64,000 nucleotides of DNA from Candidatus Merdisoma merdipullorum. Its GTDB lineage: Bacteria > Bacillota > Clostridia > Lachnospirales > Lachnospiraceae. The position numbers were made by a program, and so were the translations under genes. Numbering within the stretch: position 1 is the first letter of the stretch; each line of letters opens with the position of its first letter. Under the pieces are notes generated by a model that was not told the DNA's origin, searched no databases, and saw nothing but the letters and a program-made list of their open reading frames with translations. The DNA lies in contig DVLE01000046.1 in the NCBI GenBank assembly GCA_018715645.1, forward strand, positions 1 through 64,000. The letters run 5' to 3'. Shown in pieces: positions 1 through 64,000 of this stretch.

Positions 1-330
1 CGGATTATGAAAACAGATTTTTCCGCAAGGCCGGTTTATTTACGGGATGAGAACCGGATCCAGGCACATTTCCTGATCTGTTTCCTTGCATTAACCATCT
101 ACCGTTACCTTGAGAAAAAACTGGATTCGAAATACACCTGTGAAGAATTGCTGGACACGCTGAAAGCAATGAACTTCGCCGAGATACAGGAACAGGGCTT
201 TATCCCGCTGTATAAACGGGAAACCATCACAGATGATCTTCACGAGGCCTGCGGATTCCGGACAGACTACCAATTCATAACCAAAAGTAAAATGAGAACA
301 ATCCAGAAGAAAAGTAAGAGGAAGGAATAA
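1..330 (+). CDS. IS1634-family transposase, C-terminal fragment cut by window edge
   Basis: This is the C-terminal end of a DDE transposase of the IS1634/IS4-like group. The frame is open from base 1, so the gene starts upstream of the window and the ATG at 7 is not its start. The visible part (for example ARPVYLRDENRIQAHFLICF, then GFRTDYQFITKSKMR) matches what I recall of the end of IS1634-type transposases, after the last catalytic acidic residue. A stem-loop terminator follows 27 bases downstream. Whether the element is complete cannot be judged from here. Confidence 0.8.
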   Translation, partial: RIMKTDFSARPVYLRDENRIQAHFLICFLALTIYRYLEKKLDSKYTCEELLDTLKAMNFAEIQEQGFIPLYKRETITDDLHEACGFRTDYQFITKSKMRTIQKKSKRKE

Positions 331-356
331 ATTACTATAATTCGAAACAACGGCAG

Positions 357-400
357 AAATCGCTGTAGCCCAGTAAATACGAGGGATACAGCGATTTTTT
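357..400 (+). terminator. Intrinsic terminator after the transposase
   Basis: An 11-bp stem (AAATCGCTGTA pairing with TACAGCGATTT) with a 19-nt loop runs directly into a T6 tract. It separates the insertion sequence from the sporulation genes. The right end of the insertion sequence should lie between here and about position 480, but I could not define a terminal inverted repeat. Confidence 0.8.
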
Positions 401-580
401 CTTTTCTCAACTGTCAAAGATGGGATTGTAGGCCACGAAAGCTTTTCTGTCAATACATAATTTGCAAAAAAATGAGAAAACTGACTGTAGCAGATGACTG
501 TTTCTACACGGCAAAAGCCTGCTGTGCAAGAACAGGATTTGGTTCATTGGGTTCTGTCAGAAATACGGAGGAATATGAAA

Positions 581-1435
581 ATGGAACAGTTTCAGATTCG
601 CACAGATTTGGCCATGGAAGCCAGAGAACGCTTTGAGGAGGATGTGGAACTCCGCGGAGTAGCAATTGAGGAAGACTATGACGAGAAACGGGACATCCGG
701 GTTACGACGGTCCGCATTGAGTCGGAAAACGGGGCGAAGGCGATGGGAAAGCCTATCGGCACTTACATTACACTGGAAGCGCCTAAGCTCTCGGATCCGG
801 ATGAGGATTATCACAGAGAGGTCTCAGAAACGCTGGCAGAATACTTAAAGGAACTGCTCGGAACAGGACAGGAGCGTTCGGTGCTGGTCGTCGGTCTGGG
901 AAACAGAGATGTGACGCCGGATGCTCTGGGACCGGAGGTAGTGAATAATCTGCGGATTACCCGTCATGTGGTGCGTGAATACGGCAGAGCTGCCTTTGCG
1001 AAGGAAAAGATCCATATGGTCAGCGGAATCGTACCGGGCGTTATGGCACAGACAGGAATGGAGACGCTGGAGATTGTGAGAGGCGTGGCGGAAGAAACTC
1101 GGCCTGATGTGATCGTGGCAATAGACGCGCTGGCTGCCCGAAGCAGCAAGCGGCTGAACCGGACCATACAGATTTCGGACGCAGGCATCCATCCGGGTTC
1201 CGGTGTGGGAAACCACAGGCACAGCCTGACGAAAGAGACGACGGGTGTTCCCGTGATAGCTATAGGAGTTCCCACGGTCGTGGATGCCGCGACCATCGTG
1301 TACGATGCGACCAGAGACAGAAACGCAGTTCTTCCGGGGCTGAACAGTATGTTCGTGACGCCGAAGGATATTGACGAGACGATTAAGCGGCTGAGCTTTA
1401 CGATTTCCGAGGCATTAAATATCGCCCTGTCATAG
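581..1435 (+). CDS. gpr: Germination protease (GPR endopeptidase)
   Basis: Spore protease that starts degradation of small acid-soluble DNA-binding proteins during germination; in known systems it is made in the forespore as a zymogen. The track ORF starts at 494, but GGAGG at 567-571 sits 9 nt before the ATG at 581, giving MEQFQIRTDLAMEARERF, the usual GPR N-terminus, and about 284 residues. Family signatures seen are LVVGLGNRDVTPDALGP, the IVPGVMAQTGMET segment and DALAARSSKRLNRTIQ. The gene is followed directly by spoIIP, the same order as in Bacillus. ATG 575 is a less likely start because its spacing is only 3 nt. Confidence 0.93.
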   Translation: MEQFQIRTDLAMEARERFEEDVELRGVAIEEDYDEKRDIRVTTVRIESENGAKAMGKPIGTYITLEAPKLSDPDEDYHREVSETLAEYLKELLGTGQERSVLVVGLGNRDVTPDALGPEVVNNLRITRHVVREYGRAAFAKEKIHMVSGIVPGVMAQTGMETLEIVRGVAEETRPDVIVAIDALAARSSKRLNRTIQISDAGIHPGSGVGNHRHSLTKETTGVPVIAIGVPTVVDAATIVYDATRDRNAVLPGLNSMFVTPKDIDETIKRLSFTISEALNIALS

Positions 1436-1458
1436 AAAATTGTCAGCAGGAATATACT
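1429..1458 (+). promoter_or_regulatory. Candidate sigma-E promoter for spoIIP
   Basis: GTCATAGA (1429-1436), 14 nt, then AATATACT (1451-1458) resembles the mother-cell sigma-E consensus (about GTCATATT, 13-14 nt, CATACACT). The -35 element overlaps the gpr stop codon. spoIIP is under sigma-E in Bacillus subtilis. This is an inference from consensus matching by eye. Confidence 0.45.
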
Positions 1459-1506
1459 GAAGGAAGATGGTCATTCGGGTAAAGGCCTGGTATGGGGTGA
1501 AAGAAA

Positions 1507-2829
1507 ATGAACCGACTGCAGAAAATCATAAATGGAATCGTCTGGCTTGTCATCGGGATCCTCGGACTCTATATACTGGGCTACGGAATCAAGGGGCAGT
1601 CATTTTCAAAGGCAGCTTACGCCTGTATGAAGGTTTTGACGAATGCGGAGGGGGATCTGCAGAATGCCGCGGCAAAATGCCTGTATCCGGGACTTGCCTT
1701 CGTGGCGGGAGAGCCAAGGTCATCCGCAAGCTTTGATGAATTTCTCATCAGAAAGGCTATGGGCATCTTTCCGTTGTTTTCCTTTATGGACGGGCAGGAG
1801 CTATACGAAACCGAAACAGAGAGCGCGGTTACTTATGAAATTCTGATACAGGGCGGAGCCCATGATGAAAATGAAATAGACATCCAGACAGGAGAAGCCT
1901 TCGACATTGCGGAAAAAGTGGAGGAGGAAAACTTAAGAGCAGCCCAGGAGGAACAGGAAGCGCTGGAGCAGGAAAGGCGCGAGCAGGAAGCGGAAGGCCA
2001 GGCGGAAGGTCAGACGGATACGGCTCTAGCCGTTCAAAGCGGGGAGGTGCTGGGAACAGAGTATACGATGGAGCAGCTCTCGGATTTTGATTTTCTGAAA
2101 AATAATTTTTACATTGTGGAGAGTAATACAGACATCAGCAGCGATCTGCTGAACGCGGAGACGCTGCTGGGAATGGATATGACTATGCAGCAGGACAATT
2201 CGGCGCCTCAGATATTGATTTATCATACCCATTCCCAGGAAGGCTTCGTGGATTCCGTACCGGGAGACAACAGTACGACCATAGTGGGAGTGGGAGAATA
2301 TCTGGCTGAAATTCTGCGGGAGACCTACGGCTATAATGTCATCCATAATACGAACGTCTATGATTTTATTGATGGCGAGCTGGACAGAAACCAGGCGTAT
2401 ACACTGGCGGAGGCCGATGTACAGCAGATTCTGGCGGAGAATCCCTCGATAGAGGTCATTATTGATCTGCACAGGGACGGGGTACAGGAGGATACTCATC
2501 TGGTGACAGAGATAAACGGAAAGCCTACGGCGCAGTTTATGTTTTTTAACGGACTGAGCTTCAGTAAACGAAACGGTCCCATCGACTATCTGCAGAATCC
2601 GTATATCGGGGAAAATCTGGCCCTGTCTTTGCAGCTAAAGCTGGCCTGCGAAAAATATTATCCGGGACTTAGCAGAAAGGTCTATCTGAAAAGTCTTCGC
2701 TATAATCTTCATCTTCGCCCCAAGTCTCTTCTTGTGGAGGCCGGAGCCCAGACGAATACGGTAGAGGAGATGCTGAACGCTATGGAACCGTTGGCGTACA
2801 TATTGAATCAGGTGCTGAAGAATCCCTGA
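1507..2829 (+). CDS. spoIIP: Stage II sporulation protein P, engulfment amidase/endopeptidase
   Basis: SpoIIP is a membrane-anchored peptidoglycan hydrolase that works with SpoIID and SpoIIM to thin septal wall and drive engulfment. The protein has 440 residues. An N-terminal membrane segment lies at about residues 10-30. It is followed by a low-complexity Glu/Gln-rich linker (about 135-175) and the SpoIIP catalytic domain. Typical motifs are ILIYHTHSQEGF, VIIDLHRDGV and LLVEAGAQTNT, which supply the His and Glu residues expected for zinc binding. It follows gpr after 71 nt and carries its own candidate sigma-E promoter. Confidence 0.93.
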   Translation: MNRLQKIINGIVWLVIGILGLYILGYGIKGQSFSKAAYACMKVLTNAEGDLQNAAAKCLYPGLAFVAGEPRSSASFDEFLIRKAMGIFPLFSFMDGQELYETETESAVTYEILIQGGAHDENEIDIQTGEAFDIAEKVEEENLRAAQEEQEALEQERREQEAEGQAEGQTDTALAVQSGEVLGTEYTMEQLSDFDFLKNNFYIVESNTDISSDLLNAETLLGMDMTMQQDNSAPQILIYHTHSQEGFVDSVPGDNSTTIVGVGEYLAEILRETYGYNVIHNTNVYDFIDGELDRNQAYTLAEADVQQILAENPSIEVIIDLHRDGVQEDTHLVTEINGKPTAQFMFFNGLSFSKRNGPIDYLQNPYIGENLALSLQLKLACEKYYPGLSRKVYLKSLRYNLHLRPKSLLVEAGAQTNTVEEMLNAMEPLAYILNQVLKNP

Positions 2830-2898
2830 ATTCAGAGACAGTTGGATGCTTATTGAGAAAAATTATCATTTACAACCGCCCTCATTTTGTAAAGCGAG

Positions 2899-2907
2899 TG
2901 ATATAAT
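2899..2907 (+). promoter_or_regulatory. Extended -10 promoter element for the 26-aa peptide / metal ATPase operon
   Basis: TGATATAAT is a perfect extended -10 (TGn plus TATAAT), ending 26 nt before the ATG at 2934. No good -35 is visible at 17 nt, which extended -10 promoters can tolerate. Confidence 0.5.
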
Positions 2908-2933
2908 AAGAAAGAAAAAGGAGGCGGATTGGA

Positions 2934-3014
2934 ATGAAACAGCATAGATTTTGGGCCTGGGCTATGGCGGTTTGCCTGTTTATGACGCTCTATACGGGAT
3001 ATAAGCACAAATAA
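2934..3014 (+). CDS. 26-residue single-span membrane peptide (not in ORF track)
   Basis: A short open frame encodes MKQHRFWAWAMAVCLFMTLY followed by TGYKHK. It is preceded by AAAGGAGG (2917-2924) with 9-nt spacing and by an extended -10 promoter, so translation is well supported. The product would be one hydrophobic helix with basic ends. It ends with TAA, and the same frame then stays open into the DUF6110-like gene at 3111, which has a separate start. Its place just upstream of a metal ATPase suggests a small regulatory or accessory subunit, but I know no family for it. Confidence 0.55.
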   Translation: MKQHRFWAWAMAVCLFMTLYTGYKHK

Positions 3015-3110
3015 AAGCCGGTTCAAAAAACAAAACAATGTGGAAAAGGCGGCGGATTCGGAAGCAAGGAATCGCTGCCAAAGGATACGACAGAAAAGGA
3101 GAATGAAAAA

Positions 3111-3401
3111 ATGTTGAATTGTTTAAAATGCATTGACTGGAAGAAGACAGGAATTTTTGCGGCAGGCGTGCTTTTCGGCACAGCCGGAATCAAGATTTTG
3201 TCCAGTAAGGACGCCAAGAAGGTGTATACGAACTGTACGGCGGCGGCGCTGCGGGCCAAGAGCTGTGTGATGAAGACGGCGGCCACGATTCAGGAGAATG
3301 CGGAGGACATCTATGCAGAAGCTCAGCAGATCAACGAGGAGCGCGCGGCGGCAGAGGCGGCTGTAGAAGATGAGAAGGTAACGGCGGAGGCGGCCGGGTG
3401 A
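3111..3401 (+). CDS. DUF6110-like small membrane-anchored protein
   Basis: A 96-residue protein. It has a hydrophobic segment near residues 12-28 (KTGIFAAGVLFGTAGIKIL), a middle region with two cysteines (NCTAAALRAKSCVM), and a long acidic, alanine-rich helical tail. I recall such proteins, labelled DUF6110, next to heavy-metal P-type ATPases in gut Clostridia. Its stop overlaps the GTG start of the ATPase (GTGA), so the two are translationally coupled. A chaperone or regulatory subunit of the pump is plausible; no catalytic motif is seen. Confidence 0.6.
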   Translation: MLNCLKCIDWKKTGIFAAGVLFGTAGIKILSSKDAKKVYTNCTAAALRAKSCVMKTAATIQENAEDIYAEAQQINEERAAAEAAVEDEKVTAEAAG

Positions 3402-5470
3402 AATTTGTAATCAAACATGATATAAAAGGAAGAATCCGTGTTCGGCTTGTTCAGAGGGAGATGACTTTTGAACAGGCGGACACGCTTCAATATTACCTGG
3501 ATGGTCAGGAAAACGTGATCTCAGCAAAGATTCAGCGGAGGACGTCAGGCGTAGCCGTCTGCTATCAAGGGGACCGGGAGGAGATCATCCGGCTTTTGAA
3601 ATCCTTTCATTATGGAGATGTGGAGGTTCCCGACGCAGTTCTGCAAAGCTCTGGCAGGAAGCTGAATGAAGAATACTGGGAGAAGCTTGTGACCAGAGCG
3701 GTCCTTCGCGCAGGCGGCAAACTGTTTGTACCTTATCCGGTCCGTGCAGGAATCACGGCCGTACGCTCATGCAAATATCTGTGGCACGGCCTTAGAACGC
3801 TGGCCAGAAGGCGCATGGAGGTTCCGGTGCTGGATGCGACAGCGATCGGCGTGTCCGTATTCCGGGGTGATTTTGAGACGGCGGGTTCTGTGATGTTTCT
3901 CCTTGGAATCGGGGAAATCCTGGAGGAGTGGACGCATAAGAAGTCGGTAGGTGATTTGGCCCGCAGTATGTCCCTGAATATTGAAAAGGTGTGGATCCTG
4001 TGCGACGGGCATGAGATTCTTGTGGATTCCTCCAAGGTTCGCGAGCAGGATTTGGTAGTCGTCCATATGGGAAATGTCATTTCCTTCGACGGAACCGTAG
4101 AAGCGGGAGAAGCGATGGTCAACCAGTCCTCGCTAACAGGGGAATCCGTTCCGGTAGCCCGCGCTGCGGGGGCTTCCGTCTATGCGGGAACCGTAGTGGA
4201 AGAGGGCGAACTGACGATTCGTGTGAGAACCGGCACAGGGACCAGCAAGTATGAACGGATCGCGGCCATGATCGAGGAATCCGAAAAGCTGAAATCTTCT
4301 GTGGAAGGAAAGGCGGAGCATCTGGCGGACCGGCTTGTGCCTTATACCCTCGCGGGAGCAGGGCTGACCTGGATGTTCACAAGAAATGTGACGAAAATGC
4401 TGGCTGTACTCATGGTGGATTTCTCCTGTGCTTTGAAGCTTGCGATTCCTATTTCCGTATTGTCTGCGATTCGGGAAGCCGGAAGCTTCCATGTGACGGT
4501 AAAGGGAGGAAAATATCTGGAGGCGATAGCGGAGGCTGATACCATTGTATTTGACAAAACGGGTACCCTTACCAAGGCGCGCCCCACTGTGGCGGAGGTA
4601 GTCTCCTTTAACGGAGCGGATCCGGACGAGCTTCTGCGCCTTGCAGCCTGCATGGAGGAGCATTTTCCGCATTCCATGGCGAAGGCTGTGGTGGATGCGG
4701 CGAAGGCAAAGAATCTGCAGCATGAGGAGAAACATTCCAAGGTGGAATATCTGGTGGCTCACGGCATCTCCACGACTGTGGAAGGGAAAAAGGCCGTCAT
4801 CGGCAGTTATCATTTTGTGTTTGAAGATGAAAAATGCGTATTACCGGAAGGTACGGAAGAAAAATTCGCATCTCTGCCTCCGGAATATTCCCAGCTTTAT
4901 CTGGCTGTGGAAGGCGTGCTGGCGGCTGTGATCTGCATCGAGGATCCGCTGAGAGAGGAAGCTTCGCAGGTGATTCAGGCGCTGAAAAAAGAAGGGATCT
5001 CCAAGATCGTTATGATGACGGGAGACAGCGAGAGGACTGCCAGGGCTGTGGCGGCTAAGGTCGGCGTCGATGAATATTACTCCGAGGTCCTTCCGGAGGA
5101 CAAGGCCCGCTTTGTGGAAGAAGAACGGGCAAAAGGCAGGAAAGTCATGATGGTGGGAGATGGGATCAATGATTCCCCGGCTCTGTCCGCTTCGGACGTG
5201 GGGATTGCCATAAGTGATGGCGCCGAGCTTGCGAGAGAAATCGCGGATGTGACCATCGGGGCGGAGGATCTCTGGCAGCTTGTCGCTCTGAGGCGGCTTG
5301 GCAGCGGACTTATGGAGAGAATCCATCGAAATTATCATTCAATTGTGGGCTTTAATACGGGACTGATTGTGCTGGGTGTAGCGGGAATTTTGCAGCCCTC
5401 GGCTTCCGCCCTGCTCCACAATACGTCTACACTACTCATCAGCCTAAAAAGTATGAATCCTGTTTTGTGA
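3398..5470 (+). CDS. P1B-type heavy-metal translocating ATPase with non-canonical metal motif
   Basis: A 690-residue metal pump with a GTG start overlapping the upstream gene. An N-terminal degenerate HMA-like domain (about 1-75) lacks CxxC. The actuator motif is LTGESVPV, the phosphorylation site DKTGTLTK, and the hinge VGDGINDSPA. In the metal-binding transmembrane helix the usual CPC is replaced: the sequence reads VDFSCALKLAIP. The nucleotide-domain SEHP motif is replaced by HFPHS. These changes move it away from classical Cu, Zn or Cd pumps; the metal cannot be named from sequence. It is encoded with DUF6110 and the 26-residue peptide. Confidence 0.85.
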   Translation: MKFVIKHDIKGRIRVRLVQREMTFEQADTLQYYLDGQENVISAKIQRRTSGVAVCYQGDREEIIRLLKSFHYGDVEVPDAVLQSSGRKLNEEYWEKLVTRAVLRAGGKLFVPYPVRAGITAVRSCKYLWHGLRTLARRRMEVPVLDATAIGVSVFRGDFETAGSVMFLLGIGEILEEWTHKKSVGDLARSMSLNIEKVWILCDGHEILVDSSKVREQDLVVVHMGNVISFDGTVEAGEAMVNQSSLTGESVPVARAAGASVYAGTVVEEGELTIRVRTGTGTSKYERIAAMIEESEKLKSSVEGKAEHLADRLVPYTLAGAGLTWMFTRNVTKMLAVLMVDFSCALKLAIPISVLSAIREAGSFHVTVKGGKYLEAIAEADTIVFDKTGTLTKARPTVAEVVSFNGADPDELLRLAACMEEHFPHSMAKAVVDAAKAKNLQHEEKHSKVEYLVAHGISTTVEGKKAVIGSYHFVFEDEKCVLPEGTEEKFASLPPEYSQLYLAVEGVLAAVICIEDPLREEASQVIQALKKEGISKIVMMTGDSERTARAVAAKVGVDEYYSEVLPEDKARFVEEERAKGRKVMMVGDGINDSPALSASDVGIAISDGAELAREIADVTIGAEDLWQLVALRRLGSGLMERIHRNYHSIVGFNTGLIVLGVAGILQPSASALLHNTSTLLISLKSMNPVL

Positions 5471-5552
5471 GAGTCTCTCTCCCGTCGTGCAGTTTTACCT
5501 CTGCGCGGCTCGGCGGCCGGGGACATTCTGTAAAACTTAATGAAACTTTATG

Positions 5553-5597
5553 AAATCGCCCGGCGGACTTGATCGCCGGGCGATTTAAAGGTAAGAT
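5553..5597 (+). promoter_or_regulatory. lepA promoter overlapping a 13-bp inverted repeat
   Basis: TTGATC (5569-5574), 17 nt, then TAAGAT (5592-5597) is a good sigma-A promoter 35 nt before lepA. The -35 begins inside the loop of a perfect 13-bp inverted repeat (AAATCGCCCGGCG, 5553-5565, with its complement at 5574-5586). The repeat lacks a T tract. It could be an operator, or a weak bidirectional terminator for the ATPase operon. Confidence 0.55.
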
Positions 5598-5631
5598 AAA
5601 GGATAAGAACTTTTGACGGAGGAGTATTTGG

Positions 5632-7446
5632 ATGACAACGACAGAACAGAGCAGAATTCGCAATTTCTGTATTATCGCACATATCGACCATGGAAAATCT
5701 ACTCTGGCAGACCGTATCATAGAGAAGACGGGACTTCTGACGAGCCGTGAGATGCAGGCCCAGGTTCTTGACAATATGGATCTGGAACGGGAGAGAGGCA
5801 TCACGATAAAGGCTCAGGCTGTCCGTACAATATATAAGGCGGAGGATGGGGAGGAGTATATCTTCAACCTGATCGACACGCCAGGACACGTGGATTTTAA
5901 TTACGAGGTATCAAGAAGTCTGGCGGCCTGCGACGGAGCGGTTCTCGTCGTGGACGCGGCCCAGGGAATCGAGGCTCAGACGCTTGCCAACGTATATCTG
6001 GCTTTGGATCACGATCTGGATGTGATTCCTGTGATCAACAAGATCGATCTTCCAAGCGCTGAGCCCCAGCGAGTGATCGATGAGATCGAGGACGTGATTG
6101 GTCTGGAGGCTCAGGACGCTCCGCAGATCTCCGCAAAGACAGGGCTGAACGTGGATCAGGTGCTTGAGGCGATTGTGAAAAAGATTCCCGCGCCGGGAGG
6201 CGATCCGGAGGCTCCCCTTCAGGCGCTGATTTTCGATTCCCTCTACGATTCCTACAAGGGTGTTATTGTGTTCTGCAGGATCATGGAGGGAACGGTACGC
6301 AAAGGAACGCCTATCCGCATGATGGCTACGGGCGCGGAAGCGGACGTGGTAGAGGTAGGCTATTTTGGAGCTGGACAGTTCATTCCCTGCGAGGAGCTTT
6401 CCGCCGGAATGGTAGGCTATCTGACAGCCAGCATCAAGAATGTGCGGGATACCCGTGTGGGCGATACCATCACCGACAGGGACAGGCCCTGTGAAAAGCC
6501 TCTGCCCGGCTATAAAAAGGTGCTTCCGATGGTGTACTGCGGTATGTACCCGGCGGATGGGGCAAAGTATCCGGATCTGCGCGACGCTCTGGAAAAGCTT
6601 CAGCTTAACGACGCGTCCCTTCAGTTTGAGCCGGAGACTTCTGTGGCCCTCGGTTTTGGCTTCCGCTGCGGCTTCCTGGGACTTTTGCACCTGGAAATTA
6701 TCCAGGAGCGTCTGGAACGCGAGTACAACCTGGATCTGGTGACCACGGCTCCGGGCGTTATCTACAAGGTATATAAGACCAACGGAGAGGTCATCGAGCT
6801 TACGAACCCCTCCAATCTTCCGGATCCGGCCGAGATCGAGCATATGGAGGAGCCTTTTGTGAGCGCCGAGATTATGGTGACGACGGAATTTATCGGTCCG
6901 ATCATGGAGCTTTGCCAGGAAAGGCGGGGCGTCTATCTGGGCATGGAATATATGGAGGAGACCAGAGCGCTGCTCAAATATGAGCTTCCCCTGAATGAGA
7001 TTATTTATGATTTCTTCGACGCCCTGAAGTCCAGATCCCGCGGTTACGCTTCGTTTGATTATGAGATGAAAGGGTATGTGCAGGCGGATCTGGTGAAGCT
7101 TGACATTCTGATCAACAGAGAGGAAGTGGACGCTCTTTCCTTTATCGTACACAGCAGCACGGCTTATGAGCGCGGCCGGAAGATGTGCGAGAAGCTCAAG
7201 GAGGAGATTCCGCGTCATCTGTTTGAGATTCCGATTCAGGCGGCCATCGGCAGCAAAATCATTGCCCGCGAGACCGTAAAGGCTGTGCGTAAGGATGTGC
7301 TTGCCAAGTGCTACGGCGGCGACATTACCCGAAAGAAGAAGCTTCTGGAAAAGCAGAAGGAGGGCAAGAAGCGGATGCGCCAGATCGGAAACGTGGAGAT
7401 TCCGCAGAAGGCCTTTATGAGCGTACTGAAGCTGGACGACAGGTAA
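5632..7446 (+). CDS. lepA: Elongation factor 4 (LepA GTPase)
   Basis: Ribosome-associated translational GTPase that can back-translocate or remodel stalled ribosomes. The 604 residues match the usual length. G-domain motifs are AHIDHGKST (G1), ERGITI (G2), DTPGH (G3), NKIDLP (G4) and SAKTG (G5). The EF-G-like domains and the LepA-specific C-terminal domain follow ([31 protein letters not shown], the usual tail). GGAGGAG precedes the ATG. hemW follows after 7 nt, a common lepA-hemW operon. Confidence 0.97.
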
Positions 7447-7453
7447 GGAGTCT

Positions 7454-8644
7454 ATGGAACATAGAAAATATGCAGAGAGGCCAAAGCAGAAAAAGGCCTC
7501 TCTGGCAGATCAGGGAGAAAAGGAACGGCTGGGAATCTATATCCATATCCCGTTCTGCGCGCGCAAATGCGCTTATTGTGATTTCCTGTCGGCTCCGGCC
7601 GGGAGTGAGACCATCTCCCGGTATGTGGAGGCGGTAAAGCAGGAGATTCGGGAAGCGGCGGAACTTGGCGGGAAGTACAGGGCAGCCACGGTTTTCTTCG
7701 GAGGCGGAACGCCTTCTCTGATGGAGGGGCGCCAGACGGCTGAAATTCTGGAGGAACTCTCCCGGCATATTGTGCTGGAAGCCGGGGCCGAGATCACGGT
7801 GGAGTGCAATCCGGGTACGTTGACGGAGGAAAAGCTCGGCGCTTATCGGGCGGCGGGAGTGAACCGCCTAAGTCTTGGCCTCCAATCGGCGGATGACAGT
7901 GAACTTCGCCTTCTTGGCAGGATTCACAGCTATCAGGATTTTCTGAAAAGCTATGAGCTTGCGCGAAAAAAGGGATTTGAAAACCTGAATGTGGATCTGA
8001 TGTCGGCGCTTCCGGGACAGACGCGGGAGGGCTGGCTTTGCACCCTGCAAAAGGTGGCTGATCTGGAGCCGGAGCATATCTCGGCTTACAGTCTGATGAT
8101 TGAAGAAGGCACTCCCTTTTATGAAAAGTATCGGGAGGGAGGGCCTTGCAGCAGGGAGCTGCCTGACGAGGATACGGACAGGCGGATGTACGAGGATACA
8201 AAGCAGTTTCTGGGTTCCAGAGGCTATGAGCGGTATGAGATTTCCAACTATGCAAAGCCGGGATACGCCTGCCAGCATAACCTTTCTTATTGGGAGAGAG
8301 TAGATTATAAGGGCTTTGGGATCGGCGCCTCCTCCCTGATTCACGGAGTCAGGTATCAGAACAGCTCGGATTTGGACGCCTGGCTTCAGGGAAATTTTTC
8401 TTATGAGAGCGTGATTCCGTTAAGCCGGAAGGATATATTGGAGGAGACCATGTTTCTGGGCCTTCGGAAAATGGAGGGCGTGGTCCTGACCGAACAGATA
8501 AGGGTGGTCTACGGAGGGCTTATAGAGCGGCTTGTCCGGGAAGGACTGCTCCTTCAAAAAGAAAACAGGATATTTCTGACAGACAGGGGGATAGATGTCA
8601 GCAACTATGTGCTATCAGAGTTTTTGCTGGATGAAGAAATATAA
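7454..8644 (+). CDS. hemW: Radical SAM heme chaperone HemW
   Basis: HemW is related to oxygen-independent coproporphyrinogen oxidase but acts as a heme chaperone in studied cases; older annotations call it HemN-like. The radical SAM cluster motif CARKCAYCDF (CxxxCxxC) lies near residue 38. It is followed by FFGGGTPS, the VECNPGT strand and the C-terminal HemN region (SYWERVDYKGFGIGASS). The extra N-terminal cysteine of true HemN is not evident. TAAGGAG just before the ATG couples it to lepA. Confidence 0.93.
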   Translation: MEHRKYAERPKQKKASLADQGEKERLGIYIHIPFCARKCAYCDFLSAPAGSETISRYVEAVKQEIREAAELGGKYRAATVFFGGGTPSLMEGRQTAEILEELSRHIVLEAGAEITVECNPGTLTEEKLGAYRAAGVNRLSLGLQSADDSELRLLGRIHSYQDFLKSYELARKKGFENLNVDLMSALPGQTREGWLCTLQKVADLEPEHISAYSLMIEEGTPFYEKYREGGPCSRELPDEDTDRRMYEDTKQFLGSRGYERYEISNYAKPGYACQHNLSYWERVDYKGFGIGASSLIHGVRYQNSSDLDAWLQGNFSYESVIPLSRKDILEETMFLGLRKMEGVVLTEQIRVVYGGLIERLVREGLLLQKENRIFLTDRGIDVSNYVLSEFLLDEEI

Positions 8645-10520
8645 GTGGCAGCTGTTGTTTGCGGCCTTGTTTTTGTGCCTTCTGGCCTTTCCGCCGGCGG
8701 TGCTGACAGAGGTGCGTGTGGAATTTCAGGACAGCAGCTATGAAAAGGCGGAAAATCTGAAGATCCTGACTTCCAGGAGCGACGATACGATTCCGTTCAG
8801 CGGTCTTCAGATTACTTATGGGAAGAAGGACGAAAGCAGGATTTGTTTTTTCGATCCGATTTACCGGAGGGGGACTTATATCAGGCGCCTGGATCCCATA
8901 GATTCGGAATATGACGAAGTGATACGGATACGCTCCATCACGGTAACCTGCAACGGATTCTGGGACTTTACGCTGGAAGGAGAGGAACTGAAGGCTGCAT
9001 TTACAGCCAACGATCAGGCGGAGATTCTGGAGGACGGGGAAGAAGGGCTGAGTCTTCGGATCACCGGAGCGGATTCTCAGCTTTATCCTACGGAAAGCTT
9101 TCAGAGGCTTTATGCCGCTGCCGCCCGAAAGAGCGCGCGTCCGGGGATTCTGCTTCTTTTTGCGTTTCTTTTGGCGGTCTATGGCATAAGCCGGCTTTAC
9201 GGCAGGATTCGGGGAAGCAAAAGAGAGGAACGAAGTCTGGATCTTGCGGATACGATTCTGGCTTTTGCCGCTGCCGGAGCTTTGCTTTTGATGTTTTTTA
9301 CAGTCCTTTACGGAGATCACAGGCTAAACCCGGACGAATGGGAGAGCAGGGACGCGGTCCGCTACTACGCGGATCACAATCTGCCGCCGGACATCCGGGA
9401 CGAGGAGGTGTCTCCTACCATCGGCACCTACGGGACGACGCGGCTTGCGGAAAAAACACCCTATTATTTTTATGCGGGTAAGCTGTTTTCTCTGTTTCAG
9501 GGAGAGCATATGGAGAGACTTTTTGGTCTCTGTCTCGGAGCAGCCCTTGTCCTGTTCGTTCTGTCGCAGCTTCGGAAAAACCGGTATCTGGCAGCCGTCT
9601 TTTTCCTGACGCCTCAGGTCTGGTATCTGTATTCCTACTGCACCTCGGACGCCCTGGATTATGCGGTGTCTGTCCTGGTGCTGTATCAGCTTGCCTGTGA
9701 AAAAAGTATGCTGAACCAGCTTCTGCGCAGAGGCGTGGAAAAGAGAGATTGGGGAAGAATCCTGCTCCTTGGAATTTTGTTCGGCCATGTGCTGATGGCC
9801 AAAGCCAACTACTACGTGATTCTGATCTATGCCTTTCTGATGCTGCTCGTTCCGTTTCTGCAGGCGGACAGAGAAGGAAAACGGCGCTTGTTCCGGGCTT
9901 ACCTGTGGATTGTCCTGGCAGCCTTTCTCGTCTTTGGACTGCGGCTTTTGGCGGATTTTGTCCATTACGGTTTCGGAAAGGGCGAGGTGGTGACGCAGCT
10001 TAGCACGGAATATGCTGTGGATGAACTGAATCCAAAGGCGCCGCCGGAAGAACAGGCATGGTACTTTATGATGTATCGGCATGGAATTTCCTTCTGGGAT
10101 TTCCTCACGGAATATGGATTTTTCGGCAGCCTGTTTCGTTCCACACTGGGAGTCTACGGCGGGATGAAGATAACGAGCGCTTCCTGGTATTACCTGTCTA
10201 TGGCGGTTGTGTATGGACTGCTCTACGTGATAACCGTACACTCCGTCTGGAAAAGGGGAGGAAAGTCAGGCCGTCAAAGCCTGCTTCTGCTTCATCTGCC
10301 GGTCCTGGTATCCTTTCTGCTTGTGCTGTACAACGGCTATTTTGTGGATTTTCAGCCCCAGGGGCGGTATCTGCTTCCCGTATTTATCATGGTCGGACAC
10401 GGTTTGTCTTTGGACAGGGAGTTTACGAAAAGAAAGTCCTTTCAGGTCCTGCTCCTCGCGGCTGCGGTCCTGTCGCTCTACTCCTTTGCCAGAGGAGTTC
10501 CGCAGCTTTGGCAGATATGA
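8631..10520 (+). CDS. Polytopic membrane protein, GT-C glycosyltransferase-like (DUF2142-like)
   Basis: About 629 residues from the ATG at 8631, which overlaps the end of hemW by 14 nt; the longer track start at 8595 lies in hemW and lacks a signal. The first transmembrane helix is at residues 5-22, followed by a roughly 160-residue extracytoplasmic beta-rich region. Another ten or so hydrophobic helices follow from about 180. The loop after the second helix holds HRLNPDEWESRD, an acidic Asp-Glu motif like the catalytic first loop of GT-C enzymes that use polyprenyl-linked sugars. A role in surface polymer or lipid glycosylation is inferred; the substrate is unknown. Confidence 0.6.
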   Translation: MKKYKWQLLFAALFLCLLAFPPAVLTEVRVEFQDSSYEKAENLKILTSRSDDTIPFSGLQITYGKKDESRICFFDPIYRRGTYIRRLDPIDSEYDEVIRIRSITVTCNGFWDFTLEGEELKAAFTANDQAEILEDGEEGLSLRITGADSQLYPTESFQRLYAAAARKSARPGILLLFAFLLAVYGISRLYGRIRGSKREERSLDLADTILAFAAAGALLLMFFTVLYGDHRLNPDEWESRDAVRYYADHNLPPDIRDEEVSPTIGTYGTTRLAEKTPYYFYAGKLFSLFQGEHMERLFGLCLGAALVLFVLSQLRKNRYLAAVFFLTPQVWYLYSYCTSDALDYAVSVLVLYQLACEKSMLNQLLRRGVEKRDWGRILLLGILFGHVLMAKANYYVILIYAFLMLLVPFLQADREGKRRLFRAYLWIVLAAFLVFGLRLLADFVHYGFGKGEVVTQLSTEYAVDELNPKAPPEEQAWYFMMYRHGISFWDFLTEYGFFGSLFRSTLGVYGGMKITSASWYYLSMAVVYGLLYVITVHSVWKRGGKSGRQSLLLLHLPVLVSFLLVLYNGYFVDFQPQGRYLLPVFIMVGHGLSLDREFTKRKSFQVLLLAAAVLSLYSFARGVPQLWQI

Positions 10521-10610
10521 GGCGGATAGTAGAGAAGCGGGGAAATCAGGATGAAAGCAGAAGCGAAAAAGCGGCTTACATAGGTCATAAAATAAGGGAG
10601 AATATAAAAA

Positions 10611-11324
10611 ATGATAAAGGAAGTAATTTTTGATATTGACAATACGCTTTATGATTACGAAATCGGTCATGCGGCCGGAATGAAAAAAATGGGAGAGTAC
10701 GTAAAGAAAGAGTTTGGAGCAGAGCCGGAGGAATTTGAGAAGAACTACAAGAGGCTGAATCAAGAGATTGCGGAACGCCTGGGACGGGACAATGCGACGA
10801 TCCACAGCCGGAGCATCCGCCTGCAGAATCTGCTGGAGGAGTGGGAAAAGCCCCTGTTTCCTCATGTAAACGTGCTTTATCATCTTTATTGGGACACCCT
10901 GATCGATGTAAGCAGAGCAGAACCCGGAAGCCTGGAAGCCGTAAAGGAGCTTTACAAAATGGGAATCGGCATCGGAATCGGCACGGACATGACGGCGCAG
11001 ATGCAGTATGCGAAGCTGGAACATCTGGGCTTTGCTCCTTATATCCGCCATATCGTGACGAGTCAGGAGGCAGGCTATGAGAAGCCTCATCGGGAGTTTA
11101 TGTCCCTTTGCATCCGAAAAGCGGGATGCGCCCCGGACGAATGCGTATTCGTGGGAGACGCCTTCAAAAAAGATGTGGTCGGAGCCATGAACGCGGGGAT
11201 GCACGCGGTCTGGTATAATGCGAAGGAAAAAGCCTTGCCGGAGGACCTGGAGCTGAATGGGAGAAACTATAAGGAAATCCGGCATTTTGACGAACTGGTG
11301 CCGTACGTTCGATCGCTGGCATAG
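10611..11324 (+). CDS. HAD-superfamily hydrolase (YjjG-like phosphatase)
   Basis: A 237-residue haloacid-dehalogenase-type phosphatase. Motif I is VIFDIDNTLYDY (nucleophile and general acid Asp residues), motif II is the GTDM stretch, the motif III lysine is in GYEKPHREFM, and motif IV is FVGDAFKKDV. A helical cap lies between motifs I and II. The group resembles YjjG pyrimidine nucleotidases or epoxide-hydrolase-like HADs; the substrate is not predictable. It precedes the MoxR-VWA genes by 21 nt. Confidence 0.8.
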   Translation: MIKEVIFDIDNTLYDYEIGHAAGMKKMGEYVKKEFGAEPEEFEKNYKRLNQEIAERLGRDNATIHSRSIRLQNLLEEWEKPLFPHVNVLYHLYWDTLIDVSRAEPGSLEAVKELYKMGIGIGIGTDMTAQMQYAKLEHLGFAPYIRHIVTSQEAGYEKPHREFMSLCIRKAGCAPDECVFVGDAFKKDVVGAMNAGMHAVWYNAKEKALPEDLELNGRNYKEIRHFDELVPYVRSLA

Positions 11325-11345
11325 GGAAAGAAAGAGGAGAGAAAC

Positions 11346-12260
11346 ATGAAAGAACTGAGTTTTTTGGAGGAGCAGCAGGTAGATCCGAAACTTCTTTTAG
11401 AGGTGGAAGATTTTCGCAGAGAGTACCCGGTGCCGGAGGAGGCGCGGATTCGGATCGAAAAGCCTCCGATTCCTTTTTACGGAAAAGAGATTCTGGAAAT
11501 GGCCATTGCGGCTCTGCTGCAGGGGGAGAACGTACTCCTGAGCGGCTCCAAGGCCACGGGAAAGAATATTCTGGCGGAAAATCTGGCCTGGATTTTCAAT
11601 CGTCCATCTTACAATATTTCGTTTAACATCAATACGGACAGCAGTTCCCTCATCGGAACGGATACCTTTGTGGACAATGAGGTGAAGCTTCGCAAAGGGC
11701 CTGTCTACCAGTGCGCGGTAAACGGCGGCTTTGGCGTCTTTGACGAGATCAACATGGCGAAAAACGACGCGGTTTCCGTTCTGCATGCCACGCTGGATTA
11801 CCGCCGCCTGATTGATGTGCCGGGTTACGACAGGATTAAGCTCCACCCGGCCACCCGGTTTATCGGTACGATGAATTACGGCTATGCGGGAACCAGGGAG
11901 CTTAACGAAGCACTGGTGTCCCGGTTTCTGGTGATTGATATGCCGCCTCTTGAGGAGGAGACGCTGATGCTGATTCTGCGTTCCAGCTTCCCGGATGCGA
12001 AGGAGGAAGGGCTTCGCAGTTTTGCCGGTCTCTTTCTCGATCTGCAGCTGAAGGCTTCCAACGGAGAGATCTCCACGAAGCCTCTCGATCTGCGGGGAAT
12101 GATGGGCGCGCTAAAGACCATTCGCTGCGGACTGAAGCCCCGGATGGCGGTGACCATGGGAATTACGAACAAGAGCTTTGATATGTTTGAGAAAGAGATT
12201 GTCGGGGATATTGTGATGACAAGGATCCCGGAGGACTGGACAGCGGAGCAGATTTTCTAG
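11346..12260 (+). CDS. MoxR-type AAA+ ATPase
   Basis: A 304-residue AAA_5/MoxR-family ATPase. Walker A is GSKATGKNI (residues about 65-73), with a serine-lysine variant of the usual GxxGxGK. Walker B is GGFGVFDEINMAK, and sensor 1 is IGTMNYGYAG. An arginine-finger region (EALVSRF) and a helical lid follow. Such ATPases work with VWA proteins as chaperone or metal-insertase pairs. The partner gene begins 2 nt downstream, so the pair is almost certainly co-translated. Confidence 0.87.
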   Translation: MKELSFLEEQQVDPKLLLEVEDFRREYPVPEEARIRIEKPPIPFYGKEILEMAIAALLQGENVLLSGSKATGKNILAENLAWIFNRPSYNISFNINTDSSSLIGTDTFVDNEVKLRKGPVYQCAVNGGFGVFDEINMAKNDAVSVLHATLDYRRLIDVPGYDRIKLHPATRFIGTMNYGYAGTRELNEALVSRFLVIDMPPLEEETLMLILRSSFPDAKEEGLRSFAGLFLDLQLKASNGEISTKPLDLRGMMGALKTIRCGLKPRMAVTMGITNKSFDMFEKEIVGDIVMTRIPEDWTAEQIF

Positions 12261-12262
12261 GT

Positions 12263-14047
12263 ATGGAACACAAGGATTTGGAACGGGAATATTTGGAAGA
12301 TTATCAGTATGAAATAGAGAACAGGATCCGGAATCTGTGCTGGACGGTCAGCGGGGACTACAGTCTGAATCTGAAGCTGGATACGGTCTCGTTTGCGAAA
12401 TCACCCTATGTCTCCTTGTATGACGCGGTGAAGCAGGGGGCTTTTTCCCGGTATTTTGACCGGAATGCCTTTGGCCTTTATCTGGTGAAAAAGCTGTATT
12501 ACGGGGCGGATGAACAGCCGCTTACGAATCTGGCGCAGATGGCGGTGGACAGCGCGGTCTACCGTAAAGTCAGCCGGGAAAGGCCGGGAGTCCTTGAGAT
12601 CCGAAAGAAAGCGTTTTCAGATATTCTGGAATATGATTTCACAAGACTTGCGGCCATGTATATCGGTCAGATCAAGATTGCGGTGATGCAGGAAGCGGTC
12701 CGGGGCGAAAGTCTGGTGCAGGCCAGGATGAGAAAGGCTCTGGATATGCTGAAAAGTCTGGAAGATACAGAGGATGTCATGGACATCATCCGTGTGGTAG
12801 ACGAACTGTACAACTGGCTGGTAGATCCGTACTTTGAGCGGAATCACGGAAATCTGGAAAAGGTTCTGGCTGTCACCCTGGAGGAACTGAAAGAATTTAG
12901 CTGGAAGGACTACCTGGAAGAAGAAGCCATGGAGGAGGAACTCACCCAGGTCATGACCAGGATGGAGCAGGCGGTCACCCAGACGGCTGAGGTTCCCTCA
13001 GATTCGGAGGAGAAAAAAGAGATCCGCAGGAAAAAGATTCTGGTGGACGCTGAAGCGGCGGCTAAAATGTACTCTTACATTGAGCTGAATTATGGAAGAT
13101 CCTACCTGACGCCCGGAGAGCAGGAGAGAATGAACCGCAGTCTGTGCCGGGGAGCCCACGCGGACTGCAGCCTGTATTTTACGGATGGAATTCTCTCCAA
13201 TATGGTAAAGAAAAATTATCAGTCTGAGTATGCCAGACGGGCCAGATCTGACAATCTGAGAGTTTACGGACACCATATGCGTGTTTCCAGAAGGAATATC
13301 GAACAGCTCTCTGATACCCTGCGGCGGGCGCTGACGGTGCGGAGCGAACGGGAGTCGGTCCGGTCGGAATACGGAACGATTGTTCCTGCCCGGCTCTGGA
13401 AGCTTGGACGCAGCAATGACAGAAAGCTCTTTGAGCGGGAGGTCAAGAAGGACAGCTCCGAATTTGTGGTCCATGTCCTGATTGACGCCAGCGGTTCCCA
13501 GCGGAGCAGGCAGAGCCTGGTAGCGCTTCAGGGCTTTATCATCAGCGAAGCCTTAAGCATTGTAGGAATTCCGCACCGTGTCATGGGATTTTGTACCTTC
13601 TGGGATTATACGGTGATGCAGAGATACCGGGATTACGATGATCCCAGGGAGGCCAATAAGCGGATCTTTGAGTTTCACGCCTCCTCCAACAACCGGGACG
13701 GTCTGGCGATCCGGGCTGCCGCGGCCAGCCTTCGGGAGAGACCGGAGGAAAACAAGGTCCTGATTGTCTTAAGCGATGGCCGGCCAAACGATATTATCGT
13801 AAACCGCCCAAACAGCAAGAACCCTGCGCCTTATTTCGGCGATTATGCCGTGAGGGACACGGCCTCGGAGGTGCGGAAGGTCCGGGCTGAGGGTATATCC
13901 GTACTTGGCGTCTTTGCCGGGGAGGAACAGGATCTGCAGGCGGAACAGAAGATTTTTGGCCGCGATTTCGCCTATATCCGCGACATTATGAATTTTTCCA
14001 GCATCGTTGGACTTTATCTCAGACGACAGCTGGATGATACACCATAG
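12263..14047 (+). CDS. VWA-domain protein (CobT/NorD-like), partner of the AAA ATPase
   Basis: A 594-residue protein with a long helical N-terminal part (about 1-390) and a C-terminal von Willebrand A domain. The MIDAS motif DASGS lies near residue 409 (HVLIDASGSQRSRQ). A VLSDGRPND strand with a further MIDAS-type Asp follows near 510. The layout resembles CobT or NorD proteins, which pair with MoxR-like ATPases to remodel or metallate targets. No cobaltochelatase or nitric oxide reductase gene is nearby, so the client is unknown. Confidence 0.8.
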   Translation: MEHKDLEREYLEDYQYEIENRIRNLCWTVSGDYSLNLKLDTVSFAKSPYVSLYDAVKQGAFSRYFDRNAFGLYLVKKLYYGADEQPLTNLAQMAVDSAVYRKVSRERPGVLEIRKKAFSDILEYDFTRLAAMYIGQIKIAVMQEAVRGESLVQARMRKALDMLKSLEDTEDVMDIIRVVDELYNWLVDPYFERNHGNLEKVLAVTLEELKEFSWKDYLEEEAMEEELTQVMTRMEQAVTQTAEVPSDSEEKKEIRRKKILVDAEAAAKMYSYIELNYGRSYLTPGEQERMNRSLCRGAHADCSLYFTDGILSNMVKKNYQSEYARRARSDNLRVYGHHMRVSRRNIEQLSDTLRRALTVRSERESVRSEYGTIVPARLWKLGRSNDRKLFEREVKKDSSEFVVHVLIDASGSQRSRQSLVALQGFIISEALSIVGIPHRVMGFCTFWDYTVMQRYRDYDDPREANKRIFEFHASSNNRDGLAIRAAAASLRERPEENKVLIVLSDGRPNDIIVNRPNSKNPAPYFGDYAVRDTASEVRKVRAEGISVLGVFAGEEQDLQAEQKIFGRDFAYIRDIMNFSSIVGLYLRRQLDDTP

Positions 14048-14061
14048 GAGGAGAAAACAAA

Positions 14062-14292
14062 ATGAAAGAATACGAAGTAGTCCATGAGATTTTTAACCAG
14101 TGCGCCAATAACCAGATGCGGGACGTCTTTATCGAGGAGGTTCCTATTGCGGATCTGGAGCAGTACGTGGTTTCCCGGCATCAGGGTGAGCGGGATTTTA
14201 CCTATGAGCGCGAGGATCTGGCGGACGGTACGGTGATTTATCATGTGAACACCTCAGGACTTTTGCAGAGATACACGTTTACGGAAATTTAA
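14062..14292 (+). CDS. 76-residue conserved hypothetical protein
   Basis: A small soluble protein with a clear AGGAGG before its ATG. It lies 14 nt after the VWA gene and 20 nt before the PAP2 gene. The sequence is acidic with a DVFIEEVPI strand and a tail of alternating strands (GTVIYHVNTSGLLQRYTF). I do not recognise a domain. Its position suggests an accessory to the AAA-VWA pair, or simply a member of the same operon. Confidence 0.65.
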   Translation: MKEYEVVHEIFNQCANNQMRDVFIEEVPIADLEQYVVSRHQGERDFTYEREDLADGTVIYHVNTSGLLQRYTFTEI

Positions 14293-14312
14293 CGATATGC
14301 AGGAGGAGGAGA

Positions 14313-14843
14313 GTGGAAGCGTTTTTTCAATGGGAGGAAGATTTTCTTTTATTTTTACAGAATAGTGTGCGCGGACCTGCTTTTGACGCCGTTATGCGGT
14401 TTATCACTTCGTTGGGGGACGGAGGTTTCCTGGCCATCGCGGTCTGCGTTCTGCTGCTTCTCGTTCCCCGTTGGAGAAAGGTGGGGTGTACGGCCGCGCT
14501 TTCGCTGGCGCTTGATTATCTTCTGGTAAACCTGATTCTGAAAAATGTCATAGCCCGCGTACGCCCTTACGTCCTGGTGGAGGGGCTTCAGCTGATTACA
14601 AGGGAACCGTCGGATTATTCGTTTCCATCCGGGCATTCCGGCGCCGCTTTCGCGGTGGCGAGCGTGCTGTTTTTGTGTATGCCCCGCAAGGTAGGAATCC
14701 CGGCTGTGATTCTCGCGGCCTTGATCGCATTTTCGCGTCTGTATCTGGGCGCGCATTTTCCGACAGACGTCATCGGAGGAATCCTGATCGGATGTCTGAC
14801 CGGGTTTGCCGCATGGAAATTGGTTTGGAAGAAACATAAATAG
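14313..14843 (+). CDS. PAP2-family phosphatase (membrane lipid phosphatase)
   Basis: A 176-residue polytopic enzyme starting at GTG 14313 behind a strong AGGAGGAGGAG. All three PAP2 motifs are present: KNVIARVRP, PSGHSGAA and SRLYLGAHFPTD. Small single-domain members usually dephosphorylate undecaprenyl pyrophosphate or phosphatidylglycerol phosphate at the membrane. It is the last gene of the operon before a convergent terminator shared with clpB. Confidence 0.9.
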   Translation: MEAFFQWEEDFLLFLQNSVRGPAFDAVMRFITSLGDGGFLAIAVCVLLLLVPRWRKVGCTAALSLALDYLLVNLILKNVIARVRPYVLVEGLQLITREPSDYSFPSGHSGAAFAVASVLFLCMPRKVGIPAVILAALIAFSRLYLGAHFPTDVIGGILIGCLTGFAAWKLVWKKHK

Positions 14844-14887
14844 AAATACAGGAGAGCTGGCTATCATTAGCCGACTCTCCTGTATTT
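14844..14887. terminator. Bidirectional hairpin between PAP2 and clpB
   Basis: A perfect 13-bp stem, AAATACAGGAGAG with its complement, plus further pairing (TGGCTA with TAGCC) below a small loop. It starts right after the PAP2 stop and faces the convergent clpB end. It lacks a long T tract. Confidence 0.7.
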
Positions 14888-14930
14888 GGCTTATATGTTT
14901 TGCTGCAGCGTTCTGTCCGTTGACTGCCGC

Positions 14931-17519
14931 TTACCCCTCCTTCACCCGTGCGGCCAGCTTATCGCCGTCCACATCGATGACGACCGTCTCTCCGGTGGAG
15001 AGATCTCCGCCGAGGATCAGCCGTGCGGCCAGAGTTTCCACGTATTTCTGCATATACCGCTTCAGCGGCCGTGCTCCATATACAGGATCAAAGCCGTGGT
15101 CGGCGATAAAGGTCTTGGCGTCGGCGGTAAGCTCAATCTTAAGCTCCCGTTCTGCCAGACGCTCATTCAGCTCGTTCAGCAGCAGATCGATGATAGAAGT
15201 GATATTACTCTTGGTCAGCGGCTTAAAGAGTATGGTCTCGTCCAGACGGTTCAGAAATTCAGGACGGAAATGGTTCCGCAGATCGTTCATTACCATTTCC
15301 TGCGCTTCCGGCCGGATATTGCCCTCCGCGTCGATTCCTTCCAGAAGATAGGAGGAACCGATATTGGATGTCATGATCAGGATCGTATTTTTAAAATCTA
15401 CGGTACGTCCCTGAGAATCGGTGATTCGTCCGTCGTCCAGTACCTGAAGCAGAACATTGAATACGTCCGGGTGCGCCTTCTCGATCTCGTCAAAGAGTAC
15501 GACGGAGTAAGGCTTCCTGCGGACGGCTTCGGTGAGCTGTCCGCCTTCCTCGTATCCTACGTATCCAGGCGGCGCTCCGATGAGCCTTGATACGGAATAT
15601 TTCTCCATATATTCGCTCATATCGATACGCACCATATTTTGCTCGTCGTCGAACAGACTGGCGGCCAGGGCTTTTGCAAGCTCTGTCTTGCCGACGCCTG
15701 TGGGGCCAAGAAACAGGAAGGAACCGATGGGTTTGGTCGGGTCCTTGATTCCGGCCTTGGAGCGAATGATCGCCTCCGATACAAGGGTTACAGCCTCGTC
15801 CTGGCCGATAACTCTCTTATGAAGCTCGGTATCCAGGTGCAGGGTTTTGTTCCGCTCGCTTTCCGTCAGCTTGGCCACGGGGATTCCGGTCCAGCGGGAG
15901 ACGATACGGGAGATCTCATCTTCAGTAACGGCCTCATGGACCAGGGACAAATCCGTCTTGCTGATAGCTTCCTCCTCCTGCGCCAGCTCCTTTTGAAGCT
16001 GCGGCAGACGGCCGTACTGAAGCTCGGCGGCCTTGTTCAGGTCATAGTTCTGCTGGGCTGTCTGGATTTGTTTGTTGATGTCCTCGATTTCCTCACGAAG
16101 CTTCTGAAGCCGTTCCACTGAGGTCTTTTCGTTATCCCACTGTGCTTTGCGGGCGTTGAAATCATCCCGAAGCTCCGCAAGCTCTCTCTGGAGATGTTCC
16201 AGACGCTCCTGACTTAAGTGATCCGTCTCTTTTTTCAGGGCAGCCTCCTCAATTTCAAGCTGCATGATCTTGCGCCGCAGCTCGTCCAGTTCCGTCGGCA
16301 TGGAATCCAGCTCTGTCTTAATCAGCGCGCAGGCCTCGTCCACCAGGTCAATGGCCTTGTCCGGAAGGAACCGGTCGGAGATATAGCGGTGAGAGAGTGT
16401 GGCGGCGGCTACCAGGGCCGCGTCGGTAATCTTTACGCCGTGGAAGACTTCGTAGCGTTCCTTCAAGCCACGCAGAATGGAAATCGTGTCCTCCACCGTA
16501 GGCTCGTCAACCATGACCGGCTGGAAACGCCGTTCCAGAGCCGCGTCCTTTTCGATATACTGTCGGTATTCATCGAGAGTCGTGGCGCCGATGCAGTGCA
16601 GTTCGCCCCTTGCAAGCATGGGCTTCAGCATATTGCCGGCGTCCATGGCGCCGTCCGTCTTGCCTGCGCCTACGATCAGGTGCAGCTCGTCGATGAACAG
16701 AATAATCTTTCCTTCGCTTTTGCGGACTTCCTCCAGCACGGCCTTCAGACGCTCCTCAAATTCACCCCGGTACTTGGCTCCGGCCACGAGGGCGCCCATA
16801 TCCAGGGAGAAGATTTTTTTATCCTTCAACCCCTCCGGCACGTCCCCGCGGACGATTCTCTGAGCCAGTCCCTCGACTACGGCCGTCTTGCCGACGCCGG
16901 GTTCTCCGATCAGTACCGGATTATTTTTCGTCTTACGGGACAGAATCCGGACGACGTTGCGGATTTCCGCGTCACGTCCGATGACCGGATCCAGCTTTTG
17001 CTCTCTGGCGCGTTCTACCAGATCGGAACCATACTTATTTAATGTGTCGTAGGTGGCCTCCGGATTGTCGGTGGTGACACGCTGGTTTCCTCTTACTGAG
17101 GACAAAGCCTGAAGGAATTTGTCCTTCGTAACGCCATATTCCCGGAACAGTTCTTTGATGGAAGGGCTGGGATCGTTCAGAAGGGCGAGAAAGAGATGCT
17201 CTACGGAGACATACTCGTCACCCATATGCTTTGCCACATCCTCGGCGCTGACAAGTACCTTATTTAAGTACTGTCCTACGTAAGGCTGCCCGCCCGATAC
17301 CTTTACCCTCTTATTTAAAGCCTGCTCTACTCCGTTCATAAAAAGATTCTGATCGATGCCCATCTTGGCGATCAGCTTCAAAATCAGGCTGTCTTCCTGA
17401 CGGAGCAGACCCAGCAGAAGATGTTCCTGCTCGATTTCCTGGTTGCCGTATTCGTATGCCAGCTTTTCCAGATCATTGACAGCCTGAATCGACTTCTGCG
17501 TAAATTTTGTGAAATTCAT
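14931..17519 (-). CDS. clpB: ATP-dependent disaggregase ClpB
   Basis: Hsp100 chaperone that pulls proteins out of aggregates together with DnaK/DnaJ/GrpE. The true start is at 17519, giving [15 protein letters not shown] behind AAAGGAG and 862 residues; the track start at 17678 adds a spurious 53-residue leader. It has an N-terminal Clp_N repeat domain. NBD1 has GEPGVGKTA and Walker [10 protein letters not shown], and the coiled-coil M domain spans about 405-525. NBD2 has GPTGVGKTE and [11 protein letters not shown]. The coiled-coil M domain marks ClpB rather than ClpC. It diverges from hrcA. No CIRCE or CtsR heptads were found upstream. Confidence 0.96.
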
Positions 17520-17594
17520 AAATCTGACTCCTTTCCTATTATTAATGAAACCTGCAGCACAGCTTTTGTCTGTGTTCTGCGAAAATTCTGCGGA

Positions 17595-17641
17595 AATAAA
17601 AGAAAACCCGGTATCGGATACTTTTTGTATCAGATACAGGG
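17595..17641 (-). promoter_or_regulatory. Terminator-like hairpin in the clpB leader
   Basis: On the minus strand a stem of about 14 bp (GTATCTGATAC pairing with GTATCCGATAC, extended by CCC/GGG, with two mismatches) and an A5 loop is followed by a U-rich run (TTTTCTTTTAT). It lies between the clpB promoter and its ribosome binding site, so it could attenuate transcription or protect the 5' end. Confidence 0.6.
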
Positions 17642-17662
17642 CCTTTTTCATTTCTAATTTAG

Positions 17663-17691
17663 TGTATACCACGATCATTTTAAAAATGCAA
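17663..17691 (-). promoter_or_regulatory. clpB sigma-A promoter
   Basis: On the minus strand, TTGCAT (17691-17686), 17 nt, then TATACA (17668-17663). The leader to the clpB start is about 135 nt. Confidence 0.65.
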
Positions 17692-17761
17692 GTATTTTTT
17701 TATAAAAATAAAATGAAAAATATAAAGAAAGGATGAAATATAAAAAAAATAAGAAACGGGG

Positions 17762-17790
17762 TTGACAAAAGATAGGCATAGTGATATTTT
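17762..17790 (+). promoter_or_regulatory. hrcA operon promoter
   Basis: TTGACA (17762-17767), 17 nt, TATTTT (17785-17790), with an extended TG at 17782-17783. The CIRCE operator begins 4 nt downstream, over the transcription start. Confidence 0.85.
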
Positions 17791-17794
17791 AATG

Positions 17795-17821
17795 TTAGCA
17801 CTCAGAGGGGCCGAGTGCTAA
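17795..17821 (+). promoter_or_regulatory. CIRCE operator
   Basis: Perfect consensus TTAGCACTC, 9 nt, GAGTGCTAA. This is the HrcA binding site controlling hrcA-grpE-dnaK-dnaJ. Its position at the predicted start site fits repression that is relieved on heat shock, when HrcA loses GroEL-assisted folding. Confidence 0.97.
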
Positions 17822-17860
17822 TAGAGAAAAACCAGATAATAAAGAAGGTGAAGTGGCAGT

Positions 17861-18895
17861 ATGGAACTGGATGAGAGAAAACAGAAAATTTTGTATGCGA
17901 TCATCCGTACTTATATGGAAACGGGTGAACCGGTGGGCTCCAGAACAATTTCCAAATACTCGGATCTGAATCTGAGTTCTGCCACGATTCGTAATGAGAT
18001 GTCGGATCTGGAGGAAATGGGCTATATTATACAGCCTCATACCTCGGCAGGCAGGATTCCATCAGATAAAGGATACCGTCTGTATGTGGATCATATTCTG
18101 GAGAGCAAGGATCAGGAGGTCCAGGAGCTGAAGGAAGTGATGCTTGAACGGACCGACAAGCTGGAACAGATGCTGCAGCAGGTGGTCAAGGTCCTGGCAG
18201 CCAATACGAATTATGCGACGCTTGCTTCCGCTCCGGCTCTGAAAGGAAACAAGCTGAAATTTATCCAGCTTTCCAAAGTAAATTCCACGCAGATTCTTGC
18301 CGTCATTATGATAGGAGGGAATCTTGTAAGGAACAAGGTTATCGAGGTAACCGAGGAGCTGGACCAGGAGACGGTGCTGAAGCTGAATATCCTTTTGAAC
18401 AGCGTGCTGAACGGCCTTTCCATAGAAGAGATCAACCTGGCTATGATTCAAAGCCTGAAAAGGCAGGCCGGGATCCACAGCGAGCTTGTTGGGGATGTGA
18501 TTGACGCGGTAGCGGAAGTGATTCATGCGGAGGACGAGGTGAAGATTTACACCTCCGGCGCCACGAATATTTTCCGGTATCCGGAGCTTTCCGACAACGG
18601 AAAGGCCAGTGAGCTAATCAGTACCTTTGAGGAAAAGCAGGAGCTTACGGATCTGGTAAATCAGACCTTGGAAAACAGTGACAGCAAAGGCATTCAGGTG
18701 TACATCGGACAGGAGTCGCCGATACAGGCTATGAAGGACTGCAGCGTGGTGACAGCCACCTATGAATTAGGCGAGGGCCTTCAGGGAACCATCGGCATTA
18801 TAGGGCCAAAGCGCATGGATTACGAAAATGTGCTGAAGACATTGAAGACACTGACCGAACAGCTGGATGAGATTTATAACAGAAAGAAAAGTTAG
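17861..18895 (+). CDS. hrcA: Heat-inducible transcription repressor HrcA
   Basis: Repressor of the class I heat-shock genes, acting at the CIRCE site 40 nt upstream, so autoregulated. It has 344 residues, the usual length. The N-terminal winged helix contains GEPVGSRTISK and SSATIRNEMSDLEEMGYI, then the TSAGRIPSDKGYRLYVD signature. The GAF-like HrcA domain follows, including ATYELGEGLQGTIGIIGPKRMDY near the end. Confidence 0.97.
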   Translation: MELDERKQKILYAIIRTYMETGEPVGSRTISKYSDLNLSSATIRNEMSDLEEMGYIIQPHTSAGRIPSDKGYRLYVDHILESKDQEVQELKEVMLERTDKLEQMLQQVVKVLAANTNYATLASAPALKGNKLKFIQLSKVNSTQILAVIMIGGNLVRNKVIEVTEELDQETVLKLNILLNSVLNGLSIEEINLAMIQSLKRQAGIHSELVGDVIDAVAEVIHAEDEVKIYTSGATNIFRYPELSDNGKASELISTFEEKQELTDLVNQTLENSDSKGIQVYIGQESPIQAMKDCSVVTATYELGEGLQGTIGIIGPKRMDYENVLKTLKTLTEQLDEIYNRKKS

Positions 18896-18914
18896 AGAAA
18901 GGGGCAGTTAACCC

Positions 18915-19562
18915 GTGGAAAAGGAAATGAAGCAGGAAGAAATCCGGGAAGAAGATCTGGAAGGCGAAAAGGCTGCGGATACAGCGGATACCTCAGAGGA
19001 TCAGGAGCAGGAAAGCGAAGCCGGTACGGCGGCTGAAGAATCCAAAGAGGAGGAAGCCAGGGCGGAGAAGCAGCCGGAGGAGGCCAAAGAGGAGCCGGAG
19101 AAAATGAGAAAGAAAAAAAAGAAAGAAAAGTGGGAGGAAAAAATCGAGGAGCTGGAGGACCGTGTGAAACGTCAGATGGCGGAGTTCGATAATTTCCGCA
19201 AGCGTACGGAGAAAGAAAAGTCCCATATGTATGAAGTAGGCGCAAGGGACGTCATCGAGAAGATTCTCCCGGTGGTAGACAATTTTGAACGCGGCCTGGC
19301 CGCGGTTCCGGAGGAGGAAAAGACGAATCCGGTGATCGACGGCATGGATAAGGTATACCGGCAGTTGATGACGATTCTTACAGATATGGGCGTGACGCCT
19401 ATCGACGCTGTAGGAAAGGAGTTTGATCCGAATTTCCACAATGCGGTTATGCATGTGGAGGATGAGGAGCTTGGTGAAAATGTTGTAGCCGAGGAATTCC
19501 AGAAGGGTTATCTGTATAAGGATACCGTGATTCGTCATAGTATGGTAAAGGTCGCTAACTGA
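18915..19562 (+). CDS. grpE: Nucleotide exchange factor GrpE
   Basis: Releases ADP from DnaK. It has 215 residues from GTG 18915, chosen because AAAGGGG lies 10 nt upstream; ATG 18927 would have its purine run too close. Residues 1-75 are a very acidic, Glu/Lys-rich disordered stretch. The GrpE coiled coil (about 78-120, RQMAEFDNFRKRTEKEK) and C-terminal beta domain (MTILTDMGVTPIDAVGKEFDPNFHNAV) follow. Confidence 0.95.
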   Translation: MEKEMKQEEIREEDLEGEKAADTADTSEDQEQESEAGTAAEESKEEEARAEKQPEEAKEEPEKMRKKKKKEKWEEKIEELEDRVKRQMAEFDNFRKRTEKEKSHMYEVGARDVIEKILPVVDNFERGLAAVPEEEKTNPVIDGMDKVYRQLMTILTDMGVTPIDAVGKEFDPNFHNAVMHVEDEELGENVVAEEFQKGYLYKDTVIRHSMVKVAN

Positions 19563-19572
19563 TGAGATGGAT

Positions 19573-19596
19573 GGGAACTGTTTATCAGTCCCTTTT
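19573..19596 (+). terminator. Weak attenuator-like hairpin between grpE and dnaK
   Basis: A 7-bp stem with one bulged A (GGGA-ACTG pairing with CAGTCCC), followed by TTTT, 12 nt after grpE. It may trim or partly terminate the operon transcript. Confidence 0.4.
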
Positions 19597-19603
19597 CACA
19601 TAA

Positions 19604-21526
<1,923 letters not shown>

Positions 21527-21568
21527 AATAGACTGAGGCATGAAAATGCCGGCATGAGAAGCACGATG

Positions 21569-21604
21569 TCCAGGGAGGGCCCGCAAGGGCTTTCCCTGGG
21601 TTTT
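21569..21604 (+). terminator. Hairpin with GCAA tetraloop between dnaK and dnaJ
   Basis: A 13-bp stem (CCAGGGAGGGCCC with GGGCTTTCCCTGG, two G-U pairs), a GCAA tetraloop (21583-21586) and a TTTT tail. It looks like a partial terminator or RNA-processing hairpin that would lower DnaJ relative to DnaK. Confidence 0.6.
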
Positions 21605-21636
21605 GCGGTAGAAATTAAAAAGAGGAAGAAAGAAGA

Positions 21637-22809
21637 ATGGCAGAACAGAAAAGAGATTACTACGAGGTTCTGGGCGTAGATAAAAATGCAGATGACGCTG
21701 CAATCAAAAAGGCATACCGCCAACTGGCAAAAAAATATCATCCTGATATGAACCCCGGAGACAAGGATGCCGAGGTGAAATTCAAGGAGGCTTCGGAAGC
21801 CTATGCAGTTTTGAGCGATCCGGAGAAGCGCCGTCAGTACGATCAGTTCGGCCATGCAGCCTTTGAAGGAGGAGCAGGCGGAGGCGGCTTTGGCGGCTTT
21901 GATTTCACTGGAGCGGATATGGGAGACATTTTCGGCGACATCTTTGGTGATCTCTTTGGAGGCGGCCGCAGCAGAAGGGCGAACAATGGTCCCATGCAGG
22001 GGGCGAATATCCGTACCCAGGTCCGCATCACTTTTGAGGAGGCTGTCTTTGGCTGCGAGAAGGAGCTGGAGCTGACGTTAAAGGACGAGTGCGCGAGCTG
22101 TCACGGTACAGGCGCAAAGCCGGGAACCTCTCCGGTCACCTGTCCGAAGTGCGGCGGCAAGGGACAGGTGGTCTACACCCAGCAGTCCCTGTTCGGCATG
22201 GTGCAGAATGTCCGCACCTGTCCGGACTGCAACGGAACCGGAAAAATCATCAAGGAAAAGTGTCCGGACTGCTATGGAACCGGATATATTTCCAACAAAA
22301 AGAAAATTTCTGTATCGATTCCTGCCGGGGTGGACAATGGGCAGAGTGTCCGCTTAAGAGGCAAGGGCGAGCCTGGCGTGAACGGCGGGCCGAGAGGCGA
22401 TCTTCTGGTGGAGGTCGTGGTGGCGCGTCATCCGATTTTCCAGCGCCAGGATATGAACATTTATTCCACAGCGCCTATCAGTTTCGTGACTGCGGCGCTT
22501 GGCGGCACCGTGCGCATTAAGACTGTGGACGGTGAAGTAGAGTATGATGTCAAGGCAGGCACGCAGACGGACACCCGCGTGCGGCTCAAAGGCAAAGGAG
22601 TTCCTTCCGTCCGCAACAAAAATGTACGCGGAGATCATTATGTAACCCTGGTCGTACAGGTTCCGACCGATTTGAGCAGAGAAGCGAAAGAAGCCCTGCG
22701 CGCTTATGACGATGTGGTAAATGGAGGAAGCGCGGCGCCAAAAGGCGGCAGAGGCGGAAAAGGGAAGAAAAATATTTTTGAAAAGGTGAAAGAAGCCTTG
22801 GATGAATAG
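21637..22809 (+). CDS. dnaJ: Hsp40 co-chaperone DnaJ
   Basis: Delivers substrates to DnaK and stimulates its ATPase. It has 390 residues. The J domain contains the catalytic HPD in [12 protein letters not shown] Gly/Phe-rich linker (about 75-115) follows. Four CxxCxGxG zinc motifs are present: [24 protein letters not shown] and CPDCYGTG. The two C-terminal beta domains complete a type I DnaJ. Confidence 0.97.
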
Positions 22810-22848
22810 GCGATCATATGGATATAGAAAGCCCGGAGGTTTAAAAGT

Positions 22849-23964
22849 ATGTACGACTATCTGATCGTGGGCGCGGGACTTTACGGCGCCGTATTTGCAA
22901 GACAGGCGAAGGATCAGGGGAAATCGGTGCTTGTCATCGATAAGAGACCGCATATCGCCGGAAATGTGTACACAGAGGAAGTGGAGGGAATCCAGGTACA
23001 TAAGTACGGGGCCCATATCTTTCACACTAACAACCGGCAGGTCTGGGAGTATGTGAATCGCTTTGCGGAGTTTAACCGGTTCACAAATTCCCCGGTAGCC
23101 AATTATCATGGAGAGCTTTATTCCCTGCCGTTCAACATGTACACCTTCAATAAAATGTGGGGCGTGGTGACGCCGCAGGAGGCTGAGGCGAAGATCGAGG
23201 AGCAGAAAAAAGCGGCCGGTATCACAGAACCAAAGAATCTGGAAGAACAGGCTATCAGCCTTGTGGGAACAGATATTTACGAGAAGCTTGTAAAGGGCTA
23301 TACAGAGAAGCAGTGGGGACGTCCTTGTACGGAACTCCCGGCTTTTATCATCAAAAGGCTGCCGGTGCGGCTGACCTTTGACAACAATTATTTCAATGCT
23401 CTGTATCAGGGAATTCCCGTGGGCGGCTACACAGGAATGGCAGCAAATCTGCTGGACGGCATCGAGGTGCGCCTGGGCGTGGATTACCTGAAAGAAAAAG
23501 AGAGTCTGGACAGTCTGGCGGACAGAGTCATATACACAGGCCCGATAGACGCGTATTTCGAGTATCGGCTCGGCTACCTGGAGTACCGCTCCGTGCGTTT
23601 TGAGACGGAAACTCTTGATATGCCGAATTTCCAGGGAAACGCGGCGGTAAATTATACAGACAGGGAGACGCCCTGGACAAGGATCATAGAACACAAATGG
23701 TTTGAGTTCGGAAAGGGAGCCGACGGAAGGGAACTTCCGAAAACTGTGATCAGCCGGGAATATTCTTCCGAGTGGAGGCCGGGGGACGAGCCCTATTACC
23801 CGGTCAATGACGAGAAGAACGGCGCGCTCTATGCAGAATACAAAAAGCTGGCGGACGAGGAGAAAAAGGTGATCTTCGGAGGCCGCCTGGGCGAGTATAA
23901 ATATTACGACATGGACGCGGTGATTGCAAGCGCGCTTGCGAGGGCTGAAAAAGAATTAGGATGA
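22849..23964 (+). CDS. glf: UDP-galactopyranose mutase
   Basis: Flavoenzyme converting UDP-galactopyranose to UDP-galactofuranose for surface glycans. It has 371 residues. The N-terminal FAD-binding Rossmann motif is YLIVGAGLYGAVFA, followed by the Glf signature KYGAHIFHTNNRQVWEYV and the C-terminal GRLGEYKYYDMDAVIASAL. GGAGG precedes the ATG, 39 nt after dnaJ. It may be transcribed with the chaperone operon, although the function is unrelated. Confidence 0.95.
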   Translation: MYDYLIVGAGLYGAVFARQAKDQGKSVLVIDKRPHIAGNVYTEEVEGIQVHKYGAHIFHTNNRQVWEYVNRFAEFNRFTNSPVANYHGELYSLPFNMYTFNKMWGVVTPQEAEAKIEEQKKAAGITEPKNLEEQAISLVGTDIYEKLVKGYTEKQWGRPCTELPAFIIKRLPVRLTFDNNYFNALYQGIPVGGYTGMAANLLDGIEVRLGVDYLKEKESLDSLADRVIYTGPIDAYFEYRLGYLEYRSVRFETETLDMPNFQGNAAVNYTDRETPWTRIIEHKWFEFGKGADGRELPKTVISREYSSEWRPGDEPYYPVNDEKNGALYAEYKKLADEEKKVIFGGRLGEYKYYDMDAVIASALARAEKELG

Positions 23965-23974
23965 CACAAAATAG

Positions 23975-24023
23975 CGGAACCTTAAGTTGGACAAAGGCAG
24001 CGCATGTCCAGTTTAAGGTTCCG
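23975..24023 (+). terminator. Long stem-loop after glf
   Basis: A 19-bp stem (CGGAACCTTAA... with ...TTAAGGTTCCG, two G-U pairs) and an 11-nt loop, starting 10 nt after the glf stop. No strong T tract follows, so it may be a 3' end processing or stabilising structure. It overlaps a track ORF (23961-24260) that I reject. Confidence 0.65.
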
Positions 24024-24314
24024 TTCTGCCGTATTCGGTGCGAAACGCTTCTGCGCAGGGCTCTTTGGTATCCGGAAAGAAACGATAGTCCGGGTATGCA
24101 GCTCTGGTTTAGTGCATGGTGCAGTCTGACAGACGGCTTCCCGTGCCATCCGGGAAATTATCTGGAATTTCTCCGGCGCAAAAGCGGGATGCGCAGGATT
24201 CTTGCTGCGAGAAATACCTTTTGTATCAAGAAAAAACAGAAAACAGGCGTAAAGCTGTAAAATGAAAAAACAGAGGATACAGAAAATAGAAGAAAAAGGC
24301 ATATGCTTCTGATA

Positions 24315-24554
24315 TTACATCCGGTTCATAAATTCTTCGATCGTACGAACCTGACGGGCCAGAAGAAACCAGCGTTTTAGCTGGGGAAAGCTTTTCTGAC
24401 CAAGGATCTGTTCCTGAATGCCAAGAGGAATTTTTCCGTAATCTGATAAAGTTTCCAGAATACATTCCGCCTTTCCTTCCGCCAGTCCGAGATCATGGGC
24501 TTCGGCATGGAGGAGACAGAATGTATCCGTGTTAAAAGCAGGTTTCCGTTTCAT
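24315..24554 (-). CDS. Orphan C-terminal domain of Rpn-family nuclease/transposase-like protein
   Basis: A 79-residue protein with AAAGGAGG seven or so nt upstream on the minus strand, so it is probably translated. The sequence (GLAEGKAECILETLSDYGKI, then LKRWFLLARQVRTIEEFM) resembles the tail of Rpn/PD-(D/E)XK recombination-promoting nucleases, but no nuclease domain is found on either strand nearby. It may be a remnant. It may instead be a stand-alone small Rpn domain of the kind reported as an internally encoded inhibitor of full-length Rpn. Confidence 0.55.
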   Translation of the reverse strand: MKRKPAFNTDTFCLLHAEAHDLGLAEGKAECILETLSDYGKIPLGIQEQILGQKSFPQLKRWFLLARQVRTIEEFMNRM

Positions 24555-24867
24555 TCACTGACCTCCTTTCCCTGATGAGAATTTTGCATAAGCAAAAATC
24601 TGCGCAGAGATCAGCGCCTGAATGTGACAGTCTCATACACGGAATCTCCCGATAAAAGGGATTCACCGGCGATTTGCCAGAAAATCAGAAATGCTTACAG
24701 GATCATTATAGGGGAGGAAAAACGTAAAAGCAAGGAGAATTATGGAAAAGACATTTATAGACATTGCACAACGGGGCGGGGATTTTGCGGGAAATTCCGC
24801 CTGAAATATTGTATAGCGGATGGGCTGTTTTTACCGACAATGTACACCAAAAAATACAACAATAAAA
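24555..24867. other. Intergenic region without a convincing gene
   Basis: About 310 bases between the Rpn-like fragment and the nifJ promoter. A small palindrome (TTTTGC-ATAA-GCAAAA) lies near 24592-24607. A 20-codon frame at 24742 has an AAGGAG in front but no recognisable product. Nothing else is supported. Confidence 0.4.
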
Positions 24868-24896
24868 TGGACAATCATCAGCCAATATGTTACAAT
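24868..24896 (+). promoter_or_regulatory. nifJ promoter
   Basis: TGGACA (24868-24873), 17 nt, TACAAT (24891-24896). The predicted transcript has a leader of about 140 nt before nifJ. Confidence 0.65.
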
Positions 24897-24936
24897 CAAC
24901 TATGTATGAAGATATAAAAACGCCTTGCCAGGGCTG

Positions 24937-25019
24937 CCTTCCGTTTACAAGGCCACACACATTTTACGGCGGCGGAACCAGGTTTTTGCGCCACGGTGTA
25001 TGTTCTTGTAAATGGAAGG
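24937..25019 (+). promoter_or_regulatory. Structured 5' leader of nifJ (candidate cis-regulatory RNA)
   Basis: CCTTCCGTTTACAAG (24937-24951) pairs with CTTGTAAATGGAAGG (25005-25019) over 15 bp with one G-U. This closes a 53-nt internal region that contains further GC-rich pairing possibilities. The closing stem ends 8 nt before the AAGGAGG of nifJ. The layout resembles an aptamer with a closing P1 stem, but I recognise no known riboswitch consensus and see no terminator. Confidence 0.5.
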
Positions 25020-25042
25020 TGTGAATTAAGGAGGAAAAACAA

Positions 25043-28000
25043 ATGGCTAGAAAAATGAAGACCATGGATGGAAACCATGCAGCGGCGCATGTATCCTATG
25101 CGTACTCCGACGTTGCGGCAATCTATCCGATTACCCCTTCATCCGTTATGGCGGAAGCCACAGATGAGTGGGCCACACAGGGAAGAAAGAACATCTTCGG
25201 ACAGACCGTACAGGTAACCGAGATGCAGTCTGAGGCAGGAGCAGCAGGAGCCGTACACGGCGCACTGGCAGCCGGCGCTCTGACTACGACCTTCACTGCA
25301 TCCCAGGGTCTGCTGCTGATGATTCCGAACCTTTACAAGGTAGCAGGCGAGCAGCTTCCCGGTGTATTCAACGTATCCGCTCGTGCGCTTGCAAGCCATG
25401 CACTGTCTATCTTCGGAGATCACTCCGACGTATACGCATGCCGTCAGACAGGAGCAGCCATGCTTTGCGAGTCCAGCGTGCAGGAGGTTATGGATCTGAC
25501 TCCGGTTGCACATTGTGCGGCTATCAAGGGAAAGATTCCGTTCATCAACTTCTTCGACGGATTCCGTACTTCTCATGAGATTCAGAAGATCGAGACCTGG
25601 GACTACGAGGATCTGAAGGATATGGTGGACATGGATGCTATCGACGAGTTCCGCAGAAACGCGCTGAATCCGGAGCATCCCTGCCAGAGAGGTTCCGCTC
25701 AGAACCCGGACATCTTCTTCCAGGCAAGAGAGGCATGTAATCCGTATTACGATGCAATGCCGGCTATCGTACAGGAGTACATGGATAAAGTAAATGCCAA
25801 GATCGGCACGAACTACAAGCTGTTCAACTACTATGGAGCAGAGGACGCAGAGCAGGTTATCGTAGCTATGGGTTCTGTCTGCGATACCATCGAGGAGACC
25901 ATTGACTATCTGCTGGCTGCAGGCGAGAAGGTCGGCGTTGTAAAGGTACGTCTGTATCGTCCGTTCAGCGCAGAGGCTCTGGTAGCTGCGATTCCGGAGA
26001 CGGTTAAGAAGATTACGGTTCTTGACAGAACGAAGGAGCCGGGAGCTCTTGGCGAGCCGCTGTACCTTGACGTGGTAGCAGCCCTGAAGGGAACGAAGTT
26101 CCACGACACACCGGTATTTATGGGACGCTACGGCCTTGGTTCCAAGGATACGACGCCGGCTCAGATCGTCGCCGTATACAAGAATGAGACCAAGAAGAAG
26201 TTTACTATCGGCATCGAGGATGATGTGACAGGACTTTCCCTGGAAGTAGGCGCTCCGATCGTTACGACTCCGGAAGGAACCATCAACTGTAAGTTCTGGG
26301 GACTTGGCGCAGACGGTACAGTAGGCGCAAACAAGAACTCCATCAAGATCATCGGCGACAATACCGATATGTATGCGCAGGCTTATTTTGACTACGACTC
26401 CAAGAAGTCCGGCGGCGTGACCATGTCCCACCTCCGCTTCGGAAAGAGCCCGATTAAGTCTACATACCTGATCCACAAGGCAAACTTTGTAGCATGTCAC
26501 AATCCGTCCTATGTACGTAAGTACAACATGGTACAGGAGCTGGTAGACGGCGGAACCTTCCTGCTGAACTGCCCCTGGGATATGGAAGGACTGGAGAAGC
26601 ATCTGCCGGGACAGGTAAAGAGCTTCATCGCAAATCATAACATTAAATTCTACGTGATCGACGGTATCAAGATCGGTAAGGAGATCGGACTTGGCGGACG
26701 TATCAATACGGTTCTTCAGTCTGCATTCTTCAAGCTGGCGAACATCATTCCGGAGGAGCAGGCTATCGAGCTTATGAAGGCTGCCGCAAAGGCTACCTAC
26801 GGAAGAAAGGGCGATGCTATCGTTCAGATGAACTATGACGCCATCGACGCAGGCGCAAAGCAGGTTGTAGAGATTACAGTTCCTGAGAGCTGGAAGAACG
26901 CGGCAGACGAGGGACTTGACTTTACTCATGCAGAGGGCGGCCGTCAGGATGTTGTTGACTTTGTAAACAATGTTCAGGCAAAGGTAAACGCTCAGGAAGG
27001 AAATTCCCTCCCGGTATCTGCGTTCAAGGATTATGTGGATGGTACGACTCCCAGCGGTTCCTCAGCTTACGAGAAGCGCGGTATCGCAGTGGATATTCCG
27101 ATCTGGAATCCGGAGAATTGTATTCAGTGTAACCGCTGCTCCTATGTCTGCCCGCACGCAGTTATCCGTCCGGTAGCTATGACAGAGGCAGAGGCTGCTG
27201 CAGCTCCCGAAGGCATGAAGATGCTTCCGATGACTGGTATGGCAGATTACAAGTTCTCTATCGCTATTTCCGCACTCGACTGTACCGGATGCGGATCCTG
27301 TGCAAATGTCTGCCCCGGCAAGAAGGGCGCAAAGGCGCTTGCTATGGAGAACATGGAAGCAAACCAGGGCGAGCAGAAGTACTTCGACTATGCAGTAACC
27401 CTTCCGGAGAAGACAGACGTTATCGAGAAGTTCAAAGAGGCTACCGTAAAGGGAAGCCAGTTCAAGACTCCGCTGCTTGAGTTCTCCGGCGCATGCGCAG
27501 GCTGCGGCGAGACTCCGTACGCGAAGCTGATTACACAGTTGTTCGGTGACAGAATGTACATCGCGAACGCGACAGGATGTTCCTCTATCTGGGGCAACTC
27601 CTCACCGTCCACGCCGTACACGGTAAATAAGAAGGGACATGGTCCTGCATGGTCCAACTCTCTGTTTGAGGATGCGGCAGAGTTTGGTTACGGCATGAGC
27701 CTGGCTCAGCGCGCTGTCAGAGGCGGACTGAAGGCCAAGGTTGAGGCTCTGATGGAGAAGGCAAACGATGAGGTAAAGGCTGCCGCTCAGGGCTGGCTTG
27801 ATACCTACAATGTAGGCGCGACCAACGGCACAGCTACGGACAAGCTGGTTGCTGCTCTGGAAGCATGCGGCTGCGACGAGGCGAAAGAGATCCTGAAGGA
27901 TAAGGATTTCCTGGCTAAGAAATCTCAGTGGATCTTCGGCGGCGACGGCTGGGCATATGACATCGGCTTCGGCGGCGTAGACCATGTTCTGGCAAGCGGA

Positions 28001-28591
28001 CAGGATGTAAACGTAATGGTATTCGATACCGAGGTTTACTCCAATACTGGCGGACAGTCCTCCAAGGCTACTCCGACCGGCGCTGTAGCTCAGTTCGCTG
28101 CAGGCGGTAAGGACGTGAAGAAGAAAGACCTGGCTTCTATCGCAATGAGCTATGGTTATGTATACGTAGCGCAGATCGCAATGGGCGCTGATTACAATCA
28201 GTGTGTAAAGGCGATTGCAGAGGCAGAGGCTTATCCGGGACCGTCCCTGATTATCGCTTACGCTCCGTGTATCAACCATGGAATCAAGAAGGGCATGAGC
28301 AAGGCTCAGACCGAGGAAGAACTGGCTGTAAAGGCTGGATACTGGCATTGCTTCCGCTTCAACCCGGCTGCTCCCGCAGAAGGTAAGAGCGCATTCACTC
28401 TGGACAGCAAGGAGCCCACTGGAGATTATCAGGAGTTCCTGGACGGAGAGGTACGTTACAATTCACTGAAGCGTGCAAATCCGGAGAGAGCGGCGAAGCT
28501 GTTCGCAGAGTCCGAGGCTTCCGCAAAAGCCCGTTACGAGTATCTGAAGAAGCTTGGCGATCTGTATATGCCGACTAAGGCAGCAGAGTAA
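25043..28591 (+). CDS. nifJ: Pyruvate:ferredoxin (flavodoxin) oxidoreductase
   Basis: Single-chain PFOR that converts pyruvate and CoA to acetyl-CoA and CO2 with reduction of ferredoxin; central to fermentative and acetogenic anaerobes. The 1182 residues match the family. The N-terminal domain carries YPITPSSVMAE. Two 4Fe-4S motifs are CIQCNRCSYVCP and CTGCGSCANVCP (about residues 693-755). A further cluster and thiamine diphosphate region has CAGCGETPY, ATGCSSIWG and GDGWAYDIGFGGVDH. AAGGAGG precedes the ATG. Codon use is typical of a highly expressed gene. Confidence 0.97.
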   Translation: MARKMKTMDGNHAAAHVSYAYSDVAAIYPITPSSVMAEATDEWATQGRKNIFGQTVQVTEMQSEAGAAGAVHGALAAGALTTTFTASQGLLLMIPNLYKVAGEQLPGVFNVSARALASHALSIFGDHSDVYACRQTGAAMLCESSVQEVMDLTPVAHCAAIKGKIPFINFFDGFRTSHEIQKIETWDYEDLKDMVDMDAIDEFRRNALNPEHPCQRGSAQNPDIFFQAREACNPYYDAMPAIVQEYMDKVNAKIGTNYKLFNYYGAEDAEQVIVAMGSVCDTIEETIDYLLAAGEKVGVVKVRLYRPFSAEALVAAIPETVKKITVLDRTKEPGALGEPLYLDVVAALKGTKFHDTPVFMGRYGLGSKDTTPAQIVAVYKNETKKKFTIGIEDDVTGLSLEVGAPIVTTPEGTINCKFWGLGADGTVGANKNSIKIIGDNTDMYAQAYFDYDSKKSGGVTMSHLRFGKSPIKSTYLIHKANFVACHNPSYVRKYNMVQELVDGGTFLLNCPWDMEGLEKHLPGQVKSFIANHNIKFYVIDGIKIGKEIGLGGRINTVLQSAFFKLANIIPEEQAIELMKAAAKATYGRKGDAIVQMNYDAIDAGAKQVVEITVPESWKNAADEGLDFTHAEGGRQDVVDFVNNVQAKVNAQEGNSLPVSAFKDYVDGTTPSGSSAYEKRGIAVDIPIWNPENCIQCNRCSYVCPHAVIRPVAMTEAEAAAAPEGMKMLPMTGMADYKFSIAISALDCTGCGSCANVCPGKKGAKALAMENMEANQGEQKYFDYAVTLPEKTDVIEKFKEATVKGSQFKTPLLEFSGACAGCGETPYAKLITQLFGDRMYIANATGCSSIWGNSSPSTPYTVNKKGHGPAWSNSLFEDAAEFGYGMSLAQRAVRGGLKAKVEALMEKANDEVKAAAQGWLDTYNVGATNGTATDKLVAALEACGCDEAKEILKDKDFLAKKSQWIFGGDGWAYDIGFGGVDHVLASGQDVNVMVFDTEVYSNTGGQSSKATPTGAVAQFAAGGKDVKKKDLASIAMSYGYVYVAQIAMGADYNQCVKAIAEAEAYPGPSLIIAYAPCINHGIKKGMSKAQTEEELAVKAGYWHCFRFNPAAPAEGKSAFTLDSKEPTGDYQEFLDGEVRYNSLKRANPERAAKLFAESEASAKARYEYLKKLGDLYMPTKAAE

Positions 28592-28630
28592 AGCTGAACA
28601 GAAAAGCCTGGCAAGGGTGATGAAATAAAG

Positions 28631-28664
28631 AAAAAGAGAGTTCCCTCAGGGAACTCTCTTTTTT
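28631..28664 (+). terminator. nifJ terminator
   Basis: A 15-bp stem, AAAAAGAGAGTTCCC with its complement, a TCA loop and a T6 tail. It is a strong intrinsic terminator. Confidence 0.93.
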
Positions 28665-28688
28665 GTTGATTCCATAAAATTTTCACCG

Positions 28689-28736
28689 AAAAACCAAGAA
28701 AAATACCTATAAAAACCAAGAAATTCATGATATAAT
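28689..28736 (+). promoter_or_regulatory. deoR promoter with two phased direct repeats
   Basis: AAAAACCAAGAAA occurs at 28689-28701 and again at 28711-28723, exactly 22 bp apart (two helical turns). The second copy covers the -35 position of an extended -10 promoter, TGATATAAT (28728-28736). Direct repeats placed like this are plausible operators for the DeoR-family regulator encoded next. Confidence 0.55.
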
Positions 28737-28810
28737 TAGGACAAATCTTCTGTTATACGGATTTGAAGCAAAAAACAGTGAAGAAGAAACACAGAGCAGG
28801 AGGGGTAAGG

Positions 28811-29578
28811 ATGCTGGCTATTGAACGAAAGAATGAGATTCTGGCAATTTTGCAGAAGGAACAGCGGGTTCTGGTTTCTGAGCTGAGCAAACGATACGAG
28901 GTGACGGACGAGACCATCCGCAGAGATCTGGAAAAGCTGGAAAGCGAAGGCTTTGTGAAGCGGACCTACGGAGGAGCAGTTCTCAATAAGACGCGGAACC
29001 TTGATATGCCGCTTCGGATCCGGGAGAGGACGAACCGGAGCGAGAAGCAGATTATCGCGGGACTCGTGAGGGCACTGATTGAAGAAGGGGACCGGATTAT
29101 GCTGGACGCCTCATCCACATCGCTGATGATTGCCAAAGAGCTGAAAAACATGGATAAGCTCATTGTAATCACCAATTCCGTGGAAGTGCTGATCGAACTT
29201 GCGGGTCAGGAGGGAATCCAGGTGATTTCCACAGGAGGAAACCTGAACGAAACCTCCCTGTCTCTGGTAGGAAACGCAGCTCAGAAGGTGCTGAATGGCT
29301 ATCATGTGGATAAAGCTATTTTTTCCTGTAAAGGAATCGATATGAAGGATGGAATCACAGACTCCAATGAGCTTGACAGCGATATTAAGACCGCGATGTA
29401 TGCCTGCGCGGATACGGCGATTCTGGCGGTGGACAGCAGCAAGTTTGACAGAGTGTCCTTTGTCAAATCCATGCGTCTGAAAGAGGGCGACATCCTGGTG
29501 ACAGATCAGAAGCCCTCGGAGGACTGGCAGATTTATCTTCAGGACCATGGCGTGCGTCTTGTGACGCCGAAGGAATAA
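28811..29578 (+). CDS. DeoR/GlpR-family transcriptional regulator
   Basis: About 255 residues from ATG 28811, preceded by AGGAGGGG; the track start at 28763 lacks a signal. The N-terminal DeoR helix-turn-helix reads VSELSKRYEVTDETIRRDLEKLE, followed by GFVKRTYGGAVL. The C-terminal sugar-phosphate-isomerase-like sensor domain (DeoRC) contains IMLDASSTSLMIAKEL and GIDMKDGITDSNELDSDIK. It lies 34 nt before rhamnulokinase, so it probably responds to a phosphorylated sugar such as rhamnulose-1-phosphate. Confidence 0.88.
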   Translation: MLAIERKNEILAILQKEQRVLVSELSKRYEVTDETIRRDLEKLESEGFVKRTYGGAVLNKTRNLDMPLRIRERTNRSEKQIIAGLVRALIEEGDRIMLDASSTSLMIAKELKNMDKLIVITNSVEVLIELAGQEGIQVISTGGNLNETSLSLVGNAAQKVLNGYHVDKAIFSCKGIDMKDGITDSNELDSDIKTAMYACADTAILAVDSSKFDRVSFVKSMRLKEGDILVTDQKPSEDWQIYLQDHGVRLVTPKE

Positions 29579-29612
29579 GCGCGGCTGCGGTAAATATAAG
29601 AAAGGGGAAGGA

Positions 29613-31040
29613 ATGATTATGGGAGAGACTGTTTACAACCTGGCGTTTGACTTCGGAGCATCCAGCGGACGCATGGTGCTCTGCAAGCTGGAGGACGGAA
29701 AGCTGGAACTGGAGGAGCTGCACCGTTTTCCAAACCATGAGGTGCGCGTGGGAGGACATATTTACTGGGATCTGTTCGGCCTTTACCATGAATTGAAGCA
29801 GGGACTGAAGAAGGCGGCGGCCAGAAAGGTGCCGATCAAGAGCCTTGCCATCGATACCTGGGGCGTAGATTACGGCCTGTTTGACAAGGACGGCAATCTG
29901 ATTGGCAATCCGGTCAATTACCGGGATTCCAGGACAGACGGAGTGATCGATGAGATTGCGAAAATTATTCCGCTGGAGGAGCTTTACAACAGAACCGGAA
30001 TCGAGTTCATGTATTTCAATACCATCTTCCAGCTCTATGCGGATAAAAAGATGCGTCCCGTGATTCTGGACAATGCGAAGCGGATTTTGTTTATGCCGGA
30101 GCTGTTCGGCTACTTCCTGACCGGAATCATGTATACGGAATACACCTTTGCAAGTACCTCCCAGCTTCTCGATGCGAGAAAGCGGGAGTGGGATTATGAT
30201 CTGATTGAAAAGCTGGGTCTGAACAAGGAGATGTTCGGAAATATTGTCATGCCTGGTACGGTGATTGGCGATCTGCTTCCTGAGATAGAGGAGGAGACAG
30301 GACTTCACGGAGTCAAGGTCATCGCGGTGGGCAGCCATGACACGGCTTCAGCCGTGGCGGGCGCGCCTCTGGAATCTGACGATGCGGCTTTCTTAAGCTG
30401 CGGAACCTGGTCCTTGCTTGGCATGGTTCTGGATGAGCCGGTTCTCAATGAGGTTTCCTATAAATACAACTATACGAACGAGGGAAGCATCGACGGAAAG
30501 ATCCAGTTTTTAAAGAATATCAACGGCCTGTGGATTATGCAGAATCTTCGCCGCAACTGGAGCGAATTTGAGGGAGAGGTATCCTTCCCGGATATTATCC
30601 GTGAGGCCCGCGCGGCAAAGCGGCAGGATTTTACCATCAATCCCAAGGATCCGCGGTTCACGGCTCCGCTGAATATGATGAAGGAGATCGTTGCTTACTG
30701 CGAGGAGACGGGACAGGGAACGCCGGAAGGACTTGGCGAGATGGCTATGGCGATCTACAATGGTCTGACGGAGGAGTACCGGAAGTCCATTGTGTACATG
30801 GAGGAGATTACAGGCAAGACCGTTTCCTGCATCAATATGGTGGGCGGCGGCATCCAGGATGAATTGCTCTGCGAGCTGACTGCGAAGGCTACCGGAAAAC
30901 GTGTCATGGCAGGTCCGACGGAAGGTTCTGTTCTGGGCAACAGCATTGTACAGTTCGTAGCTACCGGAGCAGTGGAGAGCGTGCAGGCAGGACGTCAGAT
31001 CATCCGGGATTCCTTTGAGGTGAAGGTATACGAGCCATAA
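29613..31040 (+). CDS. rhaB: Rhamnulokinase
   Basis: FGGY-family sugar kinase phosphorylating L-rhamnulose in rhamnose breakdown. It has 475 residues. The N-terminal phosphate-binding motif is FDFGASSGRMVL, followed by SLAIDTWGVDYGLFDKDG and VNYRDSRTDG, typical of RhaB. The C-terminal half has GSHDTASAVAG, LSCGTWSLLG and MVGGGIQDELLCELTA. The rest of the rhamnose pathway (isomerase, aldolase, transporter) is not in the window. ATG 29619 is an alternative start. Confidence 0.88.
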   Translation: MIMGETVYNLAFDFGASSGRMVLCKLEDGKLELEELHRFPNHEVRVGGHIYWDLFGLYHELKQGLKKAAARKVPIKSLAIDTWGVDYGLFDKDGNLIGNPVNYRDSRTDGVIDEIAKIIPLEELYNRTGIEFMYFNTIFQLYADKKMRPVILDNAKRILFMPELFGYFLTGIMYTEYTFASTSQLLDARKREWDYDLIEKLGLNKEMFGNIVMPGTVIGDLLPEIEEETGLHGVKVIAVGSHDTASAVAGAPLESDDAAFLSCGTWSLLGMVLDEPVLNEVSYKYNYTNEGSIDGKIQFLKNINGLWIMQNLRRNWSEFEGEVSFPDIIREARAAKRQDFTINPKDPRFTAPLNMMKEIVAYCEETGQGTPEGLGEMAMAIYNGLTEEYRKSIVYMEEITGKTVSCINMVGGGIQDELLCELTAKATGKRVMAGPTEGSVLGNSIVQFVATGAVESVQAGRQIIRDSFEVKVYEP

Positions 31041-31090
31041 GAGATGCCGGAAGAAAGAAATGATGAATTGAAAAAGAAGGAATAAAAGCA

Positions 31091-31131
31091 AAGCCCTGCG
31101 GCCGTATAACATCCGGCTGCAGGGCTTAAAA
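31091..31131 (+). terminator. rhaB terminator
   Basis: A 14-bp stem (AAGCCCTGCGGCCG, with one G-U pair) and a 9-nt loop. The downstream tail is A/T-rich (AAAATTTT) rather than a pure T run. Confidence 0.75.
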
Positions 31132-31137
31132 TTTTGC

Positions 31138-31189
31138 TTGACATATAAAGACTACAGATGTAGACTATAAGTGTCTACATCTGTAGTCT
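31138..31189 (+). promoter_or_regulatory. BlaI-type double operator over the blaI promoter
   Basis: TTGACA (31138-31143), 17 nt, TAGACT (31161-31166). A perfect 17-bp inverted repeat covers the spacer, the -10 and the start site: AGACTACAGATGTAGAC (31149-31165), 7 nt, then its exact complement (31173-31189). Each arm contains TACA-nn-TGTA, the BlaI/MecI half-site pattern, so two repressor dimers could bind side by side. Confidence 0.88.
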
Positions 31190-31231
31190 AAAAAGGAAAA
31201 GGATTGCGCAGGAGATACGGAGGTGCGGTAA

Positions 31232-31603
31232 ATGGAAAAAAAAGCGACGGTTTCCGATGCGGAACTGGAGATCATGGAAGTACTCTGGGAGGAAGGAAAG
31301 GCTTTGAACGCGGCGGAGATCCGCAGCCTTTTGGAAAAAAATAAAAAGTGGGAGCGGACCACGGTGCTGACACTGATTCAGAGGCTTGTGAAAAAGGGAA
31401 TGATAAGACAGGAAAAGCGAGAGGTATATTATTACACTCCCTGCGTGGAGCGAAAGACTTATGTGAAAGAAGAAACCCGAAATTTTGTCAATAAATTTTT
31501 TAAGGGAAGTACCGGGCATATGGCGGCGGCTTTGATGTCTGACGACAGTCTGACCAGGGAAGACATCGAAGAACTCAGGGATTTTTTCAACAGCCGGTTC
31601 TGA
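31232..31603 (+). CDS. BlaI/MecI/CopY-family repressor
   Basis: A 123-residue winged-helix repressor. It begins with VSDAELEIMEVLWEEGKALNAAEI and contains WERTTVLTLIQRLVKKGMI, the recognition helix and wing of BlaI-type proteins. The C-terminal dimerisation and cleavage region follows. It lies 22 nt before the BlaR1-like gene and behind the matching double operator, so the pair is autoregulated. No beta-lactamase gene is adjacent; the signal and targets are unknown. Confidence 0.92.
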   Translation: MEKKATVSDAELEIMEVLWEEGKALNAAEIRSLLEKNKKWERTTVLTLIQRLVKKGMIRQEKREVYYYTPCVERKTYVKEETRNFVNKFFKGSTGHMAAALMSDDSLTREDIEELRDFFNSRF

Positions 31604-31625
31604 GAGGCCGGGAGGGGAGGTCATC

Positions 31626-33848
31626 ATGGAAAATCAAATTTTTATGGAGGTTCTGAACCTGTCTCTGGCCGGGACTGTACTCGGCTTGCTCTTTCTGCTC
31701 GTTCGGCCGTTTACCAAACGGGTGTTTTCACGGAAATGGCATTATTATCTCTGGCTGGTAGTTCTTTTTCGGCTGGCTGTTCCTGTGCATCTGGTGCCTG
31801 ACATTCCGGTTATCCCGGCGGCAGGTTCGCTCCAGTCGGCAGAAGCGGAGACTGCGGGGAATGGAGAGAATATAGCGGCGGCCTCAGAAGAGACAGGGGA
31901 AAGCTCCGGGGATATGCATGCAGCGGAGGAACAGAATGGGGCAGGCGCGGCGGCGGAGACAGAAGGCGTGTCTGCGGCAGGAAAAGCTGTCACAATAGAG
32001 AAGAGGACTTGGGCCGGGGAAACAGGATATAGAGCGGCAGTCAGGGAATCGGCGGTCCGCTGGCTGTTTCTGATTTGGGTTTTCGGGGCAGTCCTGTCGC
32101 TGGCAGTGAAGCTGAATGATTATCAGAATTTTGTCCGTTACATGAAGGCGGACTGCGTACGTGTGACGGATGACGGAATCCAAAAGCTTGCCAATACTCT
32201 GGCGCAGGAATTTCATATCCGCAGGTGGATCTGGGTATATGAAAGCCCTCTTGTGGCAAGTCCGGTTCTGATAGGAATAGGACACCCTTTTATCGTTCTT
32301 CCGAAGGCCGGGATGAGCGAGGCGGAGGCCAGACTTGTCCTCAGACATGAGCTTACGCATCTCAAGCGGCACGATCTGTGGTACAAATGGCTGTACCAGC
32401 TTGTACTCTGTATACATTGGTTCAATCCATTCGTGTATGTCCTTGGCAGGTTCCTCGATAAAGACTGCGAGCTTTCCTGCGATGAGGCCGTGATCGGGAC
32501 GCTTGACGGGGAGGGACGGAAAAGCTACGGGAATCTTCTGCTGGATACGGCGCAGCGTCAGCTAAGATTCCGTCGCGGCGTTTTGTCCGTCACGCTTCTG
32601 GAAGGAAAGGAAAATCTAAAGGAGCGTCTGCAGGGAATTTTAAGTTTCCGGAAGCAGCGGATACCGGCGCTCATTCTGTCTTTTCTGCTTTTTGCAGCAG
32701 CGGCGGCTCTGGCCGCGTGTACGCCTGCCTGGAATCGGGAGAGCGGAGAGGAAAGCTATTCTTCCGCATCAGATTCATCGAAGGAAGACACTCAAGGGAG
32801 CACTGCTGCTGGAAACGCCACGGAGGAGGGAGGAGAATCCGGAGGCTTTGTTGAAAATTTAGTGGATGAACTGACAGGGGGAAGCTGGAAGGATCAGGTT
32901 TTAAATTCACCCTTTGGCATCAGTGAGACGGATGACGCCTGGCGCGTCTATGAGGATGAGGAACTTCTGGCCGGTCAGGATGTGGACGGCACATGGCGGG
33001 CGTATTTTTACAGCGGAGGCGATGGAGAACTGACGGCGGAGACATTCGCTTTCTGCGGTTCCAAGACGATTCTTATCGCGTACGCAGAGGAGCCTGCCAC
33101 GATTACCCTTTATTCCTGGTGGACGCCCTTGTCAGGAGCATTTAAGCTGGTTCATGTAAAACCGGACGGAAGCGTGGAGACTGTCACGGAAGATGGAAAG
33201 AGCGCTTCGGTTTCCATAGAGCTTGAGGCGGGAAGAAACGCGATCAAGATGGCAGGCAGAGAGGCCAGACTGGAACAGCTTGGGATTTCATTTGAAGGCA
33301 TTGATTCTTCCGCCCTGTCGCAGGTATATTACAATGAGGGAGAGGAAGAAGTGGATCTTTTGACAGACCGTCTGCAAAACGGTTCGGCGGGGAAGGAGGA
33401 GTTTTTGAGCTGTCTGCCTGAATTTTACGATACGGACAAAGCAGCGGAAGCGTTTGAGGCCCTTTTAACCCAGCAGGTGACGTTTACAGCCGGAGAACTG
33501 GAAGAAGTGTTCATCTATGCGGATGAGCAGAAGGCAGGAGAGGCTTTGTATCAAGCTGTCCAAAACGGCAGCTGCCCGCCTCTGTCCGAAGAACAGCTTA
33601 TGGCAATTCTGCCCTATCTGAATGAAGATACGGCGGTGAACCTGGCGTGTACGCTTGACAAGGCGGCTTTCACCTTTGAGATTCTGCAGGAGCTGTGCAT
33701 TTATCTGGATGAGGAAGACTGCGGCACGTGCCTGGAGCATTATCTGGATCTTGGAAATGTCCTGACCTACCAGGAATACGGAGAAATCGAGTATTATCTG
33801 AACAGAGAGACCTTGCAGAGACTTGAGGAAAGGCTGGCCGGGACATAA
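31626..33848 (+). CDS. BlaR1-like M56 sensor metallopeptidase with unusual C-terminal domain
   Basis: A 740-residue membrane protein. Helices near 8-28 and 37-57, an Ala/Glu-rich loop (70-135), then a helix near 142-160 precede the cytoplasmic M56 protease domain. That domain has zinc motif RHELTHLKRHD (about 238-248) and the downstream CDEAVI acidic ligand. A last helix (about 347-366) is followed by an external region of about 370 residues. That region is not penicillin-binding-protein-like (no SxxK-SxN-KTG set). It is acidic, with a beta-rich part and then helical repeats. It probably senses a different stimulus and cleaves the adjacent repressor. Confidence 0.85.
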   Translation: MENQIFMEVLNLSLAGTVLGLLFLLVRPFTKRVFSRKWHYYLWLVVLFRLAVPVHLVPDIPVIPAAGSLQSAEAETAGNGENIAAASEETGESSGDMHAAEEQNGAGAAAETEGVSAAGKAVTIEKRTWAGETGYRAAVRESAVRWLFLIWVFGAVLSLAVKLNDYQNFVRYMKADCVRVTDDGIQKLANTLAQEFHIRRWIWVYESPLVASPVLIGIGHPFIVLPKAGMSEAEARLVLRHELTHLKRHDLWYKWLYQLVLCIHWFNPFVYVLGRFLDKDCELSCDEAVIGTLDGEGRKSYGNLLLDTAQRQLRFRRGVLSVTLLEGKENLKERLQGILSFRKQRIPALILSFLLFAAAAALAACTPAWNRESGEESYSSASDSSKEDTQGSTAAGNATEEGGESGGFVENLVDELTGGSWKDQVLNSPFGISETDDAWRVYEDEELLAGQDVDGTWRAYFYSGGDGELTAETFAFCGSKTILIAYAEEPATITLYSWWTPLSGAFKLVHVKPDGSVETVTEDGKSASVSIELEAGRNAIKMAGREARLEQLGISFEGIDSSALSQVYYNEGEEEVDLLTDRLQNGSAGKEEFLSCLPEFYDTDKAAEAFEALLTQQVTFTAGELEEVFIYADEQKAGEALYQAVQNGSCPPLSEEQLMAILPYLNEDTAVNLACTLDKAAFTFEILQELCIYLDEEDCGTCLEHYLDLGNVLTYQEYGEIEYYLNRETLQRLEERLAGT

Positions 33849-33908
33849 GAGCAAAGCTTCCGAAAAATATAAAAACGCAGCAGGGGCGGCTTCAAGCCCC
33901 AGGATAAG

Positions 33909-33952
33909 AGGGTGTTCCTTACGTCATTCCAAGACTTTAGGGACACCCTTTT
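33909..33952 (+). terminator. Terminator after the BlaR1-like gene
   Basis: A 10-bp stem, AGGGTGTTCC with GGGACACCCT (one G-T), with a long loop and TTTT tail. An outer GCAGCA/TGCTGC pairing may enlarge it. Confidence 0.65.
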
Positions 33953-34003
33953 GCTGCTTTGCCCGCCCGGCGGCGCCCGCGGATACTTTTTGCAAATTAC
34001 GGG

Positions 34004-34032
34004 TTGCTTTCTGAATTGATATTTAGTATTAT
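34004..34032 (+). promoter_or_regulatory. plsX operon promoter
   Basis: TTGCTT (34004-34009), 17 nt, TATTAT (34027-34032). No convincing FapR operator overlaps it. Confidence 0.6.
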
Positions 34033-34097
34033 GATAAAGAACCTGACAGGAGGGGAATTTTGCCTGACCTGGAAGGAAAATCAGGAGGAAAAAATTC

Positions 34098-35111
34098 ATG
34101 CAGGAAATGATTAAGGTTGCGCTGGATGCAATGGGCGGCGACAATGCTCCGGATGAGATTATCAAGGGAGCTATTGAGGCCGTCGGTTTACGGGAAGACA
34201 TCAAAGTATTTCTTGTGGGAAAAGAGGAACTGATTCGGGAAAAATTAAAGGCTTATTCTTATAGAGAGCCGCAGATTGAGGTCGTAAATGCGACGGAGGT
34301 CATCGAGACTGCCGAACCACCGGTAGCGGCGATCCGGAAGAAGAAGGACTCCTCCATCGTGGTAGGAATGAAGCTTGTGAAGGAGGGAACGGCAGACGCC
34401 TTTGTGTCGGCGGGAAGCTCAGGAGCCGTGCTGGTAGGCGGACAGCTTCTGGTAGGACGTATCAAGGGTGTGGAAAGGCCGCCCCTGGCTCCTCTGATTC
34501 CTACGGAAAAGGGCGTGTCGCTTCTGGTGGACTGCGGCGCGAATGTGGATGCCAGACCTTCTCATCTGGTGCAGTTCGCAAAGATGGGTTCCATTTATAT
34601 GGAACACGTCATGGGCGTAAAGAATCCGAAAGTGGCGATCGTGAATATCGGCGCCGAGGAGGAGAAGGGAAATGCCCTTGTTAAGGACACATTCCCGCTT
34701 CTGAAAGAGTGTAAGGATCTGAACTTTATCGGAAGCATCGAGGCCAGAGAGATTCCCCATGGCCAGGCGGACGTGATTGTCTGCGAGGCGTTTGTGGGAA
34801 ACGTGATTCTGAAGCTTTATGAGGGCGTGGGAGCCGTCCTGATCAGCAAGATCAAGGAAGGGATGATGAGCTCTCTGCGAAGCAAGATAGGAGCCCTTCT
34901 TGTAAAGCCTGCCCTGAAGCAGACGGTGAAATCCTTTGACGCTTCGGAGTACGGCGGAGCCCCGCTGCTGGGGCTGAACGGCCTGGTTGTCAAAACTCAC
35001 GGCAGCTCCAAGGCCAAGGAAGTGAAGAATTCCATTATCCAGTGCGTCACATTTAAGGAGCAGCGGATTAATGATAAGATCAGAGAGAATATTTTAAGAG
35101 AGGAAGGATAA
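34098..35111 (+). CDS. plsX: Phosphate acyltransferase PlsX
   Basis: Makes acyl-phosphate from acyl-ACP for phosphatidic acid synthesis; a peripheral membrane enzyme. It has 337 residues with AGGAGG 9 nt before ATG 34098. Family motifs are [15 protein letters not shown] at the N-terminus, [32 protein letters not shown] and a central EARDIP-like motif [22 protein letters not shown]. It begins the plsX-acpP-rnc-smc-ftsY cluster common in Firmicutes. The yceD-rpmF pair that often precedes it is absent here. Confidence 0.96.
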
Positions 35112-35116
35112 AAAGA

Positions 35117-35350
35117 ATGGAATTTGAAAAACTGAAAGGAATTATTGCGGATGTCCTGAATGTGGATGAAAATGAGATTACGATGGAAACTACCTTTGTG
35201 GATGATCTGGGAGCGGATTCTCTGGATGTCTTTCAGATTATCATGGGTATCGAGGAGGAGTTTGACATCGAGATCGCCCAGGATGAGGCGGAGAAGATCG
35301 TATCTGTCGGAGATGCGGTAGAGGAGATCAAGAACGCAATCAACGGCTAG
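35117..35350 (+). CDS. acpP: Acyl carrier protein
   Basis: A 77-residue acidic carrier. The phosphopantetheine serine is in [12 protein letters not shown] (residue 36 or so), preceded by the typical FVDD and followed by [27 protein letters not shown]. It lies 5 nt after plsX, whose product uses acyl-ACP. Confidence 0.96.
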
Positions 35351-35371
35351 AGCTTGGATGATTCCGTATCG

Positions 35372-35488
35372 GTCAGGGAAAGCTTTCCTGACAGCGGAGA
35401 CAGACTGTATGTTTGATTTGAGGGGCTGCTGCAAATGTAGGAGAAGGAAGTCCTGATTCTATATTTCCGGCAGCCGCTTTGTTTTTTA
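35372..35488 (+). terminator. Palindrome and terminator-like structure between acpP and rnc
   Basis: A near-perfect palindrome (GTCAGG-G-AAAGCTTTCCTGAC, 35372-35392) is followed by a larger stem, GGGGCTGCT (35422-35430) with GGCAGCC, leading into a TTTGTTTTTT tract just before rnc. It probably gives partial termination, so that acpP is made in excess over rnc. Confidence 0.5.
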
Positions 35489-35503
35489 TTGCTTGGGAGA
35501 AGA

Positions 35504-36190
35504 ATGATGAAACTGGAAGAACTGGAAAAAAAGCTGGAATATCATTTTCACGACAGAAAGCTTTTGGAGCAGGCTTTGTGCCACAGCTCTTATGCAAACG
35601 AGCGCCATATAGACAGGCTTTTGAATAATGAACGTCTGGAATTTCTTGGAGACGCGGTTCTTGAGCTTGCGACCAGCGAATATCTGTATCTGAATTATCC
35701 GGAGATGCCGGAGGGTGAGGCGACGCGTACCAGAGCAAGCATTGTCTGCGAGCAGACGCTGGCTTTGTGCGCCAGAGAGCTTGGGCTTGGCGAATGGCTC
35801 CGGCTTGGAAAGGGCGAGGAGCAGACCGGAGGCCGGGAGCGGGATTCGATCACCTCAGACGCTATGGAGGCGCTGCTTGGAGCCATCTATCTGGATGGTG
35901 GTTTTGCTAATGCGAAAGAATTCGTCCGTCGTTTTATTTTGAACGACATTGAGCATAAGAAACTCTTTTTCGATAGCAAGACTATCCTTCAGGAGCAGAT
36001 ACAGAGCGAGACCGAGAAACCGCTTTGCTATAAGCTTGTAAAGGAAGAAGGACCGGATCACAATAAGCGGTTTACGGTCAGTGTCTCCCTGGGAGACGAG
36101 ATCCTTGGCTTGGGAAGCGGACGCACGAAGAAGGCGGCGGAGCAGGAGGCTGCCTACCGTGCCCTTCTGAAAAGACGGAAGAACGGATAA
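35504..36190 (+). CDS. rnc: Ribonuclease III
   Basis: Double-strand-specific RNase for rRNA and mRNA processing. It has about 228 residues from ATG 35504 (or 227 from 35507); the track start is an upstream TTG at 35489. The catalytic signature NERLEFLGDAVLEL is present, with later acidic residues in SDAMEALLGAIYLDGG. The double-stranded RNA-binding domain begins at TILQEQIQSETEKPLCYKL. It sits 11 nt before smc. Confidence 0.95.
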   Translation: MMKLEELEKKLEYHFHDRKLLEQALCHSSYANERHIDRLLNNERLEFLGDAVLELATSEYLYLNYPEMPEGEATRTRASIVCEQTLALCARELGLGEWLRLGKGEEQTGGRERDSITSDAMEALLGAIYLDGGFANAKEFVRRFILNDIEHKKLFFDSKTILQEQIQSETEKPLCYKLVKEEGPDHNKRFTVSVSLGDEILGLGSGRTKKAAEQEAAYRALLKRRKNG

Positions 36191-36201
36191 GGGCGTGAAA
36201 T

Positions 36202-39200
36202 ATGTATTTAAAAAGTATAGAGGTACAGGGCTTTAAGTCCTTTGCAAATAAGATTGTATTTGAATTTCACAACGGAATCACGGGCATCGTGGGACCGAAC
36301 GGGAGCGGAAAGAGCAATGTGGCGGATGCGGTGCGCTGGGTGCTGGGAGAGCAGAGAGTAAAGCAGCTGCGCGGAGGCAGTATGCAGGACGTGATTTTCG
36401 CGGGAACGGAGAATCGCAGGCCCTTAAGCTATGCCTATGTGGCGATTACGCTGGACAATTCAGATCACCAGCTTCCCGTGGACTATGAGGAGGTTACCGT
36501 ATCCAGGCGTCTGTATCGCTCCGGTGAGAGCGAATATCTGCTGAATGGAACTGCCTGCCGCCTGAAGGACATCAATGAACTTTTTTATGATACAGGTATC
36601 GGAAAGGAAGGCTACTCCATCATCGGTCAGGGGCAGATCGATCGGATCTTAAGTTCCAGGCCGGAGGAGTCCAGAGAACTCTTTGACGAAGCTACAGGCA
36701 TCGTCAAATTCAAGCGCAGGAAGAATACCGCGCAGAAAAAGCTGGAGGATGAAAAGCAGAATATCCTCCGCATCAATGATATTCTCGCGGAGCTTGAGAA
36801 GCAGCTTGGACCTTTGGAGCGCCAGTCCGAGACCGCCAGACAATATTTGAAGAAAAAAGAGACATTAAAAATCTATGATGTGAATATGTTTCTTCTGGAA
36901 ACCGACAGATTATCTGAACAGCTCTTGGCTCTTACGGAAAAAGCGGAAACCGCTCAGGTCAATCTAAATGAGACTACTCAGGAATATGAGAAGATCAAAA
37001 GAGAACATTCCCGGATCGAGGAGGAACTGGAAGAACTGAACAGCAGCCTGGATCGGGCAAAAGAGGCCGCGTCCCAGAATGACCTGAGCCGTCAGCAGAT
37101 GGAGGGACAGATCGAACTTTTAAAGGAACAGATCAAGTCCGTCCGTTCCGGCGAGGAGCAGAAACAGGGACGGCTTTCCCTGATAGGCGCGGATATTCTG
37201 GAGCGGCGTGAGACGCGCAAGCGTTTCACGGAAGAACAGAAGCAGTTGGACGCGCAGTTGAAGCAGGTGTCTTCCGTGTCCCTGGCTGCGGGGGAAAAGC
37301 TGAGGAAGATTCGCAGTCAGATTGATGAACTGAACCGGGAGGCGGAGGAGAGCAAGAATGCGATTATCAGCCTGCTCAATGAGAGGGCTTCTACCAAGGG
37401 ACGGCTGCAGCGTTACGATGCCATGCAGGAGCAGGCGCAGCTTCGCAAAGCAGAGCTGACGCAGAAGCTTCTGGAAGCCAGGAGCAGCGAGGAGACGCAG
37501 AGGGAGTCTTTTGAACAGCATCAGAAGGAGCTTGAGAAGGTCAGTTCCCGGATTCTGGAGCTGACAGCTTCCCAGAGAGAGAAAGAAGAGGAGGCCGAAG
37601 GCTTCCGCCGCCAGCTTGGAAAGCTGAACGAGGAGCTGGAGATCGGACAGAGTGCCTTTCACAGAGAGTCCTCAAGGCTGGAGTCTCTGCGCAATATGGC
37701 CGAGCGGTACGATGGCTATGGCAGCAGTATCCGTAAGGTTATGGAGCAGAAGGGAAAGCATCCGGGAATCCTCGGCGTCGTGGCGGATCTCATCAAGGTA
37801 GATCAAAAGTATGAGACGGCGGTGGAGACGGCTCTGGGCGGAAATATTCAGAATATCGTCACCGATGACGAGCAGACGGCCAAGGAGATGATTGATTTCC
37901 TGAAAAAGAACCGTTTTGGGCGGGCCACCTTCCTGCCGCTGACCAGCGTGGGGAACAGAGACAATTTTCCGAAAAAGGAAGCCTTAAAGGAAAAGGGCGC
38001 AGTCGGTCTCGCCAGTACGCTTGTGGAGACGGATAAGAAGTATGCAGGGATAGTCAGTTATCTTCTTGGCCGCGTTCTGGTGGCGGAGCATATTGACGAC
38101 GCCATACGTATTGCCCGGAAGTACGGCCATTCCCTTCATATCGTTACGCTGGAGGGCGAATATTTAAGTCCAGGTGGTTCTATGACCGGCGGAGCCTTTC
38201 GCAATGCCAGCAATCTTCTGGGGCGCAGAAGGGAGCTGGAGCAGCTTGAGGAAAATGTGCGCCGCCTAGAACAGGACATGAAGGATGCCAGAGAACAGAT
38301 CGAGGATCTGAAGGAGAAGCGCCGTAAAAGCCGCAGAGAGGCGGAGGAGCTGAATACCCGGCTTCAGGAGCAGTTCCTGCTTCAGAATACAGCAAAGCTG
38401 AATGCGGATCAGGCTGGGAAGCGTCTGAAGGAGATCGAGGAAAGTTATGGAGGTCTTCAGACGGAGCTTGCGCAGCTTGAGGAGCAGTTCCAGGACATCA
38501 GACAGAGCCGCCAGTCGATAGCAGAGGAGCTTCAGGTATCGGAAGCTCAGGAGAAGGAACGCGAGGAAAAAATCGCGAAGGCGCAGGAAAGTCTGGAAGA
38601 ATGCAAAAAGCAGGAGGCAGACTGTATCCGCGAAGCGGAGGAGGTTCATCTTGAGGTGGCGAATCTGACGCAGAAGGCGGAGTTTGCAGGAGAAAATGTT
38701 GCCCGCCTTGACCGTGAGATTGACCGTCTGCGTTCTGAGGAGGAAGAACTGAAGGCTGGAGTTCTGGAAGGAAGCAAGGATGTGAAGGCCAAGGAGGAAG
38801 GAATCCTGGCTTTGACCGGACAGATTGAACAGCTTACAGCCAGAAGCAAGGAACTTGCCAGGGAGACAGAGGAGCTTTCCGGAAAGAGGGAAGCCTTGAT
38901 GAATGGCCAGAAGGAGTTTTTCTCCAGAAGAGAGGAGCTTTCGGAACAGAGAAATCTGCTGGACAAGGAGGTCTTCCGCCTGAACAGCCAGAGAGAAAAG
39001 CTTGAGGAGGCGGCCGACGCCCAGGCGTCCTATATGTGGGATGAATACGAGCTTACGTATAATATGGCCTGTCCGATGCGCAATATGGAGTTTACCGATG
39101 CCGGCAGCCTGAAAAAGCAGATTGCCGCCTTAAAGGACGAGATCCGGAAACTGGGAGACGTAAATGTGAACGCTATCGAGGATTATAAAAACCTCTCCGA

Positions 39201-39762
39201 GCGCTATACCTTTATGAGCGGACAGAGGGACGATTTGGTGAAGGCGGAGGAAACCCTGCTTGGGATCATCCAGGAGCTTGATACGGGTATGCGCCGCCAG
39301 TTTGAGGAGCAGTTTGCAAAGATACGCGTGGAGTTTGACAAGGCTTTCAGGGAGCTGTTCGGCGGCGGAAAGGGAACGCTGGAGCTTGAGGAGGAAAGCG
39401 ATATTCTGGAGGCAGGCGTGCGGATCATCGCGCAGCCGCCCGGCAAGAAGCTGCAGAATATGATGCAGCTTTCAGGAGGAGAAAAAGCGCTGACGGCGAT
39501 CTCCCTTCTGTTTGCGATTCAGAATCTGAAGCCTTCTCCCTTCTGTCTGCTGGATGAGATCGAGGCTGCCCTGGACGATTCCAATGTGGGACGCTTTGCG
39601 AAATACCTGCACAAGTTGACAAATAATACACAGTTTATTATTATTACACATAGGAAAGGAACGATGGAGGCCGCTGACAGACTGTATGGAATCACGATGC
39701 AGGAGAAGGGCGTGTCCGCTCTCGTATCCGTGAACCTGATAGAAGAAGAATTGGACGAATAA
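36202..39762 (+). CDS. smc: Chromosome partition protein Smc
   Basis: SMC ATPase of the bacterial condensin (with ScpA and ScpB, not in the window). It has 1186 residues. The N-terminal Walker A is [21 protein letters not shown]. Two long coiled coils (about 170-500 and 670-1000) flank the hinge (about 510-660, with [12 protein letters not shown] and [13 protein letters not shown]). The C-terminal signature is [17 protein letters not shown], followed by Walker [14 protein letters not shown]. Confidence 0.97.
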
Positions 39763-39790
39763 TTGGCGTTATGACAGGGGGAATTGGAAG

Positions 39791-40723
39791 ATGGCGGAAG
39801 AAAAGAAGGGAATTTTCAGCCGGCTTGTGTCTGGCCTTGCCAAGACACGGGCGAATATCGCGGCCGGAATAGACAATATTTTCAGCGGTTACTCAGCGAT
39901 TGACGATGATTTTTACGAGGAGATCGAAGAAATCCTCATCATGGGTGATATTGGCATCAACGCCACAAATGCGATTCTGGAGGATCTGAAGCAGAAGGTA
40001 AAGGAGCAGAAGATCAAAGAGCCTTCCGAGTGCAAGGAGCTTTTGATTAACAGCATCAAGGATCAGATGCGTGTGGGCGAGGTGGCCTACCGCTTTGAAC
40101 AGGAGAAATCCGTAGTTCTGGTCATCGGCGTCAACGGCGTGGGCAAGACTACTTCGGTAGGCAAGCTTGCCGGGAAGCTGAAGGATCAGGGGAAAAAGGT
40201 GATCCTTGCGGCGGCGGATACCTTCCGGGCCGCGGCAGGCGAGCAGCTTACCGAGTGGGCGAACCGGGCCGGAGTGGATATTATCAGCGGCTGCGAGGGC
40301 GCGGATCCGGCTTCGGTCGTGTATGACGCGGTCTGCGCCGCGAAGGCAAGACATGCGGACGTTCTGCTCTGCGATACGGCAGGGCGGCTTCACAACAAGA
40401 AGAATCTGATGGAGGAGCTGCGCAAGATCAACCGTATCATTGACCGGGAGTATCCGGAAGCTTTTCGTGAAACCCTTGTGGTGCTGGACGGCACGACCGG
40501 GCAGAACGCCCTGGAACAGGCCCGCCAGTTTAAAGAGGTTGTGGATATTACAGGAATCATTTTGACGAAGCTGGATGGAACCGCCAAGGGAGGAATCGCT
40601 GTGGCGATAGAGGCCGAGCTTGGCATTCCGGTCAAGTACATCGGGGTAGGAGAAAGCATTGAAGATCTGCAGAAGTTCGATGCGGATGAGTTTGTCAATG
40701 CGTTGTTTCATCAGGAGAAGTAA
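39791..40723 (+). CDS. ftsY: Signal recognition particle receptor FtsY
   Basis: SRP receptor GTPase docking ribosomes to the membrane. It has 310 residues with almost no acidic A domain, as in many Firmicutes. The NG domain has GVNGVGKTTSVGKLA (G1), AADTFRAAAGEQL, CDTAGRLHNKKNLMEEL and TKLDGTAKGG. It lies 28 nt after smc, a conserved order. Confidence 0.96.
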   Translation: MAEEKKGIFSRLVSGLAKTRANIAAGIDNIFSGYSAIDDDFYEEIEEILIMGDIGINATNAILEDLKQKVKEQKIKEPSECKELLINSIKDQMRVGEVAYRFEQEKSVVLVIGVNGVGKTTSVGKLAGKLKDQGKKVILAAADTFRAAAGEQLTEWANRAGVDIISGCEGADPASVVYDAVCAAKARHADVLLCDTAGRLHNKKNLMEELRKINRIIDREYPEAFRETLVVLDGTTGQNALEQARQFKEVVDITGIILTKLDGTAKGGIAVAIEAELGIPVKYIGVGESIEDLQKFDADEFVNALFHQEK

Positions 40724-40738
40724 AGGAGAGACGTGGAT

Positions 40739-41950
40739 ATGCTTACATTAGAGAAATTTGAGGAAGCTTCTGAGGTAGTGAAAAAAGTTGCCATAGAGAC
40801 AAAGCTTTTGTACAGCCAGTATTTCAGCGAGCAGACAGGAAACAAAGTGTATCTGAAGCCTGAGAATATGCAGGTGACGGGGGCTTACAAGATCCGCGGC
40901 GCCTACTATAAGATCAGTACGCTGACTGACGAGGAGAGAGCCAGAGGCCTGATTACGGCTTCCGCCGGAAACCATGCCCAGGGCGTAGCCTATGCGGCGA
41001 AAGCGTATGGGGCGAAGGCAGTCATTGTCATGCCGACTACGACGCCTCTGATGAAGGTAGAGCGTACAAAAAGCTATGGCGCAGAAGTTGTACTCTACGG
41101 CAATGTCTACGATGAAGCTTGCGAGTATGCCTACAAGCTGGCTGAAGAAAAAGGCTATACCTTTATTCATCCTTTTGACGATCTGGCCGTGGCTACCGGA
41201 CAGGGAACGATCGCCATGGAGATCGTGAAGGAGCTTCCGCTGGTGGATTATATTCTTGTTCCCATTGGCGGCGGAGGACTCTGCACAGGCGTCTCCACGC
41301 TGGCTAAAATGCTGAATCCCAATATCAAGGTGATAGGAGTGGAGCCTGCGGGGGCCAACTGTATGCAGGTATCCTTAAAAAACAAGAAGGTCACTACCCT
41401 TCCTTCCGTAAGCACGATCGCAGATGGTACGGCAGTCAAGACGCCTGGAGAGAAGATTTTCCCTTATATTCAAAAGAATTTGGACGACATCATTACAGTC
41501 AGTGATGACGAGTTGATCGTGGCCTTCCTCGACATCGTGGAAAACCACAAGATGGTTGTGGAAAATTCCGGTCTTCTGACTGTGGCAGCCCTGCGTCATA
41601 TGAATGTACAGGGAAAGAAGATCGTTTCTATTTTAAGCGGCGGAAATATGGATATTATTACCATGTCCTCCGTAGTACAGTTCGGCCTGATTCAGAGAGA
41701 CCGTATTTTCACGGTCTCCACGCTGCTTCCGGACAAGCCCGGCCAGCTTGTACAGGTGGCCCAGCTTATCGCCGAGGAGCAAGGCAATGTGATCAAGCTT
41801 GATCACAACCAGTTCGTCAGCACGAACCGTCAGGAAGGCGTGGAACTGCGCATCACGATAGAAGCCTTCGGCACAGAGCACAAAAACCGCATCGTAAAAC
41901 GGCTGGAAGAAGGCGGATTCCGCCCAAGACTCGTCAAGATCATGATGTGA
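40739..41950 (+). CDS. ilvA: Threonine ammonia-lyase (threonine dehydratase) with ACT domain
   Basis: PLP enzyme deaminating threonine to 2-oxobutyrate. It has about 403 residues from ATG 40739, 10 nt after AAAGGAG; the GTG at 40733 is too close. The PLP lysine lies in TGAYKIRGAY, the phosphate-binding loop in PIGGGGLCTG, and the C-terminal ACT domain starts at RIFTVSTLLPDKPGQL. The size and single ACT domain fit the short form, which can be catabolic (tdcB-like) or biosynthetic; no other isoleucine genes are nearby. Confidence 0.92.
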   Translation: MLTLEKFEEASEVVKKVAIETKLLYSQYFSEQTGNKVYLKPENMQVTGAYKIRGAYYKISTLTDEERARGLITASAGNHAQGVAYAAKAYGAKAVIVMPTTTPLMKVERTKSYGAEVVLYGNVYDEACEYAYKLAEEKGYTFIHPFDDLAVATGQGTIAMEIVKELPLVDYILVPIGGGGLCTGVSTLAKMLNPNIKVIGVEPAGANCMQVSLKNKKVTTLPSVSTIADGTAVKTPGEKIFPYIQKNLDDIITVSDDELIVAFLDIVENHKMVVENSGLLTVAALRHMNVQGKKIVSILSGGNMDIITMSSVVQFGLIQRDRIFTVSTLLPDKPGQLVQVAQLIAEEQGNVIKLDHNQFVSTNRQEGVELRITIEAFGTEHKNRIVKRLEEGGFRPRLVKIMM

Positions 41951-41953
41951 CAT

Positions 41954-42094
41954 ACAGCCAAGCCATGCAAAAGCCGGGAAAATGTCCACTGCGTGCTTGC
42001 ACGCAAGGGGATATTTTTCCGGCTTTTATAGGGCGCAGCCCCGCAGCCAGGGGAAAACGCAAGCGTTTTCCCCTGGCTGACGTGGCTTGGCTGT
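41954..42094 (+). repeat. 141-nt three-way-junction element after ilvA
   Basis: Outer 12-bp arms ACAGCCAAGCCA (41954-41965) and TGGCTTGGCTGT (42083-42094) enclose two long hairpins. The first (41969-42027) pairs over more than 20 bp (AAAAGCCGG with CCGGCTTTT, capped by GCGTGC-TT-GCACGC). The second (42044-42079) is a perfect 17-bp stem (CAGCCAGGGGAAAACGC) with an AA loop. It could be a palindromic interspersed repeat, a small MITE-like element or a structured 3' UTR. It begins 3 nt after the ilvA stop. Confidence 0.7.
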
Positions 42095-42137
42095 TGATAA
42101 AGAAAATAAACGAAATGCAATATGAGCGCACCAGCGC

Positions 42138-42173
42138 AGCCCAGGAAAATCATCAGATTTTCCTGGGCTTTTT
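42138..42173 (+). terminator. Strong intrinsic terminator (ilvA operon)
   Basis: A perfect 14-bp stem AGCCCAGGAAAATC, an ATCA loop and a T5 tail. It closes the plsX-to-ilvA block and separates it from the repeat array. Confidence 0.9.
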
Positions 42174-42181
42174 GCCTATAC

Positions 42182-42438
42182 CTACGGATGAAAAGCCAGG
42201 AATCGTCTATTTCATCCGTAGAAATCAGGCTCTGTCTACGGATGCAAAACCAGGAATTGCGTATTATATCTGTAGAAATCTGGCTCTGTCTACGGATGTA
42301 AAACCAGGAATTGCATATCACATCTGTAGAAATTCGCGTATGTCTACAGATACAAAGCCAAGAATTGTATATTTCATCCGTAGAAGCTTGCCTTTTTCTA
42401 CAGATACAAAGCCGGGAAATTGCGGATTACATCCGTAG
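42182..42438. repeat. Tandem array of five 54-nt hairpin repeats
   Basis: Unit starts are 42182, 42236, 42290, 42344 and 42398, exactly 54 nt apart; the last unit is partial (41 nt). Each unit starts CTAC(G/A)GAT and carries ATC(C/T)GTAG about 30 nt later, so each folds into a hairpin. Right arms also pair with the next unit's left arm (perfectly for units 1/2 and 3/4). Because 54 is a multiple of 3, both strands show long false ORFs with 18-residue repeats. The array lies 140 nt upstream of a tyrosine recombinase. Confidence 0.88.
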
Positions 42439-42534
42439 AGTGCTGCCGCAATGGCAAGCCGCTGCCCTCAAATTCTATTTTTCTTGCTTAAATCCCCAAA
42501 TTACAAAAATATGTTTCTGGAGTTTTTCCGATAC

Positions 42535-42540
42535 TATACT
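42535..42540 (+). promoter_or_regulatory. Possible -10 of the recombinase gene
   Basis: TATACT lies 38 nt before the recombinase ATG. No clear -35 is visible at 17 nt (TGTTTC at best). Confidence 0.35.
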
Positions 42541-42578
42541 CATAATTGACAGGAAAACAGTATAAAGGAGGAACTCTT

Positions 42579-43427
42579 ATGTCGTATGAAATCACCCAGG
42601 AATGCCTGTCGGCCTATCTTATCCGGCTGCGGGAGGAGGAAAAAAGTCCCCATACGATTCAGAAATATTTCCGGGATGTGAAAGCGTTTGGAAATTTTGC
42701 AGACGGAGACTTTTCCGGAAAAGAAACGGTACTGCGCTGGAAGGAGCGTTTGAACAGAAATTATAAGCCAAGAAGTGTGAATTCCATGATTGCTTCTCTG
42801 AATCATTTCTTTTCCTTTATGGGCTGGGAGAGACTTCGGGTGCGTATGTTTCGGATTCAGGAAGAAATCTATGAAAGGGAGGAGCGGGAGCTGACAAGAA
42901 TGGAATATGAACGCCTTCTGAGAGAGACGCGTCGGAGAAAAAACAGACGTATGGAGATGCTTTTGCAGACTCTTGGGGCCACAGGAATCCGCATCTCAGA
43001 ACTGCCGTTTATCACAGTGGAAGCCGTGAGAAAGGGAAAGGCTGACGTCAGGGGAAAGGGAAAGCAGAGACAGGTATTCCTTCCTGGAGAATTGTGTCAG
43101 GCATTGCGGCGGTATGGAAGGGAACAGAAGATAACGGCAGGCCCGCTTTTTGTCACGCGGACAGGGCGGCCCCTGGATCGGAGTAATATCTGGAGGGAGA
43201 TGAAAAAGCTCTGCGAGCGTTCCGGGGTAAGTCCGCAGAAAGTATTTCCGCATAATCTCCGTCATCTGTTTGCGAAAATCTTTTACCAGTTGGAAAAGGA
43301 CATTGTGAAGCTGGCTGATATTCTGGGACACAGCAGTATCAATACTACGAGAATCTATACGAAGGAGAGCGGCAGAAGTCACCGCAGGATGATAGAACGG
43401 ATGAAATTGATTTTGTATACAACATAA
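42579..43427 (+). CDS. Tyrosine recombinase (XerC-like integrase/invertase)
   Basis: A 282-residue site-specific recombinase starting at ATG 42579, 7 nt after AAAGGAGG (the track start at 42546 is a TTG). The N-terminal SAM-like core-binding domain spans about 1-95. The catalytic domain has R138 (TGIRISEL), a lysine near 160, H225 and R228 (HNLRHLF), H251 (LGHSSINTTRIY) and nucleophile Y260. All catalytic residues are intact. The size fits Xer-type or phase-variation invertases rather than phage integrases with an arm-binding domain. Its stop codon lies inside a 24-bp repeat that recurs inverted 207 bp downstream; I infer that it inverts this segment. Confidence 0.92.
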   Translation: MSYEITQECLSAYLIRLREEEKSPHTIQKYFRDVKAFGNFADGDFSGKETVLRWKERLNRNYKPRSVNSMIASLNHFFSFMGWERLRVRMFRIQEEIYEREERELTRMEYERLLRETRRRKNRRMEMLLQTLGATGIRISELPFITVEAVRKGKADVRGKGKQRQVFLPGELCQALRRYGREQKITAGPLFVTRTGRPLDRSNIWREMKKLCERSGVSPQKVFPHNLRHLFAKIFYQLEKDIVKLADILGHSSINTTRIYTKESGRSHRRMIERMKLILYTT

Positions 43428-43673
43428 TCTATATCATGTTGTTGATACATAGTGCAGTCCGGGTGTATTTTATCACAGACTGCTTAAAAAGACGATCTGC
43501 AGTCAGCTTTTTTCAGAAAACTGGAATGAAAAAGAGCTGGTGAAATTGAAAAATGGCAGGACAAAGAAACCTGTACGGCAAAATGCAGGGAAAAGCTGAA
43601 AATTTTTTCATTTCTTTGTCTGCGATCCGACTGCCGGCGACGCGGAATTACAACATGATATAGATTATGTTGT
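43419..43673. repeat. Predicted invertible DNA segment bounded by perfect 24-bp inverted repeats
   Basis: Left repeat 43419-43442 and right repeat 43650-43673 are exact reverse complements over 24 bp, with no match beyond. Each is itself a near-palindrome: ACAACAT arms, a 10-nt asymmetric core (AATCTATATC on the left) and ATGTTGT, as expected for tyrosine recombinase sites with two protein-binding arms and a directional core. The 207-bp interior has no ORF but holds a candidate promoter and several GACTGC/GCAGTC copies. The left repeat overlaps the recombinase stop codon; the right one ends 27 nt before the lipoprotein gene. Confidence 0.8.
43467..43495 (-). promoter_or_regulatory. Candidate promoter inside the invertible segment, pointing away from the lipoprotein gene
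   Basis: On the minus strand, TGATAAAAT (43475-43467) is an extended -10 with a weak -35 (TCGTCT, 43495-43490) 17 nt upstream. As assembled it fires leftward, antisense to the 3' end of the recombinase gene. Inversion would aim it at the lipoprotein gene. GCAGTC/GACTGC repeats flank the -10 and -35. Confidence 0.45.
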
Positions 43674-43700
43674 TAAGGCGCTGACAGAAGGAGAATACAA

Positions 43701-44345
43701 ATGAAAAAGAGAAGAAGGGGTTTTATTTTTATATTGGCGTTTGCGGCGGCTGTATGTTCCGGCTGTATAAAACAGGAGGAAGAAAGCAGTTCCATGCGCT
43801 CGGTGATCTATCTGTATCCCAGAGATGCTTTGGAGGTCAGTATTCAGCTGAACGGCAGCAGCCTGGAGGATGCCTGTACTTATCCTCGTTATAAAGAGGG
43901 CTGGCATGTAATAGCGAGACCGGATGGGAGCCTGACAAATCTGGACGATGGGCAGGAGTATGACTGCCTGTTCCGGGAGGAAAATGTGGAGGAAACTTTT
44001 GATATGGAGGAAGGCTTTTTGGTAAAGGGGGAGGAGACCGCTGCCTTTTTACAGGAGACTTTCACAGGATTGGGCCTGATTCCGGAGGAATACAATACGC
44101 TGCTTGTCTGGCATCTGCCGCAGATGGAGGAGAATCCCTGGAATCTGATTATGTTTCGTACGGAGATAGGCAGGGGAAGCACGTCGCTTGCGGTCTTGCC
44201 GGAACCGGACAGAGTTTTTCGGGTAATTATGGCGTATCAGGCTTTGGAGAAACCGGTAAATGTCAGGGAACCCAAGCTGGAAGAGCTGGCGCCATCCCGG
44301 AACGGATTTACAGCCATAGAATTTGGAGCGCTGGAACTATCCTGA
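43701..44345 (+). CDS. Predicted lipoprotein, putatively phase-variable
   Basis: A 214-residue exported protein: basic N-terminus (MKKRRRG), hydrophobic helix and lipobox ending at Cys (AAVCSGC, about residue 24). The mature part starts with SVIYLYPRDALEVSIQL and contains GWHVIARPDGSLTNLDDGQEYDCLF and LLVWHLPQMEENPWNLI. I recall this layout from uncharacterised gut Firmicutes proteins, but no function is known to me. AGAAGGAG precedes the ATG. No promoter reads into it in the present orientation of the upstream segment. Confidence 0.8.
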   Translation: MKKRRRGFIFILAFAAAVCSGCIKQEEESSSMRSVIYLYPRDALEVSIQLNGSSLEDACTYPRYKEGWHVIARPDGSLTNLDDGQEYDCLFREENVEETFDMEEGFLVKGEETAAFLQETFTGLGLIPEEYNTLLVWHLPQMEENPWNLIMFRTEIGRGSTSLAVLPEPDRVFRVIMAYQALEKPVNVREPKLEELAPSRNGFTAIEFGALELS

Positions 44346-44390
44346 GCCTGTAGATTTTCTGGGAGCTGTCCTGAGCCTGCGGATTTGCTC

Positions 44391-44419
44391 TTGCATTCAT
44401 CAGAAAAGTATTGTAGAAT
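44391..44419 (+). promoter_or_regulatory. mntP promoter
   Basis: TTGCAT (44391-44396), 17 nt, TAGAAT (44414-44419), a few bases before the riboswitch. Confidence 0.7.
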
Positions 44420-44425
44420 AAAAAA

Positions 44426-44513
44426 GCGCGTAAGGGAGTAGTTGGCGTCCTCGGACGTGACAGAATCAACAGATTGGCGAACGCCTGGTTTTGTACGAAA
44501 TAACGAGACTTAT
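44426..44513 (+). ncRNA. yybP-ykoY (Mn2+) riboswitch aptamer
   Basis: The conserved 5' box TAAGGGAGTAG, an internal helical region with AATCAACAGATTGGCGAACGC, and the 3' box AACGAGACTTA fit the yybP-ykoY manganese riboswitch. The P1 pairing (GTAAG with CTTA) uses bases that also form the left arm of the terminator, so Mn2+ binding should prevent termination. The downstream gene mntP, a manganese exporter, is the classic target of this RNA. Confidence 0.88.
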
Positions 44514-44547
44514 CCGCAGATGATTTCTGCGGACAGGTCTTTTTTTA
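44506..44547 (+). terminator. Riboswitch-controlled terminator
   Basis: AGACTTATCCGCAGA pairs with TCTGCGGACAGGTCT, with a T7 tail. The left arm overlaps the aptamer P1 strand, giving two mutually exclusive folds. Confidence 0.9.
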
Positions 44548-44814
44548 TTTCATAGGAAAGGCCGTGTTACGTTAATATGTGAAAGTAAAGTGAAAAAAGG
44601 TCTTTCCTATGAAATAAAATGCACTTCGTGCAAGGATGCGCAGCTCGCGGAGAGGAAATTGCTGCTTTGCAGCCCGCTCGCGCGCGAAGAATTTCGCAAG
44701 CGAAATTCGTATTTATTCCCGCGGACAGGAAGTTTTTCCGGCTTTCCGCGCGGGAAAAGGACGTTTCACAAGCCCGATTTTTACGATATTCAGGAGACAA
44801 AGGAGAGAAGAAAC
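44543..44814 (+). promoter_or_regulatory. Hairpin-dense leader between riboswitch terminator and mntP
   Basis: A 21-bp inverted repeat (44543-44563 with 44599-44619) begins in the terminator T tract. Further hairpins follow: TGCAC-TTC-GTGCA (44620-44632), GCTGC-TTT-GCAGC (44661-44673), GAATTTCGC-AA-GCGAAATTC (44689-44708) and TTCCCGCG with CGCGGGAA (44716-44756). This 270-nt stretch carries no convincing gene; the in-frame track ORF from 44590 reads through it. Confidence 0.6.
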
Positions 44815-45390
44815 ATGAGTTTACCGGAATTGTTTGCAATAGCTGTGGCGCTGTCCATGGACGCGTTTGCCGTGTCGGTCTGTAAGGGACTGAGCGTGCG
44901 GAAGGCAGGTGTGAAGGAATGCTGCATTGCAGGTCTGTATTTTGGAGGATTTCAGGCGCTGATGCCTGCGATTGGTTATTTCCTGGGCGTGCAGTTCAGA
45001 GAATATATTACGAGCATCGATCACTGGATTGCCTTTATTCTGCTCGGACTGATCGGCGTCAATATGATTCGGGAATCCAGGGAGAAGGAGAGCGAAGACG
45101 TCTGTCCCAGGGAGGAGCATCCCTTTGCGGTAAAATCGATGCTTCTCCTGGCGATTGCCACAAGTATAGACGCTCTCGCAGTTGGAATCACGCTGGCTTT
45201 TCTCAAGGTAAATCTGGCGGCATCCGTAAGCTTTATCGGTGTGATTACCTTCCTGCTTTCCGCTTTGGGTATCCGTATTGGAAACATCTTTGGTGTGAAG
45301 TATAAGTCGAAAGCTGAGCTGGTGGGGGGAGTGATTCTGATTTGCATGGGACTGAAGATTTTATTGGAGCATGTGGGCGTGTTTGGATAA
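44815..45390 (+). CDS. mntP: Manganese efflux pump MntP
   Basis: A 191-residue, six-helix membrane exporter for Mn2+. The start at 44815 gives [27 protein letters not shown], with the family's membrane Asp. The second repeat half has [17 protein letters not shown], the matching Asp motif. Basal expression is expected to be low and raised by manganese through the upstream riboswitch. The longer track start (44590) runs through riboswitch-leader hairpins and is rejected. Confidence 0.95.
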
Positions 45391-45395
45391 AAGTA

Positions 45396-45423
45396 AGACT
45401 GGCCGAAAGGCTAGTCTTTTTTT
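45396..45423 (+). terminator. mntP terminator
   Basis: AGACTGGCC, GAAA tetraloop, GGCTAGTCT, then T7. Its T tract supplies part of the -35 element of the next promoter. Confidence 0.92.
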
Positions 45424-45442
45424 GATCGCAGGTACATATACT
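45414..45442 (+). promoter_or_regulatory. Candidate sigma-E promoter of the spoIIIA operon
   Basis: GTCTTTTT (45414-45421), 13 nt, CATATACT (45435-45442) fits the mother-cell sigma-E pattern and lies 18 nt before spoIIIAA. The spoIIIA operon is sigma-E dependent in Bacillus. Confidence 0.5.
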
Positions 45443-45460
45443 GTCCTAAGAGGTGAGGAA

Positions 45461-46405
45461 ATGAAGGACAGGGAGGACATTCTGCGTATCTTTTCCCTGC
45501 ATATCCGGCAGATTCTGGAGCGGGCGGACCTGAATTTTAGGAGCCTGCAGGAGATACGGCTCAGGGCGGGAAGACCACTCATGGTGCAGCAGGGGAACAG
45601 GGAAGCGTTTCTCACGGAGCTGGGAGAATGCACCCAGGACGCGAAAAGAGCATGGAGGGTGACAGAGCGGGAGCTTCGGGAAACCATGGAGTTTGTGGGA
45701 AAATATTCGCTCTACGCCTATGAGGACGAGCTGAAGCAGGGATACCTGACCCTTCGGGGCGGTCACCGGGTGGGGGTAGCCGGAAAAACTGTGCTGGAAG
45801 GGGACAAGGTAAAGGGAATCCGGTATATTTCCTGTATCAATGTCCGCCTTTCTCATGAGATACCGGGCTGTGCGGACCGGGTCCTCCCCTATGTATATGG
45901 AGAGAACGGCGTTCACCATACGCTGATTATTTCGCCGCCCCGCTGCGGCAAGACTACGCTTCTTCGGGATCTGATCCGGCAGATTTCAGACGGAACCGGG
46001 GGGAATCGGGGGTATACGGTGGGGGTTGTGGATGAACGATCGGAGATCTGCGGCTGCTATATGGGAATACCGGGAAATGATGTGGGAATCCGCACAGATG
46101 TGATGGACGCCTGTCCGAAGGCTGAGGGTATGATGATGCTGGTGCGTTCCATGGCTCCTGAAGTGATTGCCGTGGATGAGATCGGCCGCTATGAGGATAT
46201 TCATGCGATAGAAACGGTGCTGTTCTGCGGCTGCCGCCTGATCGCTACCGTGCATGGAAGCGACCTGTCTGATATTCAGTCCAAACCTTTATTTCAGCGG
46301 CTGATGGCGGAGCAGGTGTTTGAAAGATACATCATTCTCGGAGGCAGCGGTCAGACGGGTACGGTGCGAAGGATTCTGGACGGAAGGGGGAAGGCGCTTT
46401 GCTGA
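45461..46405 (+). CDS. spoIIIAA: Stage III sporulation protein AA (ATPase)
   Basis: Secretion-type ATPase proposed to power the SpoIIIA-SpoIIQ channel between mother cell and forespore. It has 314 residues from ATG 45461, behind AGGTGAGG; the track start at 45371 lies upstream of the promoter and terminator and is rejected. Walker A is SPPRCGKTTLLRDLIRQI and Walker B is MAPEVIAVDEIGRYED. RLRAGRPL is the usual N-terminal motif. First gene of the eight-gene operon. Confidence 0.95.
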   Translation: MKDREDILRIFSLHIRQILERADLNFRSLQEIRLRAGRPLMVQQGNREAFLTELGECTQDAKRAWRVTERELRETMEFVGKYSLYAYEDELKQGYLTLRGGHRVGVAGKTVLEGDKVKGIRYISCINVRLSHEIPGCADRVLPYVYGENGVHHTLIISPPRCGKTTLLRDLIRQISDGTGGNRGYTVGVVDERSEICGCYMGIPGNDVGIRTDVMDACPKAEGMMMLVRSMAPEVIAVDEIGRYEDIHAIETVLFCGCRLIATVHGSDLSDIQSKPLFQRLMAEQVFERYIILGGSGQTGTVRRILDGRGKALC

Positions 46406-46917
46406 AATTTGCAGGTGCATGTCTGATTATGGTCTCGGCAGCCGGGATCGGTGTGAGCTTCAGCGCGGATCTTAGGCGCCGCTGTCAGGAGCTTCGCATA
46501 CTGAAGCAGCTTGTGTATATGCTTCGGGGGGAGATTAAATATACGAAGACGCCGCTGCCGGAGGCCTTTTACCATATCTCTGTCAGGCTGCCGGAACCTT
46601 TCGGTTCTTTTCTGTCCAGGGTGGCGGAGGAACTTGCAAAGGCGGAGGGCAGAACTTTTGGGGAGCTGTGGCGGGAGCAGATCAGGGAAACTCTGCATTC
46701 CTCGCGGTTAAACCGCATGGATAAGGAGCAGCTTGCGACGCTGGGAGAGGTGCTGGGATATTTGGATGTGGAAATGCAGCTTGCGGCGATTGATCTTTAC
46801 ATAGAGCAGCTTGAGGAAGGTATCAGGGAGGCGGAAAACAGCATGGGGACGAAGCAAAAGTTATATCAGAGCCTTGGAGTTGCGGGAGGGATCTTTCTTG
46901 TAATTTTATTGATTTGA
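46399..46917 (+). CDS. spoIIIAB: Stage III sporulation protein AB
   Basis: A 172-residue protein with an N-terminal helix, a long helical middle (RRRCQELRILKQLVYMLRGEIKYTKTPLPEAF, typical of SpoIIIAB) and a C-terminal membrane helix. It resembles type II secretion GspF-like parts. The start is a TTG at 46399 overlapping spoIIIAA by 7 nt. Confidence 0.92.
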   Translation: MLKFAGACLIMVSAAGIGVSFSADLRRRCQELRILKQLVYMLRGEIKYTKTPLPEAFYHISVRLPEPFGSFLSRVAEELAKAEGRTFGELWREQIRETLHSSRLNRMDKEQLATLGEVLGYLDVEMQLAAIDLYIEQLEEGIREAENSMGTKQKLYQSLGVAGGIFLVILLI

Positions 46918-46961
46918 ACGGCTCCAGGATAACGGAACCATTCCATTGACAGGGAGGAAGC

Positions 46962-47156
46962 ATGAGCGTCAATCTCATTTTTAAAATTGCGGCAGTGGGG
47001 ATCCTGGTCTCCGTGCTGAGCCAGGTATTAAAGCACAGCGGGAGAGAGGAGCAGGCGTTTTTGACAAGCCTGGCGGGACTGATGCTGGTTCTGTTCTGGA
47101 TTCTGCCCTATATTTTTGAATTATTTGATTCCATGAGGCGGCTTTTTACGTTGTAG
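46962..47156 (+). CDS. spoIIIAC: Stage III sporulation protein AC
   Basis: A 64-residue protein with two membrane helices (ILVSVLSQVLKHSGREEQAF, then LMLVLFWILPYIFELF), the usual size and sequence for SpoIIIAC. GGGAGG precedes the ATG. Confidence 0.94.
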   Translation: MSVNLIFKIAAVGILVSVLSQVLKHSGREEQAFLTSLAGLMLVLFWILPYIFELFDSMRRLFTL

Positions 47157-47171
47157 AAAGGGGGCAGTCTT

Positions 47172-47555
47172 ATGCTGCAGGCGGCCGTGATCGGGATTGC
47201 CGGCGTGCTTCTGGCGCTTCAGATTAAGCATACGAAGCCGGAGTACGCCGTATATTTAAGTGTGGCGACAGGGGTATTTCTGCTTCTCCTGGCGGCGCAG
47301 AGGCTGGAAATCGTGGTGGAAAGCGTGAGGCTGATTCAGAACTCTATCTCCATTCAGTCCTCCTATATTCAGGTGCTGCTCAAGATCATAGGGATCACCT
47401 ATATCTCGGAATTTGCATCCGACATCTGCCGTGACGCCGGGTATTCCACGATAGCCGGACAAATTGGAATTTTCGCAAAGCTTTCCATTCTTGCGATCAG
47501 CATGCCGATTGTGACGGCGCTTCTGGATACGATTCACAGCTTTCTGGGCGGATGA
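47172..47555 (+). CDS. spoIIIAD: Stage III sporulation protein AD
   Basis: A 127-residue polytopic membrane protein with the conserved LLKIIGITYISEFASDICRDAG segment and SKLSILAISMPIV-like C-terminal helix. It overlaps spoIIIAE by 4 nt. Confidence 0.95.
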   Translation: MLQAAVIGIAGVLLALQIKHTKPEYAVYLSVATGVFLLLLAAQRLEIVVESVRLIQNSISIQSSYIQVLLKIIGITYISEFASDICRDAGYSTIAGQIGIFAKLSILAISMPIVTALLDTIHSFLGG

Positions 47556-48793
47556 GGGCGATAGAAATGAAAGGAAGGGGAGGCAGAAGAGGAAGCTTAG
47601 GAATTTTTCTTGCGGAATTTCTTACAAGCGTCATGCTTGCGGCAGGGCTGTTCCTTCTGATACCGGAAAGAGTCCAGGCGGCGGAAACACCTTCTTCTGA
47701 CTATGAGAGCGAAAGAAACGATACCGGCGAGACGCAGGGGGTGGATACTTCCCTGGTAGAGGACCTGGATTTTTCTGAGGTTCAGCAGACGGTGGACGAG
47801 ATCCTGGAAGGTGATTTTCAGTTTAAGAGTACGGTACTGGATCTGATTACGGGAAAGCAGCCCTTTACGCTGGAGAGCTTCCTGGAGACGTTGATTCATC
47901 AGGCAGGGAACAACTGGGAGACAGAAAAGAGGATTCTGCTTTCTATCCTGGTGCTTGGAATAGCGGCCTCTCTCTTTTCCAATTTTACGATGATTTTTCA
48001 AAGCCAGCAGATCGCAGAGGTGAGCTTTGAGATTACCTATATGCTGCTGTTTCTGATTCTGCTTCAGGTGTTTTCAGGAGCCATGGAGCTGGCTGACAGC
48101 GCGATCACCTCGCTTCGGCAGTTTATGAATGCTTTGCTTCCGGCCTATTGCCTGTCGGTGACCATGGCAGCAGGAGCAACGACGGCCATAGTCTTTTATC
48201 AGTTTCTGCTGGGTCTTATCTATGTACTGGAATGGCTGATTCAGGAAGGACTTCTGGGGCTGATCCATGTGCATGTGATTCTGGTTTTTATCAATCACCT
48301 GACGAAGGAAGAATATCTTTCCCAGATGGCGGAGCTTTTGGAAAGGGCTGCAGGCTGGGTGCTGAAATCCATACTTGCTGTGGTGATAGGGTTTAACACG
48401 ATACAGGGCATCCTAAGCCCCGTAATTGACAGCCTGAAGAATACGGCTTTCAGCCGTGTGGCCCAGATGATTCCGGGAATCGGAAACATCGCCGGCTCCG
48501 TTACGGATGTACTTCTGGGCTCTGCGATTCTGATAAAAAACGGAATCGGAGCGGCGGCCTTGATTGTTATGATTCTGTTGTGTATGGCGCCGCTTTTAAA
48601 GCTGGGAATCCTGGTGGTGATTTTGAAGCTGGCGGCCGCGCTGATTCAGCCGGTCAGCGATAAAAGGATGACGGGCTGTGTGGCGGGTGTAGGAGATGGA
48701 ATAAAACTTTTGTTCCGCGCCGTATTTACAGTAGCGGTACTTTTTGTGATTACGATCGTCGTGGTGACGGTATCCGTACGGAGCATCGTGTGA
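47552..48793 (+). CDS. spoIIIAE: Stage III sporulation protein AE
   Basis: A 413-residue multi-pass membrane protein with an N-terminal signal peptide (cleavage near VQAAE, residue 44 or so), an acidic linker and about eight helices. Motifs include LPAYCLSVTMAAGATTAIVFYQ and IQPVSDKRMTGCVAGVGDGIKLL, typical of SpoIIIAE. It is the largest channel component. ATGA overlap with spoIIIAD. Confidence 0.95.
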   Translation: MRAIEMKGRGGRRGSLGIFLAEFLTSVMLAAGLFLLIPERVQAAETPSSDYESERNDTGETQGVDTSLVEDLDFSEVQQTVDEILEGDFQFKSTVLDLITGKQPFTLESFLETLIHQAGNNWETEKRILLSILVLGIAASLFSNFTMIFQSQQIAEVSFEITYMLLFLILLQVFSGAMELADSAITSLRQFMNALLPAYCLSVTMAAGATTAIVFYQFLLGLIYVLEWLIQEGLLGLIHVHVILVFINHLTKEEYLSQMAELLERAAGWVLKSILAVVIGFNTIQGILSPVIDSLKNTAFSRVAQMIPGIGNIAGSVTDVLLGSAILIKNGIGAAALIVMILLCMAPLLKLGILVVILKLAAALIQPVSDKRMTGCVAGVGDGIKLLFRAVFTVAVLFVITIVVVTVSVRSIV

Positions 48794-48816
48794 TGGCCGC
48801 AGGCAGGGAGGAAGGG

Positions 48817-49242
48817 ATGAAGGAGCTTTTATACGGTTGGATCCGGGACATTGCCTTTTACACACTGCTTATGGAGGTGGTACTCCATGTGCTACCTGAG
48901 CAGGGACAGAGAAAATATCTCCAGTTTTTTATGGGGATTGTGCTGATCATTCTTGTGATTTCTCCGGCTCTTTCCGCGGCGGGGCTGGACCGGAAGCTGG
49001 ATGAGACCTATGTGCGCCAGACCTATGATCAGGAGCTTCAGGAATTTTGGCAGAGGCAGCAGGAGATAGAGGAGGGGTACGAGAGGCGGCTGGAGGAAAG
49101 GGTAGAGGAGGCCGCAGACGAGCTGGAGGCTCTGGAAGAAGACCAGGATGGGACGGGCAGCGGACAGGAAACGGAGGAATCAGAAAATGATATGGAAATT
49201 CCTGAAATCAGAATCGAACTCGGAGAACCCGAAGAAACTTAA
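48817..49242 (+). CDS. spoIIIAF: Stage III sporulation protein AF
   Basis: About 141 residues from ATG 48817 behind GGGAGGAAGGG; earlier GTG/ATG starts at 48790 and 48793 are weaker. Two N-terminal helices (IAFYTLLMEVVLHVLP, FFMGIVLIILVISPAL) are followed by a long charged coiled coil ending in an acidic tail. Confidence 0.92.
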   Translation: MKELLYGWIRDIAFYTLLMEVVLHVLPEQGQRKYLQFFMGIVLIILVISPALSAAGLDRKLDETYVRQTYDQELQEFWQRQQEIEEGYERRLEERVEEAADELEALEEDQDGTGSGQETEESENDMEIPEIRIELGEPEET

Positions 49243-49810
49243 AGGGCTGAAAAAAGATCAGCTGGTAATTCTTCTGCTTTTTGGGATCCTGCTGGTGGTC
49301 ATAGCGATTCCCACATCTTCCGGGGAGGAGACTAAGGAGGGCGCGGGCGGAGAAGCCGACAGCATACAGACAGCGGAGACCTCCGTATCAAAGGAAGACA
49401 AAGAGACTTATGAGCAGCGGCAGGAGAGAAGGCTTGAGGAAACTCTCCGGCTGGTGGAAGGTGTGGGAGAAGTGGAGGTGATGATTACGCTGGAAGCCGG
49501 AAGCGAGCTGGTCGTGGAAAAGGATCAGCCGACGACGAGTCAGACCGTGGAGGAGACGGATTCCGATGGGGGAACCCGCAGCACGACGGAGGAGAACTGG
49601 TCTGAATCCACAGTGTACAGCGAGGGACAGGACGGAAGCCGTTCCCCCTACGTCATCAAGGAACTGGAGCCGAAGGTACAGGGGGTGATTGTGATCGCGG
49701 AGGGCGGCGGAAACGCGGCTGTAAAACAGGACATTTTGGAGGCTGTGCAGGCATTATTTCCGGTAGAGGCACATAAAATTAAAATAATGAAGATGGAGGG
49801 TTCAAAGTGA
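49187..49810 (+). CDS. spoIIIAG: Stage III sporulation protein AG
   Basis: About 207 residues from ATG 49187 (GGAGG 9 nt upstream), overlapping spoIIIAF by 56 nt. One helix (QLVILLLFGILLVVIAIP) anchors an external ring-building domain. The segment RRLEETLRLVEGVGEVEVMITLE and the later VQGVIVIAEGGGNAAVKQDI match the ring-forming region of SpoIIIAG. Confidence 0.93.
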   Translation: MIWKFLKSESNSENPKKLKGLKKDQLVILLLFGILLVVIAIPTSSGEETKEGAGGEADSIQTAETSVSKEDKETYEQRQERRLEETLRLVEGVGEVEVMITLEAGSELVVEKDQPTTSQTVEETDSDGGTRSTTEENWSESTVYSEGQDGSRSPYVIKELEPKVQGVIVIAEGGGNAAVKQDILEAVQALFPVEAHKIKIMKMEGSK

Positions 49811-50580
49811 AAAACATATTTAAGAAAAACCAGATGATCATTACCGCCTTGGCGATTATGATTGCAGTGGCCGGGTACTTAAATTATTCCGGGAGCAAGC
49901 TGGACTCCGCAAAAGTCACGACGGATGCGGACGCCTCATCGGCGGAGGACGCGGAAGCTTCGGCAGACATCTCGGCAGAGGACATTTACGCACAGACCGG
50001 ACTGGAGGAGCTGCAGTTCGCGGACGGGGACATTTTAAGCCTTGATCAGGACGCGGAGGACCTGGAAGCAGCCGACGCGGAGACAGCAAATACGGAGACG
50101 GCCGACGCGGAGACGCAGGGGACAGAGACAGCCGACGCGGAAGCTGACGGTACAGATGTGGCGGATGTGGATGAAAACGAGGAGCCTGGGGAAGCAGTTC
50201 TTGCCAACAGCTCCACAGCAGGCGTGGGCGTAGCTGCGGAAGCGAAGCTTACCAGGGAGCAGCTTCGCTCAAAGAATAAGGAGACGCTTCTGGAGGTTAT
50301 CAACAATACGAATATTTCCGACGCTCAGAAGCAGGAGGCCATAGACAGCATGGTGGAACTGACGGACATCGCGGAGCGGGAGGCTGCGGCAGAGATTTTG
50401 CTGGAAGCCAAGGGATTTGAAGATGTGGTGGTCAGCATTACGGATGATCAGGCCGATGTGATTGTGAATATGACGGAGGTGGATGAGGCAGGACGCGCCC
50501 AGATCGAAGACATTGTAAAGAGAAAGACCGGAATTTCCGGTGAGAACATTATCATTACGCCTGTGGCTGCGCAGGAATAG
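49807..50580 (+). CDS. spoIIIAH: Stage III sporulation protein AH with expanded acidic linker
   Basis: A 257-residue protein (GTG start overlapping spoIIIAG) with an N-terminal helix and a C-terminal YscJ/FliF-like ring domain that pairs with SpoIIQ (QEAIDSMVELTDIAEREAAAEILLEAKGFEDVVVSI). Between them lies a low-complexity acidic stretch of about 110 residues with repeats of ADAET/TADAE. That linker is long for the family. Confidence 0.92.
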   Translation: MKNIFKKNQMIITALAIMIAVAGYLNYSGSKLDSAKVTTDADASSAEDAEASADISAEDIYAQTGLEELQFADGDILSLDQDAEDLEAADAETANTETADAETQGTETADAEADGTDVADVDENEEPGEAVLANSSTAGVGVAAEAKLTREQLRSKNKETLLEVINNTNISDAQKQEAIDSMVELTDIAEREAAAEILLEAKGFEDVVVSITDDQADVIVNMTEVDEAGRAQIEDIVKRKTGISGENIIITPVAAQE

Positions 50581-50596
50581 CTTTCGGAATTATCGT

Positions 50597-50625
50597 TTGA
50601 CGAATCTGTAAAAGTCCGGTATGAT
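50597..50625 (+). promoter_or_regulatory. aroC promoter
   Basis: TTGACG (50597-50602), 17 nt, TATGAT (50620-50625), shortly after the spoIIIAH stop. Confidence 0.7.
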
Positions 50626-50652
50626 AAACACAGGAAAAATCCGTTTCTGGGT

Positions 50653-50682
50653 ATAAGCGGCTCCGTTTCCGGAGCCGCTTAT
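50653..50682 (+). promoter_or_regulatory. 13-bp leader hairpin before aroC
   Basis: ATAAGCGGCTCCG, TTTC loop, perfect complement. It has no T tract and lies between the aroC promoter and start. It may be a leader stem, or serve as the spoIIIA operon 3' end. Confidence 0.65.
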
Positions 50683-50721
50683 GTATGAGAAGAACAGATG
50701 AAGAGAAAAGAGGAATTGGAC

Positions 50722-51822
50722 ATGGCAGGTTCGATATTTGGAAAACAGTTCTGCATCTCTACCTGGGGAGAGTCCCATGGAAAGGGTATCGGCGTCGTCA
50801 TCGACGGCTGTCCGGCAGGACTGTCGTTATGCGAAGAAGACATACAGAAATATCTGGACAGGAGGCGTCCCGGACAGTCGCAGTATACGACCAGCCGGAA
50901 TGAGGGCGACAGGGCTGAGATCCTCTCAGGAATCTTTGAGGGGAAAACGACGGGAACGCCCATTTCCATACTTGTGGCGAATACCTCCCAGCGTTCCCAG
51001 GATTACAGCGAGATCGCTTCCTATTACCGGCCGGGACACGCAGACTATACCTTTGACGAGAAGTATGGGTTCCGGGACTACCGTGGCGGCGGCCGTTCCT
51101 CAGGAAGAGAGACCATTGGCCGTGTGGCGGCGGGAGCCGTGGCAGCGAAGCTGCTCTCGGAGATTGGCGTGACGGTATGCGCCTATACGCGTTCCATCGG
51201 CCCGGCGGTGATCGATTATGACCGTTTCGATGAGCATGAGATTCGCAGAAATCCATTCTATATGCCGGATTCCCAGGCGGCGGAGCAGGCCGCTATCTAT
51301 CTGAAGGAATGTATGAGAGAGAAGGATTCGGTGGGAGGCGTCGTAGAGTGCGTAGCAAAGGGACTGCCTGCTGGTCTGGGAGATCCCTGCTTTGATAAAT
51401 TGGACGCGAATCTGGCCAAAGCAATCCTGTCTGTGGGAGCAGTCAAGGGCTTTGAGATAGGTTCAGGTTTTGGCGCGGCGGTCCTTCGGGGAAGTCAGAA
51501 CAACGATCCCTTTGTAAACAGAGGAAACGGTGTGGAAAAAGAGCGCAACCATGCGGGCGGGACGCTGGGCGGAATCAGCGATGGAAGTCCGCTGGTGCTG
51601 CGGGCGGCTATCAAGCCCACGTCCTCCATCGCGGCGAAGCAGCATACCGTAAATAAAAATGGCGAAAACATAGAAATCAGCGTGCACGGCCGTCACGATC
51701 CTGTGATTGTGCCAAGGGCCGTGGTAGTCATAGAGGCTATGACGGCGCTTGTGCTGGCGGACGCGTTGCTTTGCGGAATGAGCGCAAGGCTGGATTATGT
51801 ACAGAAGATATGGGGGAAATGA
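50722..51822 (+). CDS. aroC: Chorismate synthase
   Basis: Last enzyme of the shikimate pathway, converting EPSP to chorismate with reduced FMN. It has about 366 residues from ATG 50722 (MAGSIFGKQF), 8 nt after AGAGG; the track start 50698 is weaker. Family motifs are TWGESHGKGIGVVIDGCPAG, GRPGQSQYTTSRNE-like RRRPGQSQYTTSRNEGD, DYRGGGRSSGRET and GGTLGGISDGSPLVLRAAIKPT. No other aro genes are nearby. Confidence 0.96.
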   Translation: MAGSIFGKQFCISTWGESHGKGIGVVIDGCPAGLSLCEEDIQKYLDRRRPGQSQYTTSRNEGDRAEILSGIFEGKTTGTPISILVANTSQRSQDYSEIASYYRPGHADYTFDEKYGFRDYRGGGRSSGRETIGRVAAGAVAAKLLSEIGVTVCAYTRSIGPAVIDYDRFDEHEIRRNPFYMPDSQAAEQAAIYLKECMREKDSVGGVVECVAKGLPAGLGDPCFDKLDANLAKAILSVGAVKGFEIGSGFGAAVLRGSQNNDPFVNRGNGVEKERNHAGGTLGGISDGSPLVLRAAIKPTSSIAAKQHTVNKNGENIEISVHGRHDPVIVPRAVVVIEAMTALVLADALLCGMSARLDYVQKIWGK

Positions 51823-51824
51823 AT

Positions 51825-52763
51825 ATGGGACTGAAATACGTGATTGCAGGCTCCGGCGCCACAGGCGGGAGCATCGGAGCGTTTCTGGCTGCCGATGGCC
51901 AGGATGTAACCTTTCTTGCGCGGGGCGCGCAGCTTGAGGCTCTGAGAGAAAAAGGCATCTCCGTGAAACATTCGGCAAAGGGAGATTTTACGGTCTGCCC
52001 GGTGAAAGCTTCGACCATGGACGAGTATCAGGAGGGGCCGGACGTGATCTTCGTCTGCGTAAAAAATTATTCTCTGGAGGATGTCATTGCGCTTGCAAAA
52101 CGGGTGGGTTCGCCGGAGACGGTGGCGATCCCGATTCTGAATATCTATGGAACCGGAGAGAGGATGCAAAAAGAACTGCCGCAGATGACGGTGACGGACG
52201 GCTGTATCTATATTCCCGCCCATGTGTCGGCGCCTGGCGAGATTACCCTGGGCGGAGATATTTTCCGCGTGGTGTACGGGCTGCGTCCCGGTCAGGAGCC
52301 TGGCGAGATTCCGCTGCGGAAGCTTTCCCAGGTAAAGCAGGATCTGGATCATGCGGGTATCAGCGGCGAGTATTCGGACAATATCCGGCGGGATACCTTT
52401 AAAAAGTTTATGTATACCAGCCCTATGGCGGCCGCAGGCGAGTATTTTCATGCCCTGTCCGGAGATTTCCAGCAGGAAGGAGAGCCAAGAGAGACCTTTA
52501 TCGCCATGGACAAGGAGCTTTTGCGTCTCTCTGAGGCCATGGGCCTTGGAGTTCCCAAAGACATGGTAGAAGTAAATCTGAAGATTCTGGCCGGCTTAAG
52601 CCCGGAGGCCGGAACTTCCATGCAGCGTGATATTGCGAAGGGCGGAAAGTCCGAGATAGCCGGACTTGTCTATGCGGTGGAGGATATGGCTGCGGCTTAT
52701 CATGTGGATATGCCGGTCTATCATAAGGTGATTGAAGGACTGAAGGCGAGAGGATTAAAGTAA
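51825..52763 (+). CDS. panE: 2-dehydropantoate 2-reductase (ketopantoate reductase family)
   Basis: NADPH-dependent reductase of pantothenate synthesis, ApbA/PanE family. It has about 313 residues from ATG 51825, 2 nt after aroC. The nucleotide-binding motif is YVIAGSGATGGSIGAFLAADG, then VTFLARG. The catalytic lysine region is FKKFMYTSPMAAAGEYF, and the C-terminal helical domain ends in the usual YAVEDMAAAYHVDMPVYHKV. Paralogues in this family can reduce other keto-acids, so the panE name is tentative. Confidence 0.8.
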   Translation: MGLKYVIAGSGATGGSIGAFLAADGQDVTFLARGAQLEALREKGISVKHSAKGDFTVCPVKASTMDEYQEGPDVIFVCVKNYSLEDVIALAKRVGSPETVAIPILNIYGTGERMQKELPQMTVTDGCIYIPAHVSAPGEITLGGDIFRVVYGLRPGQEPGEIPLRKLSQVKQDLDHAGISGEYSDNIRRDTFKKFMYTSPMAAAGEYFHALSGDFQQEGEPRETFIAMDKELLRLSEAMGLGVPKDMVEVNLKILAGLSPEAGTSMQRDIAKGGKSEIAGLVYAVEDMAAAYHVDMPVYHKVIEGLKARGLK

Positions 52764-53894
52764 ATGTACCGGATATTGAAACGAGATGGAAATGCAAAGC
52801 GCGCGGAATTTACGACCGTGCATGGAACCGTACAGACGCCGGTGTTCATGAATGTGGGAACAGCGGCTGCGATCAAGGGAGCCGTGGCGACCTCCGATTT
52901 GGAGCAGATCGGAACGCAGATAGAACTTTCCAATACCTATCATCTGCACGTGCGTCCCGGAGACAAGATCGTCAAAAAACTGGGAGGCCTTCATAAATTT
53001 ATGTCCTGGGACAAGCCGATTTTGACGGATTCCGGCGGATTTCAGGTATTTTCTTTAGCCTCCCTGCGCAAAATTAAGGAAGAAGGAGTATACTTCAACT
53101 CCCATGTGGATGGGCGGAAGATTTTTATGGGGCCTGAGGAGAGTATGCAGATTCAGTCCAATCTGGCCTCTACTATTGCCATGGCTTTTGACGAGTGCGC
53201 TCCGGCTCTGGCAGAGCGGGATTATGTGGAGCGCTCTGTGGCCAGAACCACACGCTGGCTCGTCCGCTGCAAGGCGGAGATGAAGCGTCTGAATGCCTTG
53301 CCCGACACGATCAATCCGCACCAGCTCCTGTTTGGCATCAATCAGGGAGCAGTGTATGAAGACATCCGGATCGAACACGCAAAGCAGATTTCAGAACTCG
53401 ATCTGGATGGCTATGCCATCGGAGGCCTGGCGGTGGGAGAAAGCCACGAGCAGATGTATCAGATCATCGAGGCAGTGGTTCCCTATCTCCCTGCGGACAA
53501 GCCTACTTATCTCATGGGCGTGGGAACGCCGGCCAACATTCTGGAGGCTGTGGACCGGGGCGTAGACTTCTTTGACTGCGTGTATCCCAGCAGAAACGGA
53601 CGTCACGGACATCTGTATACAAATTACGGAAAAATCAATCTATTCAACGCAAAGTACGAGCTGGATGAGCGCCCCATTGAGGAGGGCTGCCAGTGTCCGG
53701 CCTGCCGCCGTTACAGCAGGGCTTATATCCGGCATCTTCTGAAGGCGAAGGAGATGCTCGGCATGCGGCTTTGCGTGCTGCACAATTTATATTTCTACAA
53801 TACCATGATGACGGAGATTCGGGAAGCCATCGACCAGGGACGGTATCAGGCTTACAAAAAAGAAAAGCTGGATAAAATGCGGACTGGCTCTTGA
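52764..53894 (+). CDS. tgt: tRNA-guanine (queuine) transglycosylase
   Basis: Exchanges guanine 34 for preQ1 in tRNAs with GUN anticodons. It has 376 residues starting directly after the panE stop. Active-site motifs are SDTGGFQVFSL-like TDSGGFQVFSLASLRKI, and the nucleophile Asp region VDRGVDFFDCVYPSRNGRHG. Zinc ligands are CQCPACRRYSRAYIRHL and a later His in LHNLYFY. Followed by yajC, a conserved neighbour. Confidence 0.97.
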   Translation: MYRILKRDGNAKRAEFTTVHGTVQTPVFMNVGTAAAIKGAVATSDLEQIGTQIELSNTYHLHVRPGDKIVKKLGGLHKFMSWDKPILTDSGGFQVFSLASLRKIKEEGVYFNSHVDGRKIFMGPEESMQIQSNLASTIAMAFDECAPALAERDYVERSVARTTRWLVRCKAEMKRLNALPDTINPHQLLFGINQGAVYEDIRIEHAKQISELDLDGYAIGGLAVGESHEQMYQIIEAVVPYLPADKPTYLMGVGTPANILEAVDRGVDFFDCVYPSRNGRHGHLYTNYGKINLFNAKYELDERPIEEGCQCPACRRYSRAYIRHLLKAKEMLGMRLCVLHNLYFYNTMMTEIREAIDQGRYQAYKKEKLDKMRTGS

Positions 53895-53920
53895 CCGGAG
53901 ATCTGTAGATATGCTACTAT
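53891..53920 (+). promoter_or_regulatory. yajC promoter
   Basis: TTGACC (53891-53896), 18 nt, TACTAT (53915-53920) with an extended TG at 53912-53913. The -35 overlaps the tgt stop codon. A 7-bp hairpin (TCTGCCA with TGGCAGA) lies in the leader. Confidence 0.65.
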
Positions 53921-54031
53921 AACAATAGTGCGTCCTGGCATTTGGAACTTCTGCCAGCTGGGGAACTATATGGCAGAAATGTGATTTTATTGGAAATGGC
54001 GGACGGCAGTTTTATTCTAGGAGGAAAGAAC

Positions 54032-54331
54032 ATGAATTTACTTGCATCAGGCGGCAGCGGAGGATGGGAGATCATCATCCTTTATGTAGTAGTCATTGGA
54101 GCGTTTATGTATTTTGCGGCTATTCGTCCGCAGAAGAAGGAGCAGAAGCGTGTGAACGCCATGCTTTCTACGATGGAGGTAGGCGACGTAGTGGTAACCA
54201 CAAGCGGATTCTACGGGGTCCTGATTGATATTACCGAAGACGATGTGATCGTCGAGTTCGGAAGCAACCGGAACTGCAGAATCCCCATGAAGAAATCAGC
54301 GATTGCAGAGGTGGAGAAGAGCAATGAGTAA
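54032..54331 (+). CDS. yajC: Preprotein translocase subunit YajC
   Basis: A 99-residue single-span membrane protein of the Sec accessory complex. The start at 54032 follows AGGAGG; the track start at 53942 adds a spurious leader. The helix is [29 protein letters not shown], followed by [20 protein letters not shown], the typical YajC fold. It overlaps gpmI by 8 nt. Confidence 0.94.
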
Positions 54332-55865
54332 GAAACCGACAGTACTAATGATTCTGGACGGCTATGGTCTCAATGAGAATCCGGAGGGCAACGCTATCGC
54401 TATGGCGGCTACGCCGGTCATGGATCAGCTTATGAAGGAGTATCCTTTCGTACAGGGAAATGCGAGTGGTCTGGCTGTGGGACTTCCTGACGGACAGATG
54501 GGAAATTCCGAGGTAGGCCATATGAATATGGGAGCGGGGCGTATCGTATATCAGGAGCTTACCCGCATCACCAAAGAGATTGAAGACGGAGACTTTTTTG
54601 AAAATGAGGCTCTTGTAGCGGCTGTGGAGAATGCGAAGGCAAAAGATTCTGCCCTTCATATGTTCGGCCTCGTGTCCGACGGAGGCGTGCACAGCCACAA
54701 TACGCATATCTATGGACTTCTGGAGCTGGCGAAGCGTCACGGACTTAAAAAGGTCTATGTACACTGCTTCCTGGACGGCCGCGACACGCCGCCCACATCC
54801 GGAAAGGACTATGTGCAGGAGCTTACCGATAAGATGAAAGAGCTGGGCGTCGGAGAAGTGGCGTCCGTTATGGGACGTTACTACGCGATGGACCGCGACA
54901 ACCGCTGGGATCGTGTGGAGCTGGCCTACAAGGCGCTGACCAAGGGAGAGGGCGTCGAGGCTACAGATGGCGTGAGCGCCATCGCAGCTTCTTACGAGAA
55001 GGATGTCAATGATGAGTTTGTGGTGCCGGCAGTCGTGATGAAAGATGGAAAGCCTCTGGCGACGATCCAGGATGGCGACTCCGTTATCTTCTTCAACTTC
55101 CGTCCGGACCGTGCAAGAGAGATTTCCAGAGCCTTCTGCTGCGATGAGTTTACAGGCTTCCCGCGGGAGAAGAAGCTTGATCTGACTTACGTATGCTTTA
55201 CCGAGTACGATCCGACGATCCCGAACAAGCTGGTGGCCTTCCATAAAGTAGAGCTTCACAATACGTTCGGCGAATATCTGGCCGCCCACAATCTGACACA
55301 GGTTCGTCTGGCTGAGACAGAGAAGTACGCGCATGTAACCTTCTTCTTTAACGGCGGCGTGGAGGAACCGAACAAGGGCGAGGATCGTATCCTTGTGAAG
55401 TCCCCGAAGGTGGCGACCTACGACTTGCAGCCGGAGATGAGCGCGCCGGAAGTGTGCGACAAGCTGGTGGAGGCGATTAAGTCTGACAAGTATGATGTGA
55501 TCATCATCAATTTTGCGAATCCCGACATGGTAGGCCATACGGGTGTGATTCCTGCGGCGGTGAAGGCCATTGAGACTGTGGACAGCTGCGTGGGACGCGC
55601 TGTGAAGGCTCTGAAGGAAGTGGACGGCCAGATGTTTATCTGCGCGGACCATGGCAATGCAGAGATGATGATTGACTATAAGACAGGCGAGCCCTGGACG
55701 GCTCATACCACCAATCCGGTTCCCTTTATCCTGGTAAATGCAGATCCGGCTTACGGTTTGAGAGAGGGCGGCTGCCTGGCAGATATTATCCCGACGCTGA
55801 TTGAGCTGATGGGAATGGAGCAGCCGAAGGAAATGACAGGAAAATCTCTCCTGGTGAGAAAGTAG
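54324..55865 (+). CDS. gpmI: 2,3-bisphosphoglycerate-independent phosphoglycerate mutase
   Basis: Glycolytic enzyme interconverting 3- and 2-phosphoglycerate using two Mn2+ ions. It has 513 residues from ATG 54324. The metal site starts at LMILDGYG, the phosphoserine is in [15 protein letters not shown], and later metal ligands lie in MVGHTG and [10 protein letters not shown]. Dependence on Mn2+ gives a loose link to the mntP system nearby. Confidence 0.97.
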
Positions 55866-55887
55866 GAAACTTTTTCAGGGAACGGAC

Positions 55888-55916
55888 TTGATCCGGGAGA
55901 AAACCTGTGGTAGAAT
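55888..55916 (+). promoter_or_regulatory. secG promoter
   Basis: TTGATC (55888-55893), 17 nt, TAGAAT (55911-55916) with an extended TG at 55908-55909. It is a strong match 30 nt before secG. Confidence 0.75.
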
Positions 55917-55945
55917 AACCCTGTTTGACCGTAGGAGGTGTAATC

Positions 55946-56182
55946 GTGGGTATTTTCAGAATTATTTTGACGGTTCTGTTTGTTTTGGTATGTATCGCTC
56001 TGACTGTGGTTGTACTGATGCAGGAGGGAAAGTCCTCCGGACTGGGAGCGATCGCAGGCGGCAACTCCTTCTGGGAGCAGAATAAGGGACGTTCCGCGGA
56101 AGGAAAGATCGTGCTGGCGACAAAGATACTGGCAGTGGCATTTATCGTGCTGGCTTTGGTACTGAATCTGAACCTGATTTAA
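55946..56182 (+). CDS. secG: Preprotein translocase subunit SecG
   Basis: A 78-residue channel subunit of SecYEG. The GTG at 55946 lies 7 nt after AGGAGG; the track start at 55925 (TTG) includes the ribosome binding site. Two helices (IILTVLFVLVCIALTVVVLMQEGK, and the C-terminal ILAVAFIVLALVLN) flank the GLGAIAGG loop. Confidence 0.93.
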   Translation: MGIFRIILTVLFVLVCIALTVVVLMQEGKSSGLGAIAGGNSFWEQNKGRSAEGKIVLATKILAVAFIVLALVLNLNLI

Positions 56183-56258
56183 AAAGATACAGGTCGTACT
56201 CTGACGCGGACATTGGGCGCTCAGAATGTGATTTGTACAGTTAAAGAGAGAAACATAC

Positions 56259-56290
56259 AAAAGCACTCCCGGAGATTCCGAGGGTGCTTT
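56259..56290 (+). terminator. Hairpin after secG
   Basis: AAAGCACTCCCGG pairs with CCGAGGGTGCTTT (7 plus 3 bp with an internal mismatch). Only a short T stretch follows. Confidence 0.55.
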
Positions 56291-56356
56291 GTGCTTCTGC
56301 GGGACTTTTCCTGTGCCTGCCTGAAGAAACAAAAGCTGGAGGATGCCCTGTGAAAT

Positions 56357-58471
56357 ATGGAACACAAGACCTTTGAAGAAAGAAAGAAAATTATATATGA
56401 ATTTATCTGCGACCGGCATTATGTGCCGATGAAGCAAAAAGAGCTGGCGATGATTCTCCAGGTGGCGAAGGAGGACCGGGAGGAGCTTGGAAAAGTGCTG
56501 GACGAGCTTTTGAGCGAGGGAAAGATAGAGCTTTCCAAGCGGGGCCGCTACAGCAAAGCCCAGCCCCGGAAGGCCGTTGGAATCTTCACAAGCCATGCCA
56601 GAGGCTTCGGCTTCGTATCCGTGGAGGGGCAGGAGCAGGATATTTTTATCGGCGAAAACGACACGGGCGACGCCTTCCTTGGAGATACGGTGGAAGTCGT
56701 GATCAAGGGACGGGGAGGCCGCCGGCCGGAAGGCGTGGTGACGAAGATTCTGTCCCACAGCGTGACGGAGGTGATCGGAACCTTTGAGCGGAGCAAAAAC
56801 TTTGGCTTTGTGATCCCGGATAACCAGCGGATCAACCGGGACATCTTTATTCCGCTGGAACGGACAAGGGGAGCCGTCACAGGGCAGAAAGTGACGGCTG
56901 AGATCATGGACTATGGCAGAGGACGGAAAAGTCCGGAGGGACGCATCACGCAGATTCTTGGCGAGGCCTCGGATCCGGAGACAGAGGTTCTGTCGCTGAT
57001 TTTGGCTTATGGACTTCCCACAGACTTCCCGGAACGTGTGGAAAATCAGGCGAAGCGGGTGGCGAAGCCTGTATCGGAGGCTGACCGGGAAGGGCGCCTC
57101 GATCTGCGCGGGGAGGTCTGCGTCACGATTGACGGAGAGGATGCGAAGGATCTGGACGACGCCGTCTCCCTGCGCCGGGAAGGCGAGCATTATCTTCTGG
57201 GCGTTCACATCGCGGACGTGGCCAACTATGTGCAGGAGAACAGCGCTCTGGACTGGGAGGCCCGCGAGCGGGGGACCAGCGTCTATCTGGCGGACCGGGT
57301 GATTCCGATGCTGCCCCGGACTCTTTCCAATGGGATCTGCTCGCTGAATCAGGGGGAGGACCGGCTGGCTCTGAGCTGTATCATGACCATTGACGAGAAG
57401 GGAAAGATCGTCGGACACCGACTGGCGGAGACTGTGATTCGCGTGAACCGGCGCTTAAGCTATACAGGCGTGCAGAAAGTCCTGGACGGCGAAGAGACCG
57501 AGCGGTCTGCGTATCCGGAGCTTGTGCCGATGCTGCTGGAGATGGAAAAGGTATCGGAGCTGCTCCGTAAAAGACGCAGAAAGCGGGGCTCCATTGATTT
57601 TGATTTTCCGGAGACGAAGGTGGTTCTGGATGAAAAAGGGCATGTGCTGGATATTCGTCCTTATGAGAGAAATACGGCCACGCGGCTCATCGAGGATTTT
57701 ATGCTGGCGGCCAACGAGACTGTAGCGGAGGATTACTACTGGCAGGCGCAGCCCTTTGTGTACCGGGTACATGAGAAGCCGGACGCGGATCGGATGCAGA
57801 AGCTGGGAATCTTTATTCGGAATTTCGGTTATCGTCTGCGGACGGCCGGAGACGAGGTGCATCCGGGAGAGATCCAGAAGCTCCTGGACCGAATCGCGGG
57901 GACGCCGGAGGAGGCCATGCTCAGCCGTCTTACGCTGCGGTCTATGAAAAGGGCTCAATATGCCACAGACTGTACCGGCCATTTTGGACTTGCGGCTCCC
58001 TATTACTGTCATTTCACGTCGCCCATTCGGCGCTATCCGGATCTGCAGATCCACCGCATTATCAAGGAAAATCTGCGGGGACGTCTGAACAGGGAACGTA
58101 TAGAGCATTATGAGTCGCTCCTGCCTGAAGTGGCGAAGCATTCCGGCGAGATGGAGCGGCGGGCCGACGAGGCGGAACGGGAGACTGTGAAGCTGAAAAA
58201 GGTAGAGTATATGGAGGCCCATACCGGAGAGGAATACGACGGCGTTATTTCCGGCATCACAGCCCATGGCCTGTATGTGGAGCTTGCAAACACGGTGGAA
58301 GGGCTTGTACACGTGAATTCTCTGAAGGATGATTTTTATGAGTACGACGAGGCGGTAAGCGAGCTCAGGGGCGCCCATACGGGCTATGCCTACCATCTGG
58401 GCGAAAAGGTGCGTATTCGTGTAAAAGGCGCAGACCGCCTCTGCCGCACGATTGATTTTGAATTACTCTGA
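56357..58471 (+). CDS. rnr: Ribonuclease R
   Basis: Processive 3'-5' exoribonuclease that degrades structured RNA and takes part in trans-translation. It has 704 residues. An N-terminal winged-helix region and two cold-shock domains ([19 protein letters not shown], then [16 protein letters not shown]) come first. The RNB catalytic domain follows with [16 protein letters not shown], and then a C-terminal S1 domain ([26 protein letters not shown]). smpB follows after 71 nt, the usual partner. Confidence 0.96.
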
Positions 58472-58542
58472 AAAGCGGCTTCTGCCGGGACCGGCAGCAA
58501 GGGTTTTTCGGAAGGGATAGAGAACAAAGGAGCTTTGGAATT

Positions 58543-59010
58543 ATGGGGAAGGATAACTTTAAGCTGATTGCCAACAACAAGAAGGCGTATCATGATTATT
58601 TTATTGACGACACCTATGAGGCGGGGATTTCTTTGGCCGGAACCGAGGTAAAATCCGTCCGCATGGGAAAGTGCAGCATCAAGGAAGCCTTTGTCAAGGT
58701 GGAAAAGAATGAAGAAGTGTATGTCTACGGTATGCACATCAGTCCGTATGAAAAGGGAAATATTTTCAACAAGGATCCGCTTCGTCCCCGGAAGCTGCTT
58801 CTTCACAAATACGAGATCCGCAAAATCGCCGGGAAAGCTGCTGAGAAAGGCTATACACTGGTTCCGCTGCGGGTATACCTGAAGGGAAGTCTCGTAAAGG
58901 TGGAGATAGGACTGGCAAGGGGTAAGAAGCTTTATGACAAGCGGCAGGATATTGCGAAAAAGGATCAGCGCAGGGAAGCGGAGAAGGAATTTAAGGTCAG
59001 AAACCTATAA
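58543..59010 (+). CDS. smpB: SsrA-binding protein SmpB
   Basis: Binds tmRNA for rescue of stalled ribosomes. It has 155 residues with [39 protein letters not shown] and the basic C-terminal tail [20 protein letters not shown]. No tmRNA (ssrA) gene was found downstream in this window. Confidence 0.97.
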
Positions 59011-59026
59011 AACAGGAAAATGTTAG

Positions 59027-59079
59027 AAAGTGTTATGAAGCCTGCAATAAAGTGTTATAATTGTGATAAAAAGTGTTAA
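59027..59079 (+). repeat. Three helically phased direct repeats upstream of metV
   Basis: AAAGTGTTAT at 59027-59036 and 59049-59058, and AAAGTGTTAA at 59070-59079, are spaced 22 and 21 bp, two helical turns each. The last copy ends 17 bp before the -35 box. This looks like a binding array for an activator or an upstream regulator. Confidence 0.65.
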
Positions 59080-59096
59080 AAAAAGAAAATTACGAC

Positions 59097-59124
59097 TTGA
59101 TTTCCTGGGAAAATGTATTAAAAT
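59097..59124 (+). promoter_or_regulatory. metV-metF promoter
   Basis: TTGATT (59097-59102), 16 nt, TAAAAT (59119-59124), downstream of the phased repeats and 51 nt before metV. Confidence 0.6.
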
Positions 59125-59175
59125 ATTTGATATAGCGTCGTCTCCATGACGGCGGGGGAAGAAGGAGAGAATATC

Positions 59176-59823
59176 ATGATTATCACACAGAAAAAGCCCA
59201 TCGAAGAACTGATGGCAATGATCGGCGATGCACAGAAGATCGCGATCCTGGGCTGCGGAAGCTGCGCTACGGCCTGCGCTACCGGAGGCGAAAAAGAGGT
59301 GGCCGAGCTCAAAGCGTATCTGGAGTCCCAGGGAAAGACCGTAGTGGCAACCGGAATGGCAGACTACTGCTGTATGAACATGGGCGTGAAGACGGCTATG
59401 AAGAAGCTGACTGCAGCGGGACCGGACGCGGTTGTCTGTATGTCCTGCGGAGACGGCGTTCAGGTGGCTGCGAACCACAGTCCGGCTCCGGTTTATCCCT
59501 CCAATAACACGATGTTCCTGGGCGAAGCCGTTCGCTTTGGTCTTTTTGAGGAAGCCTGTCATCTCTGCGGCGACTGCGTGCTGGGAACCACAGGAGGAAT
59601 CTGCCCGATTTCCCGCTGCGCGAAATCCCTGGTGAACGGTCCCTGCGGCGGACAGAAGAACGGAAAATGCGAGGTCAATCCGGAGAACGACTGCGCGTGG
59701 ATTATGATTTACAAGCGTCTGGAATCCTTAGGACAGCTTGACAAGCTGTCAAAGAGGAGACAGGACAAAGGATATGAGAAGGTTGCATATCCCAGAACAA
59801 TTAATATTAGGGGGAACAAGTAA
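59176..59823 (+). CDS. metV: MetV-type methylenetetrahydrofolate reductase C-terminal-domain protein
   Basis: A 215-residue iron-sulfur partner of MetF in acetogens and related Clostridia. ATG 59176 follows AAGGAG; the track start 59146 is a longer alternative. Many cysteines are present: ILGCGSCATACATGG, then MADYCCMN, VCMSCGDG, CHLCGDCVLGTTGGICP, and the family signature KSLVNGPCGG. It overlaps metF by one base (TAATG), so the two are co-translated and probably form a complex. Confidence 0.9.
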   Translation: MIITQKKPIEELMAMIGDAQKIAILGCGSCATACATGGEKEVAELKAYLESQGKTVVATGMADYCCMNMGVKTAMKKLTAAGPDAVVCMSCGDGVQVAANHSPAPVYPSNNTMFLGEAVRFGLFEEACHLCGDCVLGTTGGICPISRCAKSLVNGPCGGQKNGKCEVNPENDCAWIMIYKRLESLGQLDKLSKRRQDKGYEKVAYPRTINIRGNK

Positions 59824-60749
59824 TGGGAATGTTGGAAAAAGCGCTGGAAAGCGGAAAATTTGGTGTAACCGTTGAGATGGCTCCCCCCAAGGGATATGAT
59901 TTCACAGAGCAGATGGAGGCAGCCGAGCTTCTGAAGGGAAAGGTGCATGGCGTCAATGTGACGGATATGCAGTCAGCCTGTCTGAAGGCATCCTCTCTGG
60001 GACTTTGCATCAAGCTGAAGCAGGCAGGTCTTGATCCCATCGTCCAGGTAACAGGACGTGACCGGAGCCGTATGGGTATCATGGGCGATATGCTTTCTGC
60101 AGCGGCCTTTGGTATCGACACGATGCTGGCTCTGACCGGCGACCATCCGACCGTCGGCGACTGCAAGCAGTCCAAGCCGGTTTACGATCTGGATTCCGTA
60201 GGTATCCTGCATATGCTGTCGGCTATGGAAGCGACAGACCGGGACTGCGGCGGAAATGAGCTGGAAGGAGGAGCTCCGACCTTCTACAAGGGCGCTGTTG
60301 TAACGCCTGTATACGATCCGCTTCCCTTGCAGATCAATAAGCTGCGCCAGAAGGTGGAAGCAGGCGCGCAGTATATTCAGACGCAGGGTATTTTTGATCT
60401 TGAAAGCCTGAAGCGCTTCATGGACGAGGTGGACAAGGCTGGCATCAAGACGCATATCATGGCCGGAATCATTCCGCTGAAGGCTGCAGGAATGGCCAAG
60501 TATATGAATGAGAACGTACCCGGCATCGCAGTGCCGCAGGATATGATTGACCGTCTGGCTGCCGCTGCGGCTGAAGGAAAGGCGAAAGGCGTCAAAGGAC
60601 TTCCCACGCAGCTCGGTATCGAGATGGCAGCCGAGATGATCGCGAAGATCAAAGACGAGGGAATCTGCGACGGCGTACATATCATGGCTATCGGCGCGGA
60701 GAAGAATGTGCCGAAGATTCTGGAAAAAGCAGGACTCACCATCGAGTAA
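59823..60749 (+). CDS. metF: Methylenetetrahydrofolate reductase MetF
   Basis: FAD-dependent TIM-barrel enzyme reducing methylene-THF to methyl-THF, for methionine synthesis or the Wood-Ljungdahl methyl branch. It has 308 residues. Motifs are FGVTVEMAPPKGYD (strand 1), QVTGRDRSRMGIMGDML, MLALTGDHPTVGD and IQTQGIFDLESLKRFMDEV. Pairing with MetV rather than a stand-alone arrangement points to ferredoxin-linked or acetogenic use. Confidence 0.94.
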   Translation: MGMLEKALESGKFGVTVEMAPPKGYDFTEQMEAAELLKGKVHGVNVTDMQSACLKASSLGLCIKLKQAGLDPIVQVTGRDRSRMGIMGDMLSAAAFGIDTMLALTGDHPTVGDCKQSKPVYDLDSVGILHMLSAMEATDRDCGGNELEGGAPTFYKGAVVTPVYDPLPLQINKLRQKVEAGAQYIQTQGIFDLESLKRFMDEVDKAGIKTHIMAGIIPLKAAGMAKYMNENVPGIAVPQDMIDRLAAAAAEGKAKGVKGLPTQLGIEMAAEMIAKIKDEGICDGVHIMAIGAEKNVPKILEKAGLTIE

Positions 60750-60783
60750 ATAAAAGGAAACTTTGAAAAGGGACCTTTGCGGG

Positions 60784-60819
60784 AATAAGCCTTCCGGTTA
60801 TACCGGAAGGCTTATTTTT
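60784..60819. terminator. Bidirectional terminator between metF and the histidine kinase gene
   Basis: A perfect 15-bp stem AATAAGCCTTCCGGT with a 3-nt loop, then T5 on the plus strand. Half of the stem encodes the last codons of the convergent histidine kinase gene. Confidence 0.9.
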
Positions 60820-62216
60820 ATGCTGTGGCAGACGTCTTTTTGAAGCTCAAATTCAAGCCGGCCACCGTGCGCTTCCACGATCTGCTTCACAATGCGAAGT
60901 CCCATAACGTGCGGGCCGGTATGGGGGATCTGCTTCGCGCCGGATCGCGGAGCGGGGGTGTCTCCTGCGGCAGGAGAAGAAGCCGGACGGTAAAGGGTTT
61001 TGATTACAGACACAGGGATGCCGCTTCCTGTATCGGAAAAACGAAGCACAGCCATGCCGGATGCAAGAGCAGCCTGAATCCGAATCAGACAGCCCTGCGG
61101 ATTGTGGCGGATGCTGTTGCCCGTGAGATTGCGGAAGGCGCGGGACAGAAGATCGGCGTCCGCCTGTATGGTGACGCCTTCCATTTCGGGAGAGATGTCT
61201 ATCTCAAGCTGGAAGCTTTCTGGCAGGCCGTTGTTGATGTGCCAGGCAGCCAGACTCCGGATGAGAGCGGCGGGCGAACAGGCAGCGGGACGTAAGGGAT
61301 AAGAGCCGTATTCCAGTTTGGAGGTCAGATTCAGGTCAGCAATGAGATTCCGAATCTGCACGCTGTTTTCCCGGATCGACGCGGCCTCCTTCTGTCCTTC
61401 AGAGTCCAGAGAAGGATTTTTTTCCAGACTGTCCGCGTGTCCCATGATCAGGGAAAGGGGCGTGCGGATGTCGTGGGAGACGCCGGAGATCCATTCAGTC
61501 CGGGCATTGTCCCGCTTGTCGAGCGCCAGCTTCTGCCGGAACAGAAGAATGGAGGCGTCGTTCAGCTTTCTGGCCAGGGTAGCGGTCGCTCCCCGTTCCG
61601 GGAGATTTAAGGGTTTTTGGTAGTGCAGGTTTTCAATTCCGCCTGCAATGGTTTTCATAGAAGTATATAGGCGGGAACCGAAAAAGACGGAGAGAAATAT
61701 CACCATAAGCAGATTGCAGAGGAGATAGGCCCCAAAGTAGGCGGGAAGGGACTTAAGGGTGGATACGTTTATCGCCATATCATATTTGGCCAGAGAGTCC
61801 TTAGCGCCGGCTATGACGAAAAGGCCATCGGGGTGTTCCCATACCTTTACCGGGTAGTCTTTCAGATACCAGCGCGTCATGGAGGCAATGTCGCTAAGGG
61901 AGTAGGAAAGCGGAATCTCATCCGGAAGATTTCTGCTCCAGACTACGCTGCCCTGCTGGTCGATCAGCATGGCAAAGGCATAGTTCGCGTCGATCTGTTC
62001 GGCGGCTTCGGCGGAAAGGGCATATTCATCCCCATCCCATACCAGAGATTCGGAAAGCCGCGCAATTCGCCAGCTATAGTAACTTTCGTCAGCCTTGTAC
62101 ATATTTTCCCGCACCAGATAGACGAAGAAAAAAAGGATGTTCATACCAAGGACAAGGCAGACAGTCAGGATGGCCGTCATAATATACCGGCGGCAGATCT
62201 TCAGAAGGTCCTTCAT
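60798..62216 (-). CDS. Two-component sensor histidine kinase
   Basis: A 472-residue kinase from ATG 62216 (GGGGGAG upstream), overlapping the response regulator stop (ATGA). The first helix is at about 14-33, followed by an extracytoplasmic sensor of about 125 residues and a second helix near 165-185. The dimerisation domain has the phospho-His in SGVSHDIRTPLSLIMGH. The ATPase domain has N-box RNLTGNSIRHNP, G1 FSDTGSGIP and a GLRIVKQIVEAHGG end. A Pro/Ala-rich insert lies before the last motif. The final codons overlap the metF terminator. Confidence 0.92.
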   Translation of the reverse strand: MKDLLKICRRYIMTAILTVCLVLGMNILFFFVYLVRENMYKADESYYSWRIARLSESLVWDGDEYALSAEAAEQIDANYAFAMLIDQQGSVVWSRNLPDEIPLSYSLSDIASMTRWYLKDYPVKVWEHPDGLFVIAGAKDSLAKYDMAINVSTLKSLPAYFGAYLLCNLLMVIFLSVFFGSRLYTSMKTIAGGIENLHYQKPLNLPERGATATLARKLNDASILLFRQKLALDKRDNARTEWISGVSHDIRTPLSLIMGHADSLEKNPSLDSEGQKEAASIRENSVQIRNLIADLNLTSKLEYGSYPLRPAACSPAALIRSLAAWHINNGLPESFQLEIDISPEMEGVTIQADADLLSRAFRNLTGNSIRHNPQGCLIRIQAALASGMAVLRFSDTGSGIPVSVIKTLYRPASSPAAGDTPAPRSGAKQIPHTGPHVMGLRIVKQIVEAHGGRLEFELQKDVCHSIKISLPV

Positions 62217-62932
62217 TCCGTCTCCCCCTTTTCCAGACGGTAGCCGATCCCGCGGGCGGTAAGCAGCCACCTGGGATGAGAGGGATCTGCTTCAATCTTC
62301 TCCCGAAGCCGCCGTATGTGTACCATCAGAGTGTTTTCATAGGTATAATAACCGTCGCCCCAGACTGCGTCGCAGAGGGCGTCGAAGGTCACGATTCTGC
62401 CGCGGTTCTCATAAAGCTTTTTCAGAATCAGCAGTTCTTTGGCTGTCAGGGAGCTTTCTCCCTGGGGAGAGCTTACGGTTCCACGGTCAAAATGCACGCT
62501 CCTGTCTCCGAGCGTGAGTATAGTCTCTCCGCTTCTGGCGCCGGGGCCGGACAGATAAGTTCTGCGGATAATCGCCGCAAGGCGGAGCGTCAGCTCCTTT
62601 GGCAGAAAGGGTTTCGTCAGATAGTCGTCCGCTCCCAGTCCAAGCCCCAGAAGTCTGTCGTTGTCCTGATCTCTTGCGGACAGAAAGAGAATCGGAAGAT
62701 CCGCCTGCACGCGGAATTCCTGAAACAGGGAAAAGCCGTCGCCGTCGGGCAGCATAACATCCAGGATGATAAGATCCGGCGTCTCTGCGGCGAAGACTTC
62801 CCGTGCGCTTTTGCAGTCCGAGGCTGTGCGAAGGAATTGATAGCCTTCTTTTTGAAGGATAGAGGTGAGCATATCCAGAAGCTGCTGGTTGTCGTCTATG
62901 ATTAAGATTCTGCATTCATATATGTGATTCAT
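62213..62932 (-). CDS. OmpR-family response regulator
   Basis: A 239-residue regulator from ATG 62932 (MNHIYECRILIIDDNQQLLD); the track start at 63010 is upstream of the likely promoter. The receiver has acidic pair DD, phosphoacceptor Asp in LIILDVMLPDGDG, and the conserved Lys in LTKPFLPKEL. The C-terminal winged helix has TAKELLILKKLYENRGRIVTFDALCDAVWG and NTLMVHIRRLREKIE. Targets are unknown; no transporter genes are adjacent in the window. Confidence 0.93.
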   Translation of the reverse strand: MNHIYECRILIIDDNQQLLDMLTSILQKEGYQFLRTASDCKSAREVFAAETPDLIILDVMLPDGDGFSLFQEFRVQADLPILFLSARDQDNDRLLGLGLGADDYLTKPFLPKELTLRLAAIIRRTYLSGPGARSGETILTLGDRSVHFDRGTVSSPQGESSLTAKELLILKKLYENRGRIVTFDALCDAVWGDGYYTYENTLMVHIRRLREKIEADPSHPRWLLTARGIGYRLEKGETE

Positions 62933-63110
62933 CTGCAAGCCTGCCTTTCCGCTCCTGCAGCGAGGACAGGAGTCTGATTTGAGTATAGCCCAAATTCCCG
63001 GAAAATGCATTGGTTTTCGGGCAATTTAAGGTAAAATTAAGGAGGAGCTTGTGAACGCGGCAAGCGGGGACGCGGCAGGCAAAGAAACAGGTGAATTGTT
63101 TTTCCGGATC

Positions 63111-63119
63111 TGTTATAAT
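63111..63119 (+). promoter_or_regulatory. pepD extended -10 promoter
   Basis: TGTTATAAT, a perfect extended -10, lies 34 nt before the ATG at 63154. The -35 is weak (GTGAAT). Confidence 0.55.
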
Positions 63120-63153
63120 AGAAAAAATGATAGCAGAAAGGAAAGGACAGCTT

Positions 63154-64000
63154 ATGGAGTATCAGATTACAGGCTACCAGCCTGAAAAATTGTTTCATTT
63201 TTTTGAGGAGATCAGCGCGATTCCCAGAGGATCCGGCAATGAAAAGGGAATCAGTGATTATCTCGTGACTTTTGCGAAGAGGAGAGGTCTCTGGGTACAT
63301 CAGGATGAAGCGTGGAACGTCATCATCAAAAAAGCGGGAAGTCCGGGAGCGGAAGATCGCGAACCCGTTATGCTTCAGGGACACATCGACATGGTCTGCG
63401 AAAAGCTGGCGGGAGTAGAACATGATTTTACAAAAGAGGGGCTCAAGCTGCTGGTAAAGGATGGAGTGCTGACTGCGGATGGAACGACTCTTGGGGCCGA
63501 CAATGGCGTTGCGGTCGCCCTGATGCTTATGGTACTGGATGACGAGGAAATTATACACCCTCCGGTGGAGTGTGTCTTTACCACGGAGGAGGAAGTGGGG
63601 CTGAATGGCGCCACAGCTCTGGATAAATCTTTGATCGACGCGCGCATTATGATTAATATGGACTCCGAGGAGGAAGGCGTGGGGACGGTAAGCTGCGCCG
63701 GCGGACTGCGGGTTGAGTGCGCAAGGCCGGTGAAAAGAGAGACGGCAGGGGGAACGCTGATCGAGCTTGAGATCACGGGACTAAAAGGCGGTCACTCCGG
63801 AATGGACATTGACAAGGAACGGCAGAACGCGAATCGCCTTATGGCCAGAGTCGTATGGCAGCTTTTAAAGAATACGGAAGGTAAACTGGTTGATTTTTCG
63901 GGCGGCAATAAGGACAACGCGATTCCCAGAGAGTGCCGCGCCTCGCTGATCTATGCGGATCCCGCAGAAGCCGGAAAGGCGGAAGAGCTGGCGCGCAGAC
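63154..64000 (+). CDS. pepD: Aminoacyl-histidine dipeptidase (PepD-like, M20), cut by window end
   Basis: This gene is absent from the ORF track because it runs off the window. From ATG 63154 (AAAGGAAAGG upstream) the 282 visible residues include PRGSGNEKGISDYL, the metal-binding motif MLQGHIDMVCEK, TTLGADNGVAVALML, the catalytic glutamates FTTEEEVGLNGA, and LKGGHSGMDIDKERQNAN, all typical of PepD/carnosinase-type M20 dipeptidases. Full length is expected to be about 480 residues. Confidence 0.92.
   Translation, partial: MEYQITGYQPEKLFHFFEEISAIPRGSGNEKGISDYLVTFAKRRGLWVHQDEAWNVIIKKAGSPGAEDREPVMLQGHIDMVCEKLAGVEHDFTKEGLKLLVKDGVLTADGTTLGADNGVAVALMLMVLDDEEIIHPPVECVFTTEEEVGLNGATALDKSLIDARIMINMDSEEEGVGTVSCAGGLRVECARPVKRETAGGTLIELEITGLKGGHSGMDIDKERQNANRLMARVVWQLLKNTEGKLVDFSGGNKDNAIPRECRASLIYADPAEAGKAEELARR

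Follow-up and report, generated by a model that had tools for sequence, protein, structure and literature searches.

A probable promoter-inversion phase switch at a lipoprotein locus of a Lachnospiraceae genome and the recombinase family to which it belongs

Introduction

A tyrosine recombinase gene, a short segment bounded by inverted repeats and a lipoprotein gene lie in succession in a genome of Candidatus Merdisoma merdipullorum, and this arrangement raises the question of whether the recombinase inverts a promoter within the segment and thereby switches the lipoprotein gene. The sequence-only reading of the window, by which we mean the whole 64,000-nt stretch of DNA analysed, had proposed that the neighbouring recombinase turns an invertible promoter ON and OFF. 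Promoter inversion across short repeats by a neighbouring tyrosine recombinase is already known from fim, RecV and gut invertons. We find this reading to be the best of those considered, strengthened by orthologous loci, by a site rule that extends across a recombinase family and by inverted homologous segments, and we regard a promoter-inversion phase switch operated by the adjacent recombinase, captured here in its OFF phase, as highly probable. For a commensal member of the Lachnospiraceae, the locus represents a testable, well-supported case of phase switching of a lipoprotein at the cell surface.

Anatomy of the locus

The features of the locus, with window coordinates, are the following:

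42579 to 43427, plus strand: tyrosine recombinase, the proposed invertase (282 aa, XerC/D-like); from Pfam, catalytic residues and orthologues
43419 to 43442, plus strand: left crossover site IR1, overlapping the recombinase stop, with half-sites ACAACATAAT and ATCATGTTGT and core CTAT; from the repeat and the family consensus
43443 to 43649, no strand assigned: putative invertible segment, 207 bp; at other family loci, homologous segments occur in either orientation
43467 to 43495, minus strand: sigma-A-like promoter; position and direction equal in all four orthologues
43548 to 43573, no strand assigned: conserved mid-segment block AAAAATGGCAGGACAAAGAAACCTG; kept in four orthologues while its surroundings are not
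43650 to 43673, minus strand: right crossover site IR2, identical to the reverse complement of IR1; invariant in all four species
43688 to 43693, plus strand: lipoprotein ribosome-binding site AAGGAG; from the sequence
43701 to 44345, plus strand: proposed switched gene, a lipoprotein of the uncharacterised 'YLYP' family (214 aa); orthologues lie behind an inverton in three relatives

The structural elements named by the sequence-only reading were all recovered. The recombinase gene is intact, with the catalytic residues R138, K162, H225, R228, H251 and Y260 all present, and its stop codon TAA (43425-43427) lies inside the first arm of a 24-bp exact inverted repeat, the two copies of which are complementary at 24 of 24 positions and stand 207 nt apart. 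A gap of 27 nt separates the second arm from the lipoprotein ATG, each repeat contains a dyad with 7-bp outer arms (ACAACAT/ATGTTGT) around an asymmetric core, and the segment between the repeats is devoid of any ORF of 60 aa or more. The family consensus described below widens the half-site to 10 nt and leaves CTAT as the 4-nt asymmetric core. Such a repeat is far beyond chance expectation; it is the sole perfect inverted repeat of at least 20 nt within 1 kb in the whole window, and a search of the 2.87-Mb assembly at up to three mismatches returned just these two copies of the site.

Also as had been claimed, the segment carries an extended -10 element facing away from the lipoprotein gene (TGATAAAAT, minus strand, 43475-43467), which is conserved in all three orthologues from related genomes. 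It is preceded by a -35 element TCGTCT (43495-43490) and a 17-bp spacer, and the pattern across orthologues is TTGTnn-17-TAAAAT with an extended -10, located 24 nt inside IR1 and directed leftward. The window promoter is of moderate quality, its -35 being weak and its score exceeding those of shuffled segments at p=0.07 only. In 4/4 orthologues the outward promoter is present and directed at the recombinase, and this conservation supports the proposal that the lipoprotein is OFF in this assembly.

From these elements we infer the following cycle. Recombinase dimers would bind both 24-bp sites, and strand exchange in the region of the asymmetric 4-nt core would invert the 207-bp segment. In the captured phase the putative segment promoter would point left into the 3' end of the recombinase gene, leaving the lipoprotein OFF; after inversion it would lie 24 nt inside IR2, from where a leader of ~70 nt would run through IR2 into the lipoprotein gene (ON).

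The recombinase

The protein combines a SAM-like N-terminal domain with a Phage_integrase catalytic domain (Pfam PF02899, E 1.1e-8, and PF00589, E 2.5e-25, respectively), and its catalytic residues are invariant in a 21-member alignment. Against the models of the housekeeping enzymes XerC and XerD (TIGR02224 and TIGR02225) it scores 123 and 129 bits, compared with cutoffs of 335 and 330, and on sequence comparison it is related to these enzymes while belonging to a separate family. It is likewise far from the FimB/FimE-type invertase models PRK09870 and PRK09871 of NCBIfam (23-24 bits versus cutoffs of 221 and 222).

Conservation in related genomes

Intact orthologues of the recombinase, 78-79% identical, were found in three of 15 genus mates. 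Repeats diverged beside an intact recombinase had been named as grounds for abandoning the switch; instead, all three orthologous loci keep a 21-nt core of both repeats, together with a spacer of 206-229 nt, the promoter and a lipoprotein gene that follows IR2; the remainder of the spacer has diverged. The gene order is SMC-ftsY-ilvA-[recombinase-segment-lipoprotein]-mntP, and in four other relatives (G011, G013, G014 and G015) ilvA and mntP occupy the same place with neither recombinase nor lipoprotein between them. Recombinase, segment and lipoprotein are therefore gained or lost as a cassette, and this joint presence or absence, along with the lack of any other site in the genome, bears out the description of the switch as self-contained.

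When orientation was compared between assemblies, all four orthologues (the window locus and those of the three relatives) were in one phase with the promoter leftward, an outcome that has a probability of about one half if 84% of loci are OFF. In relative G001 (L034, G001:C59) the lipoprotein orthologue has one in-frame TAG, and the recombinase and crossover sites are intact.

A family of recombinase-inverton loci

At E <= 1e-40, 82 of 397 Lachnospiraceae genomes contain homologues of the recombinase, many of them in several copies, and in a second search, of named genomes, at least 582 relatives are found among the matches listed, in Lachnospiraceae, Oscillospiraceae and other Clostridia. 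We examined about 200 loci in two sets (119 and 77). Of the loci with at least 700 nt of downstream sequence, 150 of 168 (87/102 and 63/66) have an inverted repeat just past the 3' end of the recombinase gene, so that the search beside homologous recombinases suggested at the outset yielded an inverted repeat at most loci. The family site consensus is ACMACATAAT-NNNN-ATTATGTKGT. A dyad search that left the core free identified 83 loci with two dyads, the cores being complementary in 77 of them versus 0.3 expected (83/256), and with 54 different cores among these loci; the in-gene control was nearly empty. A count of 149/149 matching cores is biased, its loci having been selected by matching repeats, and 77/83 is the unbiased figure. 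The cores are matched within a locus and varied between loci, as paired crossover sites require. Only two of 61 within-genome locus pairs share a core, both of them near-identical duplicates, and about 150 recombinase-site pairs have 84 different cores in total.

At about 150 loci with unrelated neighbours, the repeats enclose a promoter segment of 160-500 bp and the recombinase lies outside them. This layout bears on the idea that the recombinase is the integrase of a mobile element and the repeats are the ends of that element, which would fit the absence of the cassette between ilvA and mntP in four relatives and the occurrence of a few family members on phage-like contigs or plasmids. Element ends are nevertheless rejected, since the repeats are inverted and surround the promoter segment alone, without the recombinase, and we accord this idea practically no probability.

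The site rule makes phase-variable genes predictable from assemblies alone, and the collection of about 150 recombinase-site pairs makes recombinase specificity and crosstalk directly testable. No direct report of this recombinase-inverton family in Lachnospiraceae was found in the literature. One locus, L040 (G011:C64), has a family recombinase and one crossover dyad, with the ribosome-binding site of the next gene close behind; its invertible segment seems to have been lost, and it is possibly a fixed or broken relic.

Promoter position and phase across the family

A clear promoter was called in 126 of 152 family segments with a sigma-A matrix that is our own approximation and was used solely against shuffled segments. 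The -10 element sits 10-60 bp from the outgoing site in 120 of the 126 clear calls versus 6 of 29 in shuffles, the promoter lying ~37 bp inside that site (medians of 38 nt for left-facing and 36 nt for right-facing promoters). This arrangement weighs against the view that an orientation-dependent terminator, with the promoter outside the segment, controls the gene rather than movement of a promoter. Such control has a precedent in C. difficile cwpV, where 21-bp repeats enclose a segment of 195 bp that contains the terminator, the promoter being outside (PMC2784873), and internal terminator-like hairpins do occur in some family segments (24 rightward and 19 leftward of 152). What the segments most often conserve is, however, a promoter whose distance from the outgoing site is constant, and a search of the window segment in both directions yielded no terminator, which speaks against a cwpV-like arrangement there; overall we consider this explanation improbable. 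Promoter inversion is the likely mechanism.

At 106 loci the promoter points toward the recombinase, and at 20 it points toward the downstream gene. The 20 right-facing loci are dispersed on the recombinase tree (16 changes), and phase is therefore not stably inherited. These data also inform a more cautious reading, in which the switch is real by descent but is locked OFF or, in this lineage, flips so seldom that the lipoprotein is effectively silent. The single phase of all four orthologues, the in-frame stop in the G001 lipoprotein gene and the unbroken window contig at the repeat are in keeping with a locked switch. Against it, four species conserve the recombinase catalytic residues and the two crossover sites intact, and four-of-four OFF is unremarkable because the family phase bias is 106:20. 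We judge a locked switch unlikely and retain the operating promoter switch, with current flipping at the window locus and control of the lipoprotein by orientation as its predicted consequences.

Evidence for inversion at family loci

Natural inverted copies of the segment exist at related loci. In the paralogous loci L116 and L118 of one genome, the segments are 80% identical on the minus strand and the flanks align on the plus strand, with the downstream gene collinear (79% over 602 nt). Similarly, between L182 and L185/L186 the recombinase and IR1 are collinear and the segment is minus-strand-homologous, the sequence beyond it being different. Assemblies also tend to break beside the recombinase. 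Contig ends within 250 nt of the gene were found on the 3' side in 13 of 96 cases versus 2 of 96 on the 5' side in the first set, and in 9 of 74 versus 1 of 74 in the second. In G002, one contig stops at the last base of a 23-nt repeat and another starts with that repeat and continues through the segment and its second repeat into the downstream region. Breaks of this kind presumably arise where an assembler meets reads with two continuations at the repeat.

It is very likely that the adjacent recombinase carries out site-specific inversion. Each repeat is itself palindromic, as would suit dyads that are operators of a regulator flanking a segment that does not invert, a reading on which the original proposal would have failed. 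An operator would have no use for asymmetric cores that agree between the two copies, and core covariation, inverted homologous segments, contig breaks at the repeat and the family-wide linkage to a recombinase all speak against this reading. Plain operator dyads are rejected on the core covariation and the inverted homologues, and we hold this reading to be very improbable.

Possible transcription toward the recombinase and private cores

Of the 109 loci whose IR1 is located past the recombinase gene, 79 have a leftward terminator or U-run next to it; of the 43 with the overlapping layout seen in the window, 5 do. The IR1 dyad with a U-run itself forms a leftward terminator in 55 of 152 loci, versus 6 to 9 at the other three exits. 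The frequency of leftward terminators suggests genuine OFF-phase transcription that is, as a rule, halted before it reaches the recombinase. Antisense RNA to the recombinase 3' end, which had been expected from leftward firing, is possible in the layout with IR1 overlapping the gene; as a general mechanism it is disfavoured by the blocking terminator or U-run at 79 of the 109 loci with room for one.

We tentatively suggest, at somewhat less than even confidence, that the family recombinases recognise a nearly constant half-site (ACMACATAAT) and that the private 4-nt cores serve as barcodes against crosstalk, which if true would allow up to six or more paralogous switches per genome to flip independently. 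On a second reading, OFF-phase antisense RNA to the recombinase would bias the phase; this would be comparable to orientation-dependent fimE control and would fit the loci with IR1 over the stop codon and no leftward terminator.

Relation to known systems

In E. coli fim (fimE - fimS - fimA), the recombinase transcript has the switch as its 3' end, and FimB and FimE are short tyrosine recombinases of about 200 aa that work with accessory proteins. The present enzyme differs in being a 282-aa XerC/D-like protein with a SAM-like domain. The two systems share a co-oriented recombinase immediately upstream, an invertible promoter segment and a surface gene downstream (fim is discussed in PMC2784873). 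With C. difficile cwpV/flg and RecV the locus has in common a XerC/D-family tyrosine recombinase, short repeats (21 bp there), a segment of similar size (195 bp there) and an origin in Clostridia. RecV, however, works on several separate sites (PMC5903667), whereas here there is one recombinase per site pair, immediately adjacent, and the promoter is inside the segment. Bacteroides Mpi resembles the family in promoter inversion ahead of surface loci but is a serine rather than a tyrosine recombinase, acts at many loci (PMC5903667) and belongs to the Bacteroidota, whose promoters differ.

The closest match is inverton group 139 of the hCom2 community. According to the passages of that account considered here, 32 of its 33 invertons are in Clostridia and are linked statistically to an adjacent tyrosine-type recombinase, invertase group 35 (PMC11892184). 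Its repeats are 14-26 bp, with spacers of 205-227 bp in two examples (PMC11892184, Microbiome 2025). The same passages report flipping at the level of reads in Intestinimonas and in Clostridium sp. D5, where the repeat is 26 bp and the spacer 205 bp, and both orientations in reads, shifting with passage or mucin attachment (PMC11892184). Taxon, recombinase type and repeat and spacer sizes agree with the present family, and on these attributes the two may be the same. The passages considered contain no description of private 4-nt cores, a half-site consensus, leftward terminators or this lipoprotein locus (PMC11892184), and an explicit site code with private cores and directional terminators may be new.

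Downstream genes and neighbouring sequences

A signal peptide and a lipobox-like SGC are present in the lipoprotein; it gave no significant match in Pfam, NCBIfam or PDB, and a single-sequence AlphaFold2 model is unusable (mean pLDDT 37). A paralogue, 51% identical, is located elsewhere in the genome at L270 (G000:C87, 1444-2109) adjoining recA and a gene for an M15 D-Ala-D-Ala carboxypeptidase, with no inverton dyads near it. Across the family, the switches precede many different, largely surface-related genes. Signal peptidases account for 7 of 63 downstream genes, and other cargo includes Rrf2 and HTH regulators, CpsB/CapC, an EPS glycosyltransferase, adhesins and Ig-like, choline-binding and VWA surface proteins. 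The 63 genes also include one DNA polymerase IV-like and one GGDEF protein, implying a phase-variable mutagenic polymerase or c-di-GMP signalling.

Several further elements were noted around the locus. Between ilvA and the recombinase (42173-42442) lie about five tandem 54-bp units, each with an internal dyad (CTACGGATG...CATCCGTAG); the unit is a dispersed hairpin repeat, because similar repeats are present on contigs C11, C60, C61 and C69 of the same genome. Downstream, the mntP leader (44400-44550) is 77-88% identical in relatives, contains AAGGGAGTAGTTG and ends in a hairpin followed by a T-run. It looks like a manganese riboswitch of the yybP-ykoY type, and Rfam returned nothing above gathering scores for this leader. 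Between the leader terminator and mntP, an imperfect 26-nt inverted repeat (88%) with a 25-nt loop occupies positions 44543-44619.
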